Assembly: GCF_001989615.1 (NCBI RefSeq) | Contig: NZ_CP019067.1 | Coordinates: forward strand, 3,100,001-3,164,000 | Direction: 5' to 3' | Length of the DNA stretch: 64,000 bases | Source: Halorientalis sp. IM1011 | GTDB lineage: Archaea > Halobacteriota > Halobacteria > Halobacteriales > Haloarculaceae | Shown here: positions 1 to 64,000 of the stretch, one piece after another | Position numbering within the stretch: position 1 is the first letter of the stretch | How the letters are laid out: the number at the start of each line of letters is the position of its first letter | The notes under the pieces: model-generated | Database searches by the model: none | The model's input: only the letters and a program-made list of their open reading frames with translations | What the model was told of the DNA's origin: nothing | Made by a program: the position numbers and the translations under genes

Positions 1-79
1 TAAACTTCACGCGTCACCGGACGAATTTCCACGGGCCGAAGCCGTCCCTTTCAAGACGGGTGCCGGTGTGGCCCCGGAC

Positions 80-901
80 GTGAACCGCAACCGTGTCGTC
101 CTGATCGCTCTCGTCGCTGCCGTCGCCCTCGCGGGCTGTGGCGGCCTCGGCGGCGACTCCGGGACGCCGACGGAGACGCCCGCAAACGGATCGAACGCGA
201 CGACCGACTGGCCCGACACGACAACCGCGACCGACGGTCCGTACGACCTTCCGCTGAACGGGTCCGAGATCCGGGATCGCCACCGAACTGTCCTGGACGA
301 CGGAACCTTTAGCTATCGCCAGAACGCGGTCGTCCGTGCGGCCGGATCGGGTGCCGTGCGCGAGTACACGAACCTGTCGGCTCAGGTCGATCGCACGACC
401 GGAGAGTACCGGTACTTCCAGAACGTGACGAGGACGAACCCGACCGCCGCGTACGTCGACGCAAATGGGACGGCGTATCTCCGGGAACGCGGCGACGGAC
501 AGATCGCGTACGACCGCCAGACCGGGGCCAGTGGGAGTACGGACGCCTATCTCTATCCCGAGATCAACCGGTACCTCAGGGGCCTGTCCTACGAGTACGA
601 GGGCACCGAGCGAGCCAACGGTGAAACCGTCCACGTCTACGCGGCGAACGGCACGGACGGACTCGACCCCGACGCACACGGTCTGACCGCGCTCGATTCC
701 GCCTCCCTCACGGAACTGTCGGCCGAACTCCGCGTGGCCGAGGACGGATCGATCCGCACCTTCCGCTACGACGTGACCGGGACGAACCCGCAGGGGAGCC
801 GCGTCCGATACGTCGTCGCAGTCGAGTACGCAGGCGTGGGCTCCACGGCCGTGTCGGAGCCGTCCTGGCTCGACGAGGCCAAAAACGTCACTGGCGAGTA
901 G
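80..901 (+). CDS. Secreted lipoprotein of unknown function
   Basis: The 273-residue product opens with a short basic stretch, a hydrophobic segment and the lipobox LAGC near residue 20, so it is probably exported and lipid-anchored outside the cell. A Ser/Thr/Asp-rich linker follows, typical of haloarchaeal surface lipoproteins, then a mixed alpha/beta domain of about 200 residues with no motif I can name. It has the look of haloarchaeal LolA-like or DUF-type lipoproteins, but that is inference. I chose GTG at 80 because it leaves a compact signal peptide; an in-frame GTG at 68 is the alternative. It stands alone ahead of the cofD operon, on the same strand. Confidence 0.75.
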   Translation: MNRNRVVLIALVAAVALAGCGGLGGDSGTPTETPANGSNATTDWPDTTTATDGPYDLPLNGSEIRDRHRTVLDDGTFSYRQNAVVRAAGSGAVREYTNLSAQVDRTTGEYRYFQNVTRTNPTAAYVDANGTAYLRERGDGQIAYDRQTGASGSTDAYLYPEINRYLRGLSYEYEGTERANGETVHVYAANGTDGLDPDAHGLTALDSASLTELSAELRVAEDGSIRTFRYDVTGTNPQGSRVRYVVAVEYAGVGSTAVSEPSWLDEAKNVTGE

Positions 902-944
902 GCCAGCGACGCCCGGGACGTGGCGTGCGCTCGCGGTTGCCCCT

Positions 945-959
945 GGCGAAAGGATTTAC
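945..959 (+). promoter_or_regulatory. Predicted promoter of the cofD operon
   Basis: An A-rich BRE-like stretch (gcgaaa) is followed by a TATA-like ggatttac, about 25-30 bases before the cofD ATG at 983. That spacing predicts a leaderless transcript. Confidence 0.45.
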
Positions 960-982
960 CGCGCCGATTCCCGACGACGAGT

Positions 983-1975
983 ATGGTCACGTTTCTCTCC
1001 GGGGGGACGGGCACGCCGAAACTCCTCCGGGGCGCGGACGATATCTTTCCGCCGGCCGAGACGACCGTCGTCTGCAACACCGGCGACGACGTGGAACTCG
1101 GCGGGCACCTCGTCTGTCCGGACGTCGACACCGTCCTCTTTCTCGGCGGCGACGAACTCGATCTCGATACGTGGTGGGGCATCGCCGACGACGCTACCGT
1201 CACCGACGACGAACTCCACCGCCTCGCCGACGCCGCCGGTCTCGACGGTGGCCCGCGGTACCTCCCCGACGAGCAGCAGACTTCGGGTCGGGAGATCGCA
1301 CGCTGGCGGCGCTTCTCCGGCGTCGCGGAGTTCATGCTGATCGGCGACCGCGACCGCGCGGTCCACCTCACCCGCACCGGCCTCCTCGACGAGGGCCACA
1401 CGCTCACCGAGGTCACCCGGACACTCGCCGATGCCTTCGATACGCCGTGGGAGGTGCTGCCGATGAGCGACGACCCCGTCGCGAGCATCGTCCACACACC
1501 CGACGGGCCGATGCACTTCCAGGAGTTCTGGGTCGGCCGCGACGGCGACCCGACCGTCGAGTCCGTCGAGCTCCGGGGCGGCACCGAGGCGACCGCGACC
1601 GACGCTGTGCTGACGGCCCTCGACGACCCCGTCGTCGTCGGCCCCTCGAATCCGATCACCAGCATCGGTCCGATGATTTCCGTCGAAGGAATCGAGAGTG
1701 CGCTCCGGGAGACGCCGGTCGTGGCAGTCTCCCCGTTCGTCGAGGATCGGGTGTTCTCCGGCCCGGCGGCGAAACTGATGGCCGCCGAGGGGTTCGATCC
1801 CTCGACCGCTGGCGTCGCCGAGGCCTACGACTTCGCGGACGCGTTCGTCCTCGACAGTGAGGACGGCACCGACCTCGACCGGCCGGTCGTCCGGACCGAC
1901 ACGCGACTCGACACCGAGGCCGACGCCCGTCGAGTGGCCGAAGCTTGTAAGGACGCGCTGGAGGTGGTCGCGTGA
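983..1975 (+). CDS. cofD: 2-phospho-L-lactate transferase (coenzyme F420 biosynthesis)
   Basis: CofD joins the activated phospholactate-type guanylate to the deazaflavin Fo, making F420-0 in the cytosol. The 330-residue protein has the family N-terminus with the nucleotide-binding loop [10 protein letters not shown] at residues 6-15, then CNTGDD and the LGG/WWGI segments typical of CofD, and a [13 protein letters not shown] motif near residue 215. The start at 983 puts the glycine loop at its usual place; longer in-frame extensions lack similarity. Its GTGA overlap with the next gene (1972-1975) makes it the first gene of a five-gene operon. Confidence 0.93.
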
Positions 1976-2748
1976 CTGCCCCATCGCCACCGGAACCGCT
2001 CGACTTCCGACCGCGGGTCGCGCTGGCGAGTCTCTCCGGGGAGTCCGACGCAGAGTGGGCCGCGGCCGGAAGCGAATACGCCGGTGCGGCTGTCCTCGGG
2101 GGTATCGCGCTGGACGAACCCACCCGCGAGGCCGCCCGCGAACTCGTGGACCGAGACCGCACGGAGTTTCTGCCGGCCGATCCCGTCGCGTTCGTCGACG
2201 AGCAACTGGCCGCCCTCTCGGATGTCCCGATCCAATCCGGGTTCAACGCTCGGACCACGGAGATGACTCCACTCCGTGACGTTGCGCGGGTCTGTCGCGA
2301 CCGCGACGCGTTCGTGGAGATCAACGCCCACTGCCGTCAAGACGAGATGTGCGCGGCCGGTGCGGGCGAGAGCCTGCTCCGGGACCCGGATCGACTCTGC
2401 GAGCAGGTCCGCGAGGCGGCCGAGACCGGAGCCGCGGTGAGCGTCAAGGTCCGGACCGAGGTCCCGGGGGTCGACCTGCCGGCGCTCGCGGAACGGGCCG
2501 AAGCCGCCGGCGCGGACGCGGTCCACGTCGACGCGATGGACTCCGAATCCGTCGTCGGCGAGGTAGCCGCGGCGACGGGGCTGTTCGTGATCGCGAACAA
2601 CGAAGTGCGGGACCGCGAGAGCGTGCGGGAGTACCTCGATTACGGCGCGGACGCCGTGAGCGTCGGCCGGCCCAGCGACGAGCCGGCGGTCCTCGAACGC
2701 GTCCGGGAGGCCACGAGGGCCTGGTTCGCCGGGGAGGTGGAACCGTGA
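1972..2748 (+). CDS. Dihydrouridine-synthase-like TIM-barrel flavoprotein
   Basis: This 258-residue protein looks like an FMN-binding TIM barrel of the tRNA-dihydrouridine synthase/dihydroorotate dehydrogenase superfamily. The segments seen are [15 protein letters not shown] (89-103), [16 protein letters not shown] (117-132), VSVKVR (156-161) and a C-terminal glycine-rich phosphate site around [12 protein letters not shown]. Cys121 sits in the barrel region where Dus enzymes carry their catalytic cysteine, but the canonical NCGCP motif is replaced by AHCRQ, so tRNA reduction is not certain. It starts with GTG overlapping the cofD stop and in turn overlaps the next gene by four bases. Confidence 0.7.
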
Positions 2749-3614
2749 CCTCCACAGGTTCGGGCGTCGAGCCACCGCCGGGGCGCACCGTCGTCGACGA
2801 CGCCCAGCTCGCCCTCCTGCTGGAGGTGGCGGGGACGCCGAAACCCGGCAACGTGGATCGGGCCCACGACTACGACGACCTCCGGTTCGAGCACTTTCTG
2901 GCCGGCGGGATCGGCGCACGCCGCGGTCTCGAACTGGCCGCAGATGGGAAGCGCCTGGGCCGGGCCTTCGAGCGTGCCGTCGCGGGGATGAGCCAGCAGC
3001 GAGGCGGCAACAGTCAATTCGGGGCCCTGCTCGTCCTCACCCCGCTGGTTCGGGCGGCCGCAGAGGGCGAACTCTCGGGCGAACGGGCCGGGGAGTTCGC
3101 CGAAGCCACGACGGTCGCCGACGCCGCCGATTTTTTCCGCGCCTTCGAACACGTCGACGTGGCCGTCGACGACCCGCCCGAGGGGATGGACGCGCTGGAC
3201 GTACGCCGCGGTGCGGAGGCCATCCCAGCCGTCGAGGAGCGAGAGCTGACGCTGTACGACGTGATGGAGCGCTCCGCCGAAGTCGACGGTATCGCTCGGG
3301 AGTGGACTGGCGAGTTCGAGCGGAGTTTCGACGCGGCCGAGCGGTTGCTCGAGCTCGACGGCCCCGTACCCGACCGCGCGGCGCGGGTGTTCCTCGAACT
3401 GCTGGCCGAGGAGCCCGACACGTTCGTCGCGACCAAGCACGACCGCGAGACCGCCGAGCGCGCGAGCGAGCGCGCGGCTGCGGCGCTCGCCGGTGACACC
3501 GTCCCGGCGGCGCTGGCCGACGAGTTCGTCGCCGAGGGGATCAATCCGGGGACGACCGCCGACCTCACCGCCGCGGCGCTGTTCGTCGCGCTCGAACGGG
3601 GGCTGGACGTATGA
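2745..3614 (+). CDS. CitG/MdcB-like triphosphoribosyl-dephospho-CoA synthase family protein
   Basis: The 289-residue protein carries the family signature TPKPGNVDR at residues 31-39, then the GGNSQFGALL segment and C-terminal NPGTTADLTAA. In bacteria CitG makes the prosthetic-group precursor of citrate lyase from dephospho-CoA and ATP. No citrate or malonate lyase gene is nearby, and the archaeal members of the family sit beside other cofactor genes, so the substrate here is unknown. GTG at 2745 (GTGA overlap) is the natural start; a much longer in-frame extension runs through the upstream gene and is not real. It overlaps the following gene by four bases. Confidence 0.75.
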   Translation: MTSTGSGVEPPPGRTVVDDAQLALLLEVAGTPKPGNVDRAHDYDDLRFEHFLAGGIGARRGLELAADGKRLGRAFERAVAGMSQQRGGNSQFGALLVLTPLVRAAAEGELSGERAGEFAEATTVADAADFFRAFEHVDVAVDDPPEGMDALDVRRGAEAIPAVEERELTLYDVMERSAEVDGIAREWTGEFERSFDAAERLLELDGPVPDRAARVFLELLAEEPDTFVATKHDRETAERASERAAAALAGDTVPAALADEFVAEGINPGTTADLTAAALFVALERGLDV

Positions 3615-4093
3615 GCGACGACGAGGCGGACTGGCCCGATCCACCGGGAGCGCTCGGAGAATCTGACTCGGACGGCGGCCGCCTCCCGATCACCGCGGAG
3701 GGCGGGACGCTGGCCATCGGCGCGGGCGTGACGGTGGCCGTGCTGGGCTACGCTGCCATCGCGTTGCTGACGGGCATCGAGCGGTCGGCGACGCTCTCGA
3801 CGGTGCTTCGGCCGGGCGCGCTCGGGCTGTATCCCGGCGCTGTCCTCGCGGGCTGGCTCGATGGCGGGTCGCTCCGCCGGACCGCCGACACCGGCTTCCG
3901 GACTGTCTTCGTCGGGACGACGCTCGCGCAGGGCGTGCTCTTCCTGCGGGCCGACGCGCCTGCAACCTTCCTCCTGCTGGGACTGATGGGCGTCGCTGTC
4001 GCCTACGCGCTGCCCGCGACGCTGTTCGGCGCGGCCGGTGGCGCACTCCGCCGGTGGGTCGAGGATGACCCGGAGGTGGATCCCGATGTCTGA
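3611..4093 (+). CDS. Small membrane protein, haloarchaeal family
   Basis: This 160-residue protein has a hydrophilic acidic N-terminus and about four predicted membrane segments (roughly 33-55, 66-82, 98-113, 118-143). No catalytic motif is visible. ATGA coupling to the CitG-like gene and an eight-base overlap with the DUF447 gene show it is translated as part of the cofD operon. Function unknown. Confidence 0.75.
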   Translation: MSDDEADWPDPPGALGESDSDGGRLPITAEGGTLAIGAGVTVAVLGYAAIALLTGIERSATLSTVLRPGALGLYPGAVLAGWLDGGSLRRTADTGFRTVFVGTTLAQGVLFLRADAPATFLLLGLMGVAVAYALPATLFGAAGGALRRWVEDDPEVDPDV

Positions 4094-4691
4094 GGCCTGG
4101 CCGGTCGAACTGCACGGCGTCACCGAGTCCGTCGTCACGACGCTGGGCCCCAACGACCGCTGGAACGTCGCCGCGCTGGGGCTGCACGCGCCCGAGGCTG
4201 ACACTGCGGGTGGCGATTCGGACGAGGGGCCCGTCACCGCACGAACGTGGGGCCGGACCAGGACCTGGCGAAACTTCCGCGAGCGCGGCGAAGGGTACGT
4301 CCAGTTCACGACCGATCCCGTCACCTTCGCCGAGGCGGCGATGACCGTCCGCGAGGTTTCCGATCCAGTACTATCGAGCGCCGACGCCTGGACGCGGGTC
4401 ACGGTCGAGGAGATCGACGCGGGCGCGGAGGGCGACACGGAGTGGGTCGAGTGGGCGCTCGAACCCGTCGAGACGGGCGTCGAGCGCGAGACCGTCCCGA
4501 CGACCAACCGGGGCTACTACGCCGTGATCGAGGCCACCGTGGCGGCCTCCCGGCTGGACGTGCCCGCCTACGATCGCGCGGAACTGGAAACGCGACTCGA
4601 CTACTTCGCCGACGTGGTCGAGCGCTGTGGCGGCGAACGCGAACGGGCGGCGATGGAACTCGTTCGGGAGAACTCGTCCTGGGACGGTTGA
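4086..4691 (+). CDS. DUF447 family (FMN-binding split-barrel-like) protein
   Basis: The 201-residue protein resembles the archaeal DUF447 family, a split-barrel fold related to flavin-binding reductases. Family features seen are the N-terminal GVTESVVTT...WNVAALG, a WGRTRTWRNF segment near residue 55, YVQFTTDP, and the C-terminal NRGYYAVIEATVAASRLD. It is the last gene of the cofD operon and begins inside the preceding gene. A flavin- or F420-linked role would fit the operon but is inference. Confidence 0.75.
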   Translation: MSEAWPVELHGVTESVVTTLGPNDRWNVAALGLHAPEADTAGGDSDEGPVTARTWGRTRTWRNFRERGEGYVQFTTDPVTFAEAAMTVREVSDPVLSSADAWTRVTVEEIDAGAEGDTEWVEWALEPVETGVERETVPTTNRGYYAVIEATVAASRLDVPAYDRAELETRLDYFADVVERCGGERERAAMELVRENSSWDG

Positions 4692-4772
4692 CGGGTCACT
4701 CTCCGTATCGCCGTTCGGTCCGGGTCGCCTTTCGAACCCTTTTTCAGAGTTGGGCCAGCACGTACGACCAAC

Positions 4773-4964
4773 ATGGCAATCAAACCGGCCTACGTCAAGA
4801 AGACGGGGAGAACACTGCTGGAGCGATACCCCGACGCCTTCGGACACGACTTCGAGCACAACAAGGAACTGGTCACGGAACTCACCAACATCGAGTCCAA
4901 GGGCGTCCGCAACCGCATCGCGGGTTACATCACCCGCAAACAGGGCGCAGAAGTCCCCGCGTAA
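4773..4964 (+). CDS. rps17e: 30S ribosomal protein S17e
   Basis: At 63 residues this is the usual length of archaeal S17e. The sequence begins [20 protein letters not shown] and carries the conserved [20 protein letters not shown] segment of the small-subunit protein. It has its own upstream region with a T-rich box (cctttttc) about 35 bases before the ATG and is followed by asd on the same strand. Confidence 0.96.
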
Positions 4965-5072
4965 TCGATCTCTCCTTCGATTCTCCCGCCGATCAGTCCC
5001 AACGCTTCCGCGTTCTGACGCGACCACTTTCCAAACCGTTTTGAGGTGTCCCGGCCGTAGCTGTGGGTACCA

Positions 5073-6110
5073 ATGACAGTACGTGTAGGCGTTCTCGGCG
5101 CGACTGGCGCAGTCGGACAGCGACTTATCCAGCAACTCGATCCCCACCCGGACTTCGAACTCGCCGCCCTGACCGCCAGCGAGGCCAGCGCGGGCAAGTC
5201 CTACCGCGAGGCCGCGAAGTGGCGCGTCGATAGCCCCATCCCGGCCGACGTGGCAGACACGACCGTCGTCGCGACCGACCCCGACGAGGTCCCGGACGAC
5301 GTGGATCTGCTCTTCTCCTCGCTCCCCTCAAGCGTCGGTGAGGCCGTCGAACCCGAGTTCGTCGAGCAGGGCTACGTCATGTCCTCGAACTCCTCGAACT
5401 TCCGGACCGACGAGGACATCCCGCTCACGATTCCGGAGGTCAACGCGGACCACCTCGGCCTGATCGAGGTCCAGCGCGACGAACGCGGCTGGGACGGGGC
5501 CCTCGTCAAGAACCCCAACTGCTCGACGATCACGATGGTCCCGCCGCTGGCCGCGCTGGACGAGGCCTTCGGCCTGACCGACGTGCGCGTCTCCACCCTG
5601 CAGGCCGTCTCCGGCGCGGGTTACTCCGGCGTCAGCTCGATGGAGATCATCGACAACGCCATCCCGCACATCGGTGGCGAGGAGACGAAGATGGAGACCG
5701 AGAGCAAGAAGTTGCTCGGCGAGTTCGACGGCGCGGAAGTCCAGTGGAACGACGCCGAGGTCGCCGCCTCCTGTAACCGCATCCCGACGCTCGACGGCCA
5801 CCTCGAGAACGTCTGGGCCGACACCGAAGCGGACGTGTCCGTCGAGGAAGCCGCCGAGGCCCTGCGCGAGTACCCCAGCATCGACCTCCCCTCCTCGCCC
5901 GACCAGCTCATCACGGTCTTCGAGGAACCCGACCGTCCCCAGCCACGTCTCGACCGCAACCAGAACGACGGCATGGGTATCGCCGTCGGCGGTATCCAGG
6001 AGACCGAGAACGGACTCCAGTTCAACTGTCTCGCCCACAACACCATCCGCGGTGCGGCCGGTGCGTCCGTGCTGAACGGCGAACTGCTGCTGGAAGAAGG
6101 CTACCTCTGA
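5073..6110 (+). CDS. asd: Aspartate-semialdehyde dehydrogenase
   Basis: Asd reduces aspartyl phosphate to aspartate semialdehyde, the branch point to lysine, threonine and methionine. The 345-residue protein has the NADP-binding loop GATGAVGQRL (9-18), the catalytic Cys150 in KNPNCSTI, SGAGYSGV, the substrate-binding CNRIPTLDGH segment and a C-terminal RGAAGASVLNGELL. Length and motifs match archaeal/fungal-type Asd. The TATA-like region at about 5038 (ccgttttgag) precedes the ATG by about 35 bases. Confidence 0.95.
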   Translation: MTVRVGVLGATGAVGQRLIQQLDPHPDFELAALTASEASAGKSYREAAKWRVDSPIPADVADTTVVATDPDEVPDDVDLLFSSLPSSVGEAVEPEFVEQGYVMSSNSSNFRTDEDIPLTIPEVNADHLGLIEVQRDERGWDGALVKNPNCSTITMVPPLAALDEAFGLTDVRVSTLQAVSGAGYSGVSSMEIIDNAIPHIGGEETKMETESKKLLGEFDGAEVQWNDAEVAASCNRIPTLDGHLENVWADTEADVSVEEAAEALREYPSIDLPSSPDQLITVFEEPDRPQPRLDRNQNDGMGIAVGGIQETENGLQFNCLAHNTIRGAAGASVLNGELLLEEGYL

Positions 6111-6255
6111 ACCTTTTTCCCGTCGTTCGAGAGAGCGGGGCTCTCTCGTGATGACGAAAGGCGCTTCGCGCCTTTCGAACCACTCGGGTGGCCTGCGGCC
6201 ACCGCTCGCGGCAAAAACGTTCATGAAAAAGGCCGCTCGCGCGCCGATGGCGCGC
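6111..6255. repeat. Array of four perfect stem-loops with three-base loops after asd
   Basis: Directly after the asd stop are stems at 6128-6136/6140-6148 (9 bp, loop GGG), 6155-6164/6168-6177 (10 bp, loop TTC), 6187-6193/6197-6203 (7 bp, loop TGC) and 6239-6245/6249-6255 (7 bp, loop GAT). All have exactly three unpaired bases. A T-run (ctttttcc) at about 6113 may itself terminate asd. The rest of the gap up to 6366 shows no gene. Role unknown; a similar array lies at 11948-12069. Confidence 0.7.
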
Positions 6256-6366
6256 TCGCGGTTGCTGTGCTCGTGACTCCGCACTGCAAACCGCTACCGC
6301 GACCCCACAGCACCCCGACTGCATTGCACCGCTACGGTTTGCTGTCTTCTGTGAGCAGGTCCGTTC

Positions 6367-7074
6367 TCAGGAACTGCCGAGCGGTCGCATGGTCTCCCGG
6401 GCGGTCGTGTCGTAGCCCGCGGGGACGATCTCGGTCACGAACTGGCTCTCGATGGCCTGGAGGTGTTCGGCGACGGTACCGGCCGAACAGTCGAGTTCGG
6501 CGGCGATCTCCTCGCAGGTCACCTCGCGGGGAATCTCGTAGTACCCCTTCTCGACGGCCTTCCGGACGACTTCCCGCTTGCGTTCGGTGAGCCCCGAGAA
6601 CAGCGTCTTGCTCTCGGGGTCGTAGGTTCCGATCCGGAGCAGGTCGACCGACACGCCGTCGGGGATCACGTCCATCATCTCCCGGAGCGCGGCGTCTTCG
6701 GCGATCAGCGTCACCTTCAGACTCGACTGTGACGGTTCGACGAACTCAAGCGGGTACTCCGGAAGCACGGCGAACTCGTCGAGGACCGTCAACAGCGAGT
6801 CGACCAGTTCCGTCGGGTGGAAGTGACACCGCAGCAACTTCCCGTCGTCGGTGTCCGTGAGCTGATAGTCGATAACGTCCTCGTCGGTCTCCTCGATCGC
6901 GTCCAGAATCGCCCCGGTCGATCCGTTCAACTCGTGTAACAGCACCACTGTCCCGTCCGACAGAAGCGTGATGTTCCGAAGTGCGACCATCGTCACCCCA
7001 CGGTCGCGAAGTGCGGCTTCCTTCTGATGGAACCACCCCCTGTCCGGCGTTAGCACGAACGTCCCGTACCTCAT
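6367..7074 (-). CDS. Bat-like HTH_10 transcriptional regulator
   Basis: This 235-residue protein has the layout of the haloarchaeal bacterioopsin-activator-like family without the PAS/GAF sensor: an N-terminal alpha/beta region of about 150 residues, then a C-terminal HTH_10 domain starting near residue 165 (LTERKREVVRKAVEKGYYEI, then EEIAAELDCSAGTVAEHLQ). It probably binds DNA in response to an unknown signal. It lies convergent with asd and divergent from the gene at 7450, with a 375-base gap between that holds no visible gene. Confidence 0.85.
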   Translation of the reverse strand: MRYGTFVLTPDRGWFHQKEAALRDRGVTMVALRNITLLSDGTVVLLHELNGSTGAILDAIEETDEDVIDYQLTDTDDGKLLRCHFHPTELVDSLLTVLDEFAVLPEYPLEFVEPSQSSLKVTLIAEDAALREMMDVIPDGVSVDLLRIGTYDPESKTLFSGLTERKREVVRKAVEKGYYEIPREVTCEEIAAELDCSAGTVAEHLQAIESQFVTEIVPAGYDTTARETMRPLGSS

Positions 7075-7416
7075 GTTCTATTAGGTGAAATCCTGAGTGA
7101 TAATGGTTCGCATTGACGGTCCGATCCGTCGGGGGCCGACGAGGCGATTTCTGACACCTCATCGACAGTACGCGCCGGTTCCGAACAGCACGTCTCACGC
7201 GGCCGACCGGTCGGGTCCGGGAGCGCTGGCCGGGCCGGAATAATCGCCTGTTACCGGAACGCATAGTTTGCACTTAGCGGCCACGAGCCGACGCGCTGGC
7301 CGTCGAACCGCCGCCCTGTGGCGTCCGTTCGCCGTCGGTCGGTCACGCCTCATCGCCGGATAAGACGAAGCTGTTGTCACCGTACTGTCGTCCTTCCAGC
7401 GTGAATGGTCCCACCG

Positions 7417-7424
7417 CTTTATCG
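7417..7424 (+). promoter_or_regulatory. Predicted TATA box for the gene at 7450
   Basis: The octamer ctttatcg lies 26-33 bases upstream of the ATG, which predicts a leaderless transcript. Elsewhere in the 7075-7449 gap I see no gene or RNA. Confidence 0.45.
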
Positions 7425-7449
7425 CGTTGTTCGTGGTTCACCTTCGACG

Positions 7450-8184
7450 ATGCCGCGGTACTATCCGCTATTGTTGCTCGTTGCACTGGTCGTCGTCACC
7501 GTGGGGGTCCAGCCCGCGGAGACCGAACACGCTCACGAGTCCGTCGACGCCGCCCGGCTGTCCGGCAGTGGGGTGGACACACAGGCCGACCGATCGGGTA
7601 CCGTCGACGCGGTCGAACTCACGACCCCGGATCGGGCGCGGATCGGAACGACGGTCCGCGTCGAAGCCGTACTGGAAAACGAGGGGTCGGATCCCGCGAC
7701 CCGTACCGTCCAGTTCGTCATGGCCGGGAGCCGCTACGCGCGCCACGAGGTGACGCTCGACCCCGGGGAGCGCACGACGCTCACTTTCGAGCAGAACACC
7801 ATGGGGATCGGACTGGAGCCCGGGGAGTACTACACCGGTGTGCTGGTCGGCGACCGCGGCGAGATGGCCCCGCTCACGCTGACGAGAGGGTTCGACATCG
7901 ACGAGATCGACGCCCCGGAATCGGTGACGGCCGGCGAGACGTTCACGATGACCGCGTCGGTGAAGAACTACGACGATTTCGAGGACACCCAGCGAATCGA
8001 GTACCGCCTCGACGGGGAGGTACTCGCCGCGAAACCGTTCACGCTGGACGGGACCGAGGAGCGCGGGTTCAACGTCACCGTCGACACCGACGGAGTCCGG
8101 CCCGGAAGCTACGTCCACGGGCTCGTCGCCAACGGAACCGGCTCCCACGGAACCATCACCATCGAACCGGACGAAGAGGAGTAG
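7450..8184 (+). CDS. Exported CARDB-like protein
   Basis: This 244-residue protein has an N-terminal hydrophobic segment (LLLLVALVVVTVGV) and then two immunoglobulin-like beta domains resembling CARDB repeats. Typical cell-adhesion/BatD-like phrases are GTTVRVEAVLENEGSDPATRTV, LDPGERTTLTFEQ, a second copy around SVTAGETFTMTASVKNYDDF, and the closing GVRPGSYVHGLV. It is likely anchored at the cell surface by the N-terminal segment. Start 7450 was chosen because it begins the signal segment and fits the TATA box. Function beyond surface display is unknown. Confidence 0.75.
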   Translation: MPRYYPLLLLVALVVVTVGVQPAETEHAHESVDAARLSGSGVDTQADRSGTVDAVELTTPDRARIGTTVRVEAVLENEGSDPATRTVQFVMAGSRYARHEVTLDPGERTTLTFEQNTMGIGLEPGEYYTGVLVGDRGEMAPLTLTRGFDIDEIDAPESVTAGETFTMTASVKNYDDFEDTQRIEYRLDGEVLAAKPFTLDGTEERGFNVTVDTDGVRPGSYVHGLVANGTGSHGTITIEPDEEE

Positions 8185-8252
8185 GCCGCCCCGCTCGGCG
8201 TCAACCACGATTCACCCCTTTTAAGCCCGCATCGTGGCAACACGCACACGCA

Positions 8253-8627
8253 ATGGACATCCTGCACACCTGTCTGAACGTCTCGGACGCCGACGAACTG
8301 GCCGACTGGTACGTCGAGAACCTCGACTTCGAGCGCTCCTGGGAGTTCACGAGCGAGGACGGCGAGACCCGCAACGTCTACGTCGCCGACGACAGCGGCG
8401 TCGAGATCCAGCTTTCCGACACCGAGGGTGAGGACGACTTCGACTTCGGCGACGGCTGGGACCACCTCGCCGTCAAGGTCGATGACGTCGACGCCGCCTT
8501 CGAGGAGATCGACCACCACGGCGTCGTCCAGGAACCGGGCGACCAGCCCGCGGCGGGCGCACGCACCGCCTTCGTCGAGGACCCCGACGGCCACGTCGTG
8601 GAACTCATCGAACCGCTGGACGACTGA
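8253..8627 (+). CDS. Glyoxalase/lactoylglutathione-lyase-like VOC protein
   Basis: The 124-residue protein is a single vicinal-oxygen-chelate unit. His5, Glu51, His71 and Glu117 lie where the four metal ligands of E. coli glyoxalase I (His5, Glu56, His74, Glu122) lie, so a metal-dependent isomerase/lyase is likely. Haloarchaea generally lack glutathione, so the thiol partner may be gamma-glutamylcysteine; this is inference. It is convergent with the dehydrogenase at 8631, only three bases apart. Confidence 0.85.
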   Translation: MDILHTCLNVSDADELADWYVENLDFERSWEFTSEDGETRNVYVADDSGVEIQLSDTEGEDDFDFGDGWDHLAVKVDDVDAAFEEIDHHGVVQEPGDQPAAGARTAFVEDPDGHVVELIEPLDD

Positions 8628-8630
8628 CCG

Positions 8631-9608
8631 TCAGTCCGGTAGCGCCACGCGGTTTCGCAACTCGTCGAACCGCCCGTCGACCGCTTTTTCCGCGTTCTCG
8701 GCCACGATGTCGGCCAGTCGGTCGTGGTAGGCCGGCGTGCGGCCGGCGCTGTGTGGCGTGATCAGGACGTTCCCGAAGTTCCAGAGCGGGTGGTCCTCGG
8801 GCAGCGGTTCGGGGTCGGTCACGTCCAGCGCCGCGCCGCGAATGCCGCCCTGTCGGAGCATCGCGACGAGTGCGTCGGTGTCGATCACGCCGCCGCGAGC
8901 GACGTTGACGATCACCGCGTCGGTCGGGAGCGTGTGGAGTTCGACCTCGCCGATCAGCCCCTCGGTCTCGTCGGTCAGCGGACAGGTGAGGACGACGTAC
9001 TCGGCGCGGGCGAGCGCGTCGTGCAGGTCGTCGTACCCCACTACCTCGTCGCACGGTCCACCCTTCTCGGGTGAGTGGCGGACACCGACCGTCTCGACGC
9101 CGAAGGGATCGAGTCGTTCGGCGATCCCGGTCCCGATGGCTCCGAGGCCGACGATCGCGACCGTGCTGCCGGACAGTTCGCCAGGGTCGGTCACGCGCCA
9201 CTCTCGGCGTTGCTGTCGCCGCCACGCGTCGTGGAGGCCGCGGGCGAACGTGAGGACGAACCCCATCGCTTGCTCGGCGACGTTGGGGACGTGGACGCCG
9301 CTGGCGGTCGTCACTGCCACGTCGTTCTCGGCCAGTACGTCCAGCGGCAGGTGGTCGTACCCGGCGTAAGCGCAGGCGAACAGTTCTAGATCTGGCGCGT
9401 CGGCCAACAGGTCGGCCTCGACGCTCGGCCCGACCATCACCGTGGCATTCGCTGCACGTTGCCGTCTCTCCGCCGGGGTCGTCGCGGCCGTGACCGTCCA
9501 CTCGGGGAGGCGGTCGCGGAGCGCGGTCGCGAGGGAGGCCGGTGGGAGCCCGTTGAACTTCTCGCCGAGCACCAGCAGATCACGGCCCGTGCTGTCCGAT
9601 CGGCTCAT
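8631..9608 (-). CDS. D-2-hydroxyacid dehydrogenase, NAD-dependent
   Basis: This 325-residue member of the D-isomer-specific 2-hydroxyacid dehydrogenase family has the Rossmann loop VGLGAIGTGIAERL (153-166) and the catalytic triad Arg238 (NVARGG), Glu267 (DPEPLPEDHPLW) and His286 (LITPHSAG). It probably reduces a 2-keto acid such as glyoxylate, hydroxypyruvate or a branched keto acid; the substrate cannot be told from sequence. Start 9608 gives the normal family N-terminus; in-frame upstream extension is rich in Arg/Ser and unlikely. Confidence 0.9.
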   Translation of the reverse strand: MSRSDSTGRDLLVLGEKFNGLPPASLATALRDRLPEWTVTAATTPAERRQRAANATVMVGPSVEADLLADAPDLELFACAYAGYDHLPLDVLAENDVAVTTASGVHVPNVAEQAMGFVLTFARGLHDAWRRQQRREWRVTDPGELSGSTVAIVGLGAIGTGIAERLDPFGVETVGVRHSPEKGGPCDEVVGYDDLHDALARAEYVVLTCPLTDETEGLIGEVELHTLPTDAVIVNVARGGVIDTDALVAMLRQGGIRGAALDVTDPEPLPEDHPLWNFGNVLITPHSAGRTPAYHDRLADIVAENAEKAVDGRFDELRNRVALPD

Positions 9609-9813
9609 GGTGGTGGTAGCGGCACCAGCGGGCAAAAATCTGGGGGCAGTGGAGATCTCGGACCCGGTACCTCGGGACCGGACCGCGCGTTGTCTGTCGC
9701 GGCGGGCTGGAATCCAGATCGGCCCGAGTCGGGTAGTATCCGGACACGATGAACTGAACGAAACGGAACGAACGGTCGTCGTATTTGATTTCACCCCCCG
9801 TGCTAGCCGAGCC

Positions 9814-10401
9814 ATGGACACGTGGGGAAACCGTGTGGTGCTCGTCGCTGTGGTCGACGAGTCGCGACGGCGATCCTGTCGGGAGTGGCTCGGTGGTGAG
9901 TACAACGTCTGGACTGCCGCGGACAGGCTCGAGGTCTACGAGAAAGTCGGGACGGCGATCGACGTCGTCCTCGCGGACGGGGACCTGCTCGAACGCGACG
10001 GACTCGGACCGGGCACGTTCCGGGATGCGACCGGCGACTGCCGTGTCGTCTGCCTCGGCGGTGGGGGAGCCAGTACCGACGCCGACCTGACGATGTCCGA
10101 GCCGACCCCGGAGCGCCTCGCCGCGACGACCGAGCGGTTGTTGATCGAGGTGGCCTGCGAGCGGTTGCTCGCGGAGTCGGCGACGCTCGCCGAGCGAATC
10201 GCCCGACTGGAGCGCGAACGCGACGCGATCGCACCGAACGCCGACGCTGAGTATCGCGTGGCTCGACAGCGACTCGACGAACTCGACCGGCGCCTCGACG
10301 ACGTGGTCCGGCGGGCCGAAGTCGACTGGGCGACGCTGTTCGACCGCGGCGTGGTCGGCGACGGGTCGGGCGAGCGAGCGGCCGAGCGCGCCGCCAAATG
10401 A
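9814..10401 (+). CDS. Orphan receiver-like protein with C-terminal coiled coil (HalX-like)
   Basis: The 195-residue protein begins with a receiver-like fold (VVLVAVVDESRRRSCREWL, then VDVVLADGDLL near residue 52, where a phosphoacceptor aspartate would be expected) and ends in a charged alpha-helical region of about 80 residues similar to the HalX helix found after haloarchaeal receivers. No kinase is adjacent, so it is an orphan. The receiver signature is weak and it may be a degenerate regulator. Confidence 0.6.
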   Translation: MDTWGNRVVLVAVVDESRRRSCREWLGGEYNVWTAADRLEVYEKVGTAIDVVLADGDLLERDGLGPGTFRDATGDCRVVCLGGGGASTDADLTMSEPTPERLAATTERLLIEVACERLLAESATLAERIARLERERDAIAPNADAEYRVARQRLDELDRRLDDVVRRAEVDWATLFDRGVVGDGSGERAAERAAK

Positions 10402-10437
10402 ACGGCATTTAACACCCCTCGGCGCAGGCTACCGGGT

Positions 10438-11802
10438 ATGCAACAGGTGGACGTGGCGATCGTCGGCGGCGGCCCGGCCGGGTCGTCGGCCGCCTACGAG
10501 GCCGCGGTGCAAGGTGCCGACACGGTCGTCCTCGAGAAGGGGGTGCCACGCGCGGATCGCGAGGGACTCGGTCCCGATTCGACGGACGCCGCGGGAATGC
10601 TCGACTACTGGGTCGACATCATGGACTTCCGTCCCGAGGAGATTCCCGACGACATCATCCTCAGCGACCTCGAAGGCGCTTCGTTCATCGGTCCCAGCGA
10701 GTCCGTCACGATCCGGGACACGGGCATCGACGCGACCTACCCCGACTTCGGCTTCGCCTTCCACCGCGCCCGGTTCGACGACTGGCTCCGCGAGCGCGCC
10801 GAATCCGCCGGCGCGACCTACCGGGTCGGGACCTCCGTCTCCGACGTGACGACGGACATGACCGGCGGGCACTCCCACGAGATCGAACTCGCCGAGGGCG
10901 AGAACGTTGAGGCGCGGTACCTGATCCTCGCCGACGGCCCACAGCGAACCGTCACGACCGACACCATCGATCAGTTCCTCCCGCACAACCATACGGTCCG
11001 GGACTACCTGGACTCGAACACCGCCAACCACATCGCATACCAGGAACATCGCCGTGTTCCGGAGGAACTGTTCGACGACGGCCTGCTGAAGTTCTGGTGG
11101 GGCGTCATGCCCGGCCACACCGCCTACCCGTGGGTCTTCCCGAACGACGACAACGTCGCCCGTATCGGCCTGACGATGCCCATCGGGATGGACCTCGCGG
11201 ACGTGGCAAACCCGCATGATTACGCCCTGCTCGATCCCGACGACGAGCAGATCCCGCCGGGCCGGGTGTACGTCCGCCGCCTGCTCGAACGCGAGTACCC
11301 CGAGTACGACGTCGACGAGGACTTCCCGCTCGTGGAGGACCGGGGCAAGCGCAAGGGTACCGAGGCCTATCCCATCTCCTCGACTCGCCCGATCGAGTCC
11401 CCGACGGAGGCCGGCGTCGCCGTCGTCGGCGGTGCGATGGGCGCGACCTCGGCTTTCCACGAAGGCGGCGACCACGTCGCCGTCCGAACAGGCAAAATCG
11501 CCGGCCAGCTCGCGGGCCAGGGCCGGCTCGACCGGTACAACCGGGAGTGGAAACGCGCCATCGGCGAGGAGGTGCGCCGCAACGTCGCGCTCGCCGATAT
11601 GGTCCGGGGCTGGGAGCCCGACGACTGGGACGACACCTTCCGGCTGGTGGACAATATGCTGAATCGCGGCGCGTACTCGCCCTCGCAGGCGCTCGGCTCG
11701 GGCCTGAGCGGCATCCGACTGGTCGCGGAGTACAAGCTCCGGAAGCTGAGCCTCGGTTCCGGGCGGTACGTCCAGTTGCGACAGGACGACTATCTCTTCT
11801 AG
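10438..11802 (+). CDS. Geranylgeranyl reductase family flavoprotein
   Basis: The 454-residue FAD enzyme has the dinucleotide loop GGGPAGSSAAYEA (10-22), a glutamate-ended second strand (VVLEKG) and later FAD contacts (VVGGAMGATSAFHEGG). It belongs to the family that saturates geranylgeranyl chains of archaeal lipids or related isoprenoids at the membrane. Length fits, though true digeranylgeranylglycerophospholipid reductases are usually shorter (about 400 residues), so the substrate could be another isoprenoid. Nothing follows it until the island beginning around 11.9 kb. Confidence 0.85.
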   Translation: MQQVDVAIVGGGPAGSSAAYEAAVQGADTVVLEKGVPRADREGLGPDSTDAAGMLDYWVDIMDFRPEEIPDDIILSDLEGASFIGPSESVTIRDTGIDATYPDFGFAFHRARFDDWLRERAESAGATYRVGTSVSDVTTDMTGGHSHEIELAEGENVEARYLILADGPQRTVTTDTIDQFLPHNHTVRDYLDSNTANHIAYQEHRRVPEELFDDGLLKFWWGVMPGHTAYPWVFPNDDNVARIGLTMPIGMDLADVANPHDYALLDPDDEQIPPGRVYVRRLLEREYPEYDVDEDFPLVEDRGKRKGTEAYPISSTRPIESPTEAGVAVVGGAMGATSAFHEGGDHVAVRTGKIAGQLAGQGRLDRYNREWKRAIGEEVRRNVALADMVRGWEPDDWDDTFRLVDNMLNRGAYSPSQALGSGLSGIRLVAEYKLRKLSLGSGRYVQLRQDDYLF

Positions 11803-11947
11803 CGCGACAGGCTCTTACCGGCCGGACGTTTACCTCCAGCCGCGTGCCTTTAGTCCCCGCCCGAGCACACCCGTCTGGGCGCGATGACCGTGCGGAGAAC
11901 CCGGGCACGCGACAGACGACTGGCGGCCGCTAGCCGCCTCGCAGTTC

Positions 11948-12069
11948 GGAGGCTCTAGCGAGCCTCCCCGCGTTCGCGGCTCACGCCGCTCGCGTATTCG
12001 GTGGCCCTTCGGGCCACCCACTCGACGGCTACCGCCGTCTCGCAGTTCGAGGACGCCGAAAGCGTCCTC
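11948..12069. repeat. Array of five stem-loops between core genome and island
   Basis: Stems: 11948-11955/11960-11967 (8 bp), 11976-11980/11985-11989 (5 bp), 12000-12007/12011-12018 (8 bp, loop TTC), 12024-12029/12034-12039 (6 bp) and 12049-12056/12062-12069 (8 bp, loop CGAAA). The array is related in style and partly in sequence (GGTGGCC...GGCCACC followed by CTCG) to that at 6111-6255. The whole 11803-12128 gap has no credible gene. Confidence 0.65.
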
Positions 12070-12128
12070 CACCCGGCACGAGGGTTTCCCGACTGACAGG
12101 GCACACCGCCCCGGATGATGTCGGTCGT

Positions 12129-12255
12129 TAGTGTTCCGGGTGTACATTTCTAGCAGTTACAGATACTATTCTCAGATAATTCATAGCGACCGCGTTCCCT
12201 GGTGTGGCGTGTTCAACGTTCAGCACGTTGCGATTGCTGCATACAGGGCGCGAAT
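12129..12255. repeat. 127-bp direct repeat, copy A
   Basis: By my alignment this matches 19657-19783 over 127 bases with about seven mismatches and no gaps. The first 18 bases (TAGTGTTCCGGGTGTACA) are also the right end of the short repeat at 18801 and 22617. Inside is an imperfect palindrome centred on AACGTT. The copy sits at the left edge of the accessory island. Confidence 0.85.
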
Positions 12256-12314
12256 CTCGCATGGAGTTGCCATCCGATCACGGGTGGTTGGGTCGCTCAG
12301 TACGGCTTGCATAC

Positions 12315-12584
12315 TTAACGGTGTGATTTGATTTTGATTACCGGGTCTCCGTTTTTGTCGGCAGTGATAGTCGCAGTCGTCGAATCCGCCTCAAACTGGA
12401 GTGTCATTTTGAGATTGTTTTCCTGAAAGAGCCCGTCGAGAGCATCTGTATTAATATCTTCACTGATGCGCCATTGTTGCTCGAGTATGTCCTCGTTGTG
12501 AGCCTCTGCAACTGCCGATACGACCGCGATGCTCAATGGTTCATCTTCGTCCTGCTCGTAGATGAACTCCTGTTTGTGTCCCAC
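12315..12584 (-). CDS. HalOD1 domain protein
   Basis: This 89-residue protein is essentially one HalOD1 output domain: PLSIAVVSAVAEAHNEDI, TDALDGLF, a central beta hairpin (KMTLQFEADSTTATITADKN) and a short tail. HalOD1 is a haloarchaeal domain often attached to sensor proteins and also found alone; its molecular role is not established. It reads toward the copy-A repeat. A TATA-like run (ccattattt, read on the minus strand) lies just upstream at 12588-12596. Confidence 0.8.
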   Translation of the reverse strand: MGHKQEFIYEQDEDEPLSIAVVSAVAEAHNEDILEQQWRISEDINTDALDGLFQENNLKMTLQFEADSTTATITADKNGDPVIKIKSHR

Positions 12585-12845
12585 ACCATTATTTGGACAG
12601 CCAACGGAATATCAGCTATTGCCAATATGTGCCACGGTAGTCACCTACTGCCGTCAGCTTTTGACGATTCCCTGAAGACGGAACTGGAAAGCCCCGATCG
12701 GTTCACCTCGTGGCGCTGATTACCTACTCTCTGTAGTCAGCACGAGAGATTCCGCTCAGAACACGGTGGCGGGGTGTCGCTCACTTCCTGGCTTTTTGCC
12801 GGGTCTGCAATACATTCGAGATGCTCGAAGCCCAATGGCCTCCAA

Positions 12846-13379
12846 ATGCAGTCCATCCTTGAGACTCTCGAACCCAACGTTCCCTACCGCGTGAGAACGC
12901 GGCTCGGTCCCGTGATTACCCGACTCGGGCGAACTCTCGGTGAGCCCGAGTACCGCCTCCGTGATACCGAATACGTCGGCACTGTCCAGCAACCGCTGGA
13001 CGAGTTCACGGAAACACTCCGGAAACACGGGTTCGAGTGGGACCCGCTCGCGTGGTATCACCAGCCGGCAGTTGGCTCGGAGCCAAACGGTAGCTGGACG
13101 TATCGTCGGTCTCTGCTGGCTGACAGACAGATCCACGTCATCCTCATCGCCCACTCGCCGGAGTACATCGACGTGTTCGCCCACATGGAGTACAGTTGGC
13201 TGCGACACCGGATCAAACACCTCCGACAGGTCGGCATCGAGCGGGAAGCCGGTCGTAGCACGATGCGGCAATGGATCGAGAGTCACGGCATAGACGTCGA
13301 TGTCAACTCGCGTCGCCGGCGACGGGTCAGAGACGCGGTAAACGACCTCCGCAAGTACCTCGTGTCAATCAGTCAGTAG
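12846..13379 (+). CDS. Hypothetical protein, island gene
   Basis: The 177-residue protein is basic and arginine-rich for a haloarchaeon, with RYRLRDTEYVGTV-like and WTYRRSLLADRQIHVI segments, and a helical C-terminus (RRRRRVRDAVNDLRKYL). It looks globular, without membrane segments or a motif I recognise. Start 12846 begins the first acidic/helical block; upstream in-frame codons look non-coding. A 33-codon reading frame begins one base after its stop. Confidence 0.6.
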   Translation: MQSILETLEPNVPYRVRTRLGPVITRLGRTLGEPEYRLRDTEYVGTVQQPLDEFTETLRKHGFEWDPLAWYHQPAVGSEPNGSWTYRRSLLADRQIHVILIAHSPEYIDVFAHMEYSWLRHRIKHLRQVGIEREAGRSTMRQWIESHGIDVDVNSRRRRRVRDAVNDLRKYLVSISQ

Positions 13380-13380
13380 C

Positions 13381-13482
13381 GTGGATTCGATCCAACTCTT
13401 CGAAGAGGAGTGGCGAGTTGTGCCGCACCCGGTGTTTTCCGGGATTCAGCACGCCGTCCGATTCCCGTCATCTATGCGATAG
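13381..13482 (+). CDS. Possible 33-residue ORF or gene fragment
   Basis: A GTG-initiated frame one base after the previous stop encodes a peptide starting VDSIQLFEEEWRVVPHPVF and ending SSMR. Third positions are GC-rich as in real genes, and it could be translationally coupled. It may equally be the surviving N-terminal piece of a longer gene. No family recognised. Confidence 0.3.
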   Translation: MDSIQLFEEEWRVVPHPVFSGIQHAVRFPSSMR

Positions 13483-13502
13483 TTCGGCATGGCCACTTGT
13501 CA

Positions 13503-14312
13503 CTACTCCCCGCCCCTTACGACGTGGCCGTACTTCAATAGGGCAACGAACACAACCCCGCCGACCGCGTTTCCAATCGTGGCTAACGCGAGGAAGGATA
13601 CGTAGTCCATCACGGATATCTGAGGTGATAGAAAAACGCCGAATAGCACCTCAACGTTACCGGCAATCGAATGGGGGAGGTGGAGGAGACCGATAACACC
13701 GGTGACAATAAAGATGATAATGAGACGGCTCGTCGTCTCTTGAGCAGCGGTAACCAGCCACGCTAGCAGTCCCATCAGCCACCCCGCAAGCACGCCAGCG
13801 ACGAATAGCCACGTGAAACCGTGGGTAACGAGTGAGAGACCAATCGTTTCGAAGGCTTCCGGCGAGGCAACACCGAGGTCGGGTAGCAGCGTGACGATGA
13901 GTGCGACGAACGCCGCACCACCGACGATATTACCGACGTAGACCAGGCCCCAGAGACGGCCGAGTTCCGCGAGTGACGCTCGTCCGTCGAGGACCGGCAT
14001 CACGGCCACGGTCGTATGTTCGGTGAACAGTTCTAACCGTCCCAAGATGACGAACATGAATCCGACGGCGTAGACACCCGCAAGTAGCAACTCCGTCCCG
14101 AGATCACCATACCCACCCGGTGAGAGGGTGAGTATCACCGCCATCAACAATGGACCAAACCCAATATCCAGACCAGCGGACAATCCAGAAAGTAACAATC
14201 CGTTCGTCTCGCGGTTGATTTCGTGGAACCCGCTTTCGATCAACGAATCGAGGACCTCTGTAACTCCGGTTGGATCAACCGTGTCCGTGCTTTCCGGCCC
14301 TGATTCTTTCAC
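13503..14312 (-). CDS. Formate/nitrite transporter family channel
   Basis: The 269-residue integral membrane protein has six predicted transmembrane segments and an FNT-family layout: an N-terminal cytosolic helix with the ESGFHEI segment, LLSGLSAGLDIGFGPLLMAV for TM1, GRLELFTEHTTVAVMPVL after TM2, and GNIVGGAAFVALI and IGNAVGGVVFVALL repeats. FNT channels pass formate, nitrite or hydrosulfide as pentamers. Haloarchaeal relatives often lack associated formate or nitrite enzymes, as here, so the anion is unknown. Confidence 0.85.
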   Translation of the reverse strand: MKESGPESTDTVDPTGVTEVLDSLIESGFHEINRETNGLLLSGLSAGLDIGFGPLLMAVILTLSPGGYGDLGTELLLAGVYAVGFMFVILGRLELFTEHTTVAVMPVLDGRASLAELGRLWGLVYVGNIVGGAAFVALIVTLLPDLGVASPEAFETIGLSLVTHGFTWLFVAGVLAGWLMGLLAWLVTAAQETTSRLIIIFIVTGVIGLLHLPHSIAGNVEVLFGVFLSPQISVMDYVSFLALATIGNAVGGVVFVALLKYGHVVRGGE

Positions 14313-14369
14313 ACACTTTCACTGTGTCCGTCGCTGCAAAAGCATAGTGACCGAAGCGAATCAGACTCA

Positions 14370-14483
14370 TCAACAGGTGTGGCATGGCAGGGTCGTCGAC
14401 CCGACCTGGATCACACTCCCGGTTGCGATCCCGAGAAGAACCCAGCCCGCCTGGCCGAACGCGAGTCGGTCGAATTGTCCCAT
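14370..14483 (-). CDS. Possible 37-residue single-TM ORF
   Basis: An ATG frame upstream of the FNT gene on the same strand encodes MGQFDRLAFGQ followed by a hydrophobic stretch (WVLLGIATGSVIQVG) and a short tail. The composition suits a tiny membrane protein or the remnant of one. It could be co-transcribed with the transporter 57 bases downstream. No homologue recognised; otherwise the 14313-14611 gap is empty. Confidence 0.3.
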   Translation of the reverse strand: MGQFDRLAFGQAGWVLLGIATGSVIQVGSTTLPCHTC

Positions 14484-14611
14484 CGACCTGCATCGACCGC
14501 TGGCTCGTCGAGTCCGACGGTGGCAAAGACCCAGTTTCACTAGCTGTTAGCGGGCGTCCCTGCCAGCAGTCTCATCATCGTGGGGGCCGACTGTTCGCAT
14601 GGGTGTTGATT

Positions 14612-14797
14612 ATGCCCCAGCAATGGGAGTACAAGACGCTCGAACCGCCGAAGGGATTGACCAAACGAGAAACGGTCGATCCGACGGACGAACTCAACCG
14701 CCTCGGCACCGAAGGGTGGGAACTGACGGAGACGATTAGCTACGATGGTGGCGGCACGAAGCTCCTCGTGTTCAAACGGCCTGTCCCCCATGAGTGA
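14612..14797 (+). CDS. DUF4177 protein, copy 1
   Basis: This 61-residue protein has the DUF4177 pattern: QWEYKTLEPP, LNRLGTEGWELTET and GGGTKLLVFKRP. Such small beta-rich proteins are widespread with no established function. It ends eight bases inside the following membrane-protein gene, so the two are translationally coupled. A homologous pair lies in inverted orientation at 15858-17077. Confidence 0.75.
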   Translation: MPQQWEYKTLEPPKGLTKRETVDPTDELNRLGTEGWELTETISYDGGGTKLLVFKRPVPHE

Positions 14798-15785
14798 CCT
14801 TACCACTGAGAACACGCTGCGTGAGCGGACGGACGTCAACAAGTACTATTTCTGGGTACTGCTCGGGGCTAATCGGTGGGCCGTCGCCGGTAGTCTCGCC
14901 TGCCTGATCTTCCTCGTATTCATGCTCTGGGGCGTGTTGAAACCAGTGTCGCTCCAGACGACTATGCAGTCAAGCGACATGGTCGAGACGGTGTTCGCCG
15001 GCCTCGTCGGGGCGATCATCACGGGGACGACGCTGGTCGTGACGATCAATCAGCTCGTGCTCTCCCAGGAGATCGGCTCGCTCGGAAGCCAGCGGAGCCG
15101 GATGGATACGACGATGGATTTCCGCCAGAACACTGACGACCTCCTCGGTACGGTCACGCCGGCCGACCCTGCGGCGTACCTCCTCGCGCTCGTCGAAACG
15201 AGTGAACACCGAGCGAGGACACTTCGAGACACACTCGACGACTCCGGACACAAGGACTTCCAAGAGACGGTAGACGAATACGTCGATGACCTGTTGAAGA
15301 ACGCCGACCACGCTCGCGACCACCTCGAAGGAGCTGATTTCGGGACGTTCGACGTGTTGTCACCGGCACTCGATTACAACTACGACCGAAAGATGTACGA
15401 CGTTCGCCGGCTCGGGATGGCGCACGAGGCCGACCTGACGGACGAAGAGCGGGACGCATTCAGAGCTCTCCTGGAGGCGCTCACGATGTACGGGCCCGTC
15501 CGCGAGTACATCAAGGACCTCTATATCCAGTGGGCACTGGTGAAACTCTCGCGAGCCATCCTGTACGCAGCAGTGATCTCGCTCACCGTCGCCGGTGGTA
15601 TGGTCGTCTTCGTCGACCCGACGACGTTTCCCGGCACCTTCCTCGGGATCGAGCGCATTCTCTGGGTCGTCAGCGCCGCCTTCGCCATCTCGGCATTGCC
15701 GTTTCTACTGTTTACCGCCTACATCCTGCGACTCGCCACGATCGCGAAGCAAACCCTCTCGATGGGGCCGCTCGTCCTCAGCTGA
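14790..15785 (+). CDS. Four-TM membrane protein of the DUF4177-linked module, copy 1
   Basis: The 331-residue protein has a cytosolic N-terminus (LRERTDVNKYYFWVLLGANR), TM1 at about 35-55, TM2 at about 73-93 with the conserved run GTTLVVTINQLVLSQE, a helical soluble domain of about 150 residues, and two C-terminal membrane segments (about 250-275 and 290-315) ending IAKQTLSMGPLVL. It is a paralogue of the gene at 15858. Function unknown; the topology recalls small channel-like proteins, but no family was identified. Confidence 0.75.
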   Translation: MSDLTTENTLRERTDVNKYYFWVLLGANRWAVAGSLACLIFLVFMLWGVLKPVSLQTTMQSSDMVETVFAGLVGAIITGTTLVVTINQLVLSQEIGSLGSQRSRMDTTMDFRQNTDDLLGTVTPADPAAYLLALVETSEHRARTLRDTLDDSGHKDFQETVDEYVDDLLKNADHARDHLEGADFGTFDVLSPALDYNYDRKMYDVRRLGMAHEADLTDEERDAFRALLEALTMYGPVREYIKDLYIQWALVKLSRAILYAAVISLTVAGGMVVFVDPTTFPGTFLGIERILWVVSAAFAISALPFLLFTAYILRLATIAKQTLSMGPLVLS

Positions 15786-15857
15786 CCGGACTCCTGTGTC
15801 CCATCGGAAGGGTGGCACGAACGGAGCGAGCGACGCTCGTCGCGCAGACCGTGACCC

Positions 15858-16874
15858 CTAGCGCTGTGAGTCGCGCAGGATTAACGGTTCGATGGCGAGC
15901 GTCCGTTTCGCTATGGTGACGACGCGAAGGACGTACGAGACGAACAGCATGAACGGAACGAGCGTCACCGCAAACGCACCGCCCACGACGAGGATCATGT
16001 GATCGAGACCGAGTGTGCTTCCCGGGAACGTCCTCGCATCGACGACTCCGACCATGATACCCGCAACGGCCAATGCCGGGACTGCAGCATAGAGTATCAT
16101 CTGAGACAAGTCGATGAGTGCCCACTGGAAGTACAGCGTCTTGACGTGTTCGCGCGCCGGACCGAACAGAGACAGCGCTGTTTTGAGGTCGTCAAGCAAG
16201 CCGCGTTCTTCCTCATCGAGACTCCCCTCGTAGTCGTTCGCGAGACGTTCGACTTGGAAGATTTTCCAGCTATAATTGAAATTCAGTGCGGCGAATAACA
16301 CATCGAACGAGCCGAACTGCGCATCCTCAAGTTGGTCGCGGACCAGGTCAGCGTTCCCAGTGACGCTGTCAGCGAATTCATCGACCTCTTTTCGGAGGTC
16401 CGCGTCCTCGTTCTTATCAATAGACTCTCGAAGAGCCGTCGCCCGTTGTGCCGTGATTCCGATGATCTGCCGCAGGAATTCGGATGGATCGGCAGGACTC
16501 GGAGATCCGATCAATTCTTCAGTAAAGTCCCGGGCATCCATCGAACTGGACATACGCTCGCGTTGATCACCGAGCGGGCCGTTCTCCTGGGAGAGGACGA
16601 GCTGACCGATCGTGACGACGAGTGTCGTCCCAGTCACGATGACCGTGATCATCGTCGAGAACATCGTGTCGATCATGTCGCCGGACTCGATTTGCCGTGC
16701 GAACGGTGGTTCGAGGACAGCGACGGCGACGACGAATGCGACGAATACGGCACCGGTCAGGACGCTGGCGACGAGAAGGCGGTTCGCGCGCAGCAGCAAC
16801 CAGAGTTTAATCCGACTCTCGCCCGAGCGCTCACGCATGGTGTTTGCCGTACCGATGTCGCTCCCGTCAGTCAT
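15858..16874 (-). CDS. Four-TM membrane protein of the DUF4177-linked module, copy 2
   Basis: The 338-residue paralogue of the protein at 14790 shares LLLRANR, GTTLVVTIGQLVLSQE, the loop GDQRERM, the central FGSFDVLFAALNFNYSWK segment, GPAREHVKTLYFQWALI and the C-terminal IAKRTLAIEPLIL. Its ATG overlaps the stop of the DUF4177 gene upstream (16871-16874). The two membrane-protein genes face each other 72 bases apart with no gene between. Confidence 0.75.
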   Translation of the reverse strand: MTDGSDIGTANTMRERSGESRIKLWLLLRANRLLVASVLTGAVFVAFVVAVAVLEPPFARQIESGDMIDTMFSTMITVIVTGTTLVVTIGQLVLSQENGPLGDQRERMSSSMDARDFTEELIGSPSPADPSEFLRQIIGITAQRATALRESIDKNEDADLRKEVDEFADSVTGNADLVRDQLEDAQFGSFDVLFAALNFNYSWKIFQVERLANDYEGSLDEEERGLLDDLKTALSLFGPAREHVKTLYFQWALIDLSQMILYAAVPALAVAGIMVGVVDARTFPGSTLGLDHMILVVGGAFAVTLVPFMLFVSYVLRVVTIAKRTLAIEPLILRDSQR

Positions 16875-17077
16875 ACTGACTCATCCGATTGGGCAGGTCG
16901 CTTGAAAACGAGGTACTTGGTGCCGCCTCCCTCGTAGTCGATCGTCTCCACGAACTCCCAGCCCTCTGTACCGAGTTGATTCAACTCTGCTTTCGGATCC
17001 TCTGCTTCTTTTTGGGTCTCATCGCGCGGCGGGCGAAGCGTCTCGTACTCCCAGCGGATCGCCTCTGATTCGGACAT
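16871..17077 (-). CDS. DUF4177 protein, copy 2
   Basis: This 68-residue protein has the same pattern as the copy at 14612 (IRWEYETLRPP, LNQLGTEGWEFVETIDYEGGG, LVFKRP). ATGA coupling to the membrane-protein gene repeats the arrangement of the first copy. Start 17077 is the first ATG giving the family N-terminus. Confidence 0.75.
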   Translation of the reverse strand: MSESEAIRWEYETLRPPRDETQKEAEDPKAELNQLGTEGWEFVETIDYEGGGTKYLVFKRPAQSDESV

Positions 17078-17150
17078 CACTCCTAGTAGGGACTGCAGCC
17101 CTCTATATTCCGTTCCACTCCCGAGATGGTACAGTGTACGGAGCCCGGAT

Positions 17151-17870
17151 TCATCGGTCCGTCTCTTTCCATTCGTCCGTATCTCCTTCACGGAATTCAC
17201 CTTTGGCATGACGCTCGTGGGGCCAGAAGGTGACGCCCAGCAGTACGACGTAGAACACACCCACGACGGTAACCACAGCAATCCCAGGGATACGGGCGAT
17301 TCCAGCGGTTGTCAGCCAGTCTTGGCGCCCCGTGAACGCAGTGATTCTGAAGAGCCACGCAACCAAGAGGACACCGAGCAGAGCGAGGTACACCCGCCGG
17401 AGCCGGTTTGCGAGTGCTTCATATACCGAGACTTTCAGCGTCGGCTTCCGATAGTCCCTGCTCAGTTCCGCTCGCCAGTCGTGACTTTCGACACCCTCGG
17501 ACGGATCGAGGGCGTTTGCAAACAGGTTCTCTTGGATGAGTCGAGCACGAGAGCGAAAGACGTCGTAGTCTCGGTATCGCCGTGCTTCGATGTTCAGAAA
17601 GACAGTGACGACGACGATCCCGACCAGCAAGATATAGTGTGGGTTATCGGGACTCGAAAAGGCCCACGTCAGGATTGCTGCCATCAGCGTCACCGCCCAC
17701 GTCGTCGTCTGGTCGAGGCGCTGGCGCCACGTCCCCACTCGGTCTATCTCTCCGCGATAGGCGTGGGCCATCACGGAACCGAGCCCCGTACTGTCGTCAA
17801 CCATTTCGCGGCCAATCTCCCGTTGGTCTGGTGCTGTTGGGTCGAACTCGTCGCTCCTCGAATCGGTCAT
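17151..17870 (-). CDS. DUF2270 family membrane protein
   Basis: The 239-residue protein matches the archaeal DUF2270 family: MAHAYRGEIDRVGTWRQRLD before the first membrane segment, then FLNIEARRYRDYDVFRSRARL, an amphipathic middle, and two C-terminal membrane segments. About four membrane spans in all. Function unknown; members are frequent in haloarchaea. A TATA-like gcttattg (minus strand, about 17895-17902) lies 25-32 bases upstream, predicting a leaderless mRNA. Confidence 0.8.
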   Translation of the reverse strand: MTDSRSDEFDPTAPDQREIGREMVDDSTGLGSVMAHAYRGEIDRVGTWRQRLDQTTTWAVTLMAAILTWAFSSPDNPHYILLVGIVVVTVFLNIEARRYRDYDVFRSRARLIQENLFANALDPSEGVESHDWRAELSRDYRKPTLKVSVYEALANRLRRVYLALLGVLLVAWLFRITAFTGRQDWLTTAGIARIPGIAVVTVVGVFYVVLLGVTFWPHERHAKGEFREGDTDEWKETDR

Positions 17871-18180
17871 AGAGGAGAAACAGTTCCTCGCTCAATAAGC
17901 GGCGACGGTGACGGCGTGAGAGACACACCAAATTGAGTACTATCACGAGTATCGTGGCATTTATATCGCATTTATCGCGGGGCCATCGAGAAATAAACAG
18001 GCGTACCGAACAGCTTGTTCGATCAAAAACGCCTGAATCGGACGCTCACTCAGCGCTGCACTCAACCTCTGTATCCATCACCGCAGCATATCCATATCGA
18101 ATCTTTGAAAGTCCGTTTACACCTTCGATCAGCGGTGGTCCACTCACGAGTTGTCCGGATCAGCCACTGGACACGCCAGA

Positions 18181-18188
18181 TTTATTCG
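18181..18188 (+). promoter_or_regulatory. Predicted TATA box of hicBA
   Basis: tttattcg, preceded by cgccaga, lies 23-30 bases before the hicB ATG and predicts a leaderless transcript. The rest of the 17871-18210 gap is AT-richer than average and contains no gene. Confidence 0.5.
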
Positions 18189-18210
18189 ACCACCAGACCT
18201 CTTCCTATGT

Positions 18211-18492
18211 ATGAGCACCGACACCGACGACTCCGGCGACGACGAGCCGGGGCCGATCAACATCTCGCTATCGCTGGGCGAGAGCGGCGACGTGTGGGTC
18301 GCTCGCGACGAGGACACCGGTGTTACCTCGCAGGGTCAGACTCGACAGGCCGCACTCGAAAACCTCGACGAGGCCGTCGCCGGCTATCACGGTGCCGGAG
18401 AGTCACCGAGTGACGACGACCTCCGGGAGATGGGGATCGACCCCGAGCAGAACACCGCTGGATCGCTGGACGAGTCGGACATCTTCGAGTAA
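18211..18492 (+). CDS. hicB: HicB-like antitoxin
   Basis: This 93-residue protein has a partial-RNase-H-like HicB N-terminal domain: INISLSLGESGDVWVARDEDTGV, then SQGQTRQAALENLDEAVAGYHG. The C-terminus is acidic and lacks an obvious HTH, as in short haloarchaeal HicB forms. It lies four bases upstream of a HicA reading frame, the usual antitoxin-toxin operon. HicB normally blocks the HicA mRNA interferase and represses the operon. Confidence 0.8.
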   Translation: MSTDTDDSGDDEPGPINISLSLGESGDVWVARDEDTGVTSQGQTRQAALENLDEAVAGYHGAGESPSDDDLREMGIDPEQNTAGSLDESDIFE

Positions 18493-18496
18493 CCGA

Positions 18497-18750
18497 ATGG
18501 CGCGGGGACCGTTTTCCGGAGGGAGGTCGTGAAGGTGATGGTCAACAGTGGAATCTACGAATGGGACCGGACGAACGGCGACCACGCGATTCTCCGCTGG
18601 GAACCGCCAGCGGATCACGATTCGGACGCGCGGACGGTTCCAGTGCCGCTGCACGACGAGGTCGATACGGGGACGTTGCGGAGCATCGCCGAGCAGGCCG
18701 GCGCGAAAGATTTCGACGAATTCTGTGCCCGGATCGACCGAAATAGCTAG
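18497..18750 (+). pseudogene. hicA: Frameshifted hicA toxin gene
   Basis: ATG at 18497 starts MARGPFSG, the expected HicA N-terminus, but the frame reaches TGA at 18530-18532. The rest of HicA (EVVKVMVNSGIYEWDRTNGD, HAILRWEPP, VPLHDEVDTGTLRSIAEQAG) continues in another frame from about 18523. One extra base near 18520 (TCC GGA nGG GAG GTC) would restore an intact protein of about 84 residues reading FSG-R-EVVKVM. Alternatives are a truncated protein from GTG 18529 or ATG 18538, lacking the first helix, or a sequencing error. Confidence 0.75.
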
Positions 18751-18800
18751 TCTGTGGCAGTCTTCCCGGAGGTTCTCTCTACTATCGCACAGAGACGAAG

Positions 18801-18840
18801 CTACTAGTAGAAACTCGCCCGGTAGTGTTCCGGGTGTACA
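18801..18840. repeat. 40-bp island repeat, copy B
   Basis: Starts with the perfect palindrome CTACTAGTAG and continues with CTCGCCCGGTAGTG and TTCCGGGTGTACA. It matches 19635-19674 and 22617-22656 almost exactly in the same orientation. It lies 50 bases after the hicA stop and before the Doc gene. CCCGG and CCGGG within it can pair. Confidence 0.85.
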
Positions 18841-18881
18841 TTTTCGAACTGAGTACCAGTGACGGTCCCGCGAATTCCCGC

Positions 18882-18898
18882 GTGGAAAGCTACATTTT
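18882..18898 (+). promoter_or_regulatory. Predicted promoter of the Doc-like gene
   Basis: BRE-like tggaaagc followed by tacatttt, 24-31 bases before ATG 18922. An interrupted repeat cgcg-aattcc-cgcg at 18869-18882 lies just upstream and could be an operator. Confidence 0.45.
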
Positions 18899-18921
18899 CT
18901 CCCCTCCCGTTGGCGCAGACG

Positions 18922-19410
18922 ATGAGTGATCGGCTCTGGTATCCGTCCGCCGAGGACGTCGTCGATATCCACGACGATATCGTCTCCGAATACCCGGATA
19001 CCAGCCCTGGCGTCCGGAACCGTGGTGACGTCGAGTTCACACTTGAGTACGTCGAGGAGGGAAGTTTCGGATCGGTTCCCGAAACGGTTCACGAGAAGGC
19101 GTTTCACCTGCTTCGGCTTCTCGTCGCCAACCATCCGTTCGTGGACGGAAACAAGCGCACCGCACTCAACGTGGTGGTCGTATTCTATCTGCTCAATGGC
19201 TTTCGCTTCGATTACGACGATGAGGTCAGAGAGATACTAGCGAAACTCGGCACTGACGAGAAGGCCGTCGATGAAAACGACGTGCTCGAATATTTCCAAG
19301 CACACACGACAGAAGTCGATTTGAATGAAGTGGTCGGACGATGGCGAGGCGACCTCGTCGAGTATGGACTTGATCAGCTATCCGATGAATCATCGGACCC
19401 GAACGATTAA
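18922..19410 (+). CDS. doc: Doc-like Fic-domain toxin
   Basis: The 162-residue protein carries the Fic motif in Doc form, HPFVDGNKRTALN at residues 71-83. Lysine replaces the second glycine of classical Fic AMP-transferases, as in phage P1 Doc, which phosphorylates the elongation factor EF-Tu. The surrounding helices (AFHLLRLLVAN; VVVFYLLNGF) fit the fold. No Phd-type antitoxin precedes it; instead copy B of the repeat does. A 46-residue ORF follows. Confidence 0.8.
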   Translation: MSDRLWYPSAEDVVDIHDDIVSEYPDTSPGVRNRGDVEFTLEYVEEGSFGSVPETVHEKAFHLLRLLVANHPFVDGNKRTALNVVVVFYLLNGFRFDYDDEVREILAKLGTDEKAVDENDVLEYFQAHTTEVDLNEVVGRWRGDLVEYGLDQLSDESSDPND

Positions 19411-19435
19411 CGGGATTCGTGGTCAAGGGGTATGC

Positions 19436-19576
19436 ATGGCGACGGAAGAGAAGACGGGCGAACAAACGCCACTCGACGACGTGATGGAGGATATCCGTCG
19501 AGAGCTCGTATTGCGTGTCGCCAAGGCTGACCGGGACGACCATCGCAATATCTACGACGCCCTCGAACACGAATAG
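19436..19576 (+). CDS. 46-residue ORF, candidate Doc antitoxin
   Basis: ATG at 19436 opens a short acidic helical protein (TPLDDVMEDIRRELVLRVAK, then DDHRNIYDALEHE) 25 bases after the doc stop. Small charged helical antitoxins can neutralise Fic proteins, and the position suggests a reversed toxin-antitoxin order, but no family was recognised. Confidence 0.5.
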   Translation: MATEEKTGEQTPLDDVMEDIRRELVLRVAKADRDDHRNIYDALEHE

Positions 19577-19620
19577 CGTTATCACGCCCCTCGATTCGCG
19601 ATTCGCAGAACCGAGAGTTT

Positions 19621-19674
19621 CACTTCCACCGGGCCTACTAGTAGACTCTCGCCCGGTAGTGTTCCGGGTGTACA
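19621..19674. repeat. Island repeat, copy C (54-bp long form)
   Basis: The 40-bp repeat (19635-19674) is preceded by 14 bases also present before copy D. ACCGGGC (19628-19634) and GCCCGGT (19651-19657) form a 7-bp stem whose loop contains CTACTAGTAG. An alternative stem pairs CCCGG (19652-19656) with CCGGG (19664-19668). It lies 44 bases after the 46-residue ORF and runs directly into the 127-bp repeat. Confidence 0.85.
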
Positions 19675-19783
19675 CTTCTAGAAGGTATACATATTATTCT
19701 CAGATAATTCATAGCGACCGCGTTCCCTGGTGTGGCGTGTTCAACGTTCAACACGTTGCGATTGCTGCATACAGGGCGCGAAT
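19657..19783. repeat. 127-bp direct repeat, copy C
   Basis: About 94% identical to 12129-12255 by eye, same orientation, same length. Contains a near-perfect palindrome around 19740-19757 (GTGTTCAACGTTCAACAC). The two copies bracket 7.4 kb of the island. The rest of the gap to 19915 has no visible gene. Confidence 0.85.
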
Positions 19784-19915
19784 ACAGTAACGGACCTACT
19801 TTCAATTCAGGTCAGTCGTATCGGTCAGTACAGAGAACGAAGACGACGAACAATACCTATTCGTACATTAGGGCTGAGTCAGGTCGAACGAAGGGGAAGT
19901 CGATCCGATATTCTG

Positions 19916-20323
19916 TCACTCGCAGGCCTCGTATGTCCCGACCGACTTCAGGAGATCTTGTTCCAGTTCACCGCCAACAAACCGGACGTGCCCCGTCTCA
20001 CCCTCGTAGTCGATTATTCGAGCCTCCTCCAGTTTTGGAAGATGCGTATGGTGAAGTGCGATTCGGACGCGTTGTTGGTGTTCTTCTGACTCCAGTCTCG
20101 GGTCTTCGTCCCGAACCCGGTCTGCAACGCGATCTACGAGCACATCGTATTCCAGTGTCTTCCCGGAAGCGTTGTCCAACGCCGTGAGGGTGGCGCGTCG
20201 GTGTTCGTCCGCTACTGCCGACAGAATCGTATCGGGGGAGATCGACCCCTCACGGCCCGAAGAACCGGTATCCTCATCGATTGACTGTATCTCACGCGTT
20301 CCCAGCTCTCGACTCTCGTCCAT
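19916..20323 (-). CDS. Winged-helix protein (DUF7344-like)
   Basis: This 135-residue protein has an acidic leader and a winged-helix domain of the haloarchaeal type: ISPDTILSAVADEHRRATLT, LDNASGKTLEYDVLVDRVAD and VRIALHHTHLPKLEEARIIDY, with GHVRFVGG forming the wing. Likely a DNA-binding regulator. I chose ATG 20323; another ATG at 20344 would add seven residues. It is followed upstream by the Bat-like gene at 20382 on the same strand. Confidence 0.75.
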   Translation of the reverse strand: MDESRELGTREIQSIDEDTGSSGREGSISPDTILSAVADEHRRATLTALDNASGKTLEYDVLVDRVADRVRDEDPRLESEEHQQRVRIALHHTHLPKLEEARIIDYEGETGHVRFVGGELEQDLLKSVGTYEACE

Positions 20324-20362
20324 ACTCACATAGCGTCGTCCCATCTGCCTGGCTCTGTCCCA

Positions 20363-20373
20363 TGGTGCATAAT
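20363..20373. promoter_or_regulatory. Candidate operator TGGTGCATAAT
   Basis: One of three copies of the pattern TGGTG-Y-A-Y-M-AT near the island regulators (others at 21095-21105 and, inverted, 21189-21199). It lies 40-50 bases upstream of the winged-helix gene start. Confidence 0.35.
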
Positions 20374-20381
20374 GGGCCCAG

Positions 20382-21047
20382 TCAGTCCATTTTCGCTGCT
20401 GACTCGGGCGTGAGAAGTGCGTATCTCCCGAACGTCCCAATGCCACGACGCAGTCGCTCAGTCACTGCTTGATCGGAAATTCCGAGTTCGTCAGCTAACT
20501 CTGCGGTCGTACACCCTCGTGGAATGTCGTAGTATCCCCTTCGAATGGCAAGCGTCAACGCTTCTCGTTGGGACTCACTCAGGCCGTACCACGGACCGGC
20601 CTCAGGGTCCGTCGGATTATATATGCGGGTTAGCTCCAGAGAGATGTGCGCGGCCTCACAGCAGTCCTGGCACTGACTCAATGCCTCGCGATCTGTGAAC
20701 CGTATCTCGAAATTCCACCCTTCCGACGATCCAGTCGCACCCAGTATCTGCCCGTCGTGTTCCATGATGCACTGAAAAAGGTGGTCCTGGCTCGCATCCC
20801 AGTCGAGCCTGATCAGCGTCCTGTCGTCGAACACGTCCACCTCTGTGACGCTGTTGACAGTTGGATAGCGTTCGACGGTCTCGAGAAAGCCGTTTTCGAC
20901 CGGTTCGTAGACCCAGAAGAGCGGCACGGTCACGTCCCCACTCGGGACGAGCGTTTCCAGTTCGATGGCCGAGGCTTGCTCTAGACTGAGGATTTGCCCG
21001 AGTTCAAAAGCATCGGATGGGATGCGAACCTCCGTTATCACACTCAT
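20382..21047 (-). CDS. Bat-like HTH_10 regulator, left member of a divergent pair
   Basis: This 221-residue protein has an N-terminal region of about 155 residues found before HTH_10 domains (FELGQILSLEQASAIELETLVPSGD and an FWVYEP segment), then HTH_10 from about residue 160 (GLSESQREALTLAIRRGYYD, TTAELADELGISDQAVTERL). It is clearly paralogous in layout to the divergent gene at 21238. No sensory domain is attached, so it may respond to a small ligand in the N-terminal domain or to an interacting protein. Confidence 0.82.
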   Translation of the reverse strand: MSVITEVRIPSDAFELGQILSLEQASAIELETLVPSGDVTVPLFWVYEPVENGFLETVERYPTVNSVTEVDVFDDRTLIRLDWDASQDHLFQCIMEHDGQILGATGSSEGWNFEIRFTDREALSQCQDCCEAAHISLELTRIYNPTDPEAGPWYGLSESQREALTLAIRRGYYDIPRGCTTAELADELGISDQAVTERLRRGIGTFGRYALLTPESAAKMD

Positions 21048-21092
21048 ACTCGCTTGTAAGACTAGATTGCCCGGTTGGACAAAAGGAGATAA

Positions 21093-21106
21093 CATGGTGC
21101 ACCATG
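21093..21106. promoter_or_regulatory. Perfect 14-bp palindrome between divergent regulators
   Basis: CATGGTGCACCATG is its own reverse complement and lies in the 190-base intergenic region between the two Bat-like genes, 46 bases upstream of the left one. Related half-sites occur at 20363 and 21189. It is a good candidate autoregulatory operator. Confidence 0.5.
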
Positions 21107-21188
21107 CCCATCCGGGTGCCAGAGGTACACCCCGCTCGCAGCGCACACCATGTCGGCCAGCAACGGTGCGTCGACTCGTCTCGAAGCC

Positions 21189-21199
21189 ATGATACACCA
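21189..21199. promoter_or_regulatory. Inverted copy of the candidate operator
   Basis: ATGATACACCA, the complement of TGGTGTATCAT, lies about 39-49 bases before the start of the right-hand Bat-like gene and matches the 21095 site at most positions. Confidence 0.35.
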
Positions 21200-21237
21200 C
21201 CCATGCCGGTTATTCGCCTGCCAGACGAAGGCTCCCC

Positions 21238-21882
21238 ATGGCGACTGTGATGGAATTTACGAGTCCGGTAGGGGAGTTTCCGCTGGGAAGTGTGTTCGAG
21301 AACCTGCCGGGTGTGACCGTCGAACTGGAGCGATTGATTCCACACGAGACGCTGATTATCCCGTACTTCTGGGTGCGTGATGTAGAAACGGAGGATATCG
21401 AAGCTGCGTTCGAGGCACATTCCGGCGTGAGCAACATTCGAGTCGTCGATAGCGTCGAAGACGAGTATCTCATGCGTGCCGAGTGGGAGTCAGAGTACTT
21501 CGGCATCCTGAGTGCGCTTGCCAAGGCCAACGTCGTCGTGCTTTCCGGGATTGGAACGAAAGAGGAATGGCGGTTCGAGGTACGCGGTGAGAGTCAGGAG
21601 GCGCTCGCCGAGTTTCGGGAGTACTGCCAGGAAACCGACATTCCGATTGCGATCACCGCCGTCCACGCCATGCTTCCGATCCAGGGAGAGGGCTACGAGT
21701 TAACCGAGACCCAACGCGAGGCGCTGGTACTAGCCTACGAACGGGGGTACTTCGACAGCCCACGCGAGGTGTCGCTCGAAGAGATCGCCGACGAGCTCGG
21801 CATCACCCAGCAATCGCTCTCGTCACGCCTTCGACGCGGGCATCGACGCCTCATTAGAGCGACGCTCAGTAGTTCGGAGTGA
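21238..21882 (+). CDS. Bat-like HTH_10 regulator, right member of a divergent pair
   Basis: The 214-residue protein has the same two-part layout as its divergent neighbour: N-terminal FPLGSVFENLPGVTVELERL, FWVRDVE and EWRFEVRGESQEALAEF, then C-terminal HTH_10 (LTETQREALVLAYERGYFDS; LEEIADELGITQQSLSSRLR). Probably a transcription factor. It is the first plus-strand gene of a short group ending with the HalOD1 pair at 21967-22498. Confidence 0.82.
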   Translation: MATVMEFTSPVGEFPLGSVFENLPGVTVELERLIPHETLIIPYFWVRDVETEDIEAAFEAHSGVSNIRVVDSVEDEYLMRAEWESEYFGILSALAKANVVVLSGIGTKEEWRFEVRGESQEALAEFREYCQETDIPIAITAVHAMLPIQGEGYELTETQREALVLAYERGYFDSPREVSLEEIADELGITQQSLSSRLRRGHRRLIRATLSSSE

Positions 21883-21966
21883 TCGTCCGGAGAGCTCCCC
21901 TCTATTAAACCCTCTGTATAATCAGTATACTTATTGAACCGACTCAGACGGCTAGATTCGGGTGAA

Positions 21967-22323
21967 ATGGACGCAACGGTATCTGGAGTGGGAGTCGAAG
22001 CGGTCGAGCACTCTCGGGAATTTGGGGCTGTTCGCACGCAGTTCGATCAGGAGAAGACACCTGCGAGTATGGCTGTTATCGCAACGCTGGCAGATGTAAG
22101 AGACACTGATCCGGTTGATCTGACCCCGCTCCATTCCACTGTTGACCCCGACGCGTTAGATGCGCTCGTCCGAGTTCGCAACGGGACGAACGGAGACATT
22201 CACGTTACGTTCACGCACCAGGGGCACACAATAACCGTACACAGCTACGGTGTGATCACTATCACACCGGAACACGAACCCACAGTGGAGAACCACGAAC
22301 CGGGGCGGGAAGATGACGTCTGA
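21967..22323 (+). CDS. HalOD1 domain protein
   Basis: The 118-residue protein has a HalOD1 domain in its C-terminal two thirds: SMAVIATLADVRDTDPVDLT, LHSTVDPDALDALV, and the beta hairpin GDIHVTFTHQGHTITVHSYG. Its last codons overlap the next gene by 11 bases. The HalOD1 gene at 12315 lies near the opposite edge of the island. Confidence 0.8.
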   Translation: MDATVSGVGVEAVEHSREFGAVRTQFDQEKTPASMAVIATLADVRDTDPVDLTPLHSTVDPDALDALVRVRNGTNGDIHVTFTHQGHTITVHSYGVITITPEHEPTVENHEPGREDDV

Positions 22324-22498
22324 GGAGACCTCGCTTGCGTCGAAAGACGAATTAAACGCGGAGCTGAAAGCCCTCCTTCGCAGGGCCTACGAGAGTGGAA
22401 TCGATGTGGAAGGCGGATTCGAATGTCGGAATGGGGCCGAACATCCTGACTGGGACGTGATCGTCACCGAAGTCGAAAAGAACGAGCATTCGGAGTGA
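22313..22498 (+). CDS. Small partner protein of HalOD1
   Basis: The 61-residue protein has the pattern ELKALLRRAYESGIDVEGGF, ECRNGAEHPDWDVIVTEV, seen next to or near HalOD1 genes in other haloarchaea (recalled, not checked). It overlaps the HalOD1 gene, so the two are translationally coupled. Function unknown. Confidence 0.7.
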   Translation: MTSEETSLASKDELNAELKALLRRAYESGIDVEGGFECRNGAEHPDWDVIVTEVEKNEHSE

Positions 22499-22602
22499 AC
22501 GACGGGGTACGGCGAGGAATGAAATCACCCTCTGTATGCAGCGAGGCACCCATGTCATCTACTGGTAATATCCAACGGGTCCGCCTCCCCATATGCCGTT
22601 TC

Positions 22603-22656
22603 CACTTCCACCGGGCCTACTGGTAGAAACTCGCCCGGTAGTGTTCCGGGTGTACA
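22603..22656. repeat. Island repeat, copy D (54-bp long form)
   Basis: Matches copy C over 54 bases; the loop palindrome is CTACTGGTAG here. Stem ACCGGGC (22610-22616) pairs with GCCCGGT (22633-22639). It lies 104 bases after the HalOD1 partner stop and 28 bases before the end of the convergent core gene, marking the right edge of the island. Confidence 0.85.
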
Positions 22657-22684
22657 TGTCCCGTCTAGCCGAGCAACGGCACTC

Positions 22685-23314
22685 CTAGGCGATGTCCCGG
22701 GACGTGTCGATGGAGACCTCCTCCACGAGGTCGAGTTTGATCACGTCGGAGGGTGCCCGGCCGCCCCGGAATTTCGGGATGGCCAGCCGGTTCTCCACGT
22801 CGTCGCCGTTGGTCCCGGTCTCCAGCTGGAAGACCACGTCGGCGAAGTGTTCTGTGGAGTCCCGGAGGCGTGGAATCTCGTGGCCGGTCAGACAATGAAG
22901 GACCGCCAACGACCCGGTGTTGAAGATGTGGTTTTGCAGGTCGTTCATGAAGTTGCGGAACCGGGATGGCGGTTCCTGGGTCTCCAGAACGTTCACCGGG
23001 TCGATGATGAGGTTCGAGGTCTCCGGGAGCGCGGAGACGAGTTTGCCGGCGTTGTCCAGCGGGGCCTCCCCCGGGATGTGCCGGACGGTCGGATCGCCGG
23101 TCTCGGTCGGCGAGTTGCTGATACTGTCGGAGACGGCTTCTTCGGAGCGGTCGAGAGAGAGGTACAGCGTGCCCCGCGTCGCGGTGAGTTCGTAGAGAAA
23201 TAGCTCCGCCTGACTGGCCGGATCGGCACAGAGCGCGACGATACTGCCGGCCGGGATCCCGCCGTTGAGCTTCCGGTCGAGAACGTCGATCCCGGTCCGG
23301 AGCCGATTCTCCAT
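22685..23314 (-). CDS. RecA-superfamily (GvpD/RAD55-like) ATPase-like protein with degenerate Walker A
   Basis: The 209-residue protein has a RecA-fold layout seen in haloarchaeal GvpD-like proteins: GIDVLDRKLNGGIPAGSIVA at the start, a Walker B-like strand LIIDPVNVLE, and the C-terminal DVVFQLETG...VENRLAIPKFRGG. The P-loop position reads ADPASQAELFLYEL, without the GKT, so ATP hydrolysis is doubtful. A TATA-like ATTTAAT lies at about 23343-23350 on the minus strand. Confidence 0.7.
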   Translation of the reverse strand: MENRLRTGIDVLDRKLNGGIPAGSIVALCADPASQAELFLYELTATRGTLYLSLDRSEEAVSDSISNSPTETGDPTVRHIPGEAPLDNAGKLVSALPETSNLIIDPVNVLETQEPPSRFRNFMNDLQNHIFNTGSLAVLHCLTGHEIPRLRDSTEHFADVVFQLETGTNGDDVENRLAIPKFRGGRAPSDVIKLDLVEEVSIDTSRDIA

Positions 23315-23343
23315 GTCAGTACGAGTCAAGCGTACCCAGCAGA

Positions 23344-23997
23344 TTAAATATTCCGTTGTTGAACCTTTCTTGCGACCCGCTCGTAGGCCGTACGAACTGG
23401 GTGTGTCGCGTAATCTCCACTCGAAACGTGGGGTATACATGCCGAAATCGGACAGTTCATCGCTGTGCGCGCTCGGTCGACCGGGACCGTGGCCGCGTCG
23501 TCGGTCGGACTGGTCTCGACCAGTACCGTGGCGAGTGGCGGTGCATCGAGTTCACGGGCTATCGCGGCGGTCTTGACCGCGTCACGGAGGGACGCAGCGC
23601 GTGGTGTCGAGACGATCAGTGTCCGATCAGCGTGCCGCAGCGGTCGGACTGCGTCGGTCATCGCGCCGGCGGGACAGTCGAGCAAGACAGTGCCGTCCCA
23701 GGCGCGCAGTCGGGGAACCACGGCGTCGAGGTCGTCCGTGTCGGCTCCAGTGGCGGGGAGAACCGCGATATCGGGATGCTCATCTGGGGCGCGGGCGACG
23801 GTCGCGGGGCGGCGGCCGTCGGCCACGGCGGCGAGACCGGGTTCGCGGGGGACGCCGGCGACGGAGTGGAGGTCGGGCATCTCCACGTCGGCGTCCACCA
23901 GTAGCGGGGAGCGACCGTCGTCGGCCAGCGCCCGCCCGAGTCGGTACGTCGTGGTCGTCTTCCCGCAGCCACCTTTCCCACCGGCGATCGCGAGCAT
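23344..23997 (-). CDS. MinD/ParA-like P-loop ATPase
   Basis: This 217-residue protein has a deviant Walker A, GGKGGCGKTTTTYRLG (6-21), a Walker A' VDADVEMPDLH and a Walker B-type strand VLLDCPAGAMTDAV. It belongs to the ParA/MinD superfamily. It lacks the usual C-terminal amphipathic helix pattern I would expect for a membrane MinD, so its cargo is unknown. The promoter of the next gene on the strand overlaps its 3' end, and the MOSC gene lies upstream. Confidence 0.85.
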   Translation of the reverse strand: MLAIAGGKGGCGKTTTTYRLGRALADDGRSPLLVDADVEMPDLHSVAGVPREPGLAAVADGRRPATVARAPDEHPDIAVLPATGADTDDLDAVVPRLRAWDGTVLLDCPAGAMTDAVRPLRHADRTLIVSTPRAASLRDAVKTAAIARELDAPPLATVLVETSPTDDAATVPVDRARTAMNCPISACIPHVSSGDYATHPVRTAYERVARKVQQRNI

Positions 23998-24043
23998 GGG
24001 AGCAGGTGGTCCCGGCTTCCCTCAAGAACGTTCGCCGGCGGAG

Positions 24044-24814
24044 TTAGTCGACGACCTCGACTGCGTCCCCGACGTCGAGCCGGTTTCCACGATCCGAATC
24101 GGGAATCCGTGAGATGAGCATCAGCGTGTAGTAGTGATCGAACGCGTCGAAGTCGGCCCAGTCGGGGAACGTCTCCCGGCGCTTCTCGACGAATCGCTCG
24201 CGGAACTCCGGGATCGGGTCGCCGGTGTCGGGGTCTCGCTGGGGGACGACACAGCGGCCACAGGGCGTGACGCCCTCGAAGCGGACGCCTCCAACCTCGA
24301 AGGCGGGCGCGTCCGCGCCCACGAAGCGGTCTTCCCAGAACGCCGGTACGCCCGATATCTCGACGTTGGCGCGCAGGCGCCGACGCGCGCCGTCGACGGT
24401 CACGTCGTCGAACCACGACGCGAGTTCCGCCAGCGTGGCCGTGCTGACGACCGACGGCCCCATGTCGCGGCGGTCCACGAACCCGAGAGATTCGTCCCGC
24501 CGGAGGGTCAGGTCCGCGTCGAAGTACTCGCCGAACCACTCGGCGGCGGTCTCGCGGTCCGCTTCGAGGTCGAACTGTCGACTCTCGCCGTCCGGTGGAT
24601 CGACCCGCAACGCACCGGTGTCCGGGTCGAACTCCGTGTCGAGATCGTGGACGCGGTCGGTCCGCTTGCCGTTGAGGACCTCGCCGTCCGCGTCGTAGAG
24701 CGCGAACTCGCGGTCGCGTTCCAGCGTCCCGCCGTCGAGTACCCCCGCACTTTCGACGTCGATACCGTCCAGCCCCTTCACCGGGTACACCCTGAGTCGT
24801 TCCAGACGAGCCAT
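24044..24814 (-). CDS. MOSC domain protein
   Basis: This 256-residue protein has an N-terminal MOSC beta-barrel (LRVYPVKGLDGIDVESAGVL) and a C-terminal MOSC domain (RRRLRANVEISGVPAFWED, VGGVRFEGVTPCGRCVVPQR). MOSC proteins handle activated sulfur or bind molybdenum cofactor, as in the mARC/YcbX families; the single-domain length resembles YcbX without ferredoxin. Electron partner unknown. ATG 24814 starts the family N-terminus. Confidence 0.85.
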   Translation of the reverse strand: MARLERLRVYPVKGLDGIDVESAGVLDGGTLERDREFALYDADGEVLNGKRTDRVHDLDTEFDPDTGALRVDPPDGESRQFDLEADRETAAEWFGEYFDADLTLRRDESLGFVDRRDMGPSVVSTATLAELASWFDDVTVDGARRRLRANVEISGVPAFWEDRFVGADAPAFEVGGVRFEGVTPCGRCVVPQRDPDTGDPIPEFRERFVEKRRETFPDWADFDAFDHYYTLMLISRIPDSDRGNRLDVGDAVEVVD

Positions 24815-24957
24815 CTGTTCGAACGGCGGTCCCCGTTCACAATGAGTGTTCCTTCGAACGCCGTCCTCGGGTGGGATAAACGCGAGCGGATCCTTGCCGC
24901 AGTGGCCCGTTCCGGCTAACGGGAGATTCAAGGGGCCACGGGTCGCGGGTTCTCTCA

Positions 24958-25872
24958 ATGCCCCAGGACCACATCATCAGCGCGAAACACCTCTCGCGTG
25001 CCGACATCGAGTCGGTACTGGATCGCGCGGCCGAGATCGCCGCCGATCCCGAGGCCGTGTCCGACCGGCACGCCGGGAAGTTGCTCGGAATGTTATTCTT
25101 CGAGCCGAGCACGCGCACGAAGATGAGTTTCACCGCGGCGATGAAACGGCTGGGCGGCGACATCGTCGACATGGGCCCGGTCGACCAGTCCAGCGTCAAG
25201 AAAGGCGAGAGCCTCGCCGACACCGTCCGCGTCGTCGAGGGCTACGCCGACGCCCTCGTGATGCGCCACCCGCTCGAAGGCTCGGCCAAGATGGCCAGCG
25301 AGTTCGTCGACGTTCCGCTGATCAACGCGGGCGACGGCGCCGGCCAGCACCCCACCCAGACCCTGCTCGACCTCTACACGATCCGGGAGTCGGCCGGCTT
25401 CGACGACCTGACCGTGGGGATCATGGGTGACCTGAAGTACGGTCGGACGGTCCACTCGCTGGCCCACGCGCTGACGAACTTCGACGCCCAGCAACACTTC
25501 GTCAGCCCCGAGAGCCTCAAACTGCCCCGGGGGGTCCGCTACGACCTCCACGAGCAGGGCGCGTCGATGCGGGAACACACGGAACTGGACGAGGTGCTGG
25601 ACAGTCTCGACGTGCTGTACGTCACCCGGATTCAGGCCGAGCGATTCCCGGACGAGGACGAGTACCGCAAGGTCGCCGGGGAGTACCAGATCGACGCCGA
25701 GACGCTGGCGTCGGCCAAGGACGATCTGGTGGTGATGCACCCGCTGCCCCGCGTCGACGAGATCGCCTCGGACGTGGACGAGACCGATCACGCCCGCTAC
25801 TTCCAGCAGGCACACAACGGGGTGCCGGTACGGATGGCACTGCTCGATCTCATCCTGGAGGGGAACCTATGA
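24958..25872 (+). CDS. pyrB: Aspartate carbamoyltransferase catalytic subunit
   Basis: PyrB condenses carbamoyl phosphate with aspartate in pyrimidine synthesis. The 304-residue protein has the carbamoyl-phosphate loop [10 protein letters not shown] near residue 47, [18 protein letters not shown] near 124-141, and [10 protein letters not shown] in the C-terminal half. Length is standard. It overlaps pyrI by four bases (ATGA at 25869), the usual archaeal pyrBI operon. Confidence 0.96.
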
Positions 25873-26333
25873 CCGACGACCAACAGCTCCGCGTCAGCAA
25901 GATCAGTGAGGGAACGGTGATCGACCACGTCACGGGCGGGCAGGCGCTGAACGTCCTGGCGATCCTGGGCATCGACGGTTCCGGCGGCGAGGAGGTCTCC
26001 ATCGGGATGAACGTCCCCTCCGAGCGCCTGGGCCGGAAGGACGTTGTGAAAGTCGAAGGCCGTGAACTGAGTCAGGACGAGGTGGACGTGCTCTCGCTGA
26101 TCGCGCCCGCGGCGACGATCAACATCGTCCGGGACTACGACGTGATCGAGAAACACCGCGTCGAGCGACCCGGCGAGGTGGTCGGGGTCCTGCGATGTCC
26201 CAACCGCAACTGCATCACGACGAAGGACGAACCGGTCGATTCGCGCTTCGCCGTCCTCGAGGACGGCGTCCGATGTGCCTACTGCGATACGATCATCCGG
26301 GAGTCGATAGCCGATCACATCCACGTCGGCTGA
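25869..26333 (+). CDS. pyrI: Aspartate carbamoyltransferase regulatory subunit
   Basis: This 154-residue protein has the allosteric N-terminal domain ([20 protein letters not shown]) and the C-terminal zinc domain with four cysteines: CPNRNC and, 30 or so residues on, CAYC. It forms the dodecameric enzyme with PyrB and mediates nucleotide feedback. Confidence 0.96.
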
Positions 26334-26417
26334 CGGAACCGACTGGGGTCCAGGCTTGCGCCGAAGATTGCGGTTCCCGGAACAATTATACCCTGACCGG
26401 ACGTTTTCTTTCATGCA

Positions 26418-26492
26418 ATGTCAACGAAGGTCAAGCTCGCCGCCGCCCTGGTCGCCATCGTCCTCGTGTACCGCTTCGCGGTTCAGGAGTGA
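26418..26492 (+). CDS. Possible 24-residue membrane miniprotein
   Basis: ATG at 26418 opens a short frame, MSTKVKLAAALVAIVLVYRF plus four residues. Basic start and a 15-residue hydrophobic core fit a single-span peptide. A TATA-like caattata lies 28-36 bases upstream (about 26382-26390). Similar miniproteins occur in haloarchaea (recalled, not checked). Confidence 0.4.
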   Translation: MSTKVKLAAALVAIVLVYRFAVQE

Positions 26493-26582
26493 CTCGGCGA
26501 CACTGACGTATCGCTAGCGAACCGCCCTGTCCCGACGGCTCGTCCCCGACGGGCTTTTCCCGGCCGCTGTGTACCCACAGAT

Positions 26583-27407
26583 ATGTACGGCGTCGTCACC
26601 CGCAACGAGGAAGAGCTGGCCTGGTCGGAGTTCGACCGTGCGTTCTACGAGGTCAAAGACGTCACCGGCCGGGCCGCCGAACCCGTCTCCGAGGGGATCA
26701 GCATGATCTCCTGTTTCGGCGACAACGCGGCCGCCGAGGGGAACCCCGACCTCGTCCCGGTCTCCGAGGACGGGCAACCGGCCACGCGGGAGCGCCGGTA
26801 CTTCGACTGGGACTACGTCTGCCCCACCCGCGACGACTACCGCGAAGGGCTGCTCGAAATCGTCGATGACGCCGCCGCCGTGACGCCGGACGTGCGACTC
26901 GACGACGTTGGGTTTCCCCGCCCCGAGTACTGTCACTGCGACCGCTGTGAACGGCGCTTCGAGGCCAGCGAGTTCGACGACTGGTTCGCCTGGCGCGCCG
27001 ACGTCATCACCGAGTTCGTCCGCGAGGCCCGCGAGCGCGTCCCCGGCGACCTCTACCTGACGCTGTATCCCGACCCCTACCCCGGCCACGTCCACGAGCG
27101 GGCCGGTCTCGACCTCGACGCCCTCGCCGAGTACGTCGACGAGTTCGTCGTCCCCATCTACGACATGGCCTACACGACGACCTACTGGCTGGAGATCATC
27201 GCCTCGGGCTTTTCCGACGCCCTCGAGAAGCCCTTCAGCGTCGAACTGTACGCCGTCGACGTGGACATCGACAACCTCATCGACGCAGCCGAAGTCGCCG
27301 CCGAGTACGGCGAGTCCGTCCTCTTCGGTTACGACGCGAGCAACGCCCGCGCGACGCTCAGACGCATGAACGCCGACCGTCGCGAAGGCGAGGAGTTCGG
27401 CGCTTAA
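26583..27407 (+). CDS. Putative glycosyl-hydrolase-like (GHL) TIM-barrel protein
   Basis: The 274-residue protein begins on a barrel-like strand and has DWDYVCPTRDDYREGLLEIV followed by RLDDVGFPRPEYCHCDRCERRF, a Cys-rich knuckle (CHCDRC) typical of hypothetical glycosyl hydrolase families such as GHL6. Later barrel strands include LYLTLYPDPY and FVVPIYDMAYTTTYW. No catalytic acid pair can be assigned. Convergent with, and overlapping by four bases, the gene at 27404. Confidence 0.65.
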   Translation: MYGVVTRNEEELAWSEFDRAFYEVKDVTGRAAEPVSEGISMISCFGDNAAAEGNPDLVPVSEDGQPATRERRYFDWDYVCPTRDDYREGLLEIVDDAAAVTPDVRLDDVGFPRPEYCHCDRCERRFEASEFDDWFAWRADVITEFVREARERVPGDLYLTLYPDPYPGHVHERAGLDLDALAEYVDEFVVPIYDMAYTTTYWLEIIASGFSDALEKPFSVELYAVDVDIDNLIDAAEVAAEYGESVLFGYDASNARATLRRMNADRREGEEFGA

Positions 27408-27904
27408 TCGTTCTGCACGACGTTCTCGAACGTCCGGTTACCGGCCGGCGTGACCGCCGTCGAGTAGAGAATGCCGCCGTCGTTCTGAATCTCCAACCCG
27501 TCCGACCCGCTGAGGGTGATCTCGAACTGGCTGACGATCGTCTCGTTCGTGGTGATCGTTCCCGGTTCGACCGTGCCGTTCCAGACCCGCCTGTCGGCGG
27601 TCCCGTTCTCCGTTCTGGTGTACAGTTCGTGTCTGAACCGGACGTTCTCCACCGACTCGTTGCCGGTGTTCGTGATCGTCGTGTTCACACGCCGGCAGGT
27701 CAGGCCGCACTCACTGCGACCGTGGATCGTGAAGTTCAGCGCGACGGTCCCGCTGTCGTTCGTCTGATCGTCCCCCGCAGGCGGTGCCACGTCGTCCCCG
27801 CTGCCCCCGCCCGGGACGAGTCCGAAGGCGAACGCTGCACCGACTGCCACCACGACGACCGCGCCGACGACGCCGGCGACGGCCGCCATCTGTGATCGTT
27901 CCAT
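27404..27904 (-). CDS. Membrane-anchored exported protein, unknown
   Basis: This 166-residue protein has an N-terminal membrane segment (MAAVAGVVGAVVVVAVGAAF), a Gly/Asp linker, then a beta-sandwich-like domain rich in Asn/Thr with a paired cysteine motif SECGLTCRR and many possible N-glycosylation sites. It resembles haloarchaeal FxLYD-type surface proteins. Function unknown. Confidence 0.7.
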   Translation of the reverse strand: MERSQMAAVAGVVGAVVVVAVGAAFAFGLVPGGGSGDDVAPPAGDDQTNDSGTVALNFTIHGRSECGLTCRRVNTTITNTGNESVENVRFRHELYTRTENGTADRRVWNGTVEPGTITTNETIVSQFEITLSGSDGLEIQNDGGILYSTAVTPAGNRTFENVVQND

Positions 27905-27991
27905 CCGTCCGTACAGGCACACGTGTCAGTTATAAAACTACTTCCGGTTACGGTGCGTCCAATCGGCGGCCGGTACGGCTTTTCGGGCCGA

Positions 27992-28549
27992 TTACAGTGC
28001 CCGCTCGCGCCAGGTCAGCAGTTCCGCCCGGTCGCGGGTGTCTTCGGGGAGGTCGTTGAACCAACGTGCCTCCGAGATCTCGTCGTCCGGATCGGCGACT
28101 TCGAGGTCGGTCGTCTCCGCGCGGGCGGCGAACACGGGGAGGACGCCCCAGGCGTCGTGGCCGTCGCTGCGGAACGCGACCCGGGCGAGGATCCCCAGCC
28201 CCTCGTACTCGGCGTCGATACCGGCTTCTTCCTGAAGTTCGCGGCGCGCTCCCTCGCGGAAGGACTCGTCGGGACGGACCTCGCCGCCGGGGACGACCCA
28301 CATGTCGACGCCCTCGTGGCGGACCAGCAGGAGGTCGCCTGACTCCCGGTAGACGAGCGTGTGCGCGCCGTAAGGGAGGCCGTTCTCCCGGATGCGGTCG
28401 GCGACGGTGCGGAAGCGCGACCGGGAGACAGTGCGTGTGCGCTCGTACTCGACGTAGTTCTCGTGGTCGCTGGCGAGGCGGTGATACGTCTGTTCGGCCC
28501 GCTGGTCGGCCTCGTCGGCGAGATACCACAGGTTGTCGACGGCCGTCAT
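27992..28549 (-). CDS. NUDIX hydrolase
   Basis: This 185-residue protein has an N-terminal helical region of about 55 residues and a NUDIX domain whose box GGEVRPDESFREGARRELQE-EAG sits at about 88-110, with all the conserved metal-binding glutamates. Such enzymes cleave nucleoside diphosphates linked to another group; the substrate is unknown. The N-terminal helix (DNLWYLADEADQRAEQTYHR) is common in haloarchaeal members. Confidence 0.88.
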   Translation of the reverse strand: MTAVDNLWYLADEADQRAEQTYHRLASDHENYVEYERTRTVSRSRFRTVADRIRENGLPYGAHTLVYRESGDLLLVRHEGVDMWVVPGGEVRPDESFREGARRELQEEAGIDAEYEGLGILARVAFRSDGHDAWGVLPVFAARAETTDLEVADPDDEISEARWFNDLPEDTRDRAELLTWRERAL

Positions 28550-28750
28550 CGTGCCGCTGCTGGGTGGCGTGGCGTTTGCACGCGATACGGAGGGGCGACG
28601 AAAGAGTGCGAACGGTCGACCATGTCGACGTATTTCACACGAGCCAGCAATAATTCTTCGACACGCCCGGGGTTTGGTTTCGGACGCTCGCGTTACCCGA
28701 GGTGGTCACGAATCAGTCCCTTTTTAGGCCGGCGTGCGTAGCTTTCGGGT

Positions 28751-28945
28751 ATGAGTTTCGAGGAAGACGACACCGTCATTCTGCACGACGAACACAGCGA
28801 ACACGACGGCGAGGAGGGCGTGATCACGCAGGTCATGGAGACGATGTTCGGCGACGCCAACTACACCGTCAGCTTCGACGACGGGCAGGAGGCCGGTATC
28901 TCCGAGGACGCGCTCGAAGCCGTCGAAGACGCCGACGAGGAGTAA
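28751..28945 (+). CDS. Small acidic protein, conserved in haloarchaea
   Basis: The 64-residue protein is probably an SH3-like beta barrel: DDTVILHDEHSEHDGEEGVI, then ANYTVSFDDGQEAGI, with an acidic tail. It lies eight bases ahead of the PF01877 gene and is probably co-transcribed with it. A TATA-like cctttttagg lies about 32-41 bases before its ATG. Confidence 0.7.
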   Translation: MSFEEDDTVILHDEHSEHDGEEGVITQVMETMFGDANYTVSFDDGQEAGISEDALEAVEDADEE

Positions 28946-28952
28946 CGTAGCC

Positions 28953-29390
28953 GTGCCGTCGGTCCCCTTCCACTACGTCGACCTCCGCGCGTTCTGTTAC
29001 GCCACGGAAGACGAGAAACGCGTCGAGGAAGCGCTCCGTACCTTTCTGCCCGAAGAGGCCGAGATCGAGCGCACGACCTCGGAAGGGCACCACGGCGACC
29101 GTATCGTCGTCCTCTCGGCCCGGGTCGAACGGGCCGACGAGATGCGCCACGTGCTGGACCGCCTGAGCGACCTCGACACCGCCCAGCAGCTGGCCGACGA
29201 ACTCGACGAGCGCGTCGACGACAACTGCTCGCTGTTTCTCAGACTCGACAAGCAGGCCGCCTTCGGGGGCGACGCGCGACTGGGCGACGGTATCACCGTC
29301 CGATCCAAGGTCGAGGCCTACCCCGCGACGAAGGAGAAAGCGGTCGAGAACGCTCGCGAGGCACTGGAGACGTTCATCGCGGAGGAGTGA
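28953..29390 (+). CDS. PF01877 RNA-binding protein (exosome/RNase P superoperon)
   Basis: This 145-residue protein matches the archaeal RNA_binding family PF01877 (COG1325-type): VPFHYVDLRAFCYATEDEKR, a central alpha/beta core and DGITVRSKVEAYPATKEKAV near the end. It is encoded just before rnp3 in many archaea and is thought to act with the exosome or RNase P. GTG start; its stop overlaps the rnp3 ATG (TGATG). Confidence 0.88.
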   Translation: MPSVPFHYVDLRAFCYATEDEKRVEEALRTFLPEEAEIERTTSEGHHGDRIVVLSARVERADEMRHVLDRLSDLDTAQQLADELDERVDDNCSLFLRLDKQAAFGGDARLGDGITVRSKVEAYPATKEKAVENAREALETFIAEE

Positions 29391-30106
29391 TGTACGAGGG
29401 CGTCCACGCGCGACCGGACGGGGAGAGCACCCTCGCGCGGATGGCCCTCACGGCCGCCGAATACGGCTTTTCGGGCATCGTCGTCCGCAACCACGGCGAT
29501 CAGCCCTGTGACGCGGACCGCGAGGAGATCGCCGAGACCTACGGGATCGACGTGGTCGACGGCGTCGAGGTCCGGGCCGACGATCCCTCCCGCGCGAGTG
29601 GCTTCGTCGGCAACTACCGCGACGAGAAGACGGTGGTCTGCGTCCACGGCGGCGACGACCGCCTCAATCGCTTCGCCGTGGAACAGCCGGCGGTCGACGT
29701 GCTCGCCCACCCGATGGACGGTGGCGACTTCAACCACGTCCTCGCCAAGGAAGCCGCGAGAAACGGCGTCCGGATCGAGTTCTCGCTCGCCCGCGTGCTG
29801 CGCGAACAGGGCGGCACCCGCGTCCGGGCGATTCAGGACCTCCGGAAGCTCCGGGAGATGGTCGAGACCTACGACGTGCCCTACGTCGTGAGCGTCGACC
29901 CGACCAGTCACCTCCAGTTGCGCGCCCCCCGGGACCTCCGGGCCGTCGGCGAGGTGATCGGCTTCTCGGCCGAGCAGGTAGAGCGGGGGCTCGAAGAGTG
30001 GGGTCAGCTGGCCGAGCGCAACCGCGAGCGACAGTCCGACCGGTACGTGGAACCGGGGGTTCGACTCGGGGAGTACGAGGGCGGCGACGGGAACGAGAAC
30101 GGGTAG
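29390..30106 (+). CDS. rnp3: Ribonuclease P protein component 3 (Rpp30)
   Basis: The 238-residue protein has the TIM-barrel-like Rpp30 fold: MYEGVHARP, GFSGIVVRNHGD, VDVLAHPMDGGDFNHVLAKE, and VPYVVSVDPTSHLQL. It is a protein subunit of RNase P, which matures tRNA 5' ends. In many archaea rnp2 and psmA follow directly; here the next gene is on the other strand and rnp2 lies at 62430. Confidence 0.93.
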   Translation: MYEGVHARPDGESTLARMALTAAEYGFSGIVVRNHGDQPCDADREEIAETYGIDVVDGVEVRADDPSRASGFVGNYRDEKTVVCVHGGDDRLNRFAVEQPAVDVLAHPMDGGDFNHVLAKEAARNGVRIEFSLARVLREQGGTRVRAIQDLRKLREMVETYDVPYVVSVDPTSHLQLRAPRDLRAVGEVIGFSAEQVERGLEEWGQLAERNRERQSDRYVEPGVRLGEYEGGDGNENG

Positions 30107-30108
30107 TC

Positions 30109-31053
30109 CTACTCGTCCCCGTCGTCGATCTCTATGGTGACCGCGTCCCGCTCGTCGCGGGTGGGGATCGAGGTCTCGTAGATGTTCTCCAGGGCCGTCC
30201 CGGCGTGGGCGACGAGCATCTCCAGCAGGGAGCGAGTTTCCTCGGTCACGGCGGTGTCGCCCCGGTCCAGCGCGACCATCGCCGTCGTCGCGCTGTCGGT
30301 CTCGGCGACGAGGATCGTCACGACGCGCTCGACGTCCTCGGGGAGTCCCGCGGGGAGGTCGTCCTCGTGGGTGACGACGGTCGCGGCCTCCGCGCCGGCG
30401 GCCAGGCCGGCGAGTTCGGCGATAGTCGCTTCGTCGACGCCGGCGATGGTGCTCTCGACGAGCGTGGCGAACCCACCCCGGCGCTCGACGAAGGCCACGT
30501 CGTGGAACTCGACGAGCGTGATGGCGGCCTCGACACAGAGGGTGCTCACCGCGTCCATCGTGTCTGACTCGTTGAGGGCGCGGCCGTAGTGGTTCGTGTC
30601 GGCGGCGCGGTTGGCGAACGTCTCGATCCGGTCGCGCTGGCGTTTCAGCTCTGCCCTGTCGATCCGACTGCGCACGTCGTAGATGCCGACGAGCACACCC
30701 GCCAGCGTCCCGGCGGTGACGTTGTCCACGGCGACGTAGGGCGCTGCATCGAAGGCGTCGAACGTCTCGGTGGCGACGTTCAGCGAGAAGAGGATCAACG
30801 CGGTGATCGCGGCGAAGGCGACGGCGCTCCCGACGACCCACGCGCCGACGACGGTCCCGTACTCGACGTACTCGGGACTCCGGGCGACCCAGACGCCGGC
30901 GAAGGTGATCGCGGCCGCCATCGCCAGAAAGGGGAGCAGATCGACGGCGAACCCGACCGTGGTCGACGTGCGGACCATCGCCTGGGCGATCTGGACGGCG
31001 GCCAGCAGGAGCCCGACGGCGGCGATCGCAGCCCCCTGGAGCCGTCGTTGCAT
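30109..31053 (-). CDS. Membrane protein with C-terminal GAF-like domain
   Basis: The 314-residue protein has four predicted membrane segments in its first 125 residues, a charged helical linker (RAELKRQRDRIETFANRAAD) and a C-terminal domain resembling a GAF module (VSTLCVEAAITLVEFHDVAF through ETRSLLEMLVAHAGTALENIYE). The layout is that of a haloarchaeal sensor without its kinase. It may be a signalling remnant or a stand-alone receptor. ATG 31053 is preferred to an upstream TTG. Confidence 0.65.
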   Translation of the reverse strand: MQRRLQGAAIAAVGLLLAAVQIAQAMVRTSTTVGFAVDLLPFLAMAAAITFAGVWVARSPEYVEYGTVVGAWVVGSAVAFAAITALILFSLNVATETFDAFDAAPYVAVDNVTAGTLAGVLVGIYDVRSRIDRAELKRQRDRIETFANRAADTNHYGRALNESDTMDAVSTLCVEAAITLVEFHDVAFVERRGGFATLVESTIAGVDEATIAELAGLAAGAEAATVVTHEDDLPAGLPEDVERVVTILVAETDSATTAMVALDRGDTAVTEETRSLLEMLVAHAGTALENIYETSIPTRDERDAVTIEIDDGDE

Positions 31054-31185
31054 AGTCGACAATGACTGTCACGGTAATTGGCTCTATGGGTCGTTTTCGT
31101 CGCTGACTCGCGCGAACCAGGGGACCGGATCCGAATCGCGCGGGTCGGGCGTGTGATTTATACTCGCTGGGTCACCCCTTTTTGT

Positions 31186-31413
31186 ATGGAAGGGTACGAC
31201 GAACTCGTCTCGTCGCTGACGCCCCGGCAGGAGAGCGACTCGGTCACCATCCACCAGAACACGGTCGGACTCGCCTGTCCTGCCTGTGAGGAACCGTTCG
31301 ACAACCTGATCGTCTGCAAAGACGAGTACAACTCGCTGGAACTGGACTTCGCGATGGACCTCTGCACCGCGACCCACGACGGCAACCCGCTGCTTTTCAC
31401 CCACAAACACTGA
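31186..31413 (+). CDS. Small zinc-ribbon-like protein (DUF7385-like)
   Basis: The 75-residue protein has a CPACEEPF knuckle in its middle and a downstream Cys/His set (VCKDEYNS; DLCTATHDG; FTHKH), suggesting a metal-binding fold. It is a common haloarchaeal small protein of unknown function. A TATA-like gatttata lies about 25-30 bases upstream. Confidence 0.7.
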   Translation: MEGYDELVSSLTPRQESDSVTIHQNTVGLACPACEEPFDNLIVCKDEYNSLELDFAMDLCTATHDGNPLLFTHKH

Positions 31414-31443
31414 TCGACGCCGGGACTGGACCGCCGCAACCGG

Positions 31444-33627
31444 TCAGTCCTCGACCATCCGCGACCCGCCCGGCGGCAGGAACTCCTGAATCAGGTCCGG
31501 GCTGGCGACCGACCGGACGAACGACTCGTCCGCGAACCGCTCCTTGAGCTCACGGTAGCACATCTTGGCCATGTCGTTCTGTGCGTACCGACCCGGTTCG
31601 AGTTCGATGCTGGTCTCGACCGTCGGCTCGATGGCGGCCGGCGGCCCGCCGATGACTCGCGTGTCCGGTTCGCACTTGATGCCGACGGCGACGCTCGCTG
31701 CCACGTCCTCGAAGTAGGTGCGGTCGCCCCGCACCGCGAAGCCGCCCTTCTCCAGGTACTCGCCGCTCTCGGGCGTCTTCGACACCTGATCGGGGTCGAC
31801 CATGTACACGTCGTCGGCGTACTTGCCTTCCTTCCAGACCGAGGAATAGGAGAGCGCGAACTGTGCGGCTTCTTGGAGTGTGGACTCGGGGAAGTCCACG
31901 TCTCTCGACGGTTCGCTCGGCCCGGTCGCCTTCAGGATGGTCACCGGGCCGCCGTGGGCCTGAGCGTGGAAGAACTTGTCACCGCCGTCCATGTACTTCT
32001 TGACGAGTTCCTCGTTCTGGTCGGCGTTGCGCCCGCCGATGACGAGGAAGTCGTCGCTGGTGTGGAACCAGCGGTACTCCTCGTACCAGTGTTCGGAGGC
32101 GCGGACGGGGATCGACGCCCGCGAGAGCCAGTCCACGTCCTCGGTGTCCTCCTCGTCATCGTCGGACTCCTCGCCGCCTGCTCCGTCGCCTTCGTCGCCG
32201 TCGGCGGCGTCCCACTCCTCGCGTCGCTGCTTGACGGCTTCGAGGTCCTCGCGAGTGTTCTCGATGGCCGCCTGCGCGCCCTCCTTTTTCTCCTCGATGC
32301 GTTTGGCCTCGGTGTAGTGTTCGTCGGCGTTCTTCTCGACGCCCACGCTCGCGTCCACGTCGATTCGGTGGTCGTCGAGTTCGATAGTGACGATGCCCTC
32401 GCTGCCGTCGACGCCGACGACGGCCGCGGCGGCCTCGATCCCGCGGTCGGCCCCCTCGTCGAACTTGGCCTCGATGGCGTCCCAGGACACGTCTTCCTCG
32501 CGTGCCTGCTGGACCGTCGAGAGGATATCGTCGACCAGATCGTACTCGGCGTACAGCAGTTCCGCCTTCTCGCGTTCGGCCTCGGCCTGGGCCTCGAAGT
32601 CCTCGATGGCTCCCTGCTGTTGCTCGATGATCCGTTTCTGCTTCTCGATCTCGCTCTCGAAGTCCGGGCGGTCGCGCCCGCCGCCGTCCTCGGGGCCGGT
32701 CTCCGGTTCGGCCTCCCAGTTGGTGTAGTAGTCGTCGAGCGCCGCGGTGAACGTCTCGAACGCGTCGCTGGGCAAGTCCTCGTGCTCGGCCATCGGAATC
32801 GGCGTCGCGTCGACGCGGAGGCCGCGGTCGGAATCGTCGTCGCCATCGTCACCGTCTCCATCCTCGCCGTCCTCGCCTCCCTCGTAGTAGACCCGGGGGT
32901 CGAGGTCGGCAGCGGCCAGTCGCTCGCGGAGGTCCTCGATGGTCGAAAAGAGGGCGCGGTACTCTTCCTCGCCGGCCTCGGCGATGTCCATCGTCTTCTC
33001 GACGCCGGCGCGGGTACAGAGTTCCTCGCCCCAGAAGCCGCCGAAGTCCAGCTGGGTCGCAAGCGTCCGCACCACGTCGGTGTCCGAGTCCTCCATCTGG
33101 TCGGCGAAGGCCTCGTACTCGGCTTCGAGCGGGTTGAAACGGGAGGAGGGGAACTCGTATGGCGACCCGGGCGCGACGGTTCGAGATTTCAGGCGCACGG
33201 TGTCGAGACAGTCGACGACCTCGCCTTCTCCGTCGAGGACGGCGACGTTGCCGTCGCCGAACAGTTCCGCCACGACGGTCGTGTCCTCGTCGCCGCGCTC
33301 GAACTCGAGCGTGACGATCCGGTCGAAGCCGTACTGCTCGACGCCGACCAGATCCGCCCCGGAGAGGCGGTTCCGGAGCATCATCGCGAAGTTCGGTGGC
33401 CGACCCGGCGCGTCGGGGACGTTCTCGGCGTCGGCGACCCTGAGGTGTTTGGTCTCGCCGATGTCCAGTAGCAACTCGACGCGTCCCCGGTCGAAATCGC
33501 GCATCCGGAACCGGACGAGGCCGTCGTCGTAGAGGTAGACCTTGTCGACTTTCGCGCCCTCGTAGTCCCCGAGTTCGCCACAGAGCGCCGCGAGGTCGAC
33601 GCTCGTCAGCTCCCGCTTGCGGTCCAT
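31444..33627 (-). CDS. rqcH: RqcH/NFACT-family ribosome quality-control protein
   Basis: RqcH binds stalled 50S-peptidyl-tRNA complexes and in bacteria adds alanine tails. The 727-residue protein has the NFACT-N domain with the Asp102-Arg103 pair (YGFDRIVTLE) known to be needed for tRNA engagement, a long coiled-coil middle (about 320-470) including acidic inserts, and a C-terminal NFACT-R domain (EHWYEEYRWFHTSDDFLVIG, RNADQNEELVKKYM, KFFHAQAHGGP). Archaeal members probably do the same. Acidic linkers around 255-270 and 480-500 are typical halophile insertions. Confidence 0.92.
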   Translation of the reverse strand: MDRKRELTSVDLAALCGELGDYEGAKVDKVYLYDDGLVRFRMRDFDRGRVELLLDIGETKHLRVADAENVPDAPGRPPNFAMMLRNRLSGADLVGVEQYGFDRIVTLEFERGDEDTTVVAELFGDGNVAVLDGEGEVVDCLDTVRLKSRTVAPGSPYEFPSSRFNPLEAEYEAFADQMEDSDTDVVRTLATQLDFGGFWGEELCTRAGVEKTMDIAEAGEEEYRALFSTIEDLRERLAAADLDPRVYYEGGEDGEDGDGDDGDDDSDRGLRVDATPIPMAEHEDLPSDAFETFTAALDDYYTNWEAEPETGPEDGGGRDRPDFESEIEKQKRIIEQQQGAIEDFEAQAEAEREKAELLYAEYDLVDDILSTVQQAREEDVSWDAIEAKFDEGADRGIEAAAAVVGVDGSEGIVTIELDDHRIDVDASVGVEKNADEHYTEAKRIEEKKEGAQAAIENTREDLEAVKQRREEWDAADGDEGDGAGGEESDDDEEDTEDVDWLSRASIPVRASEHWYEEYRWFHTSDDFLVIGGRNADQNEELVKKYMDGGDKFFHAQAHGGPVTILKATGPSEPSRDVDFPESTLQEAAQFALSYSSVWKEGKYADDVYMVDPDQVSKTPESGEYLEKGGFAVRGDRTYFEDVAASVAVGIKCEPDTRVIGGPPAAIEPTVETSIELEPGRYAQNDMAKMCYRELKERFADESFVRSVASPDLIQEFLPPGGSRMVED

Positions 33628-33701
33628 ATCCTCCGGTCCGCCGGCCTCGCAAAGAGGGTGTCGTTCGGTCGCGAAAAACGGTTCGTAGCGTGAGGCCGCC
33701 G

Positions 33702-33872
33702 TCAGGCACTCGGGCCCTGACGCGGCCGATCACCGTTCGTCTCGACGTCGTCGGCCGGTTCCGCCGGCTCCTCGCCACCGAGGGCGCTCTTCAGCAGCCA
33801 GATCGACGCCGGGATCAGCAGGAAGAACGCTGCCAGGCCGATGAAGGTCACCAGTACTGCGTCTTGTACCAT
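33702..33872 (-). CDS. 56-residue single-TM protein downstream of pntB
   Basis: An N-terminal hydrophobic span (AVLVTFIGLAAFFLLIPASI) is followed by a hydrophilic Glu/Pro-rich tail. It lies 76 bases after the pntB stop on the same strand and could be the last gene of the transhydrogenase operon. Function unknown. Confidence 0.6.
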   Translation of the reverse strand: MVQDAVLVTFIGLAAFFLLIPASIWLLKSALGGEEPAEPADDVETNGDRPRQGPSA

Positions 33873-33948
33873 ACCCGAGAATACGTCAAGCGTGAACAAG
33901 AAAGTGGCCCCGATCTCCAGAATCTGGGAATCAGGGTGAGCCGCGGTC

Positions 33949-35406
33949 TCAGTCCGTGGCTTCCTTGTAGTCGTTGACCAGTTCCTGCATCGACTCCTTG
34001 GCGTCACCGAAGAGCATGCTCGTGTCGTCCTGGGCGAACAGCGGGTTGGGGATGCCCGAGAACCCAGGGCTCAGGCTCCGCTTGTTGACGATCACCTGAT
34101 TGGCCTCGTCGACGTTCAGGACGGGCATCCCCGAGATGGGGCTGCCGTCGTCCTCGTTGGCCCGCGGGTTCACCACGTCGTTGGCCCCGGTGACGATCAC
34201 CACGTCGGTCCGGGAGAAGGTCGGGTTGACCTCCTCCAGTTCGCGCATCTTCTCGTAGGGCACGTCGGCCTCCGCGAGCAGCGCGTTCATGTGGCCGGGC
34301 ATCCGGCCGGCGACGGGGTGGATGCCGAACTCCACGTCGACGTCGTGCTCGTCGAGCAGGTCGACCAGTTCCGCGACGGCGTGCTGGGCCTGTGCGACCG
34401 CCATCCCGTAGCCGGGGACGACCACGACCCGGCTCGCAGTTTCCAGGAGCATCACGACCTCCTCGGTCGAGGTCTCCTGAATCTGCCCCTCGTAGATGTC
34501 CTCCATGTCCTCGCTGTCGCCGTCGTCGCCGCCCAGTCCGCCGAAGAAGACGTTGGCCAGCGAGCGGTTCATCGACTCGCACATGATGACGGTGAGGATC
34601 ATCCCCGAGGCACCGACGAGCGTCCCGGCGACGATCAGCGCTGTATTCCCGAGCACGAACCCCGTCGTCGCCGCTGCCAGCCCGGAGTAGGAGTTCAGCA
34701 GGGCGATGACGACGGGCATGTCCGCGCCGCCGATGGGCACGACGAGGAAGATACCGAGGATCGACGCGGCCGCGACCAGCACCCAGTAGGAGGGGATCCA
34801 CGGCGCGATCGGCGAGTTACCGAGCGCGTCGGGCTGGACGACGAGGACGAGCCCTGCGACCACGGCGGCCGCGAGGAAGAGTCCCTTGATCGCGTGGCCC
34901 ACGTTCGTGCTCACGGGTGAATCGCCGACGAACCCGTGGAGTTTGCCCGCGGCGACGAGGCTCCCCCAGAAGGTGACCGAGCCGATGAGGCCGGCGATGG
35001 CCGCCGTCGCCGTCAGGTCGATCGGGAGCGGGGCGACGGCGCTGGCCCCATCGTAGGTGTCGATCAGTTCTGCGCCGGCGACCAGCGCCGACGCGCCCCC
35101 GCCGAAGCCGTTGAACAGCCCCACGAGCTGGGGCATCTCGGTGGTCTCGACCGAGACAGCGAGCCAGACGCCGACACCGCCACCGACCAGCAGCCCGGCC
35201 GCGAGGAGTAGCGGTGAGACGATGTCGAACCACAGGACGGTGACGATCACGGCCAGGAACATCCCCGTGGCCGAGATCGCGTTCCCGCGGGTCGCCGTCC
35301 GCGGATGGGTCATGTCCCGGAGCCCCTGAATGAACAGGATGCCGGCGATCAGGTAGGCCACCTGGAGCGCCGCGTCGGGCAACACCTGTGCGAGCGGTCC
35401 CGCCAT
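33949..35406 (-). CDS. pntB: NAD(P) transhydrogenase subunit beta
   Basis: PntB is the membrane and NADP(H)-binding part of the proton-pumping transhydrogenase. The 485-residue protein has about nine membrane segments followed by the domain-III NADP site: VVVPGYGMAVAQAQHAV, VEFGIHPVAGRMPGHMNALL, VVIVTGANDVVNP and the C-terminal GFSGIPNPLF. It overlaps the small membrane subunit gene at 35406. Confidence 0.95.
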   Translation of the reverse strand: MAGPLAQVLPDAALQVAYLIAGILFIQGLRDMTHPRTATRGNAISATGMFLAVIVTVLWFDIVSPLLLAAGLLVGGGVGVWLAVSVETTEMPQLVGLFNGFGGGASALVAGAELIDTYDGASAVAPLPIDLTATAAIAGLIGSVTFWGSLVAAGKLHGFVGDSPVSTNVGHAIKGLFLAAAVVAGLVLVVQPDALGNSPIAPWIPSYWVLVAAASILGIFLVVPIGGADMPVVIALLNSYSGLAAATTGFVLGNTALIVAGTLVGASGMILTVIMCESMNRSLANVFFGGLGGDDGDSEDMEDIYEGQIQETSTEEVVMLLETASRVVVVPGYGMAVAQAQHAVAELVDLLDEHDVDVEFGIHPVAGRMPGHMNALLAEADVPYEKMRELEEVNPTFSRTDVVIVTGANDVVNPRANEDDGSPISGMPVLNVDEANQVIVNKRSLSPGFSGIPNPLFAQDDTSMLFGDAKESMQELVNDYKEATD

Positions 35407-35708
35407 CAGTTACCACCTCGGAACTGATCGAGCATGAAGTGACTCACCAGATACCCACCGACGACGTTGATCGTTGCCATGACGACCGCAAGGAAGCCGA
35501 GCGCGGTCGCGAGGGTCGTCTCTCCAGACCCGGCGACGACGACCGAGCCCAGCAGCGTGATGCCCGAAATCGCGTTCGCGCCGGACATCAACGGCGTGTG
35601 CAGGTTCGTCGGAATCTTCGTGATGATCTCGTAGCCGACGAACGCCGCCAGCACGAACAGCGTGAGGTTCTGGACGAACAGTTCCAGTGCTGACAGTTCA
35701 GTCGCCAT
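35406..35708 (-). CDS. pntAB: NAD(P) transhydrogenase subunit alpha part 2
   Basis: The 100-residue membrane subunit has three or four spans and the family phrases FVGYEIITKIPTNLHTPLMS, GANAISGITLLGSVVV and NVVGGYLVSHFMLDQF. It overlaps pntA (stop at 35698) and pntB (35406), so the three genes form one operon. Confidence 0.94.
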   Translation of the reverse strand: MATELSALELFVQNLTLFVLAAFVGYEIITKIPTNLHTPLMSGANAISGITLLGSVVVAGSGETTLATALGFLAVVMATINVVGGYLVSHFMLDQFRGGN

Positions 35709-36897
35709 CGTCGTCACCTCCTTCCGAATCGTCGGCGGCATCGCCGTCGTCGCCGCCCCCGCCACCGTCGTCGAGATGTGGATTACGGACCGTTCCGTCG
35801 TGGACGAGCAGCGTCGAGTCGACGATCTCGTCTTCGAGGTCGACGTCGAGTTCGCCGTCCTCGTCGACCAGATTGTCGAGGAAGTTCCCCAGGTTGTTCG
35901 CGTACTGCTGGCTCGCGGTCGTGCTGACCCGTGAGGGCAGGTCTGTCGGGCCGTGGACCCGGACGCCGTCGACCTCGACAGTCTCACCGGCTTCGGTCGG
36001 TTCGCAGTTCCCGCCGGTCTCTGCTGCGAGGTCGACGATCACCGACCCCGCGTCCATGTCTTCGATCATCTCCGTCGTGACGATCTCCGGTGCCGGGCGG
36101 CCGGGAATGGCGGCCGTCGTGATCAGCACGTCCGACTCCGGGACGACCCGCTGCATCTGTTTTCGCTGTTCCGCGTAGAACTCCTCGCCCATTTCGACGG
36201 CGTAGCCTTCCTCGTCCCCCGACCCTTCAGTCGGGAGTTCGAGTTCGACGAAGTCGGCGCCGAGACTCTCGACCTCGCGTTTGACTTCGAGGCGCACGTC
36301 GTGGCCGCGGGTGCTGGCCCCCAGACGTTCGGCCGTTGCGATGGCCTTCAACCCGGCCACGCCCGCGCCGATGACGAACACCTCCGCAGGCTGGATCGTC
36401 CCCGCGGCGGTCATCTCCATCGGGAACATCTTGGGCAACTCCTCGGCGGCCATCAGTGTCGCCTGATAGCCACCGAGGCTCGCCTGCGAGGACAGCGCGT
36501 CCATGCTCTGGGCGCGACTGATCCGGGGCATCAACTCCAGCGCGAACGCGCTGACGCCCCTGCTGGCCAGTTCGTCGACCGTCTCGTCAGCTACCTCGTA
36601 CGGCCCGAGCAGTCCGACGACGATCTGGTCCTCGCGGTAGGGATCGGTTTCCGTCTCGGTCGCGCCGAGACCCCGGACCTGAAAGAGCACGTCGGCCCGG
36701 TCGAACACGGCCCTGCGGTCGTCGATTATCTCACAGCCGACCGCTTCGTAGGCGTCGTCGGCGAAGTTGGCTCCTGCCCCCGCGCCGGCGGCCACACAGA
36801 CCTCGTGACCGTCCTCGACGAAATCTTCGGCGACCGACGGCGTCAGTGCGACGCGTCGCTCGCCGTCTGCCGTCTCGGTCGGAACGCCGACGATCAC
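35698..36897 (-). CDS. pntAA: NAD(P) transhydrogenase subunit alpha part 1
   Basis: The NAD(H)-binding soluble subunit is 399 residues: N-terminal IVGVPTETADGERRVALTP, SQASLGGYQATLMAAEELP, the Rossmann loop VFVIGAGVAGLKAIATAERL and ITTAAIPGRPAPEI. The C-terminus ends in a Gly/Asp-rich tail unusual outside halophiles. GTG at 36897 fits the family start better than GTG at 36918. A TATA-like CATTTAAGT at about 37031-37039 on the minus strand implies a leader of about 110 bases. Confidence 0.94.
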   Translation of the reverse strand: MIVGVPTETADGERRVALTPSVAEDFVEDGHEVCVAAGAGAGANFADDAYEAVGCEIIDDRRAVFDRADVLFQVRGLGATETETDPYREDQIVVGLLGPYEVADETVDELASRGVSAFALELMPRISRAQSMDALSSQASLGGYQATLMAAEELPKMFPMEMTAAGTIQPAEVFVIGAGVAGLKAIATAERLGASTRGHDVRLEVKREVESLGADFVELELPTEGSGDEEGYAVEMGEEFYAEQRKQMQRVVPESDVLITTAAIPGRPAPEIVTTEMIEDMDAGSVIVDLAAETGGNCEPTEAGETVEVDGVRVHGPTDLPSRVSTTASQQYANNLGNFLDNLVDEDGELDVDLEDEIVDSTLLVHDGTVRNPHLDDGGGGGDDGDAADDSEGGDDDGD

Positions 36898-37096
36898 AGC
36901 GAATACACCCTCCCACACTGCATCGTCGATTTCTGGTCACCGACTGAAACGACCGATTCCTGTCCATGCACCTGCCGTGCTATGTCGTGGCGTACCCCTA
37001 ATGCCATTGACGTACACGATTTTTGGCAACTACTTAAATGCCAGTCACAAAACCCAGAAATCTGAGGTATTTTCGAAGAAGTTCGAGACTGGACTC

Positions 37097-38131
37097 TCAG
37101 CGTCGGTCGGTGATGCGCTCGCCGGTCTCCAGTCCGTTCCGGAGGGCGGCGTGGACGCGGGCCTCGCCGGCCACCCAGTCGCCCGCGAGGTAGAGGCCGT
37201 GTTCGGCCGCCCGATCGACGGTCCCGGCGTCGACGCCGTCGTCGGCCAGTGCGTAGCGCCAGTGCTGGGTGTCCGTCCAGTCCGGATCCGCCAGTCGCTC
37301 GTCGTCGAGCAGCTCGGCGACCCGTTCGGCGGCGGTCGCGGTGATCGCGCCGTCGGCGTCGTCGTAGTGATCCACCGACCAGTCGGGGCTCATCTGGGCG
37401 ATCAGCAGGCTCTCGCCGTCGGGGACGTGCCCGTCCTTGCACTCCTCGCGGGAGACCCACCCCACGTCGTGGTCGTCGTCGGTGTTGACGAGCGCGTAGT
37501 AGGGCTGGTCCAGTTCGAAGGGATAGTGGAGGACGGCGGAGACGATGGTTCGATAGGGTATCACGGCGACAGCCTCGCGGAGTTCCCGGCAGAGCCGGTG
37601 TTCCCAGTTCGCCGAGCCCAGCAGGTCCGCCGTCTGGGGGGCCGGCGGCGTGAGCAAGACGGCGTCGAAGTGTCCCAGATCCTCGTGATCGGTGTCGTAG
37701 AGCCGCCAGCCGTCGTTCTCGCGGACGGGTTCGGAGATGCGGACACCGTTCTCGACCGACGCGTCGGTCGCTCCGAACAGCCGTTTCGCCAGCTGAGTGA
37801 TTCCCGTTTCGTAGGTCCACTTGTGGTCGTCGGCGTCCCGTCCCTCCGAAATCTCCCCGTCGGCGTCGAACACCCAGACCGGCTCCGCGATGTCGACCAG
37901 TCCCTCGGTGTCGAGGCCGTCGGTCACCAGTTCGGTCACCCGCTCGTCGTCGGCCTTGACGTAGTTGGCCCCGTGGTCGTACCGACAGCCCTCGCGGCGA
38001 CGCGTCGCGGCGCGACCACAGACACCCCCGCTCTTCTCGAAGACGGTGACCGACGCGTCGGCGTCGGCGAGCGCGTAGGCGGCACCCGCGCCCGCCGCGC
38101 CGGCCCCGACGATAGCGATGTCGTCAGCCAT
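37097..38131 (-). CDS. Renalase-like NAD(P)/FAD-dependent oxidoreductase
   Basis: This 344-residue flavoprotein has the N-terminal loop IAIVGAGAAGAGAAYALADA, a VFEKSGGVCGRAATRR segment that clasps the FAD, the RYDHGANYVKA motif and C-terminal GLYLAGDWVAGEARVHAALR. This is the amine-oxidase-like family containing renalase and bacterial relatives. Substrate unknown. Confidence 0.87.
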   Translation of the reverse strand: MADDIAIVGAGAAGAGAAYALADADASVTVFEKSGGVCGRAATRRREGCRYDHGANYVKADDERVTELVTDGLDTEGLVDIAEPVWVFDADGEISEGRDADDHKWTYETGITQLAKRLFGATDASVENGVRISEPVRENDGWRLYDTDHEDLGHFDAVLLTPPAPQTADLLGSANWEHRLCRELREAVAVIPYRTIVSAVLHYPFELDQPYYALVNTDDDHDVGWVSREECKDGHVPDGESLLIAQMSPDWSVDHYDDADGAITATAAERVAELLDDERLADPDWTDTQHWRYALADDGVDAGTVDRAAEHGLYLAGDWVAGEARVHAALRNGLETGERITDRR

Positions 38132-38238
38132 ACTCCTCGTTCGGGTGCGAGGGTCAAAGTACCCCCTGCCGTCGGCCCCGTATCAACCGCTCGCCCGCTG
38201 TCGGGAGCTTCATTGTTCTGCGGTGGGGAGATGCGGGC

Positions 38239-38640
38239 ATGCGTCGCAGAATCTACCTGATCGCCGGCGTCGTCCTGGCGCTGACCTCGTTCCCGGCGCT
38301 GCTGGTCGGCGTCACGCAGGGCGTCTACGACGCCGTTGGCACCCTGTTGCTCGGGACCGGTGGTCTCCTGTTCGTCGTCGCGGCCCGCCGCGACGAAGTC
38401 GACGTGGGCGACTGGACGCTCTCCTGGCACCAGTTCGTCGGCGGCGCGGATGTCACCCTCGGGCTAGGCTTTCCCCTCACACTGTTGAACCCCGTTCTGG
38501 AGGGAACCGCCACGTCGATGGACTACACGTTCCTCGTCGCCGGTGTCGTCGGTGGCCTCGTCCTCGTGTTCATCGGCGTCGACGTACTGCGCGGCAGTCG
38601 CTACGTCTCGCTCGGTAGCGACGAGGAATCCGCGCTCTGA
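38239..38640 (+). CDS. Four-TM membrane protein, unknown
   Basis: The 133-residue protein has four predicted spans (about 5-25, 33-49, 66-84, 95-115) and a short loop with the motif WTLSWHQFVGGADV between spans 2 and 3. No family function recognised. It is convergent with elp3, one base apart. Confidence 0.7.
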   Translation: MRRRIYLIAGVVLALTSFPALLVGVTQGVYDAVGTLLLGTGGLLFVVAARRDEVDVGDWTLSWHQFVGGADVTLGLGFPLTLLNPVLEGTATSMDYTFLVAGVVGGLVLVFIGVDVLRGSRYVSLGSDEESAL

Positions 38641-38641
38641 G

Positions 38642-40303
38642 TCAGAGTCGCTTCGACACGTACGGCCCGTCCTGATAATAGTCCAGTTTCTCCCGGTAGT
38701 ACTGCCGGACGCCGATCCCCGAGAGGACCGATAGTTTCTCGAAGCCGTTCTCGACCGCCAGTTGCTCGGCCCGCTCCAGCAGCCGCCGGCCGTAGCCGCG
38801 GTGCTGGTGCTGGTCGGCCTCGCTCTGCTGACCGACCCCCACTTGGCTTCCGTAGACGTGGAGTTCCCGCACCAGCGCGGCGTTTTCCAGTTCCTTCCTG
38901 ACGGGATCGTTCGGGAACCGCACCCGACAGAAGCCGATCAGGAGGTCCTTCTCGGGGTCCTCGAAGGAGAGGAAGTGTTCGGTGCCGCCGCCGGCCTCGT
39001 AGGTCAGTTCCTGCAGTTCGACGTCCTCGGGTTCCTCGTCGTTCATCCCGACCTCCCGGCACCGGATGCAGTCGCAGGTCCAGCCGTGCTCGTCCATCCG
39101 CTGGCGCGCGAGTTGCCGGAGGTTGGACTTCCAGACGCCGCCCTCGATGAAGTCCGCAGGGATGTCCCGCTGGACGCGCTGGAGCCGGGTGTACTTCGGA
39201 ATCATCGACTTGATCTCCGCGACGAGTTCGGCGGCCTCCTCGTTCCCGAGGGGGTCGAAGTCGCCGCGGTGGTACATGTCGTAGGTCGCCGTGCCCTCGA
39301 CGATCAGCGTCGGGTAGATCTTGAGGTAGTCGGGCCGCCACTCCGACTCCTCGAAGATCCGGCGGAAATCTTCGAGGCACATCTCCTTGCTCATCCCGGG
39401 CTGGCCGGGCATCATGTGGAAGCCGACCTTGAACCCCGAGTCCCGCAGCCGGCGGTTGGCGTCGATGGAGTCCTGCACGCCGTGGCCGCGGTGCATCTCG
39501 CGGTTGATCCGCTCGAAGGTGGTCTGGACGCCGACCTCGACCTTCGTCCCACCGAGATCGAGCATCCGGTCGATCTGCTCGGGATCACACCAGTCGGGCT
39601 TGGTCTCGAAGGTGGTCGCGATGTTGCGCACGTCACCGGTCTCGTTCTCGGCGATGACGTCTTCGAGGTAGCTGAACTCTTGCTCCTGGGGATCCTCGGC
39701 GAAGCTCTCGCCCTCGGCGGGTTCGGGCTGGGCCGCGGCGTCGTAGTCGTTCATCGCCTCCAGCGCGCGCTTGACGAACCACTCCTGGTAGTCGTGGGAG
39801 CGGGCGGTCATCGTCCCGCCCATCAGGATGAGTTCGACCTTGTCGACGGGGTGACCGATCTCTCGGAGTTGTTCCAGTCGGAGCGTGACCTGGCCGTAGG
39901 GATCGTAGTCGTTTTGCTTCCCACGGGCCGCCGCGGGCTCGTGACCGGTGTAGCTCTGGGCGCTCGAGAACTCCGAGTCGGGGCCGCCCGGGCAGTAGAG
40001 ACACTTCCCGTGGGGACACCGCTCGGGCGAGGTCATGATCGCGACGGGGGAGACGCCCGACGCCGTCCGGACGGGCTTGCGCTGGAGGACTTCCTCTAAC
40101 TCCTCCCGGCGTTCGAGCGGGGCGTAGTCGAGCAACTCGGAGTTTTTCGGAACCTTCGGCGAGGAGAAGTCCGAACAGACCTCTAACTTGGCCTGCTCGA
40201 CCTCGTCGCGTTCCAGGTCGCCCGCGAGAATCCGCTGGACCAGCTCCTCACAGACCTGCTCGAACGCCTCCGTCTCGGTGGGGTCGGTCGTCTCCGTGCT
40301 CAT
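38642..40303 (-). CDS. elp3: tRNA uridine(34) carboxymethylation enzyme Elp3
   Basis: Elp3 combines a radical-SAM and an acetyltransferase domain to put carboxymethyl on wobble uridine. The 553-residue protein has the CX4CX2C cluster Cys96, Cys101, Cys104 in RCPHGKCLYCPGGP, an RGHG/VEVGVQT segment, and a C-terminal GNAT domain with HQHRGYGRRLLERAEQLA and the final YYREKLDYYQDGPYVSK. Haloarchaea have only this Elongator subunit. Confidence 0.95.
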   Translation of the reverse strand: MSTETTDPTETEAFEQVCEELVQRILAGDLERDEVEQAKLEVCSDFSSPKVPKNSELLDYAPLERREELEEVLQRKPVRTASGVSPVAIMTSPERCPHGKCLYCPGGPDSEFSSAQSYTGHEPAAARGKQNDYDPYGQVTLRLEQLREIGHPVDKVELILMGGTMTARSHDYQEWFVKRALEAMNDYDAAAQPEPAEGESFAEDPQEQEFSYLEDVIAENETGDVRNIATTFETKPDWCDPEQIDRMLDLGGTKVEVGVQTTFERINREMHRGHGVQDSIDANRRLRDSGFKVGFHMMPGQPGMSKEMCLEDFRRIFEESEWRPDYLKIYPTLIVEGTATYDMYHRGDFDPLGNEEAAELVAEIKSMIPKYTRLQRVQRDIPADFIEGGVWKSNLRQLARQRMDEHGWTCDCIRCREVGMNDEEPEDVELQELTYEAGGGTEHFLSFEDPEKDLLIGFCRVRFPNDPVRKELENAALVRELHVYGSQVGVGQQSEADQHQHRGYGRRLLERAEQLAVENGFEKLSVLSGIGVRQYYREKLDYYQDGPYVSKRL

Positions 40304-40367
40304 TGCCGCTTGGAGAGTACTGGACGCGTCGCGAGAATAAGGGTGTCGCCTCGGGCTACCGAGCGGT

Positions 40368-40958
40368 TCACTCCGGCGTGACGGTCCGGGGAAAGCAGGT
40401 GGCGAGTTCCATTCCCCGGGCGTACTCGACGCGACCGTCGGGACGGACGACGATAGTCCGCCACGACTCGGTGCAGTCGAACCAGTCGCGGTCCACCGTC
40501 ACCGTGTAGCCCCGGCTCTCAGCCGTGCCGACGACCACCGTGTACCGATCCGGCCGAGCGAGGGTCACCTCGACGTATCGACTCGCCGGAACCGTCGGCC
40601 GCCAGTCGAGGACGCGACCGAGTGCGTCACCGTGGATCGTCACGTCGAGCGTCCGCTCCGGACCGTCGTTCCAGAGCAGTAACTGCCGCGGACGGTTGTA
40701 CTCAGCGTGTGTCACGTGGGACCGATCCCCGACCGACCGGGTCGCGACCGGCTGCTCGTCGAACGAGACAGTGTCCTCTCTCCCGATATCGTCGTCGAGG
40801 TTAGCTGTACGCGTGGCATTTATCGTGTCCGGTCGGGAATCGATCGGCGAGGACGGCAGTGGCTCGCTCCGCAATTCGGCCGTTTCGCTCTGGGCGTTAC
40901 ACCCCGCGAACGGAACGACGGTGCTGGCGAAGAGGGCGAGGACCTGACGGCGACGCAT
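40368..40958 (-). CDS. Exported lipoprotein, first of a tandem triplet
   Basis: The 196-residue protein starts with RRRQVLALF and a lipobox FAGC at residues 17-20, so it is a surface lipoprotein. The C-terminal domain is a beta-sandwich with LLLWNDGPERTLDVTI, ASRYVEVTLARPDRYTVVVG and TESWRTIVVRPDGRVEYA. Two related genes, one broken, lie upstream on the same strand (41027-41602, 41661-42176). Function unknown. Confidence 0.75.
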   Translation of the reverse strand: MRRRQVLALFASTVVPFAGCNAQSETAELRSEPLPSSPIDSRPDTINATRTANLDDDIGREDTVSFDEQPVATRSVGDRSHVTHAEYNRPRQLLLWNDGPERTLDVTIHGDALGRVLDWRPTVPASRYVEVTLARPDRYTVVVGTAESRGYTVTVDRDWFDCTESWRTIVVRPDGRVEYARGMELATCFPRTVTPE

Positions 40959-41026
40959 ATTTCGGCCGACTCCAGCCCGGAAGTTGAACGCTTTGATATA
41001 TTCCAGTCGACACGAACTGGACCTGG

Positions 41027-41602
41027 TTATTCGGCGTCGAAATCGCCGGGTTTGGGCGTCCGATACTGTGTCGGACTGCGGTCACAGAGTTCGAGCGTCG
41101 ATACACTGCTGTACTCGACACGGCCACCGGGACGGACTACGACGGTCGTCCCGGAGCTGTTGCAGTCGAACGTCGGTCTCCGAATCGGGTGCCAGAACCA
41201 CGTGTCGTCCACGGTGTCGACGTGGAGGGCCACGAGGTACTGATCGGCCTGCGCGAACTCGACGGTGACGTACTCCCCGCCATCCAGTTCGCCCCGCCAG
41301 TCGAGGACGGTCCCGTGTTCCAGCCCGGTGATCTCCAGTCCGAATGCACAGCCGGACCGGTCGTTCCACAGCGAGAGGCTGTGCTGGCCGGTGTAGTAGG
41401 GGCCCCGTTCGGCGCTCGGATCGCCGGCCGTCAGCGTTTCGACCGGGTCCCGGTCCGCCAGTCCGGCCGAGACCCATCCGCACGGTATTTGGGCACCTGG
41501 CGGTCGTGCGCTGGCTCCGTTGCCGCAGCTGAGCGACCCTCAGCGGTCGCCGATCAGGTAGCCACCGGCGAGCAGTCCCAGGAACTAACGGCGGCGGTGC
41601 AT
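41027..41602 (-). pseudogene. Broken paralogue of the tandem lipoprotein family
   Basis: From ATG 41602 the minus strand reads MHRRR-stop-FLGLLAGGYLIGDR-stop, then an open frame of 170 codons in the same register to TAA at 41027. The stops are TAG at 41585-41587 and TGA at 41540-41542. The open part matches its neighbours (SLSLWNDRSGCAFGLEITG, GEYVTVEFAQADQYLVAL, TTVVVRPGGRVEYSS). No ATG, GTG or TTG occurs between the second stop and GTG 41233, so a full-length product is unlikely. Confidence 0.8.
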
Positions 41603-41660
41603 GGATACAGAGACACCACTCCTGGATCTGAAAGGTACGTGAGTGGCAGGTTCGGGTCGT

Positions 41661-42176
41661 TCACTCGTTCGGATCCCGTTCGGCGAGCGAACTGTACCGT
41701 ACTTTGCCGTCCTCGTCGACCACTACATCTGTCACGGCGGCGTCGCGGTCGAACCACGCCGGGTCGACGGTTATCTCGTACAGCAGATCGCCGTCCCCGA
41801 CAGCGACGGTGTACGCGTCGGCCTGTTCGAGTTCCACCCTGAGCGGTCGGTCTGGATAGACGCGACGCTCGGTCTCGAACAGGTGCCCGCGGCCGGCCGA
41901 CTCGATCGACACGGTCAGGAATCGCGTCGGCCCCTCGTTCCATATCGTGACGCCGTGGGAGCCACTACAGTCTTCGGTCTCGGCGACCGTGATGGTCTCG
42001 AAGGGGGGCACTGTCCCGGTCTCGATGGGGGCGTGTGCGGCCGTCGCCGGTTGTCGGACCGACGACGGCGGTGTCGCGAGTCCGTTCGACCGCAACCGCG
42101 CCCAAAGCCGATCGAGGCACTGCGGCAGGTGGGCGAGCGAGTGGGGGAGGCTACCGGACGAAGACTCGCGTGTCAT
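41661..42176 (-). CDS. Third member of the tandem family, without signal peptide
   Basis: This 171-residue protein shares the C-terminal domain (HGVTIWNEGPTRFLTVSI, LRVELEQADAYTVAVGDG, VDPAWFDRDAAVTDVVVDED) with the two downstream relatives, but its N-terminus (SSSGSLPHSLAHLPQCLDRL) has no signal sequence or lipobox. It may act inside the cell or be mis-started. Function unknown. Confidence 0.65.
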   Translation of the reverse strand: MTRESSSGSLPHSLAHLPQCLDRLWARLRSNGLATPPSSVRQPATAAHAPIETGTVPPFETITVAETEDCSGSHGVTIWNEGPTRFLTVSIESAGRGHLFETERRVYPDRPLRVELEQADAYTVAVGDGDLLYEITVDPAWFDRDAAVTDVVVDEDGKVRYSSLAERDPNE

Positions 42177-42284
42177 CGAGTGGTGATACACGTCGGTCGA
42201 CCTTCGTTATACATCGGCAAAAAGGCGCAAACGGACGAAACCGGGCGAAACGAATGGAACGGGCGGGTCGTGAGTCTCCCTCGA

Positions 42285-44444
42285 TCAGGCCACGTCGGCG
42301 ACCGCTTCCAGCACGGCGTCGAGCACGGCGTCGCGCTCGCCCGAGAGGAATTCGAGACAGCCGTCCCGGGTGCTCTTTGCCTGCAGGCCGGCGTCCGGCG
42401 CTTCCTCGGCGGCGGTCGCGGCGACGGCGCGCACGTCCAGCGCCGTCGTCGAGCGCAGGTAGAGTTCGTCCTCGGCGAGTCCGACGACCACGTCCACGTC
42501 GTCGCGGTGTCGGCGGAACAGTTCGTCCAGCAGCAGGTTCGTCGGCGGGAACTCGTACCGGTGGGCGAAGGCGTCGGTGTCCAGCACGGCGACCGAAATC
42601 CCGTCGACTTCGCGGCGTTCGAGGTTGGCCTCGGCCGTCTCGATCTCCGCGTCGAGTTTCGTCCGGAACTGCTCGCTGACGTGGCCGGCCAGGCCGCGCT
42701 CGTCGTCGGTCTCCGGGAAGAGGAGATCGGCGATCAACTCGCGTTTGTCCTCGTAGGACTGGTAGTAGGCCTCCAGCGCGATGGCCTCACGGATCTCGCG
42801 GGTGGCGTCGGCGTCGTAGCCGGTCGATTCGGCCAGGTCGACGTAGGATTCGGGCGTGTCCTCCCAGAAGCTCACGGCGGGGAGGTGACCGATCTCCTCG
42901 CGCACGTCGTCGTCGACGTGGGCGGCGACGGTCGCCGCGATGGCGCTCGCCGTCGTCGTGGCGTCGGCGTCGGTGAGCGAGGGCGAGACGAGCGTGTCGA
43001 CGGCGTCACCGACCTCGGGGTCGGCCTCGGCGGAGTCGAGCACCAGGCGGTCGGCGTCGTAGATCGACAGCAGGTCGAAGCCGTCGAGCGACTCCCGGGT
43101 CGCGCCCGCGGCGACGAACACGAACAGCGGGAGTTTCTCGTCGTGACGCTCGCGGTTGTCGAGCATGCCGGTCACGTCCTGCGTGGCGTCCTGCATGTCG
43201 TAGACGCCGTCCTCCAGCGGCCGGCGGTCGAAGTAGTGGTACTCGGCGTCGGCCGCGCCGTGCTGGTCGCGGACCAGCGGGAGCGTCGCGCGCTCGATGG
43301 CCACGCCGCCGACGTAGCCGTCGACGGTCGCGTTGTGCCGGACGACGACCGGTCGATCTTCGAGCACGGCGCGCCGGATGGCGGTCGCAGCCTCGCGCAC
43401 GCCGTCGATGACGGCGTCGACGGCCGGGTCGTCGGCCAGCGGTTCGACGTCCTCGGGACGGGCGCGCTCGGTCAGCGCGTCGGCCATCCGCTGGGAGACG
43501 GCGTCGTGTTCGTCGTCTTCGAGGACGAGCAGTGCCTCCGTCTCGACCTGCAGTTCCCCGCGGCGACGGCGGACCTCGCCGTCGAGTCTGACCAGATCGC
43601 CCTCTTCGACCTCGGGGTAAGCCCGGACGCCGGCCTCCTCGAACGCGGCGCAGTCGACGACGCCCGTCTCGTCACGGAGCTCGAAGACCGTCGGGCCGCT
43701 GGTCTGGCGGATGTCGGCGATCTCGCCCTCGATGCGAACGTCGTCACCGACGCGGTCGGACAGCGTGTCGACGGCGACCTGCGTGAGTTCGACGCTCGTC
43801 GTCTCTTCGTCCGTACTCTCCGGTTCGGCTTCGACGACTGCGGCGCCGCCCGAGCCACCGCTGTCGGCGGTCCGGGTGTCGGAATCGGTGTCTGTGGTTC
43901 CGCTCTCGTCTGTCTCCGTGTCGCCGCCGTCGGTCGGGGAACCGGTACGGCCGGCCTCCCGTGTGTCGTCGTTCCCGCTCTCGTCGGGGACCTCGCCGAC
44001 CGTGTGGCGAACCGGCCCGTCGTCGCCGTCGTCGTCGCTGTCGTCGTCTCCCTCGACGTCTTCTTTCAGCAGGGCGAAATCTTCGTCGGGGTCGTCGATC
44101 AGCGTGCCGCGGAACTCCCGTTCGGACTGGCGGATCGACCACCCGAGGTCGATGTTCCCGTTGTCGCGGACGTTCTTGACCTGGACGTAGACGGTGTCAC
44201 CCGCCTCCCAGTCGAGGCTCTCGAGTCGCTGGTCGAGTTCGCTCCGGTGGAGGAGACCGGTCACCCGGTCCGCGATGTCGACGAACACGCCGAATTCGGC
44301 GTACCCGTCGACCGTTCCTCGGTAGAATCGCCCCGGCGTCAGCTGGTCTGCGTTCGTGCCGCGGAACTCGAAGACCACGTCCTGCTGGTGTGTTTCGCAG
44401 ATGTGCCCTTCGACAGACGTTCCGCAAATGATACAGCTTCCCAT
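42285..44444 (-). CDS. RecJ-like protein with zinc knuckle, S1 and OB domains (COG1107-like)
   Basis: The 719-residue protein has an N-terminal CIICG...CETH knuckle, an S1 domain (about 35-105), a long acidic Ser/Thr/Asp linker (about 130-215), an OB fold (about 232-305, VRIEGEIADIRQTSGPTVFE) and a DHH-type domain from about 320. The DHH active-site motifs are altered: HNATVDG at 370-376 instead of HNDADG, and VLDSAEAD where DHH is expected. It may bind single-stranded DNA or RNA without nuclease activity. ATG 44444 begins the zinc knuckle. Confidence 0.8.
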   Translation of the reverse strand: MGSCIICGTSVEGHICETHQQDVVFEFRGTNADQLTPGRFYRGTVDGYAEFGVFVDIADRVTGLLHRSELDQRLESLDWEAGDTVYVQVKNVRDNGNIDLGWSIRQSEREFRGTLIDDPDEDFALLKEDVEGDDDSDDDGDDGPVRHTVGEVPDESGNDDTREAGRTGSPTDGGDTETDESGTTDTDSDTRTADSGGSGGAAVVEAEPESTDEETTSVELTQVAVDTLSDRVGDDVRIEGEIADIRQTSGPTVFELRDETGVVDCAAFEEAGVRAYPEVEEGDLVRLDGEVRRRRGELQVETEALLVLEDDEHDAVSQRMADALTERARPEDVEPLADDPAVDAVIDGVREAATAIRRAVLEDRPVVVRHNATVDGYVGGVAIERATLPLVRDQHGAADAEYHYFDRRPLEDGVYDMQDATQDVTGMLDNRERHDEKLPLFVFVAAGATRESLDGFDLLSIYDADRLVLDSAEADPEVGDAVDTLVSPSLTDADATTTASAIAATVAAHVDDDVREEIGHLPAVSFWEDTPESYVDLAESTGYDADATREIREAIALEAYYQSYEDKRELIADLLFPETDDERGLAGHVSEQFRTKLDAEIETAEANLERREVDGISVAVLDTDAFAHRYEFPPTNLLLDELFRRHRDDVDVVVGLAEDELYLRSTTALDVRAVAATAAEEAPDAGLQAKSTRDGCLEFLSGERDAVLDAVLEAVADVA

Positions 44445-44540
44445 TACCGGAACCAAACGGACCCGGCCTAAAACTGTTGTCGAATCACTCCGGGAATCCC
44501 GTTCGACCCCTGCCGCGCGAGTACCCGTCCTCGCAGTCGG

Positions 44541-44804
44541 TCACTCGAAGACTCGACTCTCCTCCTCCAGCATCTCGATCCCGCGAGCTATCTCGCGGGC
44601 TTCGTCCGGGAACAGTGCGATCTCGATTTCGTTACCCGCCTCGTCCTCGAAGGCGAGTTTCACTCGCTCGTCGCCGAACTCCCGCACGTCCACGCCTTCC
44701 ACGTCGTACAGTTTCGCCGTCGCAGACTTGTTCGTCGGTCCCACGTTCTTGATCGACCCGTCTTTGAGTTCGACCATGAACTCCTCGAGTTGCAGACTGA
44801 GCAT
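44541..44804 (-). CDS. Small conserved haloarchaeal protein
   Basis: This 87-residue acidic protein has LSLQLEEFMVELKDGSIKNV and VKLAFEDEAGNEIEIALFPD, probably a beta-rich fold followed by a helix (ARGIEMLEEES). No family function recognised. It lies 96 bases upstream of the RecJ-like gene on the same strand. Confidence 0.65.
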   Translation of the reverse strand: MLSLQLEEFMVELKDGSIKNVGPTNKSATAKLYDVEGVDVREFGDERVKLAFEDEAGNEIEIALFPDEAREIARGIEMLEEESRVFE

Positions 44805-44827
44805 ACCGATAGTTGGCCTGCCGGTGG

Positions 44828-45490
44828 TTAAAACGGTAGCGAGACCCCGATCTCGGCCAGCAGGGCACCCGCGGCCCCGAACCCGCGGAAGCCGTAGCCG
44901 AAGACGATAGCCGCCGGCACCGCGACGACCGGGACCGCCTTCCAGTACGGCAGGTCGTGGACCTCGACGGTACCGACGACGAGCAGGACGGCACCCGCGG
45001 CCGTACAGATCACGCGCAGGGCGGGGATTTCGGGTCCGGCGAACACGCACGGCGCGGTCGCGTATGCGAGGACCTGCACGGTCTCGCTGACGCCGCCGCG
45101 GTTCGGTGCCGTCGCCATCAGGATCAGCGTCTGGAGCGCCGCCGTCAGGTGCAACACGGCTGGCATCACGAGGACGACGGCGAGCGCGAGAAACAGGGCC
45201 CGGGAGGCGACCGGCTGTCCGGCGACCACGGGATAGACGTCCGGGATCAGCGCCAGCCGTGTCAGTTCCTCGAGCAGGACGACGACGGCCGCGAAGATCA
45301 GTCCCGGTGCCTGGTCGCCGGGCGCGATACCTGCCCGGAAGAACCGACGGGGGCGAACCAGCACCTCTGCCCACGCCCGCGCGAGCGCGACCGGGCCGCG
45401 GTCCCGCCCACCCGTCGGATTCTCGACCCACTGGGTCACGCGATGGGATAGGCAGCGTCCGGGCTTGACGGTTGCGGGTTCCGGTCGCAT
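44828..45490 (-). CDS. Yip1-domain membrane protein
   Basis: This 220-residue protein has about five membrane spans and a Yip1-like layout: WAEVLVRPRRFFRAGIAPGD before the first span, APNRGGVSETVQVLAYATAP in the middle, and closing spans. Yip1-family proteins in archaea have no defined role. ATG 45490 is 49 bases from the divergent lipoprotein gene, so the two promoters must overlap. Confidence 0.75.
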   Translation of the reverse strand: MRPEPATVKPGRCLSHRVTQWVENPTGGRDRGPVALARAWAEVLVRPRRFFRAGIAPGDQAPGLIFAAVVVLLEELTRLALIPDVYPVVAGQPVASRALFLALAVVLVMPAVLHLTAALQTLILMATAPNRGGVSETVQVLAYATAPCVFAGPEIPALRVICTAAGAVLLVVGTVEVHDLPYWKAVPVVAVPAAIVFGYGFRGFGAAGALLAEIGVSLPF

Positions 45491-45539
45491 TCGCGCCGCT
45501 TCCCGAACAGTTATCAGATAGTGATAGTGTTCGGACACT

Positions 45540-46097
45540 ATGAACAGACGTGACGTAATCGCTGGAAGCGGTGTGGCACTGGCTGCGATGGTGAGCGGTT
45601 GTACAGACGTGCTTCCAGCTGAAAGTGACGGAGCGGCCGAGGACGGAACGGACAACGACACTGAGGAAGGCGACGGGGGTGAAGAGGACACGGACGGGGA
45701 GACTCCCGTGACGGACGCGAAGACAGGGAGCGCCTCCGACGCCGAACGGGACGCGGTCGAGCGCGTCCTCAGACAGAACGTGCGAGCCACGGAGGAGCAG
45801 CGACTCCAATCACTCCGGGAGACGCTCCACCCCGAGAGTCCGTACTACGAGCGGACGATCCAGCAAACGCAGCAAATCTGGAACCAGTACGAACTCAAGT
45901 ACTCGTTGACCGTTCAGTCGGTTTCGGTCGTCGGCGACGAGGCGACCGTCGAGTACGAACAGGTGACGCGAGCGACCGGTTCCAATAGCGGGGAGTTCCG
46001 GGACAATCGGATCACTGCCACCGCGAGGCTCCGCACGTATCGAAGCGAGTGGCGGCTCTACGGCACCGAAATCGGTGACATCGAGTACCTGGATTGA
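45540..46097 (+). CDS. Secreted lipoprotein, unknown
   Basis: This 185-residue protein has a start NRRDVIAGSGVALAAMVSGC, with a lipobox and a twin-residue basic start; a strongly acidic Asp/Glu/Gly linker follows, then a SnoaL/NTF2-like domain suggested by AERDAVERVLRQNVRATEEQ and ATVEYEQVTRATG. Anchored outside the cell. A TATA-like gatagtga stretch precedes the ATG. Confidence 0.75.
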   Translation: MNRRDVIAGSGVALAAMVSGCTDVLPAESDGAAEDGTDNDTEEGDGGEEDTDGETPVTDAKTGSASDAERDAVERVLRQNVRATEEQRLQSLRETLHPESPYYERTIQQTQQIWNQYELKYSLTVQSVSVVGDEATVEYEQVTRATGSNSGEFRDNRITATARLRTYRSEWRLYGTEIGDIEYLD

Positions 46098-46103
46098 CGC
46101 CGA

Positions 46104-46694
46104 TCAGTCGTCGGCACCCACGTTTTCCGTGCTCTCGATGCAGGGCGGATCGGGTTCGATGGTTGCGTACTCGACGGCCCGTCGACCGAGGATTGCGACC
46201 CGGTCGGCCACACTCTCGTCGACGAATCCCCAGTCGTCGGCGTCGCCTTCGAAGGCATTGCTGGCCCGGGGGATGGCGGCCTGGTGTGGGATGACCCAGG
46301 CGTTCAGTGCGCGACAGACCGTTCGCAGGTGTTCGAGCGCGGTTATCGGGAACCCGCCGCCGGCGACCGCCAGCAGGCCCACGGTCTTGTTCTCGAACTC
46401 GTCGAACCCGCAGTAATCGAGGGCGTTCTTCAGCGGCGTGGCGTACGATCCGTGGTACACCGGCGTCCCGAGGAGTATGGCGTCGGCCGCGCGCACTCGG
46501 GCGGTGAACGTCGGTGCGTCGCCGGCCTCGCCCGCGTCCGCGTCGTAGACCGGGAGGTCCCAGTCCCGGAGGTCCAGAAGTTCCGTCTCGCCGCCGGTCG
46601 CTGCGGCCGCGTCGAGGGCGTGTTCGAGTCCTTTTCGCGTGTGGCTGTCGTCGCGGAGACTCCCACAGATCCCGACGATGTGCGGTCGTGACAT
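46104..46694 (-). CDS. NADPH-dependent FMN reductase family protein
   Basis: This 196-residue flavodoxin-like protein has the FMN phosphate loop GICGSLRDDSHTRKGL (8-23), DWDLPVYDAD, the conserved ILLGTPVYHGSYATPLKNAL segment and VGLLAVAGGGF. It probably reduces FMN, quinones or chromate-type acceptors with NAD(P)H. Confidence 0.87.
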   Translation of the reverse strand: MSRPHIVGICGSLRDDSHTRKGLEHALDAAAATGGETELLDLRDWDLPVYDADAGEAGDAPTFTARVRAADAILLGTPVYHGSYATPLKNALDYCGFDEFENKTVGLLAVAGGGFPITALEHLRTVCRALNAWVIPHQAAIPRASNAFEGDADDWGFVDESVADRVAILGRRAVEYATIEPDPPCIESTENVGADD

Positions 46695-46805
46695 GGCTGT
46701 ACCGTGGTCCTGCCCGTGCTTAAACGTCGGTCGAACTGTCGGGTTTGGCGGGCCGTCCGATCGGAAACAGGTACATTTTTACTGCAGTCGGGCGGGTGCT
46801 GTGGT

Positions 46806-47126
46806 ATGGCTGCACGTGGCTCCCGGGAGTGCTCCGTACGCGTCGAGTTACCGACCGTGGTCCCGTTCGACATTCCTCAGTTGAATCGCCTGAGCTGGGA
46901 ACTCGGATCCCGCACCGTCGACGACTCGACGGCGACGCTGCGCAGTCGCTGGACCGACACGGAGAGCCAGTGGCGACTCGCGGTCTACTCCGTGACCGAC
47001 GGGACAGTCGTCCTGCGGGTGCGGACACCTGTCGGTCGCGACCGATTCTACGGTGCCGCAAGGATGGACCTCGCGAACGCACTGCCGGCGCTGGAGGCGT
47101 CCGACCGCTGGCAGCGACTCGACTGA
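46806..47126 (+). CDS. Small hypothetical protein
   Basis: This 106-residue beta-rich protein has VRVELPTVVPFDIPQLNRL and WRLAVYSVTDGTVVLRVRTP. No motif or family recognised. A TATA-like tttttact lies 25-32 bases before the ATG. It ends one base before the IS200/IS605-like terminal sequence at 47128. Confidence 0.6.
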   Translation: MAARGSRECSVRVELPTVVPFDIPQLNRLSWELGSRTVDDSTATLRSRWTDTESQWRLAVYSVTDGTVVLRVRTPVGRDRFYGAARMDLANALPALEASDRWQRLD

Positions 47127-47127
47127 G

Positions 47128-47160
47128 TTGACATCCTCCCCGCCCTGAAGGGCGAGCCTT
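47128..47160 (-). mobile_element. Remnant terminal hairpin of an IS200/IS605 (tnpB-type) element
   Basis: The plus strand reads GTTGACATCCTCCCC then GCCCTGAAGGGCGAG, with the stem CGCCCT-GA-AGGGCG. This is the typical right-end sequence after tnpB in IS200/IS605-type elements, seen here from the opposite strand. No tnpA or tnpB remains; only about 110 bases separate it from trxB. Confidence 0.55.
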
Positions 47161-47239
47161 TCGCCTCGAATCTTCCGTAAGCTCTGGTTACCGCCGAGAA
47201 GGAGACTGTGTATTTTCCGACAGACTAGCCTGTCGTCCG

Positions 47240-48292
47240 TCAGTCGTCCGCTTCGGCACTCACGCCGTCGGCCTCGGCCGCTTCTGCCGTCACCGCGTCT
47301 TCGAGGTACTCGTCGGCGTCGAGTGCGGCCTTCACGCCCATGCCGCCCGCTGTCGCGGCCTGCTGGTAGTGGTGGTCCACCACGTCGCCGGCTCCGAAGA
47401 TGCCTTCGACGGCAGTTTTCGTCTGGCCGCCGCCGTCACCGCCCTGCGTGCGGAGGTAGCCGGCGTCGTCCAGTTCGACGCCCGTGTCTTCGAGGTAGTC
47501 GGTGTTGGGCGTGTGGCCGATGGCGAGGAACACCGCGCCCACGTCGAGTTGCATCTGCTCGGTGTCGGGATCGTCGAGTTTGTCCGTGGGGTGGCCCTCG
47601 GGGTGGCGTACCAGATCCACGTGGTCGACGCCCTCGGCCTCGGAGCCGTGGATCTCGACGGCCTCGGTGTTCTTCATGATCTGCACGTCGCCAGCCTCGA
47701 CTTTCTCCTCGATGCGGTCGATCCAGTAGTCTTCGGCCCGGAACTCCTCGCGCCGGTGGGCGATGTAGACAGTGTCGGCGAACTTCGTGAGGAAGTTGGC
47801 CTCCTCCATCGCGGCGTCGCCGCCGCCGATCACCAGCATGTCCTCGTCGCGGAAGAACGCGCCGTCGCAGGTCGCACAGGTCGAGACGCCAAAGCCCATC
47901 AGGTCGTCCTCGCCGGGAATGCCCAGCGTGCGGGCACTGGCCCCGGAGGCGGCGACGAAGGCGTCGCAGGTGTAGACCGTTCCATCTGTGAGTTCGACGC
48001 GGAAGGGGCGATCGGAGTCGTCCACCGACTCGACGATCCCGTGTTCGATGTCCGTCCCGAACTGGGTGGCCTGCTCTTTCATGTTGTTCACCAGTTCGGT
48101 CCCGCCGATCCCGTCGGGGAAGCCGGGGTAGTTCGCCACGTCGGTGGTCAGCGTGAGCTGGCCACCCGGTTCGTCCCCCTCCAGAACGAGCGGGTCGTTG
48201 TTCGAGCGAGCGGCGTAGATCGCGGTGCTCAGGCCCGCGATCCCCGAACCAGCGATGATGAGTCTCCGGTGTTCGACGGCCTCGTCTGTCAT
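47240..48292 (-). CDS. trxB: Thioredoxin-disulfide reductase
   Basis: This 350-residue flavoenzyme transfers electrons from NADPH to thioredoxin. Motifs: FAD loop IAGSGIAGLSTAIYAARS, the redox pair in STCATCDGAFF, the NADPH loop IGGGDAAMEEANFLTKFAD and the C-terminal GIFGAGDVVD. An acidic C-terminal tail of about 15 residues is a halophile trait. A TATA-like GCTTAATA (48318-48325, minus strand) predicts a leaderless transcript. Confidence 0.94.
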   Translation of the reverse strand: MTDEAVEHRRLIIAGSGIAGLSTAIYAARSNNDPLVLEGDEPGGQLTLTTDVANYPGFPDGIGGTELVNNMKEQATQFGTDIEHGIVESVDDSDRPFRVELTDGTVYTCDAFVAASGASARTLGIPGEDDLMGFGVSTCATCDGAFFRDEDMLVIGGGDAAMEEANFLTKFADTVYIAHRREEFRAEDYWIDRIEEKVEAGDVQIMKNTEAVEIHGSEAEGVDHVDLVRHPEGHPTDKLDDPDTEQMQLDVGAVFLAIGHTPNTDYLEDTGVELDDAGYLRTQGGDGGGQTKTAVEGIFGAGDVVDHHYQQAATAGGMGVKAALDADEYLEDAVTAEAAEADGVSAEADD

Positions 48293-48414
48293 GAGAGACG
48301 GTAGTCGGGGACGGTGTATTAAGCCTGCGCTGTTCTGTACGGTCCGGACACGACCGATCGGGGCGACCCCGCCACGTCGACACGCTTAGGACAAGACGAA
48401 CAGATTGGTGGCAC

Positions 48415-48699
48415 ATGCCCGCCGATCTAGACGAGAAGACCGACCGGTACGAGGACCTGCTGGCCGACGCCCTCGACGCCGCCGAGATCGCCGTTCCCCC
48501 GGAGTCGCCGCTGGGCGAGGCCGCCGCCGAGTGCGAGGAGATGGCCCGCTCGTATCTGGAAGACGGCCGACACTTCCGGGCCGACGACGACCCAGTCAAC
48601 GCACTGGCAGCCTTCTCCTACGGCCACGCCTGGCTCGACGCCGGTGCGCGGATCGGCCTGTTCGACGTCCCCGACGAGGGACACCTATTTACGGTCTGA
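48415..48699 (+). CDS. DUF357 family protein
   Basis: This 94-residue helical protein matches archaeal DUF357: KTDRYEDLLADALDAAEIAV, AECEEMARSYLEDGRHF and NALAAFSYGHAWLDAGARIG. A helical-hairpin fold is expected; function not established. It precedes the TFB gene on the same strand. Confidence 0.85.
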   Translation: MPADLDEKTDRYEDLLADALDAAEIAVPPESPLGEAAAECEEMARSYLEDGRHFRADDDPVNALAAFSYGHAWLDAGARIGLFDVPDEGHLFTV

Positions 48700-48803
48700 C
48701 CACCGCTCGCGGACGGCGACGATTCGCTCTCGATATCGGTGAAACCGCTGTACAGCAGTGCGGTAATTGGTGCCATACGAACGGTCCTCTAGCCCCGGAT
48801 TAG

Positions 48804-48818
48804 CGAAACATTTATATG
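48804..48818 (+). promoter_or_regulatory. Strong predicted promoter of tfb
   Basis: An excellent BRE/TATA pair, cgaaaca then tttatatg (48811-48818). Transcription would begin near 48842, giving a leader of about 57 bases to ATG 48899 or about 20 to the alternative ATG 48863. Confidence 0.65.
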
Positions 48819-48898
48819 CTTTTCGCACTTACTAACAGTTAGCAGCACGCCGGCAATTTCTTATGGCTTTCGCCGCCGGCAACCCAAGCAATCCCCCC

Positions 48899-49882
48899 AT
48901 GAGCGACACCACAACTCGGCCGATAACGAACGAACGTACAGAGAACGAGATCACGGAGGAGACGGAGACCGAGACGGAATCGACGACGACCTGCCCGGAG
49001 TGTGGCGGTCACCTCGTGACCGACACCGAGCACGGCGAGACGGTCTGTGAAGACTGCGGACTGGTCGTCGAGGAAGACGAGATCGACCGCGGACCGGAGT
49101 GGCGCGCCTTCGATGCCAGCGAACGCGACGAGAAGAGCCGAGTCGGTGCCCCGACCACGAACATGATGCACGACAAGGGGCTCTCGACCAACATCGGCTG
49201 GCAGGACAAGGACGCCTACGGGCGGTCGCTGAACTCCAGCCAGCGCGAGAAGATGCAGCGCCTGCGCACCTGGAACGAGCGGTTCCGGACCCGCGACTCC
49301 AAGGAGCGCAACCTCAAGCAGGCACTCGGCGAGATCGACCGCATGGCCTCCGCGCTCGGCCTCCCGAAGAACGTCCGCGAAACGGCGTCGGTCATCTACC
49401 GCCGGGCGCTCGACGAGGACCTCCTCCCCGGTCGGTCCATCGAGGGCGTCGCCACCGCGTCGCTGTACGCCGCGGCCCGCCAGGCCAACACGCCCCGGAG
49501 CATCGACGAGATGATCACCGTCTCCCGCGTCGGCGAGATGGAGATGACCCGGACGTACCGCTACATCGTCCGGGAACTGAACCTGGAGATTCAGCCCGCA
49601 GACCCCGAGAGCTACGTCCCCCGGTTCGCCTCGGATCTGGACCTCTCGGACGAGACAGAACGCCGCGCCCGGGAACTGCTCGACAGCGCCCGCGAGAGCG
49701 GCCTGCTCTCGGGCAAGTCCCCGGTCGGCCTCGCCGCGGCCGCCGTCTACGCCGCCTCGCTGCTCACCAACGAGAAGGTGACCCAGTCTGAAGTTTCGGA
49801 GGTCGCCTCCATCTCCGAGGTGACCATCCGCAACCGGTACAAGGAGCTACTGGAAGCCGAACACGACGTGAAGGCGGCCTGA
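48899..49882 (+). CDS. tfb: Transcription initiation factor B (TFB)
   Basis: TFB bridges TBP-DNA and RNA polymerase. The 327-residue protein has an acidic N-terminal tail, the zinc ribbon CPECGG...CEDCG (about 35-57), the B-finger region with RVGAPTTNMMHDKGLSTNIG, and two cyclin repeats (about 120-325) ending VSEVASISEVTIRNRYKELL. Haloarchaea carry several tfb genes; which paralogue this is cannot be told here. An in-frame ATG at 48863 is an alternative start. Confidence 0.95.
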   Translation: MSDTTTRPITNERTENEITEETETETESTTTCPECGGHLVTDTEHGETVCEDCGLVVEEDEIDRGPEWRAFDASERDEKSRVGAPTTNMMHDKGLSTNIGWQDKDAYGRSLNSSQREKMQRLRTWNERFRTRDSKERNLKQALGEIDRMASALGLPKNVRETASVIYRRALDEDLLPGRSIEGVATASLYAAARQANTPRSIDEMITVSRVGEMEMTRTYRYIVRELNLEIQPADPESYVPRFASDLDLSDETERRARELLDSARESGLLSGKSPVGLAAAAVYAASLLTNEKVTQSEVSEVASISEVTIRNRYKELLEAEHDVKAA

Positions 49883-49967
49883 ACGACCGGGTAAACGCTC
49901 CCGGCGGAACGCGCGAGACGAACCGGCGACAACCTTTTTCACGCTGCCGCGTGTCAACAGGTCACAC

Positions 49968-50147
49968 ATGACCGAGACCTACGTCCGGTTGCTCTGCCCG
50001 GAGTGCAAGAAGGGATGGGAGTCCTCCCCCACCGAGCTCCCCTCGCACAAGCGGACGTTTCACTGCCCGAACTGTCACGCGAGCCGGCGGCTCGCGGAGT
50101 TCACCCGCACCGAACACGATCTGGAGACGCTGAAGACGCTGAGCTAG
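49968..50147 (+). CDS. 59-residue zinc-finger protein
   Basis: ATG at 49968 opens a short protein with two Cys pairs, LLCPECKKGW and FHCPNCHASRR, a classic zinc ribbon of about 35 residues, then a helical tail. Probably a haloarchaeal small nucleic-acid- or protein-binding module. T-rich aaccttttt about 30-38 bases upstream could be its TATA region. It overlaps the convergent aIF2 beta gene by four bases. Confidence 0.75.
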   Translation: MTETYVRLLCPECKKGWESSPTELPSHKRTFHCPNCHASRRLAEFTRTEHDLETLKTLS

Positions 50148-50548
50148 CCGCTCGTCGAGGAGATCGCGCCACAGGCCTCACACCGCAGCACCAGCGCCCC
50201 GCGCTCGCGTTCGAGTTTCGTGTCCGGCAGCCCACACTCCGAACAGAGGACGAACTCGTCGACGTACTCGTCGAGTGACTCCTGAATGCGGCTCTGTCGG
50301 AACTCGCCGGTGAGTCGGGCGCGGCCGCTCTCGTCGATGTGGCCGCTGGTCCCGAGGTCGTTCTGGAGGAACTTCACGACGTGGTCGTCCTCGCGGCCGA
50401 GCCGCGTCGTCGTGTCCTGAAAGTTCTCGTAGACCGTGACGTTACCCTCCTGGCGCACTTCCGGTTCGGGCACGTCGAACCGGTCGCTACTGCCCTCGAT
50501 GTCGGGTGTCTGCTCCATCGCCCGGTCGAGTTGATCCTCGTAGTCCAT
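50144..50548 (-). CDS. eif2b: Translation initiation factor 2 subunit beta
   Basis: This 134-residue aIF2 beta has the core HVVKFLQNDLGTSGHIDESG, the LTGEFRQSRIQESLDEYVDE helix and the C-terminal zinc ribbon CSECGLPDTKL...CEACGA. It is part of the heterotrimer carrying initiator tRNA to the ribosome. ATG 50548 is preferred to an upstream TTG. Confidence 0.95.
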   Translation of the reverse strand: MDYEDQLDRAMEQTPDIEGSSDRFDVPEPEVRQEGNVTVYENFQDTTTRLGREDDHVVKFLQNDLGTSGHIDESGRARLTGEFRQSRIQESLDEYVDEFVLCSECGLPDTKLERERGALVLRCEACGAISSTSG

Positions 50549-50735
50549 ATCGGTCAATGCCGCGGACGAGCCAAAAACCTTTCAGCCGAGCGCGCGCCAG
50601 CCTCGACTCCATACATACACCGGTTGTCGGAGAGTAAACAACTCTTCGCCAGTTCCGTTCCGATCAGTAATCACTTGAAAACCCGTCTATGGACGGCGCT
50701 ACGGACGGGGAGTGTGTTAACGGGACTCAGAGTAG

Positions 50736-50744
50736 TACTATAAC
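50736..50744 (+). promoter_or_regulatory. Predicted TATA box of the UPF0058 gene
   Basis: tactataac lies 27-35 bases before ATG 50771. Upstream, 50549-50735 shows no gene. Confidence 0.45.
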
Positions 50745-50770
50745 CCTTCAGTCGTTACGAATGGGTGACC

Positions 50771-51007
50771 ATGAAAAAGCAGGAGCTCATCCATCTTCAC
50801 GGCCTGCTTGCACAGGTACAGAACCACTACGAAGAGAAAACAGGTAACGAGGTCGACCACGACGAGTACGAGCGCGTGGGCGTTCGACCGACCTCGATCC
50901 ACATGTCCAAGGACGATCACAAGGACGCCGTCTTCGCGCTGGCCGGCGGTATCGTCTCGGAGATGGTCGAGGAACCGTCCGAACAGGTTCCAGCCGCTGC
51001 CGACTGA
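50771..51007 (+). CDS. UPF0058 family protein
   Basis: This 78-residue helical protein matches the archaeal UPF0058 family: MKKQELIHLHGLLAQVQNHY, RVGVRPTSIHMSKDDHKDAV and LAGGIVSEMV. Function unknown; conserved across euryarchaea. ATG 50771 fits both the family start and the TATA box. Confidence 0.87.
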   Translation: MKKQELIHLHGLLAQVQNHYEEKTGNEVDHDEYERVGVRPTSIHMSKDDHKDAVFALAGGIVSEMVEEPSEQVPAAAD

Positions 51008-51113
51008 ACCGGTTCTCTGCGTTCTCGCGACATAATCACTCCGGAGCGACAGCGTTGCCCGACGACGGACGACACACGCGTCTCCGGTGGCAGGCTACCC
51101 GTCGAAACCCGCG

Positions 51114-51608
51114 TTACTCGTCGATGAGCTCCTCGAACTCGGGCAGCACTTCGCTGTCCCGTTCGTCTCGCTCACTGATCGTGTCGTCCGACGTGATCTC
51201 CTCGACCGTGGTCTCGGTCTCGGCCGCCGATTCAGTTTCGGACTCGTCCGTCTCGTCCTCCTCACCCTCCTCGTCGATCGCCTCTATCTCGAGTACGTCG
51301 AGCGGGATGTTCTCGAGGCGCTGACCGATCTCTTTGCGGGCGATCCGTGCGGCGTGTTCCTCGCGCTCGACGTTGAAGACGGTCATCTCCAGTTCGAGTG
51401 CGACCAGACTCTCGTCCGCTGCGATGAAGGCGGGCTCCTGATCTTCGCCGCAGTGGGGACAGGTGCGCTGGCCCATGTTGATCTCGACGTAGTTGAGATC
51501 CGGATTGAGCATCTCGCCGGTCTTCGAGATGGCGATCCGGACCGCTTCGTCCGGTGTTTCGACGTCGTAGACCGGGACTGCGGCCTCTACGACAACTCTG
51601 CAGTTCAT
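51114..51608 (-). CDS. DUF555 family protein
   Basis: This 164-residue archaeal DUF555 protein starts NCRVVVEAAVPVYDVETPDE, has a CPHCG knuckle (TCPHCGEDQEPAFIAADESL) and a conserved domain up to about 110, followed by an acidic Glu/Thr/Asp tail. Function unknown. Confidence 0.87.
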   Translation of the reverse strand: MNCRVVVEAAVPVYDVETPDEAVRIAISKTGEMLNPDLNYVEINMGQRTCPHCGEDQEPAFIAADESLVALELEMTVFNVEREEHAARIARKEIGQRLENIPLDVLEIEAIDEEGEEDETDESETESAAETETTVEEITSDDTISERDERDSEVLPEFEELIDE

Positions 51609-51751
51609 AATTTGCTGTTGGCTGTCCTACGATAAGAAGATTGGTGTCCGTTCACGCGGTATTCAGTGCCTTATCGGGATCCCGAACAACGGTTCCGTCG
51701 GTGAGTTCGATCTCGAAACCCCCATACCGATCCGGCCCGTCCCGACCGACG

Positions 51752-52660
51752 ATGCGACGGGGCCGAATCGACGCGAGGACTTTGGCCGGCGGCGTCGACC
51801 TCCAGTCGACCGTCGAGAGCGGGCAGTCCTATCTCTGGGCGCGCGAGGACGGCGCCACCTACGAAGACGACCGGGCACACGGCGGTGACGCCTGGTACTG
51901 GACGACGACCCGCCCCGCCGACCGCGACGAGCCAGCGGTCGTCCGGGTTCGACAGGTCGACGGCGCACTGGAGTGGGAGTCACACGTCGACGCCGAGCCA
52001 CACCTCCGGCGCTTGCTGCGCCTCGACGACGATCTCGACGCCATCCGCCACGCGACCCCCGACGACCGGCTCCTCCGGGAGGCCTTCGAGACCTACCGCG
52101 GGATGCGCGTCGTGCGTGACCCGCCGTTTGGCGCACTGATCTCTTTCATCTGCTCGGCTCAGATGCGAGTCGGGCGTATCCACGACATGCAGATCTCGCT
52201 CCGCCGGGAGTTCGGTGAGCCGGTGACCTTTGACGGGGAGACCTACTACGCCTACCCGACGCCCGAGGCGCTCGCCGACGCGACGGAGGCCCAGCTTCGC
52301 GAGGTAGGACTGGGTTACCGCGCGCCCTACGTCCAGCGCAGTGCCGAAATGGTCGCCGATGGGACGGCCGACCCCGCCGAGGCGCGGACCCTGTCGTACG
52401 AAGACGCTCGCGAGTTTCTCACGCGGTTCGTCGGCGTCGGTGAGAAGGTGGCCGACTGCGTCCTGCTGTTTTCGCTCGACTTTCTCGAAGCCGTGCCGCT
52501 GGACACCTGGATCCAGACGACTATCGAGGAGTATTATCCCGACTGCGACCGGGACTCCTACGCCGAGACCTCGCGGGCGATCCGGGCGGCCTTCGGCGAC
52601 GAATACGCCGGGTACGTCCAGACGTACGTCTTCCACTATCTCCGCAACGGTGGCGAGTGA
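51752..52660 (+). CDS. 8-oxoguanine/3-methyladenine DNA glycosylase (HhH-GPD)
   Basis: This 302-residue base-excision enzyme resembles Ogg1: N-terminal SGQSYLWAREDGATYED, the helix-hairpin-helix FVGVGEKVADCVLLFSLD with catalytic Lys232, and the catalytic Asp251 in AVPLDTWIQ. FICSAQMRVGRIHDM matches the Ogg/AlkA core. Likely a bifunctional glycosylase/lyase for oxidised guanine. ATG 51752 begins the fold; upstream in-frame codons look non-coding. Confidence 0.88.
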   Translation: MRRGRIDARTLAGGVDLQSTVESGQSYLWAREDGATYEDDRAHGGDAWYWTTTRPADRDEPAVVRVRQVDGALEWESHVDAEPHLRRLLRLDDDLDAIRHATPDDRLLREAFETYRGMRVVRDPPFGALISFICSAQMRVGRIHDMQISLRREFGEPVTFDGETYYAYPTPEALADATEAQLREVGLGYRAPYVQRSAEMVADGTADPAEARTLSYEDAREFLTRFVGVGEKVADCVLLFSLDFLEAVPLDTWIQTTIEEYYPDCDRDSYAETSRAIRAAFGDEYAGYVQTYVFHYLRNGGE

Positions 52661-52663
52661 GGA

Positions 52664-53239
52664 CTATTCCTCTAGCTGGAACGTCATCGACGCCGTGTCT
52701 GTTTCGCCCGAAGTAGTATCGCGAACGGTCACCTCGGCGCGGTACTCGCCGGGGTCCCAGCCGGACGTTCCGAAAACCTCCGCCGTCTCCCAGGTGCTGT
52801 ATCCCGACCGAGTGACCGACCGGTTGATCGTGCTCGTGTCGTCGGAAACCTGCTCGTCGCTCCCGTCGTAGACCGCGATGCGTCGCTCCAGATTCACGGA
52901 CTTGCTGTGGGCGAACGCGCGGTACTGGTAGGCGATCTGGATGTCGTCGCCGACCGTGGCCGACGAGACGGCTTCGCTCTTCGTGTCACCGGGGCGATCC
53001 CAGTCGGGGGCGAGCGAAAGCGCCGTGATCTGTGGTGCCGTGCTCGTCAGGTCGGTCCGGGCCGTCTGCGTCGGCTCGACGACGTTCGGGTTGGCGTCGT
53101 CGGTCTCGGTCGAGGTCCCTGTCGAGTTCGGTGTCGACTCCGATTCCGTGCCGGAACACCCGGCCAGTCCCAGAGCGGCCGCTACCGTCGTGAGGTAGAC
53201 TCGTCGCTGCACGGCGTCGGCTCCGGGTGGGGGAGACAT
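52664..53239 (-). CDS. Secreted lipoprotein, unknown
   Basis: This 191-residue protein has an N-terminal hydrophobic segment with the lipobox LAGC, a Ser/Thr/Glu linker and a beta-rich domain (TVGDDIQIAYQYRAFAHSKS; WDPGEYRAEVTVRDTTSGET) resembling a CARDB/Ig-like sandwich. Lipid-anchored outside. Convergent with the glycosylase gene, three bases apart. Confidence 0.72.
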   Translation of the reverse strand: MSPPPGADAVQRRVYLTTVAAALGLAGCSGTESESTPNSTGTSTETDDANPNVVEPTQTARTDLTSTAPQITALSLAPDWDRPGDTKSEAVSSATVGDDIQIAYQYRAFAHSKSVNLERRIAVYDGSDEQVSDDTSTINRSVTRSGYSTWETAEVFGTSGWDPGEYRAEVTVRDTTSGETDTASMTFQLEE

Positions 53240-53403
53240 TATTATAAACTGGCAAAGACCGATCGTCGGACATCCGTCGTGCGTCCGTCGGACGTTTAGC
53301 CACCCATTAGTCACCGTATCGCCGCCGTCACCCACCTCGAACACCGATAGTTCGGCCGGCGGGAGAGCCCAACGTTTTCTGCGGGGCGGGCGAAGGGACG
53401 CCC

Positions 53404-53685
53404 ATGAGCGACCGCGTCCGCGCGCACGTCTACGTCACCGGGAAAGTACAGGGGGTCTACTACCGCGCGAACACCCGCGACACCGCCCGCGAACGGGGCG
53501 TCGATGGCTGGGTGAAGAACCTCGACGACGGCCGTGTCGAGGCCGTCTTCGAGGGGGGCGAGGGGGACGTGGAGTCGCTGGTCGAGTGGTGTCACGACGG
53601 GAGCCCCCGGGCACGGGTCGACGACGTGACGGTCGAGTACGATGATCCCGAGGGGCTGGACGGCTTCGAGGTGAAGTGGGAATGA
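53404..53685 (+). CDS. acyP: Acylphosphatase
   Basis: The 93-residue enzyme hydrolyses acyl phosphates. It has the signature GKVQGVYYRANTRDTA with the catalytic arginine at residue 21, and WVKNLDDGRVEAVFEG with the catalytic asparagine at residue 39. Its stop overlaps the start of nnrED (ATGA at 53682). Confidence 0.93.
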   Translation: MSDRVRAHVYVTGKVQGVYYRANTRDTARERGVDGWVKNLDDGRVEAVFEGGEGDVESLVEWCHDGSPRARVDDVTVEYDDPEGLDGFEVKWE

Positions 53686-55121
53686 TGGGCGTCCAAGAGC
53701 AGGCCATCCTCGACGAGAACGCCGCGGCGCTGGGCGTCCCGCAGAAACAGTTGATGGAGTCCAGCGGCAACGCCGTTGCGCGAGTCGTCCGCGACGTGGC
53801 CGATCCCGATAGCGAGGTCGCCGTCGTCGCCGGTCGCGGGAACAACGGCGGCGACGCCTTCGTCACAGCGCGCTTCCTGACGGACTACGACGTGACCGTC
53901 CACCTGCTGGGTCGTCCCGAGACGATCACGACCGACATCGCACGGGAGAACTGGGAGGCGCTCCAGCGTGCCGAGGTCGACGCCCGCGAGGCCCGGGACT
54001 CGACCGACCTGGACCTGGCCGACCCCGACGTGGTCGTCGACGCGATGCTGGGGACCGGCGTTACGGGCGCACTCCGTGAGCCGGAAGCCACCGCAGCCGA
54101 GCGTATCGCCGAGACCGACGCCACGGTCGTCGCCGTCGACGTGCCCTCCGGGATCGACGCCGACACCGGCGAGGCGGCGGGCGTGGCCGTCGACGCCGAC
54201 CACGTCGTCACCTTCCACGACCAGAAACCGGGACTCACCGAACTGGACGCCGACGTGAGGGTCGCCGACATCGGCATCCCGGAGGCGGCCGAACTGTTCG
54301 TCGAGCGTGGCGATCTCCTCCGTCTCTCCCGGGATCCGTCGAGTCACAAGGGTGACCACGGCGAAGTGTTAGTGATCGGCGGCGGCCCCTACACCGGTGC
54401 GCCGGCCCTCTCGGCACGGGCCGCGTTTCGCACCGGGGCCGACCTCGTTCGGGTGGCCTGTCCTTCCTCGGTCGCCCGCGAGGTACAGGGCTTCTCCGAG
54501 GGGATCATCGTGCGCCCGTTCACCGGCGACCTGCTCGAACCGGACCACGTCGACCAGTTGCTCGACCGGGCGGTCGAACACGACGTGGTAGTGATCGGCC
54601 CCGGCCTCGGGAACGCGAAGGGGACGCTGGAAGCCGTCGCGGAGTTCCTGGACGAGTTCGACGGCCGGGCCGTGGTCGACGCCGACGCCCTGCAGGTCGT
54701 CCCCGAAGTCGACACCGACGCGAGCCTGCTGTGTACGCCCCATCAGGGCGAACTCCGAAAGATGGGCGGCGAGACCGACGACGACTGGGAGCGACGCGCC
54801 GATCTGGTCGCCGAGTTCGCCGCCGACGTCGATCAGACGCTGCTGGTCAAGGGTGCCTACGACGTGATCAGCGACGGCGAGGTGACGCGAGTCAATCGAA
54901 CCGGGAACCCGGGGATGACGGTCGGCGGTACGGGTGACGTGCTCGCGGGCGCGTCAGGGGCGTTGCTCGCGACACAGGAGCCGATTCACGCGGGCGCAAT
55001 CGCCGCCTACGCCAACGGCCGGGCCGGCGACCTCGCCGTCGAGGAGTACGGGCACGGCCTCGTCGCCCCGGATCTCGTAGACAGCCTCCCGACGGCGCTG
55101 TGGGGTGAGAGCGATGCGTGA
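53682..55121 (+). CDS. nnrED: Bifunctional NAD(P)H-hydrate epimerase/dehydratase
   Basis: This 479-residue protein repairs damaged NAD(P)H hydrates. The N-terminal YjeF_N epimerase domain (about 1-210) has GRGNNGGDAFVTARFL and VDVPSGIDADTG; the C-terminal ribokinase-like dehydratase (about 220-479) has KGDHGEVLVIGGGPYTGAPA and GNPGMTVGGTGDVLAGASGA. It sits between acylphosphatase and moaC with overlapping codons on both sides. ATG 53682 (coupled) or 53685 start the same product. Confidence 0.94.
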   Translation: MMGVQEQAILDENAAALGVPQKQLMESSGNAVARVVRDVADPDSEVAVVAGRGNNGGDAFVTARFLTDYDVTVHLLGRPETITTDIARENWEALQRAEVDAREARDSTDLDLADPDVVVDAMLGTGVTGALREPEATAAERIAETDATVVAVDVPSGIDADTGEAAGVAVDADHVVTFHDQKPGLTELDADVRVADIGIPEAAELFVERGDLLRLSRDPSSHKGDHGEVLVIGGGPYTGAPALSARAAFRTGADLVRVACPSSVAREVQGFSEGIIVRPFTGDLLEPDHVDQLLDRAVEHDVVVIGPGLGNAKGTLEAVAEFLDEFDGRAVVDADALQVVPEVDTDASLLCTPHQGELRKMGGETDDDWERRADLVAEFAADVDQTLLVKGAYDVISDGEVTRVNRTGNPGMTVGGTGDVLAGASGALLATQEPIHAGAIAAYANGRAGDLAVEEYGHGLVAPDLVDSLPTALWGESDA

Positions 55122-55692
55122 CGGCGGGGACGACGGTGAGGACGAGGGCGCGGTCGGCGGTGAGGACGGGAGTCCCGACGACCCCCTCGACGAGGTCGGC
55201 GCGACGGCCGTCGAAGGGTCCGAGGAGTTGACCCACACAGACGACGAGGGGTCGGTCCAGATGGTCGACGTGGGAGACAAGCCCGACACGGCCCGGCGAG
55301 CGGTCGCGAAGGGTGAGATCGGCTTACAGTCCTCGACGATCGAGGCCATTCGTGACGATCAGGTCGAGAAGGGTGACGTACTCGCGACCGCCCGGATCGG
55401 CGCGATCCAGGCGGTCAAACACACCTGGGAGACGATCCCGATGTGCCACCAGATCCCGATCACCAACGTCGACTGCGAGTTCGACGTACGCGAGGAGCGG
55501 GTCCTCGCCACGGTGGCCGTCGAGACCACCGGCAAGACGGGCTGTGAGATGGAGGCGCTGGAGGGCGTGACGACGGGGCTGAACGTCGTCTGGGACATGG
55601 TCAAAGCAGCCGAGAAGGACGCGGACGGGCAGTATCCCGACACGGCGATTCGGAACGTCCGGGTCGTCGAGAAGCGAAAGCGCGAACTGTAG
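55114..55692 (+). CDS. moaC: Molybdenum cofactor synthesis protein MoaC
   Basis: MoaC (cyclic pyranopterin monophosphate synthase) helps convert GTP to precursor Z. The 192-residue protein has QMVDVGDKPDTARRAVA, PMCHQIPITNVDCEF and GKTGCEMEALEGVTTGLNVV. It carries an acidic N-terminal extension of about 35 residues before the normal LTH start. ATG 55114 overlaps the nnrED stop. Confidence 0.94.
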   Translation: MRDGGDDGEDEGAVGGEDGSPDDPLDEVGATAVEGSEELTHTDDEGSVQMVDVGDKPDTARRAVAKGEIGLQSSTIEAIRDDQVEKGDVLATARIGAIQAVKHTWETIPMCHQIPITNVDCEFDVREERVLATVAVETTGKTGCEMEALEGVTTGLNVVWDMVKAAEKDADGQYPDTAIRNVRVVEKRKREL

Positions 55693-55763
55693 CGGCGACT
55701 GGCCGTCTCCCAATCGCTCGACCCCGTTCTGACCCTTCGAGTACTTTGTGGTTCTTCCCCAAC

Positions 55764-55778
55764 CACGAAACATAAGTT
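55764..55778 (+). promoter_or_regulatory. Predicted promoter of htpX
   Basis: BRE acgaaa followed by cataagtt (55771-55778), 28-35 bases before the htpX ATG at 55806. Confidence 0.5.
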
Positions 55779-55805
55779 CGAGAACGCCGAACTAACACCA
55801 CAGCA

Positions 55806-56624
55806 ATGCGCAACTTCGGACTCAAAGTGCGGATGGCGATCGTCGGCTCGATCCTGTTCGCCTTCTACACCGCGGGGATATCGTTCTTCTATCTGGTGTT
55901 CGGTGCACCGATACCGCTACTGATCGGGCTGAGCGTCGTGTTCGTCTTCGCCCAGTACAAGATCAGCAAGTGGTTCACGCTCCGGTCGCTGAAGGGCCAG
56001 GAGCTGCCCGAGGACCAGTTCCGCGAACTCCACCGCTTCGTCGAGCAGACCAGTCGGGACATGGGGATCGAAAAGCCCGACCTCTACCTCGTCGAGATGG
56101 GCGTCCCCAACGCCTTCGCGCTGGGCCGACGCGGGAACGGCACCGTCGCCGTCTCCCGTGAACTGCTCGGCGTGCTCGAACAGGACGAGGTCGAGGGCGT
56201 CGTCGCCCACGAACTGGCCCACCTCCAGAACCGCGACTCGATCATCATGCAACTGGGGCAGGGCATCGCTTCGATCATCGGCTTCGCCGCCTACTTCGCG
56301 GTGATCCTGTCGGGCGACAACGAACTCGTCGACATCTTCATCGGCATGATCGTGAGCAACATCGCGCAGATGCTGGTGATGGTCTTCGTGTTCGCCGTCT
56401 CCCGCCACCGCGAGTTCGTCGCCGACCGCGACGCCGCGGAGGTTCTCGGCCGCGGTGACCCGCTCGCCCGCGCGCTGGAGAAAATCTCCTCCAGTGCCAG
56501 CCGGGCGGAACCGACCCCCGAAGCCAAGGAAGTCAACGCGCTCTGTATCTTCGGCGGGGGAAGTAGCCTGCTGTCGACCCACCCCTCCACCGAGAAGCGG
56601 ATCGAACGCCTCCGCAGTTACTGA
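55806..56624 (+). CDS. htpX: HtpX membrane zinc protease
   Basis: This 272-residue M48 protease has two N-terminal spans, the zinc motif HELAH in VAHELAHLQNRDSI, two further spans, and the third ligand in SRHREFVADRDAAEVLG. It degrades damaged membrane proteins. Followed without gap (TGATGG) by a small membrane gene. Confidence 0.94.
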   Translation: MRNFGLKVRMAIVGSILFAFYTAGISFFYLVFGAPIPLLIGLSVVFVFAQYKISKWFTLRSLKGQELPEDQFRELHRFVEQTSRDMGIEKPDLYLVEMGVPNAFALGRRGNGTVAVSRELLGVLEQDEVEGVVAHELAHLQNRDSIIMQLGQGIASIIGFAAYFAVILSGDNELVDIFIGMIVSNIAQMLVMVFVFAVSRHREFVADRDAAEVLGRGDPLARALEKISSSASRAEPTPEAKEVNALCIFGGGSSLLSTHPSTEKRIERLRSY

Positions 56625-56860
56625 TGGTCGCCCGCGAGCTCATCGCGGCCGTCCTCGGCGTCGGCTTCGGGCTCGTGCTGATCGGATTCCCACAGGCGTT
56701 CATCCGGTCGTGGACCGCCGGCCGCCGCCGACCGGACCGCACCGGTGGCGAGTACGGCGAGGACGCGACGTTCGACGACAAGTGGCTCTGGGCGGTCCGC
56801 GGTCTCGGCGTAGTCGTGGCACTGATCGGCCTCGGATTCGGGGCGACGCTGTACCTCTAG
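56624..56860 (+). CDS. Small two-TM protein co-transcribed with htpX
   Basis: This 78-residue protein has two hydrophobic spans (LIAAVLGVGFGLVLIGFPQA and VRGLGVVVALIGLGFGATLY) separated by a charged loop (RRRPDRTGG). Its ATG overlaps the htpX stop. It runs into the 3' end of the convergent hflX. Function unknown. Confidence 0.7.
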   Translation: MVARELIAAVLGVGFGLVLIGFPQAFIRSWTAGRRRPDRTGGEYGEDATFDDKWLWAVRGLGVVVALIGLGFGATLYL

Positions 56861-58173
56861 GCCGACTCGGCGGCGACGAGGTCGCCGGCCTTGGCCCGTG
56901 ATTGCTCGACGATTTTCGGCCGGGCCTCGAACTCGATGACCACCTGCTCGCCGTAATCGACGGTGTCGACGTGGGCGTGGTCGTGGATCCACGAGACGAC
57001 GCTCATCGTCTCGTCGGTCATCGGCATGACGAGACGCTCGCGCTCGAACGGCGGGAGTTCGTGGTCGATGCGATCCCTAAGTGCGTCGACGTTCTCGCCC
57101 TCCCTGGCGCTGACCGCCACGGGGTTGGGAGCCAGCGCCGAGAGCGCCTCTCGCTTGCGTTCGAGTTCCTCGTCGTCCACCCGATCGATCTTGTTCAGGA
57201 CCGTGACGATGGGGGCCTGATTGCGCTCCGAGAGGGTGTCGTGGCTGGTGACGAGTTTCTCCCGGATCTCCTCGATCGGTTCGCTCACGTCGACGACGAG
57301 GAGGACGAGGTCGGCCCGGTAGACCGCGTCGAGCGTGGACTTGAACGACTCGACCAGCCAGTGGGGCAGGTCCGTGATGAACCCGACCGTGTCTGTCACG
57401 AGCACGTCCCGGCGATCCATATCGGCCTTCCGGGTGGTCGTGCCCAGCGTCGTGAACAGGCGGTCCTCGCTCTCGGCAGTCGTATCGAGGTCGGGGTGGA
57501 GCTCCTCGTTCTCGTCGATGTCGAGGTCCTCGGCGAGTCGGCGCAACAGGGTCGACTTCCCGGCGTTGGTGTAGCCCGCCATCGCGACGAGGTCGAACCC
57601 CGATTCGCGGCGCTGTTCGCGCCGGTGTTGCTCGGTCTGTTCGATGTCTTCGAGTTCGTCCCGGATGCGCGAGATGCGGGCCTTGATGTCCCGTTCTCGG
57701 CTCTCGTCGTACTCACCGAGCCCCATGAATCCGGGGCGTTCCTCGCGTTTGGCGAGGCTGGCCTTGGCCTCGGCGCGGGGCAGTTCGTAGCGCAGTTCGG
57801 CGAGTTCGACCTGGAGCTGTGCCTTCCGGGTCTGTGCCCGCTGGCCGAAGATCTCCAGAATGAGGCGGAAGCGGTCGATCACCCGCCGGTCCTCGGGGAG
57901 GACGTTGCCGAGGTTGTAGGTCTGGTAGGGGCCGAGCTGATTGTCGAAGATCACGACCGTCGCGTCCTCGCGGGCGGCCGTCGCCGCGATCGTCTCGGCT
58001 TTCCCCTCCCCGACGTGCATCGCGGGGTCCTCGGTCCGGGTCTGGGTCACCTCACCGACGACCTCGTACCCGGCGGCCCGGGCCAGATCCCGGATTTCGC
58101 TCGTGTCGGCCGTTCCCGAGTCCACGCGCTTGGCGATGACCGCTCGCTCGGTCTCCGTGTGGTTCGCCGTCAC
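56857..58173 (-). CDS. hflX: GTPase HflX
   Basis: The 438-residue ribosome-associated GTPase has the N-terminal HflX domain (VVIFDNQLGPYQTYNLGNVL; EIFGQRAQTRKAQLQVELA), the G1 loop GYTNAGKSTLLRRL, G3 DTVGFI and G4 NKID. It splits or rescues stalled 70S-type ribosomes in bacteria. A TATA-like ctatttaaac (58197-58206, minus strand) predicts a leaderless transcript. Confidence 0.95.
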   Translation of the reverse strand: MTANHTETERAVIAKRVDSGTADTSEIRDLARAAGYEVVGEVTQTRTEDPAMHVGEGKAETIAATAAREDATVVIFDNQLGPYQTYNLGNVLPEDRRVIDRFRLILEIFGQRAQTRKAQLQVELAELRYELPRAEAKASLAKREERPGFMGLGEYDESRERDIKARISRIRDELEDIEQTEQHRREQRRESGFDLVAMAGYTNAGKSTLLRRLAEDLDIDENEELHPDLDTTAESEDRLFTTLGTTTRKADMDRRDVLVTDTVGFITDLPHWLVESFKSTLDAVYRADLVLLVVDVSEPIEEIREKLVTSHDTLSERNQAPIVTVLNKIDRVDDEELERKREALSALAPNPVAVSAREGENVDALRDRIDHELPPFERERLVMPMTDETMSVVSWIHDHAHVDTVDYGEQVVIEFEARPKIVEQSRAKAGDLVAAESA

Positions 58174-58306
58174 TTACCCGAACCTACGGCGTGGTGCTAT
58201 TTAAACACAGGGCCACCACTCCAGTACGGTTCCTGTCGGTCCACCGGCAGCTCCTTCCCCGGGCCGCGTCTGACAGGCGTCAGCGGGCCCCTGTGGGCAC
58301 AAAAGT

Positions 58307-58314
58307 CTTATATC
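58307..58314 (+). promoter_or_regulatory. Predicted TATA box of the FUN14 gene
   Basis: cttatatc lies 26-33 bases before ATG 58340, predicting a leaderless transcript. Confidence 0.55.
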
Positions 58315-58339
58315 GGCGCACTCGGATAACTGATGTGAC

Positions 58340-58675
58340 ATGGTAGATCCAACGTTGCTGCAGGTCGCCGGGCTGGACCCCCAGCAGATCGGTATCGAGG
58401 TCGGGGGCGGCGCGGTCATCGGCGGCATTATCGGCTTCGCTGCGAAGAAAATCGCCAAGATAATCGCCGTCATCGTCGGCCTCGAACTGGCGCTGTTCAA
58501 GTTCCTCGAAACCAAGGGGATCCTCGCCGTCAACTGGGAGGCGATCACCGGTGCGGCGAACGACGGCGCGGATCAGGCCGCCGAGGCTCCCGGCTGGATC
58601 ATGAGTCTACTCTCGGCACTCCCCGTGACGGCGGGCTTCAGCGGCGGCTTCCTCGTCGGCTTCAAAAAAGGATAA
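58340..58675 (+). CDS. FUN14 family membrane protein
   Basis: The 111-residue protein has the FUN14 layout: GIEVGGGAVIGGIIGFAAKK, KIIAVIVGLELALFKFLE and a C-terminal GFSGGFLVGFKKG. FUN14 proteins are mitophagy receptors in eukaryotes; the archaeal role is unknown. Two or three membrane spans. Confidence 0.88.
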   Translation: MVDPTLLQVAGLDPQQIGIEVGGGAVIGGIIGFAAKKIAKIIAVIVGLELALFKFLETKGILAVNWEAITGAANDGADQAAEAPGWIMSLLSALPVTAGFSGGFLVGFKKG

Positions 58676-58684
58676 TTCGAGTTC

Positions 58685-59773
58685 TCAGGGCGCGACCGGT
58701 GTCGCGGTCGACGGTGCGGGCGGCGTCGTCTCGTTGGTCGGCGGTTGCCCGGTGGGGGGCGTCCGAGGCGGTTGTGCACCCGGCGGGACACCCGGACGCT
58801 CCGTTCCGGTCGGTGTCGGTTTCGGCTCTTTCTGCCCGTTCACGAGGAACTCCGCGAGGTTGCTCACCAGCACCTCGTTATCGGCGTACTGGTAGTTCGA
58901 GGGCGTGAGGAACGACGTGTCGCCGATCAGTGCGACGTCGTCGTTGACCGCGGCGACAGGATAGGCGGCCTGCTGGCGGGTCGTCGACAGCGAGGTCCGC
59001 TCGGTCGCCGACAGCGCCACCGACGCCTCCTCGCCGACGGAGAGCGCCGTCGGTCGGTCGAACATCACTCTGTCCACGCCCTCGGTGAGCGGACCGTCGC
59101 CCGACGCGGTGGCGTAGACGTTCTGGTAGTTGTTCCCGTTCTCGTACATGTTGTACAGGTAGCCCGTCGACAGGCCCATCCCGAACCGGGAGGACAGCGG
59201 CGTCATCTGGCTCGCAGACTGCGTACTCGTCACGGGGCCGAGGATACTGACGATGCTGGTCGTCGCCGAGGTGGGTTCACCCAGCAGGGCGACGCGGCCC
59301 CCGCGGTCGGCGAAGTCGGCGATCCCGCGCCGCGCCGCGTCGGTGAACGGCCGACCCGGCGCGATCACGAGGAACGCGTCGGCGTCGCGTAGCGACTGGT
59401 TGAGCGGACTGCTCGATCCGGGACCGGACGACGACGGGGCGCCACCCGGGCCGCCTCCGCCGTGGAACCGCACTTCGTAGCCCGCGCTGACGAGCGACTC
59501 GACCAGCGGTTCGATCTCCTCGCGGTCGAAGTCGTTCTCGTGTGCCCGGTCGATCAGGACGACCTTCTCCTCGCTTCCGGCCTCGACGCTGACCGTGCCG
59601 GTCTGATTCACGTCTCCCGGGAGGATGTTCCCGGGCTCGAACGCGGCCGGGTCCTGCGGTCGCGGATTCGCGTCGCCACCCGGTGACGTGACCAGCGGTG
59701 AAACCGCGGCGACGGCCAGTACGAGCGCGAGGACGACGGCGAACACACCGACGAGTCGAGCGACGTTAGTCAT
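58685..59773 (-). CDS. Membrane-anchored GATase-like (DUF4350-type) protein
   Basis: This 362-residue protein has an N-terminal span, then a GATase1/DUF4350-like domain: VVLIDRAHENDFDREEIEPL, DADAFLVIAPGRPFTDAARR, DRGGRVALLGEPTSA and DDVALIGDTSFLTPSNYQYA, followed by a Pro/Thr-rich tail of about 50 residues that may be glycosylated. Its start overlaps the end of sppA by eight bases, so the two are coupled. Confidence 0.72.
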   Translation of the reverse strand: MTNVARLVGVFAVVLALVLAVAAVSPLVTSPGGDANPRPQDPAAFEPGNILPGDVNQTGTVSVEAGSEEKVVLIDRAHENDFDREEIEPLVESLVSAGYEVRFHGGGGPGGAPSSSGPGSSSPLNQSLRDADAFLVIAPGRPFTDAARRGIADFADRGGRVALLGEPTSATTSIVSILGPVTSTQSASQMTPLSSRFGMGLSTGYLYNMYENGNNYQNVYATASGDGPLTEGVDRVMFDRPTALSVGEEASVALSATERTSLSTTRQQAAYPVAAVNDDVALIGDTSFLTPSNYQYADNEVLVSNLAEFLVNGQKEPKPTPTGTERPGVPPGAQPPRTPPTGQPPTNETTPPAPSTATPVAP

Positions 59774-60686
59774 CGGTACTCACCTCCGCGTGCTCGGGAG
59801 TACCGTAGACAGCGAGATACCGAGGTGTCTCGACCCCGCTGTAGTCGAACGGCGAGTCCTCGACCACCACGACCCGGTCGCCGGTGCCGTTGTGCTGTCC
59901 GATGACGAGTCCGAGACCGGGCTGTTCCGGGGGCTCCATCCGGACGATACCGTAGTTTTCGAGGCCGGCCTCGTCGGCCGCTCGCTGGATCGCGGCGTCG
60001 AGTCCGCCGATCTCGTCGGCGACACCGTTGCGCTGGGCCACAGCACCGGCGTACACCTTCGCGTAGGAGAGTTGCTCCCGTTCGAGGTCGAGTCGCTCAC
60101 CGCGGTGGTCATAGACCATGCCGACGAACTCCTGGCGGAGCATCTCGACGCGGTCGCGGAACTCCGCTTGCGTCCCGCCAGCGCCCTTGTCCGGACCGGT
60201 GACGATCTGACTCCCGGCGGCCCCGCCGGACGGCTGGGTCCCGACCACGCCGACGCTCCCGACGATAGAGCCGGGGGTGACGTAGATCCGGCTGGCCGGT
60301 AACATGGCCATGTACGCGCCGGAGGCTCCGGTACCGGTGACGCTCGCCACGACCGGGATACCGGCCGCTCGCGTTCTGTTCACCGCGAGATACAGCGATT
60401 CACTCGCGGGGACGGTTCCACCGGGACTGTCGACTTTCAGGACGACAGCCTGGATCGACTCGTTCTGGCGGGCCTCTCGCAGGTTCGCGCCGATCTGGTC
60501 CGCCGTTTCGCCGGTGATGGGCCCCTCGACGGGGACCACCGCGACCGAGTCGGGCGTGTCCTGTGTCGCCCCTTCCGTGAACTGCATCACCTGGGGGGCC
60601 AGGAACACGCCGATCAGGACGGCGGCGACCGCGACCGCCACGTACAGCCACGTGGACGTTCCAGTCGCCTCGTTTTCTGCTGACAT
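59766..60686 (-). CDS. sppA: Signal peptide peptidase SppA (S49)
   Basis: This 306-residue serine peptidase has one N-terminal span, the substrate-side VVLKVDSPGGTVPASESLYL and the catalytic serine in VTGTGASGAYMAMLPASRIY, plus GSIVGSVGVVG. It cleaves remnant signal peptides in the membrane. ATG 60686 gives an N-terminus ending directly in the span; a longer start at 60710 is possible. Confidence 0.92.
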   Translation of the reverse strand: MSAENEATGTSTWLYVAVAVAAVLIGVFLAPQVMQFTEGATQDTPDSVAVVPVEGPITGETADQIGANLREARQNESIQAVVLKVDSPGGTVPASESLYLAVNRTRAAGIPVVASVTGTGASGAYMAMLPASRIYVTPGSIVGSVGVVGTQPSGGAAGSQIVTGPDKGAGGTQAEFRDRVEMLRQEFVGMVYDHRGERLDLEREQLSYAKVYAGAVAQRNGVADEIGGLDAAIQRAADEAGLENYGIVRMEPPEQPGLGLVIGQHNGTGDRVVVVEDSPFDYSGVETPRYLAVYGTPEHAEVSTDD

Positions 60687-60812
60687 GATGCAGCCCGACC
60701 GTCGGGACACTCACGTAGAAGGTTTTCTAAACTAACAACTAGTTCTCGAAAATTTCCACGGAGGGCGACGGTACAGCCTCAGTGATACGTCAGAAGTACT
60801 GTCAGATCCCGG

Positions 60813-61538
60813 TCAACGCGTGGGGATGTCGTCCTCGTCGGAGATGATCCGGGTCTCGGCCTCGCCGCTGGTGTGTTCGTTGACCACGTCGTAGAACTCG
60901 TTTTGCATGCCAGCGGGGAAGGTGATGACGCCGACCCAGGAGCCGTCGGACTGCCACTCCTCGCGTTCGAGGTCGCCGAACTGCCGGATCTGGGCCTGTG
61001 CGGACCCGGCGTAGTCCGGTGGGACCTGCACGGCGACGGTCATCTCGTCGAACCGGATCGGAATGACGGGTCGGAGGAGATCGAGCGCCTCGTCGACCTG
61101 GTTCTCGGCGGGTTCCATCGGGTCGACTTTGAACCCCGCCTCTTCGAGTGCGTTCTCGATGCGTTCGGGCGGGTGGGGTGCGTCGTCCATCTGCGGGTTG
61201 ACGGCGTTGCGGGTGATGTGCTGGACGAGCTGTTTGTGCTTCTGTTCCTGCATCTCCTTGCGCTGTTCGGCCGTGATCTGAATCTCCCCGTCCGCTACCA
61301 CCTGTGGGATGATCTCCATCGGATCGGTGGTGTCGAACACCTCTTCGAGGGCGTTCTCTGGCGGACGATCACCTCGCGAGGCGTCCTCGAACACGTCCTC
61401 GGCGGCGATGACGTCCTCGAGTTCGCCGTCGAACTCGCCCCGCTTGATCGCGAGTGCCGCGTCAGGATCGATCAACACCTCGAATCGCTCCCCGTGGGAC
61501 TCCAGTCGGGCCGTCACCGCCTCGTCGAGTGAAATCAT
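60813..61538 (-). CDS. sbds: Ribosome maturation factor SBDS
   Basis: This 241-residue SBDS protein releases aIF6 and matures 60S-type subunits. It has an N-terminal domain (LDEAVTARLESHGERFEVLI and EDVIAAEDVFEDASRG), the middle helical QKHKQLVQHITRNAVNPQMD block and a C-terminal ferredoxin-like domain. A TATA-like sequence (cttttaacc, minus strand, about 61561-61569) gives it its own promoter 88 bases after psmA. Confidence 0.94.
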   Translation of the reverse strand: MISLDEAVTARLESHGERFEVLIDPDAALAIKRGEFDGELEDVIAAEDVFEDASRGDRPPENALEEVFDTTDPMEIIPQVVADGEIQITAEQRKEMQEQKHKQLVQHITRNAVNPQMDDAPHPPERIENALEEAGFKVDPMEPAENQVDEALDLLRPVIPIRFDEMTVAVQVPPDYAGSAQAQIRQFGDLEREEWQSDGSWVGVITFPAGMQNEFYDVVNEHTSGEAETRIISDEDDIPTR

Positions 61539-61626
61539 ACCCGAGGGTTGTGTTGCCCGGTTAAAAGGTGTTTCCCGGTTCCCGACCGGCGTTTTCGCAA
61601 CCCCACGGCGGGAACGGTCCCCGCGG

Positions 61627-62427
61627 TTACTCCTCGGTCGCCTCGTCGTCCGGCTCTTCGCCCTCCGCAGCCTCGCTCTCGGCGTCGTCTTCGTCCGCGA
61701 GCAGGTCCAGATCGAGGAGGTAATCCTCGATTTCGTCGTCGGTGAGTTGGCGATACTCCCGATCCTCGACGCCGACAGTCGCCAGCCCGACGGCTTCGGG
61801 GCGGAGCGCGTCGTCGTTGACCGAGCCGAGTGCTTCGAGCGCTAGCCCGATGGCCTCGTTCAGATCGATCCCCTCGTCGTAGTGGTCTTCGAGGTAGTCC
61901 CGAACCTCGCCGCGGTCGGACCCGACGGCCAGTGCCTTCCACTCGTATGGGGTGCCAGAGGGATCGGTCTCGAACAGGCGCGGCTCGCCGTTGGCGTCGA
62001 TGCCGCCGACGATCAGCGCGACGCCGAACGGCCGTGCACCGCCGATCTGCGTGTACTGCTGGATGTGATCGGTGACGTCCTTGGTCAGCGTCTCGACGCC
62101 GATGGGTTCGCCGTAGCGCAGCCGGTTGACCTGTGCGTTCCGGCGCGCGAAGTCGATCAACTGGCGCGCGTCGGCGACGTGACCGGCGCTCGCGATCCCG
62201 ATGTGGTCGTCGGCCTTGTGTAACTTCTCGACGCTCGACCGCTCCATCAGCGGGGACCGAATACGCTTGTCGACCGCGAGGACGACGCCGTCGGCGGCGC
62301 GGATGCCGATGGACGCCGTGCCGCGCTTGACGGCCTCGCGTGCGTACTCGACCTGATAGAGGCGACCGTCCGGGGAGAAGATGGTGATCCCCCGGTCGTA
62401 GGCCTGCTGTTGTGATTGTCCCTGCAT
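61627..62427 (-). CDS. psmA: Proteasome subunit alpha
   Basis: This 266-residue alpha subunit of the 20S proteasome has the N-terminal gate region (AYDRGITIFSPDGRLYQVEY), the GTASIGIRAADGVVLAVDKR strand and YGEPIGVETLTKDVTDHIQQ. It ends in an acidic tail of about 20 residues, a halophile feature. It follows rnp2 by two bases, the usual archaeal order. Confidence 0.95.
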   Translation of the reverse strand: MQGQSQQQAYDRGITIFSPDGRLYQVEYAREAVKRGTASIGIRAADGVVLAVDKRIRSPLMERSSVEKLHKADDHIGIASAGHVADARQLIDFARRNAQVNRLRYGEPIGVETLTKDVTDHIQQYTQIGGARPFGVALIVGGIDANGEPRLFETDPSGTPYEWKALAVGSDRGEVRDYLEDHYDEGIDLNEAIGLALEALGSVNDDALRPEAVGLATVGVEDREYRQLTDDEIEDYLLDLDLLADEDDAESEAAEGEEPDDEATEE

Positions 62428-62429
62428 GG

Positions 62430-62906
62430 TTACAAATCGAGTGTGGTCGCGCCCGCGAACGCCGATTCGAGTCGGACGTCGGCGCGGCCCTCCCGCACCA
62501 CCGCCGTCCGCTCGGCGTCCTCGAAGACGACCGTGCTCTCGTCCGTGGATTCCGGATCTGCTCGTATATACTTTTCCTCACAGGCACGGACCGTCCCGCT
62601 CACGCCCGCCACTCGCAGCCCCACGGGGTGGCCGTCGACGGCCTCGACCGCAGCGATCGCCGCCCGCGCCCGGTCGACCTCGTCGCGGCGCGTCCGCACC
62701 GCCGCCCAGCCGTCGCCGTCCCCGAAGGAAAAGCGGACGACCGTCAGGTCCACGTCCGCGCTCGCCGCATCGCCGAGCAGGTTCTGGGCCGCGTACCAGA
62801 GGTGGTGCTGAAAGTCCCCGCGGTCGACGTCGGCGTCCGGCCAGCCCTCGATGGCGACAGCGAGATAGCGCCACCGCGGCCGGAGGTGTTTCGGGAGGTG
62901 TTTCAT
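62430..62906 (-). CDS. rnp2: Ribonuclease P protein component 2 (Pop5)
   Basis: The 158-residue protein has MKHLPKHLRPRWRYLAVAIE, the Pop5 beginning, the central LLGDAASADVDLTVVRFSFG, and the helix DEVDRARAAIAAVEAVDG. It pairs with Rpp30 in RNase P. Codons overlap the methyltransferase gene upstream (ATGA at 62903-62906). Confidence 0.92.
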   Translation of the reverse strand: MKHLPKHLRPRWRYLAVAIEGWPDADVDRGDFQHHLWYAAQNLLGDAASADVDLTVVRFSFGDGDGWAAVRTRRDEVDRARAAIAAVEAVDGHPVGLRVAGVSGTVRACEEKYIRADPESTDESTVVFEDAERTAVVREGRADVRLESAFAGATTLDL

Positions 62907-63538
62907 CGGTCCTGGGGCGTGACGGTTCGCTCGGCCGGGACACGTTCCGCGACCAGCACACCCACTTGCCCGTGGACCCGCTCGACCGTCGTCAGCGCGA
63001 ATCCGGCGTCGGTCAGCGCGTCGGCGAGCGTCCCGACCGTGGCCGGATCGTCCACCTCGGGCGTGTAGAATGGCTCGTCGGGGTCGGGTTCGTCGAAGAA
63101 CATCACGTCGCCCAGCACGAACCGGTCGGGATCGAGGTCCGCGATCACCTCGATCGCCTCGCGCTTCTCCTCGTCGCTGAGGTGGTGCATCGCGAAGTTC
63201 GTCGTCACCACGTCGACCGATTCGTCGACGTCCGGCTCGCGGAACCGTCCGGTCCCGAAGGAGGCGTTCTCGATGCCGCGCTCGGCTGCCTTCTCGCGTG
63301 CCTGCTCTAGCATCCCGTCGCTGATGTCACGGCCGATCACGCGTCCGGCCTCGGGCGCGATCTGCAGCGCGATGGCACCCGTGCCGGTCCCCAGGTCCAG
63401 CACGGTGTCGTCGGCGTCGGCCGCGGCGTGTTCGACGACCAGCCCCGCACAGGCGCGGTACTCCGGGGTCTCGTCGTCGTCGTACGCCTCGGCCTTCTCG
63501 TCGAACCGGGCGGCGTGTTCTTCGAGGCTCTTCTTCAT
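62903..63538 (-). CDS. SAM-dependent methyltransferase
   Basis: This 211-residue class I methyltransferase has motif I VLDLGTGTGAIALQIA, the acidic strand VIGRDIS, DVVTTNFAMHHLSDEEKREA and a substrate-side EPFYTPEVDDP. It is coupled to rnp2, so a tRNA- or ribosome-linked substrate is plausible but unproven. ATG 63538 begins the helix KKSLEEHAARFDEKAEAYDD. Confidence 0.87.
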   Translation of the reverse strand: MKKSLEEHAARFDEKAEAYDDDETPEYRACAGLVVEHAAADADDTVLDLGTGTGAIALQIAPEAGRVIGRDISDGMLEQAREKAAERGIENASFGTGRFREPDVDESVDVVTTNFAMHHLSDEEKREAIEVIADLDPDRFVLGDVMFFDEPDPDEPFYTPEVDDPATVGTLADALTDAGFALTTVERVHGQVGVLVAERVPAERTVTPQDR

Positions 63539-63662
63539 ACTCAGGCCAGGGCGGGCTCGCCAAAAAGTCCCTCGCTCACCGTGCCCCAGCGGCGGCCCGA
63601 CCGAACGAGTTAAAGCTGAGTTGGAGTAACTACGGTACCATGGAACGACGGGTGAGCCCGCC

Positions 63663-64000
63663 GTGCGACTGATGCTCGTCGCGGGCACGACGCGGACGGC
63701 CCGTATCGAGGGAATCAGCGCGGCCGGCGCGGATCAGGGCCTGCTGGTTCACACGCCCAGCGCCGACGCAGAGATCGTCACCTACGGCGAGCCGATCCGC
63801 GCGCCGGTCGTCCCGGTGAGTCCGAGCGGCTGTCCCACACCGGCGGTCGTGACCCGCGCCGTCCGGGAACTGCTGAATCTGGACGTGACGGTCGTCGACG
63901 GGGGTCTCGCGGAGCCGACCGGTGCGCCGACGGTGACCGTCGGTGCCCGGCCCGGGAACGACATTCGCGAGCAGGATCCGGTGTCGACCGCGCCGGGCGT
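63663..64000 (+). CDS. Nicotinate-nucleotide-dependent phosphoribosyltransferase (CobT-like), partial
   Basis: The 112 codons before the window edge read [33 protein letters not shown] and [20 protein letters not shown]. This matches archaeal CobT-type proteins (TIGR00303-like) thought to activate the lower ligand of cobamides. GTG 63663 is the start; the 3' end lies outside the window. Confidence 0.85.

Follow-up and report, generated by a model that had tools for sequence, protein, structure and literature searches.

The window, a 64,000-nucleotide stretch of the nearly complete 3.78-Mb genome of the haloarchaeon Halorientalis sp. IM1011, carries two tail-to-tail gene pairs (positions 14612-17077), each encoding a small soluble protein of the sP36/DUF4177 type and a membrane protein with four transmembrane segments (four-TM protein). 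Based on homologue surveys, gene order and comparison of phylogenies, it is proposed that the sP36-like proteins act as dedicated cytosolic regulators of their four-TM partners, and a probability of about 60% is assigned to this regulator-partner statement as a whole. The figure for any particular substrate of the four-TM protein would be far lower. Small soluble regulators that act together with a membrane protein are of a known kind; new here is the unnamed partner family. Coordinates of the locus and its surroundings are compiled in Table 1.

Table 1. Features of the locus and the surrounding island (positions in the window).
Feature	Position	Strand	Evidence or remark
Low-GC island, both pairs inside	about 11900-22800		54-62% GC vs 67-70% outside
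135-bp direct repeat, copy 1, near left end of low-GC island	12121-12255	+	repeat search
sA, pair A, sP36/DUF4177-family small soluble protein, 61 aa	14612-14797	+	Pfam DUF4177 3.2e-6; NCBIfam Sp36_fam 1.9e-14
mA, A clade, four-TM membrane protein, 331 aa	14790-15785	+	outside all Pfam/NCBIfam families
Spacer, 72 bp, between convergent stop codons of mA and mB	15786-15857		RNA fold test
mB, B clade, four-TM membrane protein, 338 aa	15858-16874	-	AlphaFold2 pLDDT 78, pTM 0.68
sB, pair B, sP36/DUF4177-family small soluble protein, 68 aa	16871-17077	-	NCBIfam Sp36_fam 1.7e-16; AlphaFold2 pLDDT 80
DUF2270 membrane protein	17151-17870	-	Pfam 4.3e-74
DUF7387 protein, precedes HicA	18151-18492		within low-GC island
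HicA toxin, behind DUF7387 protein	18529-18750		Pfam 1.7e-10
135-bp repeat, third copy, partial	18801-18843		repeat search
Fic/Doc protein, adjoins HicA	18859-19410		Pfam 1.2e-10
135-bp direct repeat, copy 2, 93% identical to copy 1	19649-19783	+	repeat search

Re-reading of the open reading frames confirmed the coordinates, gene order, convergence and 72-bp gap reported for the two pairs in the first-pass annotation, and the motifs quoted there (LGTEGWE; GGGTK..LVFKRP; GTTLVVTI.QLVLSQE) were found as given. The accompanying claim that both pairs possess the same start/stop overlap had to be corrected, since the end of sA and the start of mA share 8 nt (ATGAGTGA), compared with 4 nt (ATGA) for mB and sB. 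Overlaps of 4 and 8 nt represent the two standard classes across the whole family. The membrane proteins mA and mB are 47% identical. RNA folding of the spacer between them was ordinary on both strands (z 0.37 and -0.02), and a terminator at this position was dismissed, the fold being no better than that of shuffled sequence.

Both small proteins were assigned to the sP36 family. Against the NCBIfam Sp36 model (NF053529), sA and sB scored 53.3 and 59.9 bits, respectively, and thus above the curated cut-off of 50 bits. Moreover, both agree with the family in size and solubility, lacking any transmembrane helix. For Pfam DUF4177 (PF13783; cut-off 25 bits), a score above the threshold was obtained for sA (27.7 bits) and one just under it for sB (23.7 bits). 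DUF4177 is a broad family without assigned function, for which sP36 represents the better-fitting and studied subfamily in the case of sA and sB. The AlphaFold2 model of sB displays a beta-alpha-beta-beta arrangement composed of three strands and one short helix (residues 29-37); Foldseek returned no match for the small protein at E<=0.001. Relative to Methanosarcina sP36, the haloarchaeal small proteins constitute a subtype featuring extra residues.

In order to evaluate how tightly the two genes are associated, sP36 homologues were surveyed in 292 halobacterial genomes, yielding a list of 150 matches down to about E=3e-10. Coordinates placed a membrane gene on the same strand no more than 400 nt downstream for 112 of them, and reading of the regions around the other 38 revealed such a gene directly downstream, again on the same strand, in 23 cases. 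Accordingly, 135 of the 150 listed homologues reside directly upstream of the membrane gene. Among the 15 exceptions, 12 match the small proteins of the window with low scores (34-51 bits, compared with more than 80 bits for most coupled ones) and look like a divergent subtype; within the subtype proper, leaving these 12 out, 135 of 138 listed proteins are coupled. Almost all genomes with a listed sP36 match also encode the membrane family (131/132; Fisher p=3e-4, phylogeny ignored).

In the loci read, 145 non-redundant membrane genes, the window's two among them, are preceded by an sP36 gene, and the pairing therefore exceeds chance. Of these 145 pairs, 128 show a start/stop overlap of 4 or 8 nt, a count for which the start codon nearest to the stop was taken and which is thus somewhat biased toward overlap. 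An overlap of 8 nt was observed in all A-clade pairs (22/22), and pairs outside this clade show 4 nt (80 pairs) or 8 nt (26 pairs). Furthermore, distances among the small proteins correlate with those among the membrane proteins (r=0.80, compared with at most 0.11 under permutation), and without exception (143/143) a small protein and its nearest relative share the A or not-A clade. Inter-protein covariation, for which the effective number of sequences (53) was too small to make it usable as evidence, placed 73 of the 100 top pairs in cytosolic columns, compared with 61% of all columns.

The reverse dependence is different. Among 70 full-length membrane copies from 27 evenly drawn halobacterial genomes, 12 are preceded by an sP36 gene and 58 are not, and for the membrane family as a whole the small protein is therefore unnecessary. 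The window's own genome possesses five four-TM copies, three of which lack an upstream small-protein gene. In the membrane tree, coupled copies are clustered in one large section (6 changes vs 28.2 after shuffling), within which a few losses are nested, among them 13 Halorubrum-type copies devoid of sP36. An obligate two-gene system was ruled out, the membrane gene mostly standing alone. The first-pass annotation had made its partnership hypothesis depend on whether either gene often occurs without the other, and the answer is no for the small protein and yes for the membrane protein. Adjacency, translational coupling and matched trees support, on comparative grounds, the functional partnership which it had proposed; adjacency is no proof of binding, and the complex that it also postulated is inferred. 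Two of the four members of a small clade (L239-L242) encode a divergently oriented sP36 at a distance of about 0.8 kb from the membrane gene, where it lies behind a lipoprotein-like gene without Pfam family (L239 2017-2704; L240 1963-2687), possibly representing a three-component version.

The four-TM protein matched no Pfam or NCBIfam family. Four hydrophobic segments were recognized in both mA and mB, and the AlphaFold2 model of mB concurs, showing TM1 and TM2, a helical domain (residues about 100-250) and TM3 and TM4. Judged from the charge pattern, this domain of about 150 residues is taken to be cytosolic. TM2 carries a polar face composed of T81, T84, T88, Q91 and S95 (helical-moment p=0.0005), and no significant polar face was detected in TM1, TM3 or TM4 by the same test. 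Based on this topology and the amphipathic TM2 with its conserved Thr/Gln stripe, the four-TM protein most likely represents an oligomeric channel or transporter. Since no convincing structural match was obtained, the term channel is derived from topology and TM2.

Among solved structures, no convincing relative of the membrane protein was found by sequence or fold. Foldseek gave no match for the mB monomer model, which is of moderate confidence, at E<=0.001, and a bestrophin-like pentameric channel, considered because of the topology, was set aside on this result. Matches to the designed repeat protein 7rdr (hmmsearch 1.3e-6, no single stretch passing) and to light-harvesting peptides have the appearance of coiled-coil or transmembrane-composition effects. 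Weak similarity to DUF2254 (PF10011; cut-off 28.8 bits) was observed for 14 of 71 membrane homologues (best E 0.0022), with the TM1-TM2 hairpin matched in the one alignment inspected. However, mA and mB gave no match, none of the homologues was observed to reach the cut-off, and hhalign against two haloarchaeal members yielded nothing; kinship was not adopted, and the relation may serve as a weak lead. The four-TM family was detected in 274 of the 292 sampled halobacterial genomes and, outside Halobacteria, in only one genome of the phylum sample. This amounts to about 94% of the halobacterial sample, for a family that carries neither name nor function.

Few archaeal small proteins have a known target, and sP36 of Methanosarcina mazei is one of them. 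It is a soluble hexamer of 61-aa subunits that relocates from the cytosol to the membrane after ammonium upshift and binds the ammonium transporter AmtB1 with a KD of 0.26 uM, letting GlnK1 bind and, as proposed, blocking transport (PMC10714827). From its conservation, the same authors carried the AmtB model over to haloarchaea (PMC10714827). The haloarchaeal proteins could accordingly regulate AmtB/GlnK as in M. mazei, with adjacency to the four-TM gene as a mere operon convenience, e.g., for co-expression under nitrogen limitation. Common family membership with M. mazei sP36 (PMC10714827) and the presence of AmtB in 277 of the 292 halobacterial genomes are in line with this explanation, which nevertheless appears improbable. 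Presence of sP36 shows no association with that of AmtB (Fisher p=0.79, phylogeny ignored), as opposed to its strong association with the four-TM family, and six of the 15 genomes without AmtB still carry sP36 among the matches listed. AmtB was hence not supported as the partner of pair-bound sP36. Moreover, AmtB or GlnK product names were absent from the annotated neighbourhoods read, and small proteins of the A and B types never exchange membrane partners, which is hard to reconcile with a single AmtB.

In Methanosarcinaceae, none of the 30 sP36 loci read features an adjoining four-TM gene. Because sP36 is associated with the four-TM family rather than with AmtB in haloarchaea, and stands alone in Methanosarcinaceae, the haloarchaeal pair-bound protein most likely serves the four-TM protein, which it presumably binds. 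If most haloarchaeal sP36 relatives bind the unnamed membrane family, homology-based extension of the AmtB model to haloarchaea would be unsafe, and the about 140 partner-matched pairs would, if this holds true, represent a natural set for studying how one and the same small fold is fitted to membrane partners. The stand-alone haloarchaeal sP36/DUF4177 proteins of the divergent subtype, with no four-TM gene nearby (L200, L203, L206, L212-L215, L217-L219 and L221), are candidates for carrying an AmtB-type function.

In comparison with the sP36-AmtB1 system (NF053529), the pairs described here likewise contain an archaeal small soluble protein of about 60 aa from this family, whose proposed target is a membrane protein. 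They differ in the partner, an unrelated four-TM family instead of an 11-TM ammonium transporter, in the adjacency and translational coupling of the genes, which the Methanosarcinaceae loci lack, and in the additional residues that the small protein carries before the helix. The operon of the PII protein GlnK and the ammonium channel AmtB likewise co-encodes a cytosolic oligomeric regulator with its membrane partner (PMC10714827); however, neither pair protein matches the PII or Amt families in Pfam or NCBIfam, and the analogy is confined to the way of working. The earlier statement that the pairs are not described as a system agrees with the literature searched, where no pairing of an sP36-like with a four-TM membrane protein was found, and does not extend to the small protein family, known from sP36-AmtB1.

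According to the proposed regulator-partner mechanism, each pair would operate as one functional unit, with the overlapping start and stop codons keeping synthesis of the small protein in step with that of the membrane protein. The four-TM protein, with both termini and the helical domain facing the cytosol, would assemble into an oligomeric channel or transporter, to whose cytosolic face the small protein would bind in order to gate it on a metabolic or stress signal. This gating is modelled on M. mazei sP36 acting on AmtB1, which is unrelated to the four-TM family. A and B would be two insulated pairs that often move together on plasmids and genomic islands. A broader version, regarded as unlikely, would make sP36-family proteins general archaeal 'plug or gate' subunits paired with differing transporters, and the four-TM proteins a new class of gated ion channels, with A and B, each equipped with a private gating subunit, forming a two-channel unit for, e.g., osmotic or pH stress.

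Within about 90 loci of coupled pairs, genes for DUF2270 proteins (25, window included), Bat-type HTH regulators (about 22) and HalOD1 proteins (14) were found, compared with 1, 0 and 0, respectively, in a small comparison set of 13 loci centred on uncoupled copies. DUF2270, the commonest tested neighbour, has often been transferred together with pair B (about 90% identity), and is considered an associate of the pair rather than an established member. These frequent neighbours, together with the large cytosolic helical domain, fit a different function, in which the four-TM protein would be a membrane scaffold or stress sensor (e.g., an anchor or a monitor of envelope integrity) and the sP36-like protein a sequestered effector freed on stress. 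Furthermore, one uncoupled four-TM paralogue of the window's genome adjoins a PspA/IM30 gene (L003 1483-3484), which suggests that the family is connected with membrane stress. A scaffold or sensor is nonetheless judged rather unlikely: the conserved polar stripe of TM2 suits a pore or an oligomer interface, and no DNA-binding or enzymatic domain was recognized in sA or sB by Pfam and NCBIfam searches.

Both pairs are part of a low-GC island that is likely a laterally acquired, recombination-prone segment. Its 135-bp direct repeat has no further full copy anywhere in the genome. Relatives of pair B with about 86-92% protein identity occur across many families and on plasmids. Such strong lateral spread, the translational coupling and the HicA toxin and Fic genes on the same island would also be compatible with a selfish, addiction-like module spreading on plasmids and islands, in which a toxic membrane protein is held in check by the small one. 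This explanation is very improbable, however, since a toxin would forbid the orphan membrane copies that are common (58/70) and to which the 13 related Halorubrum copies belong. Moreover, no PADLOC anti-phage model matched sA, mA, mB or sB, and no PHROG match was significant. A viral origin was rejected as well, PHROG matches being weak and the viral contigs containing no relative.

The first-pass annotation had attached significance to the occurrence of two pairs and to their inverted layout. At 11 of 22 loci, an A-clade pair and a B-side pair are no more than about 5 kb apart, a proximity expected about 0.3% of the time for two loci placed at random in a 3.8-Mb genome. Of these 11 loci with both pairs intact, nine are tandem, with B before A, and two are convergent (the window and L202 in genome G122). 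In addition, two Natronosalvus plasmids carry a decayed A pair in convergent orientation to B, and further genomes contain either a decayed A pair in tandem or sA as its only remainder. Given the frequency of close A and B pairs, their low chance expectation and their mostly tandem order, the A+B association is recurrent and the inversion is not. The suggested two-pair unit hence holds as a recurrent dyad, and the convergent layout was discarded as a functional feature and is regarded as local.

Regarding insertion of the island, no clean empty site could be demonstrated in seven congeners, all of which possess the left-flank gene and have the right-flank homologue elsewhere. In one of the congeners, G496 (L301), this left-flank gene has a Fic homologue, spread over two frames, in its vicinity, which may point to an insertion hotspot. 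Finally, a gene of the formate/nitrite transporter family (13503-14312) directly adjoins pair A in the window, and a 94% identical gene of this family is also located close to pair B in Natribaculum breve.
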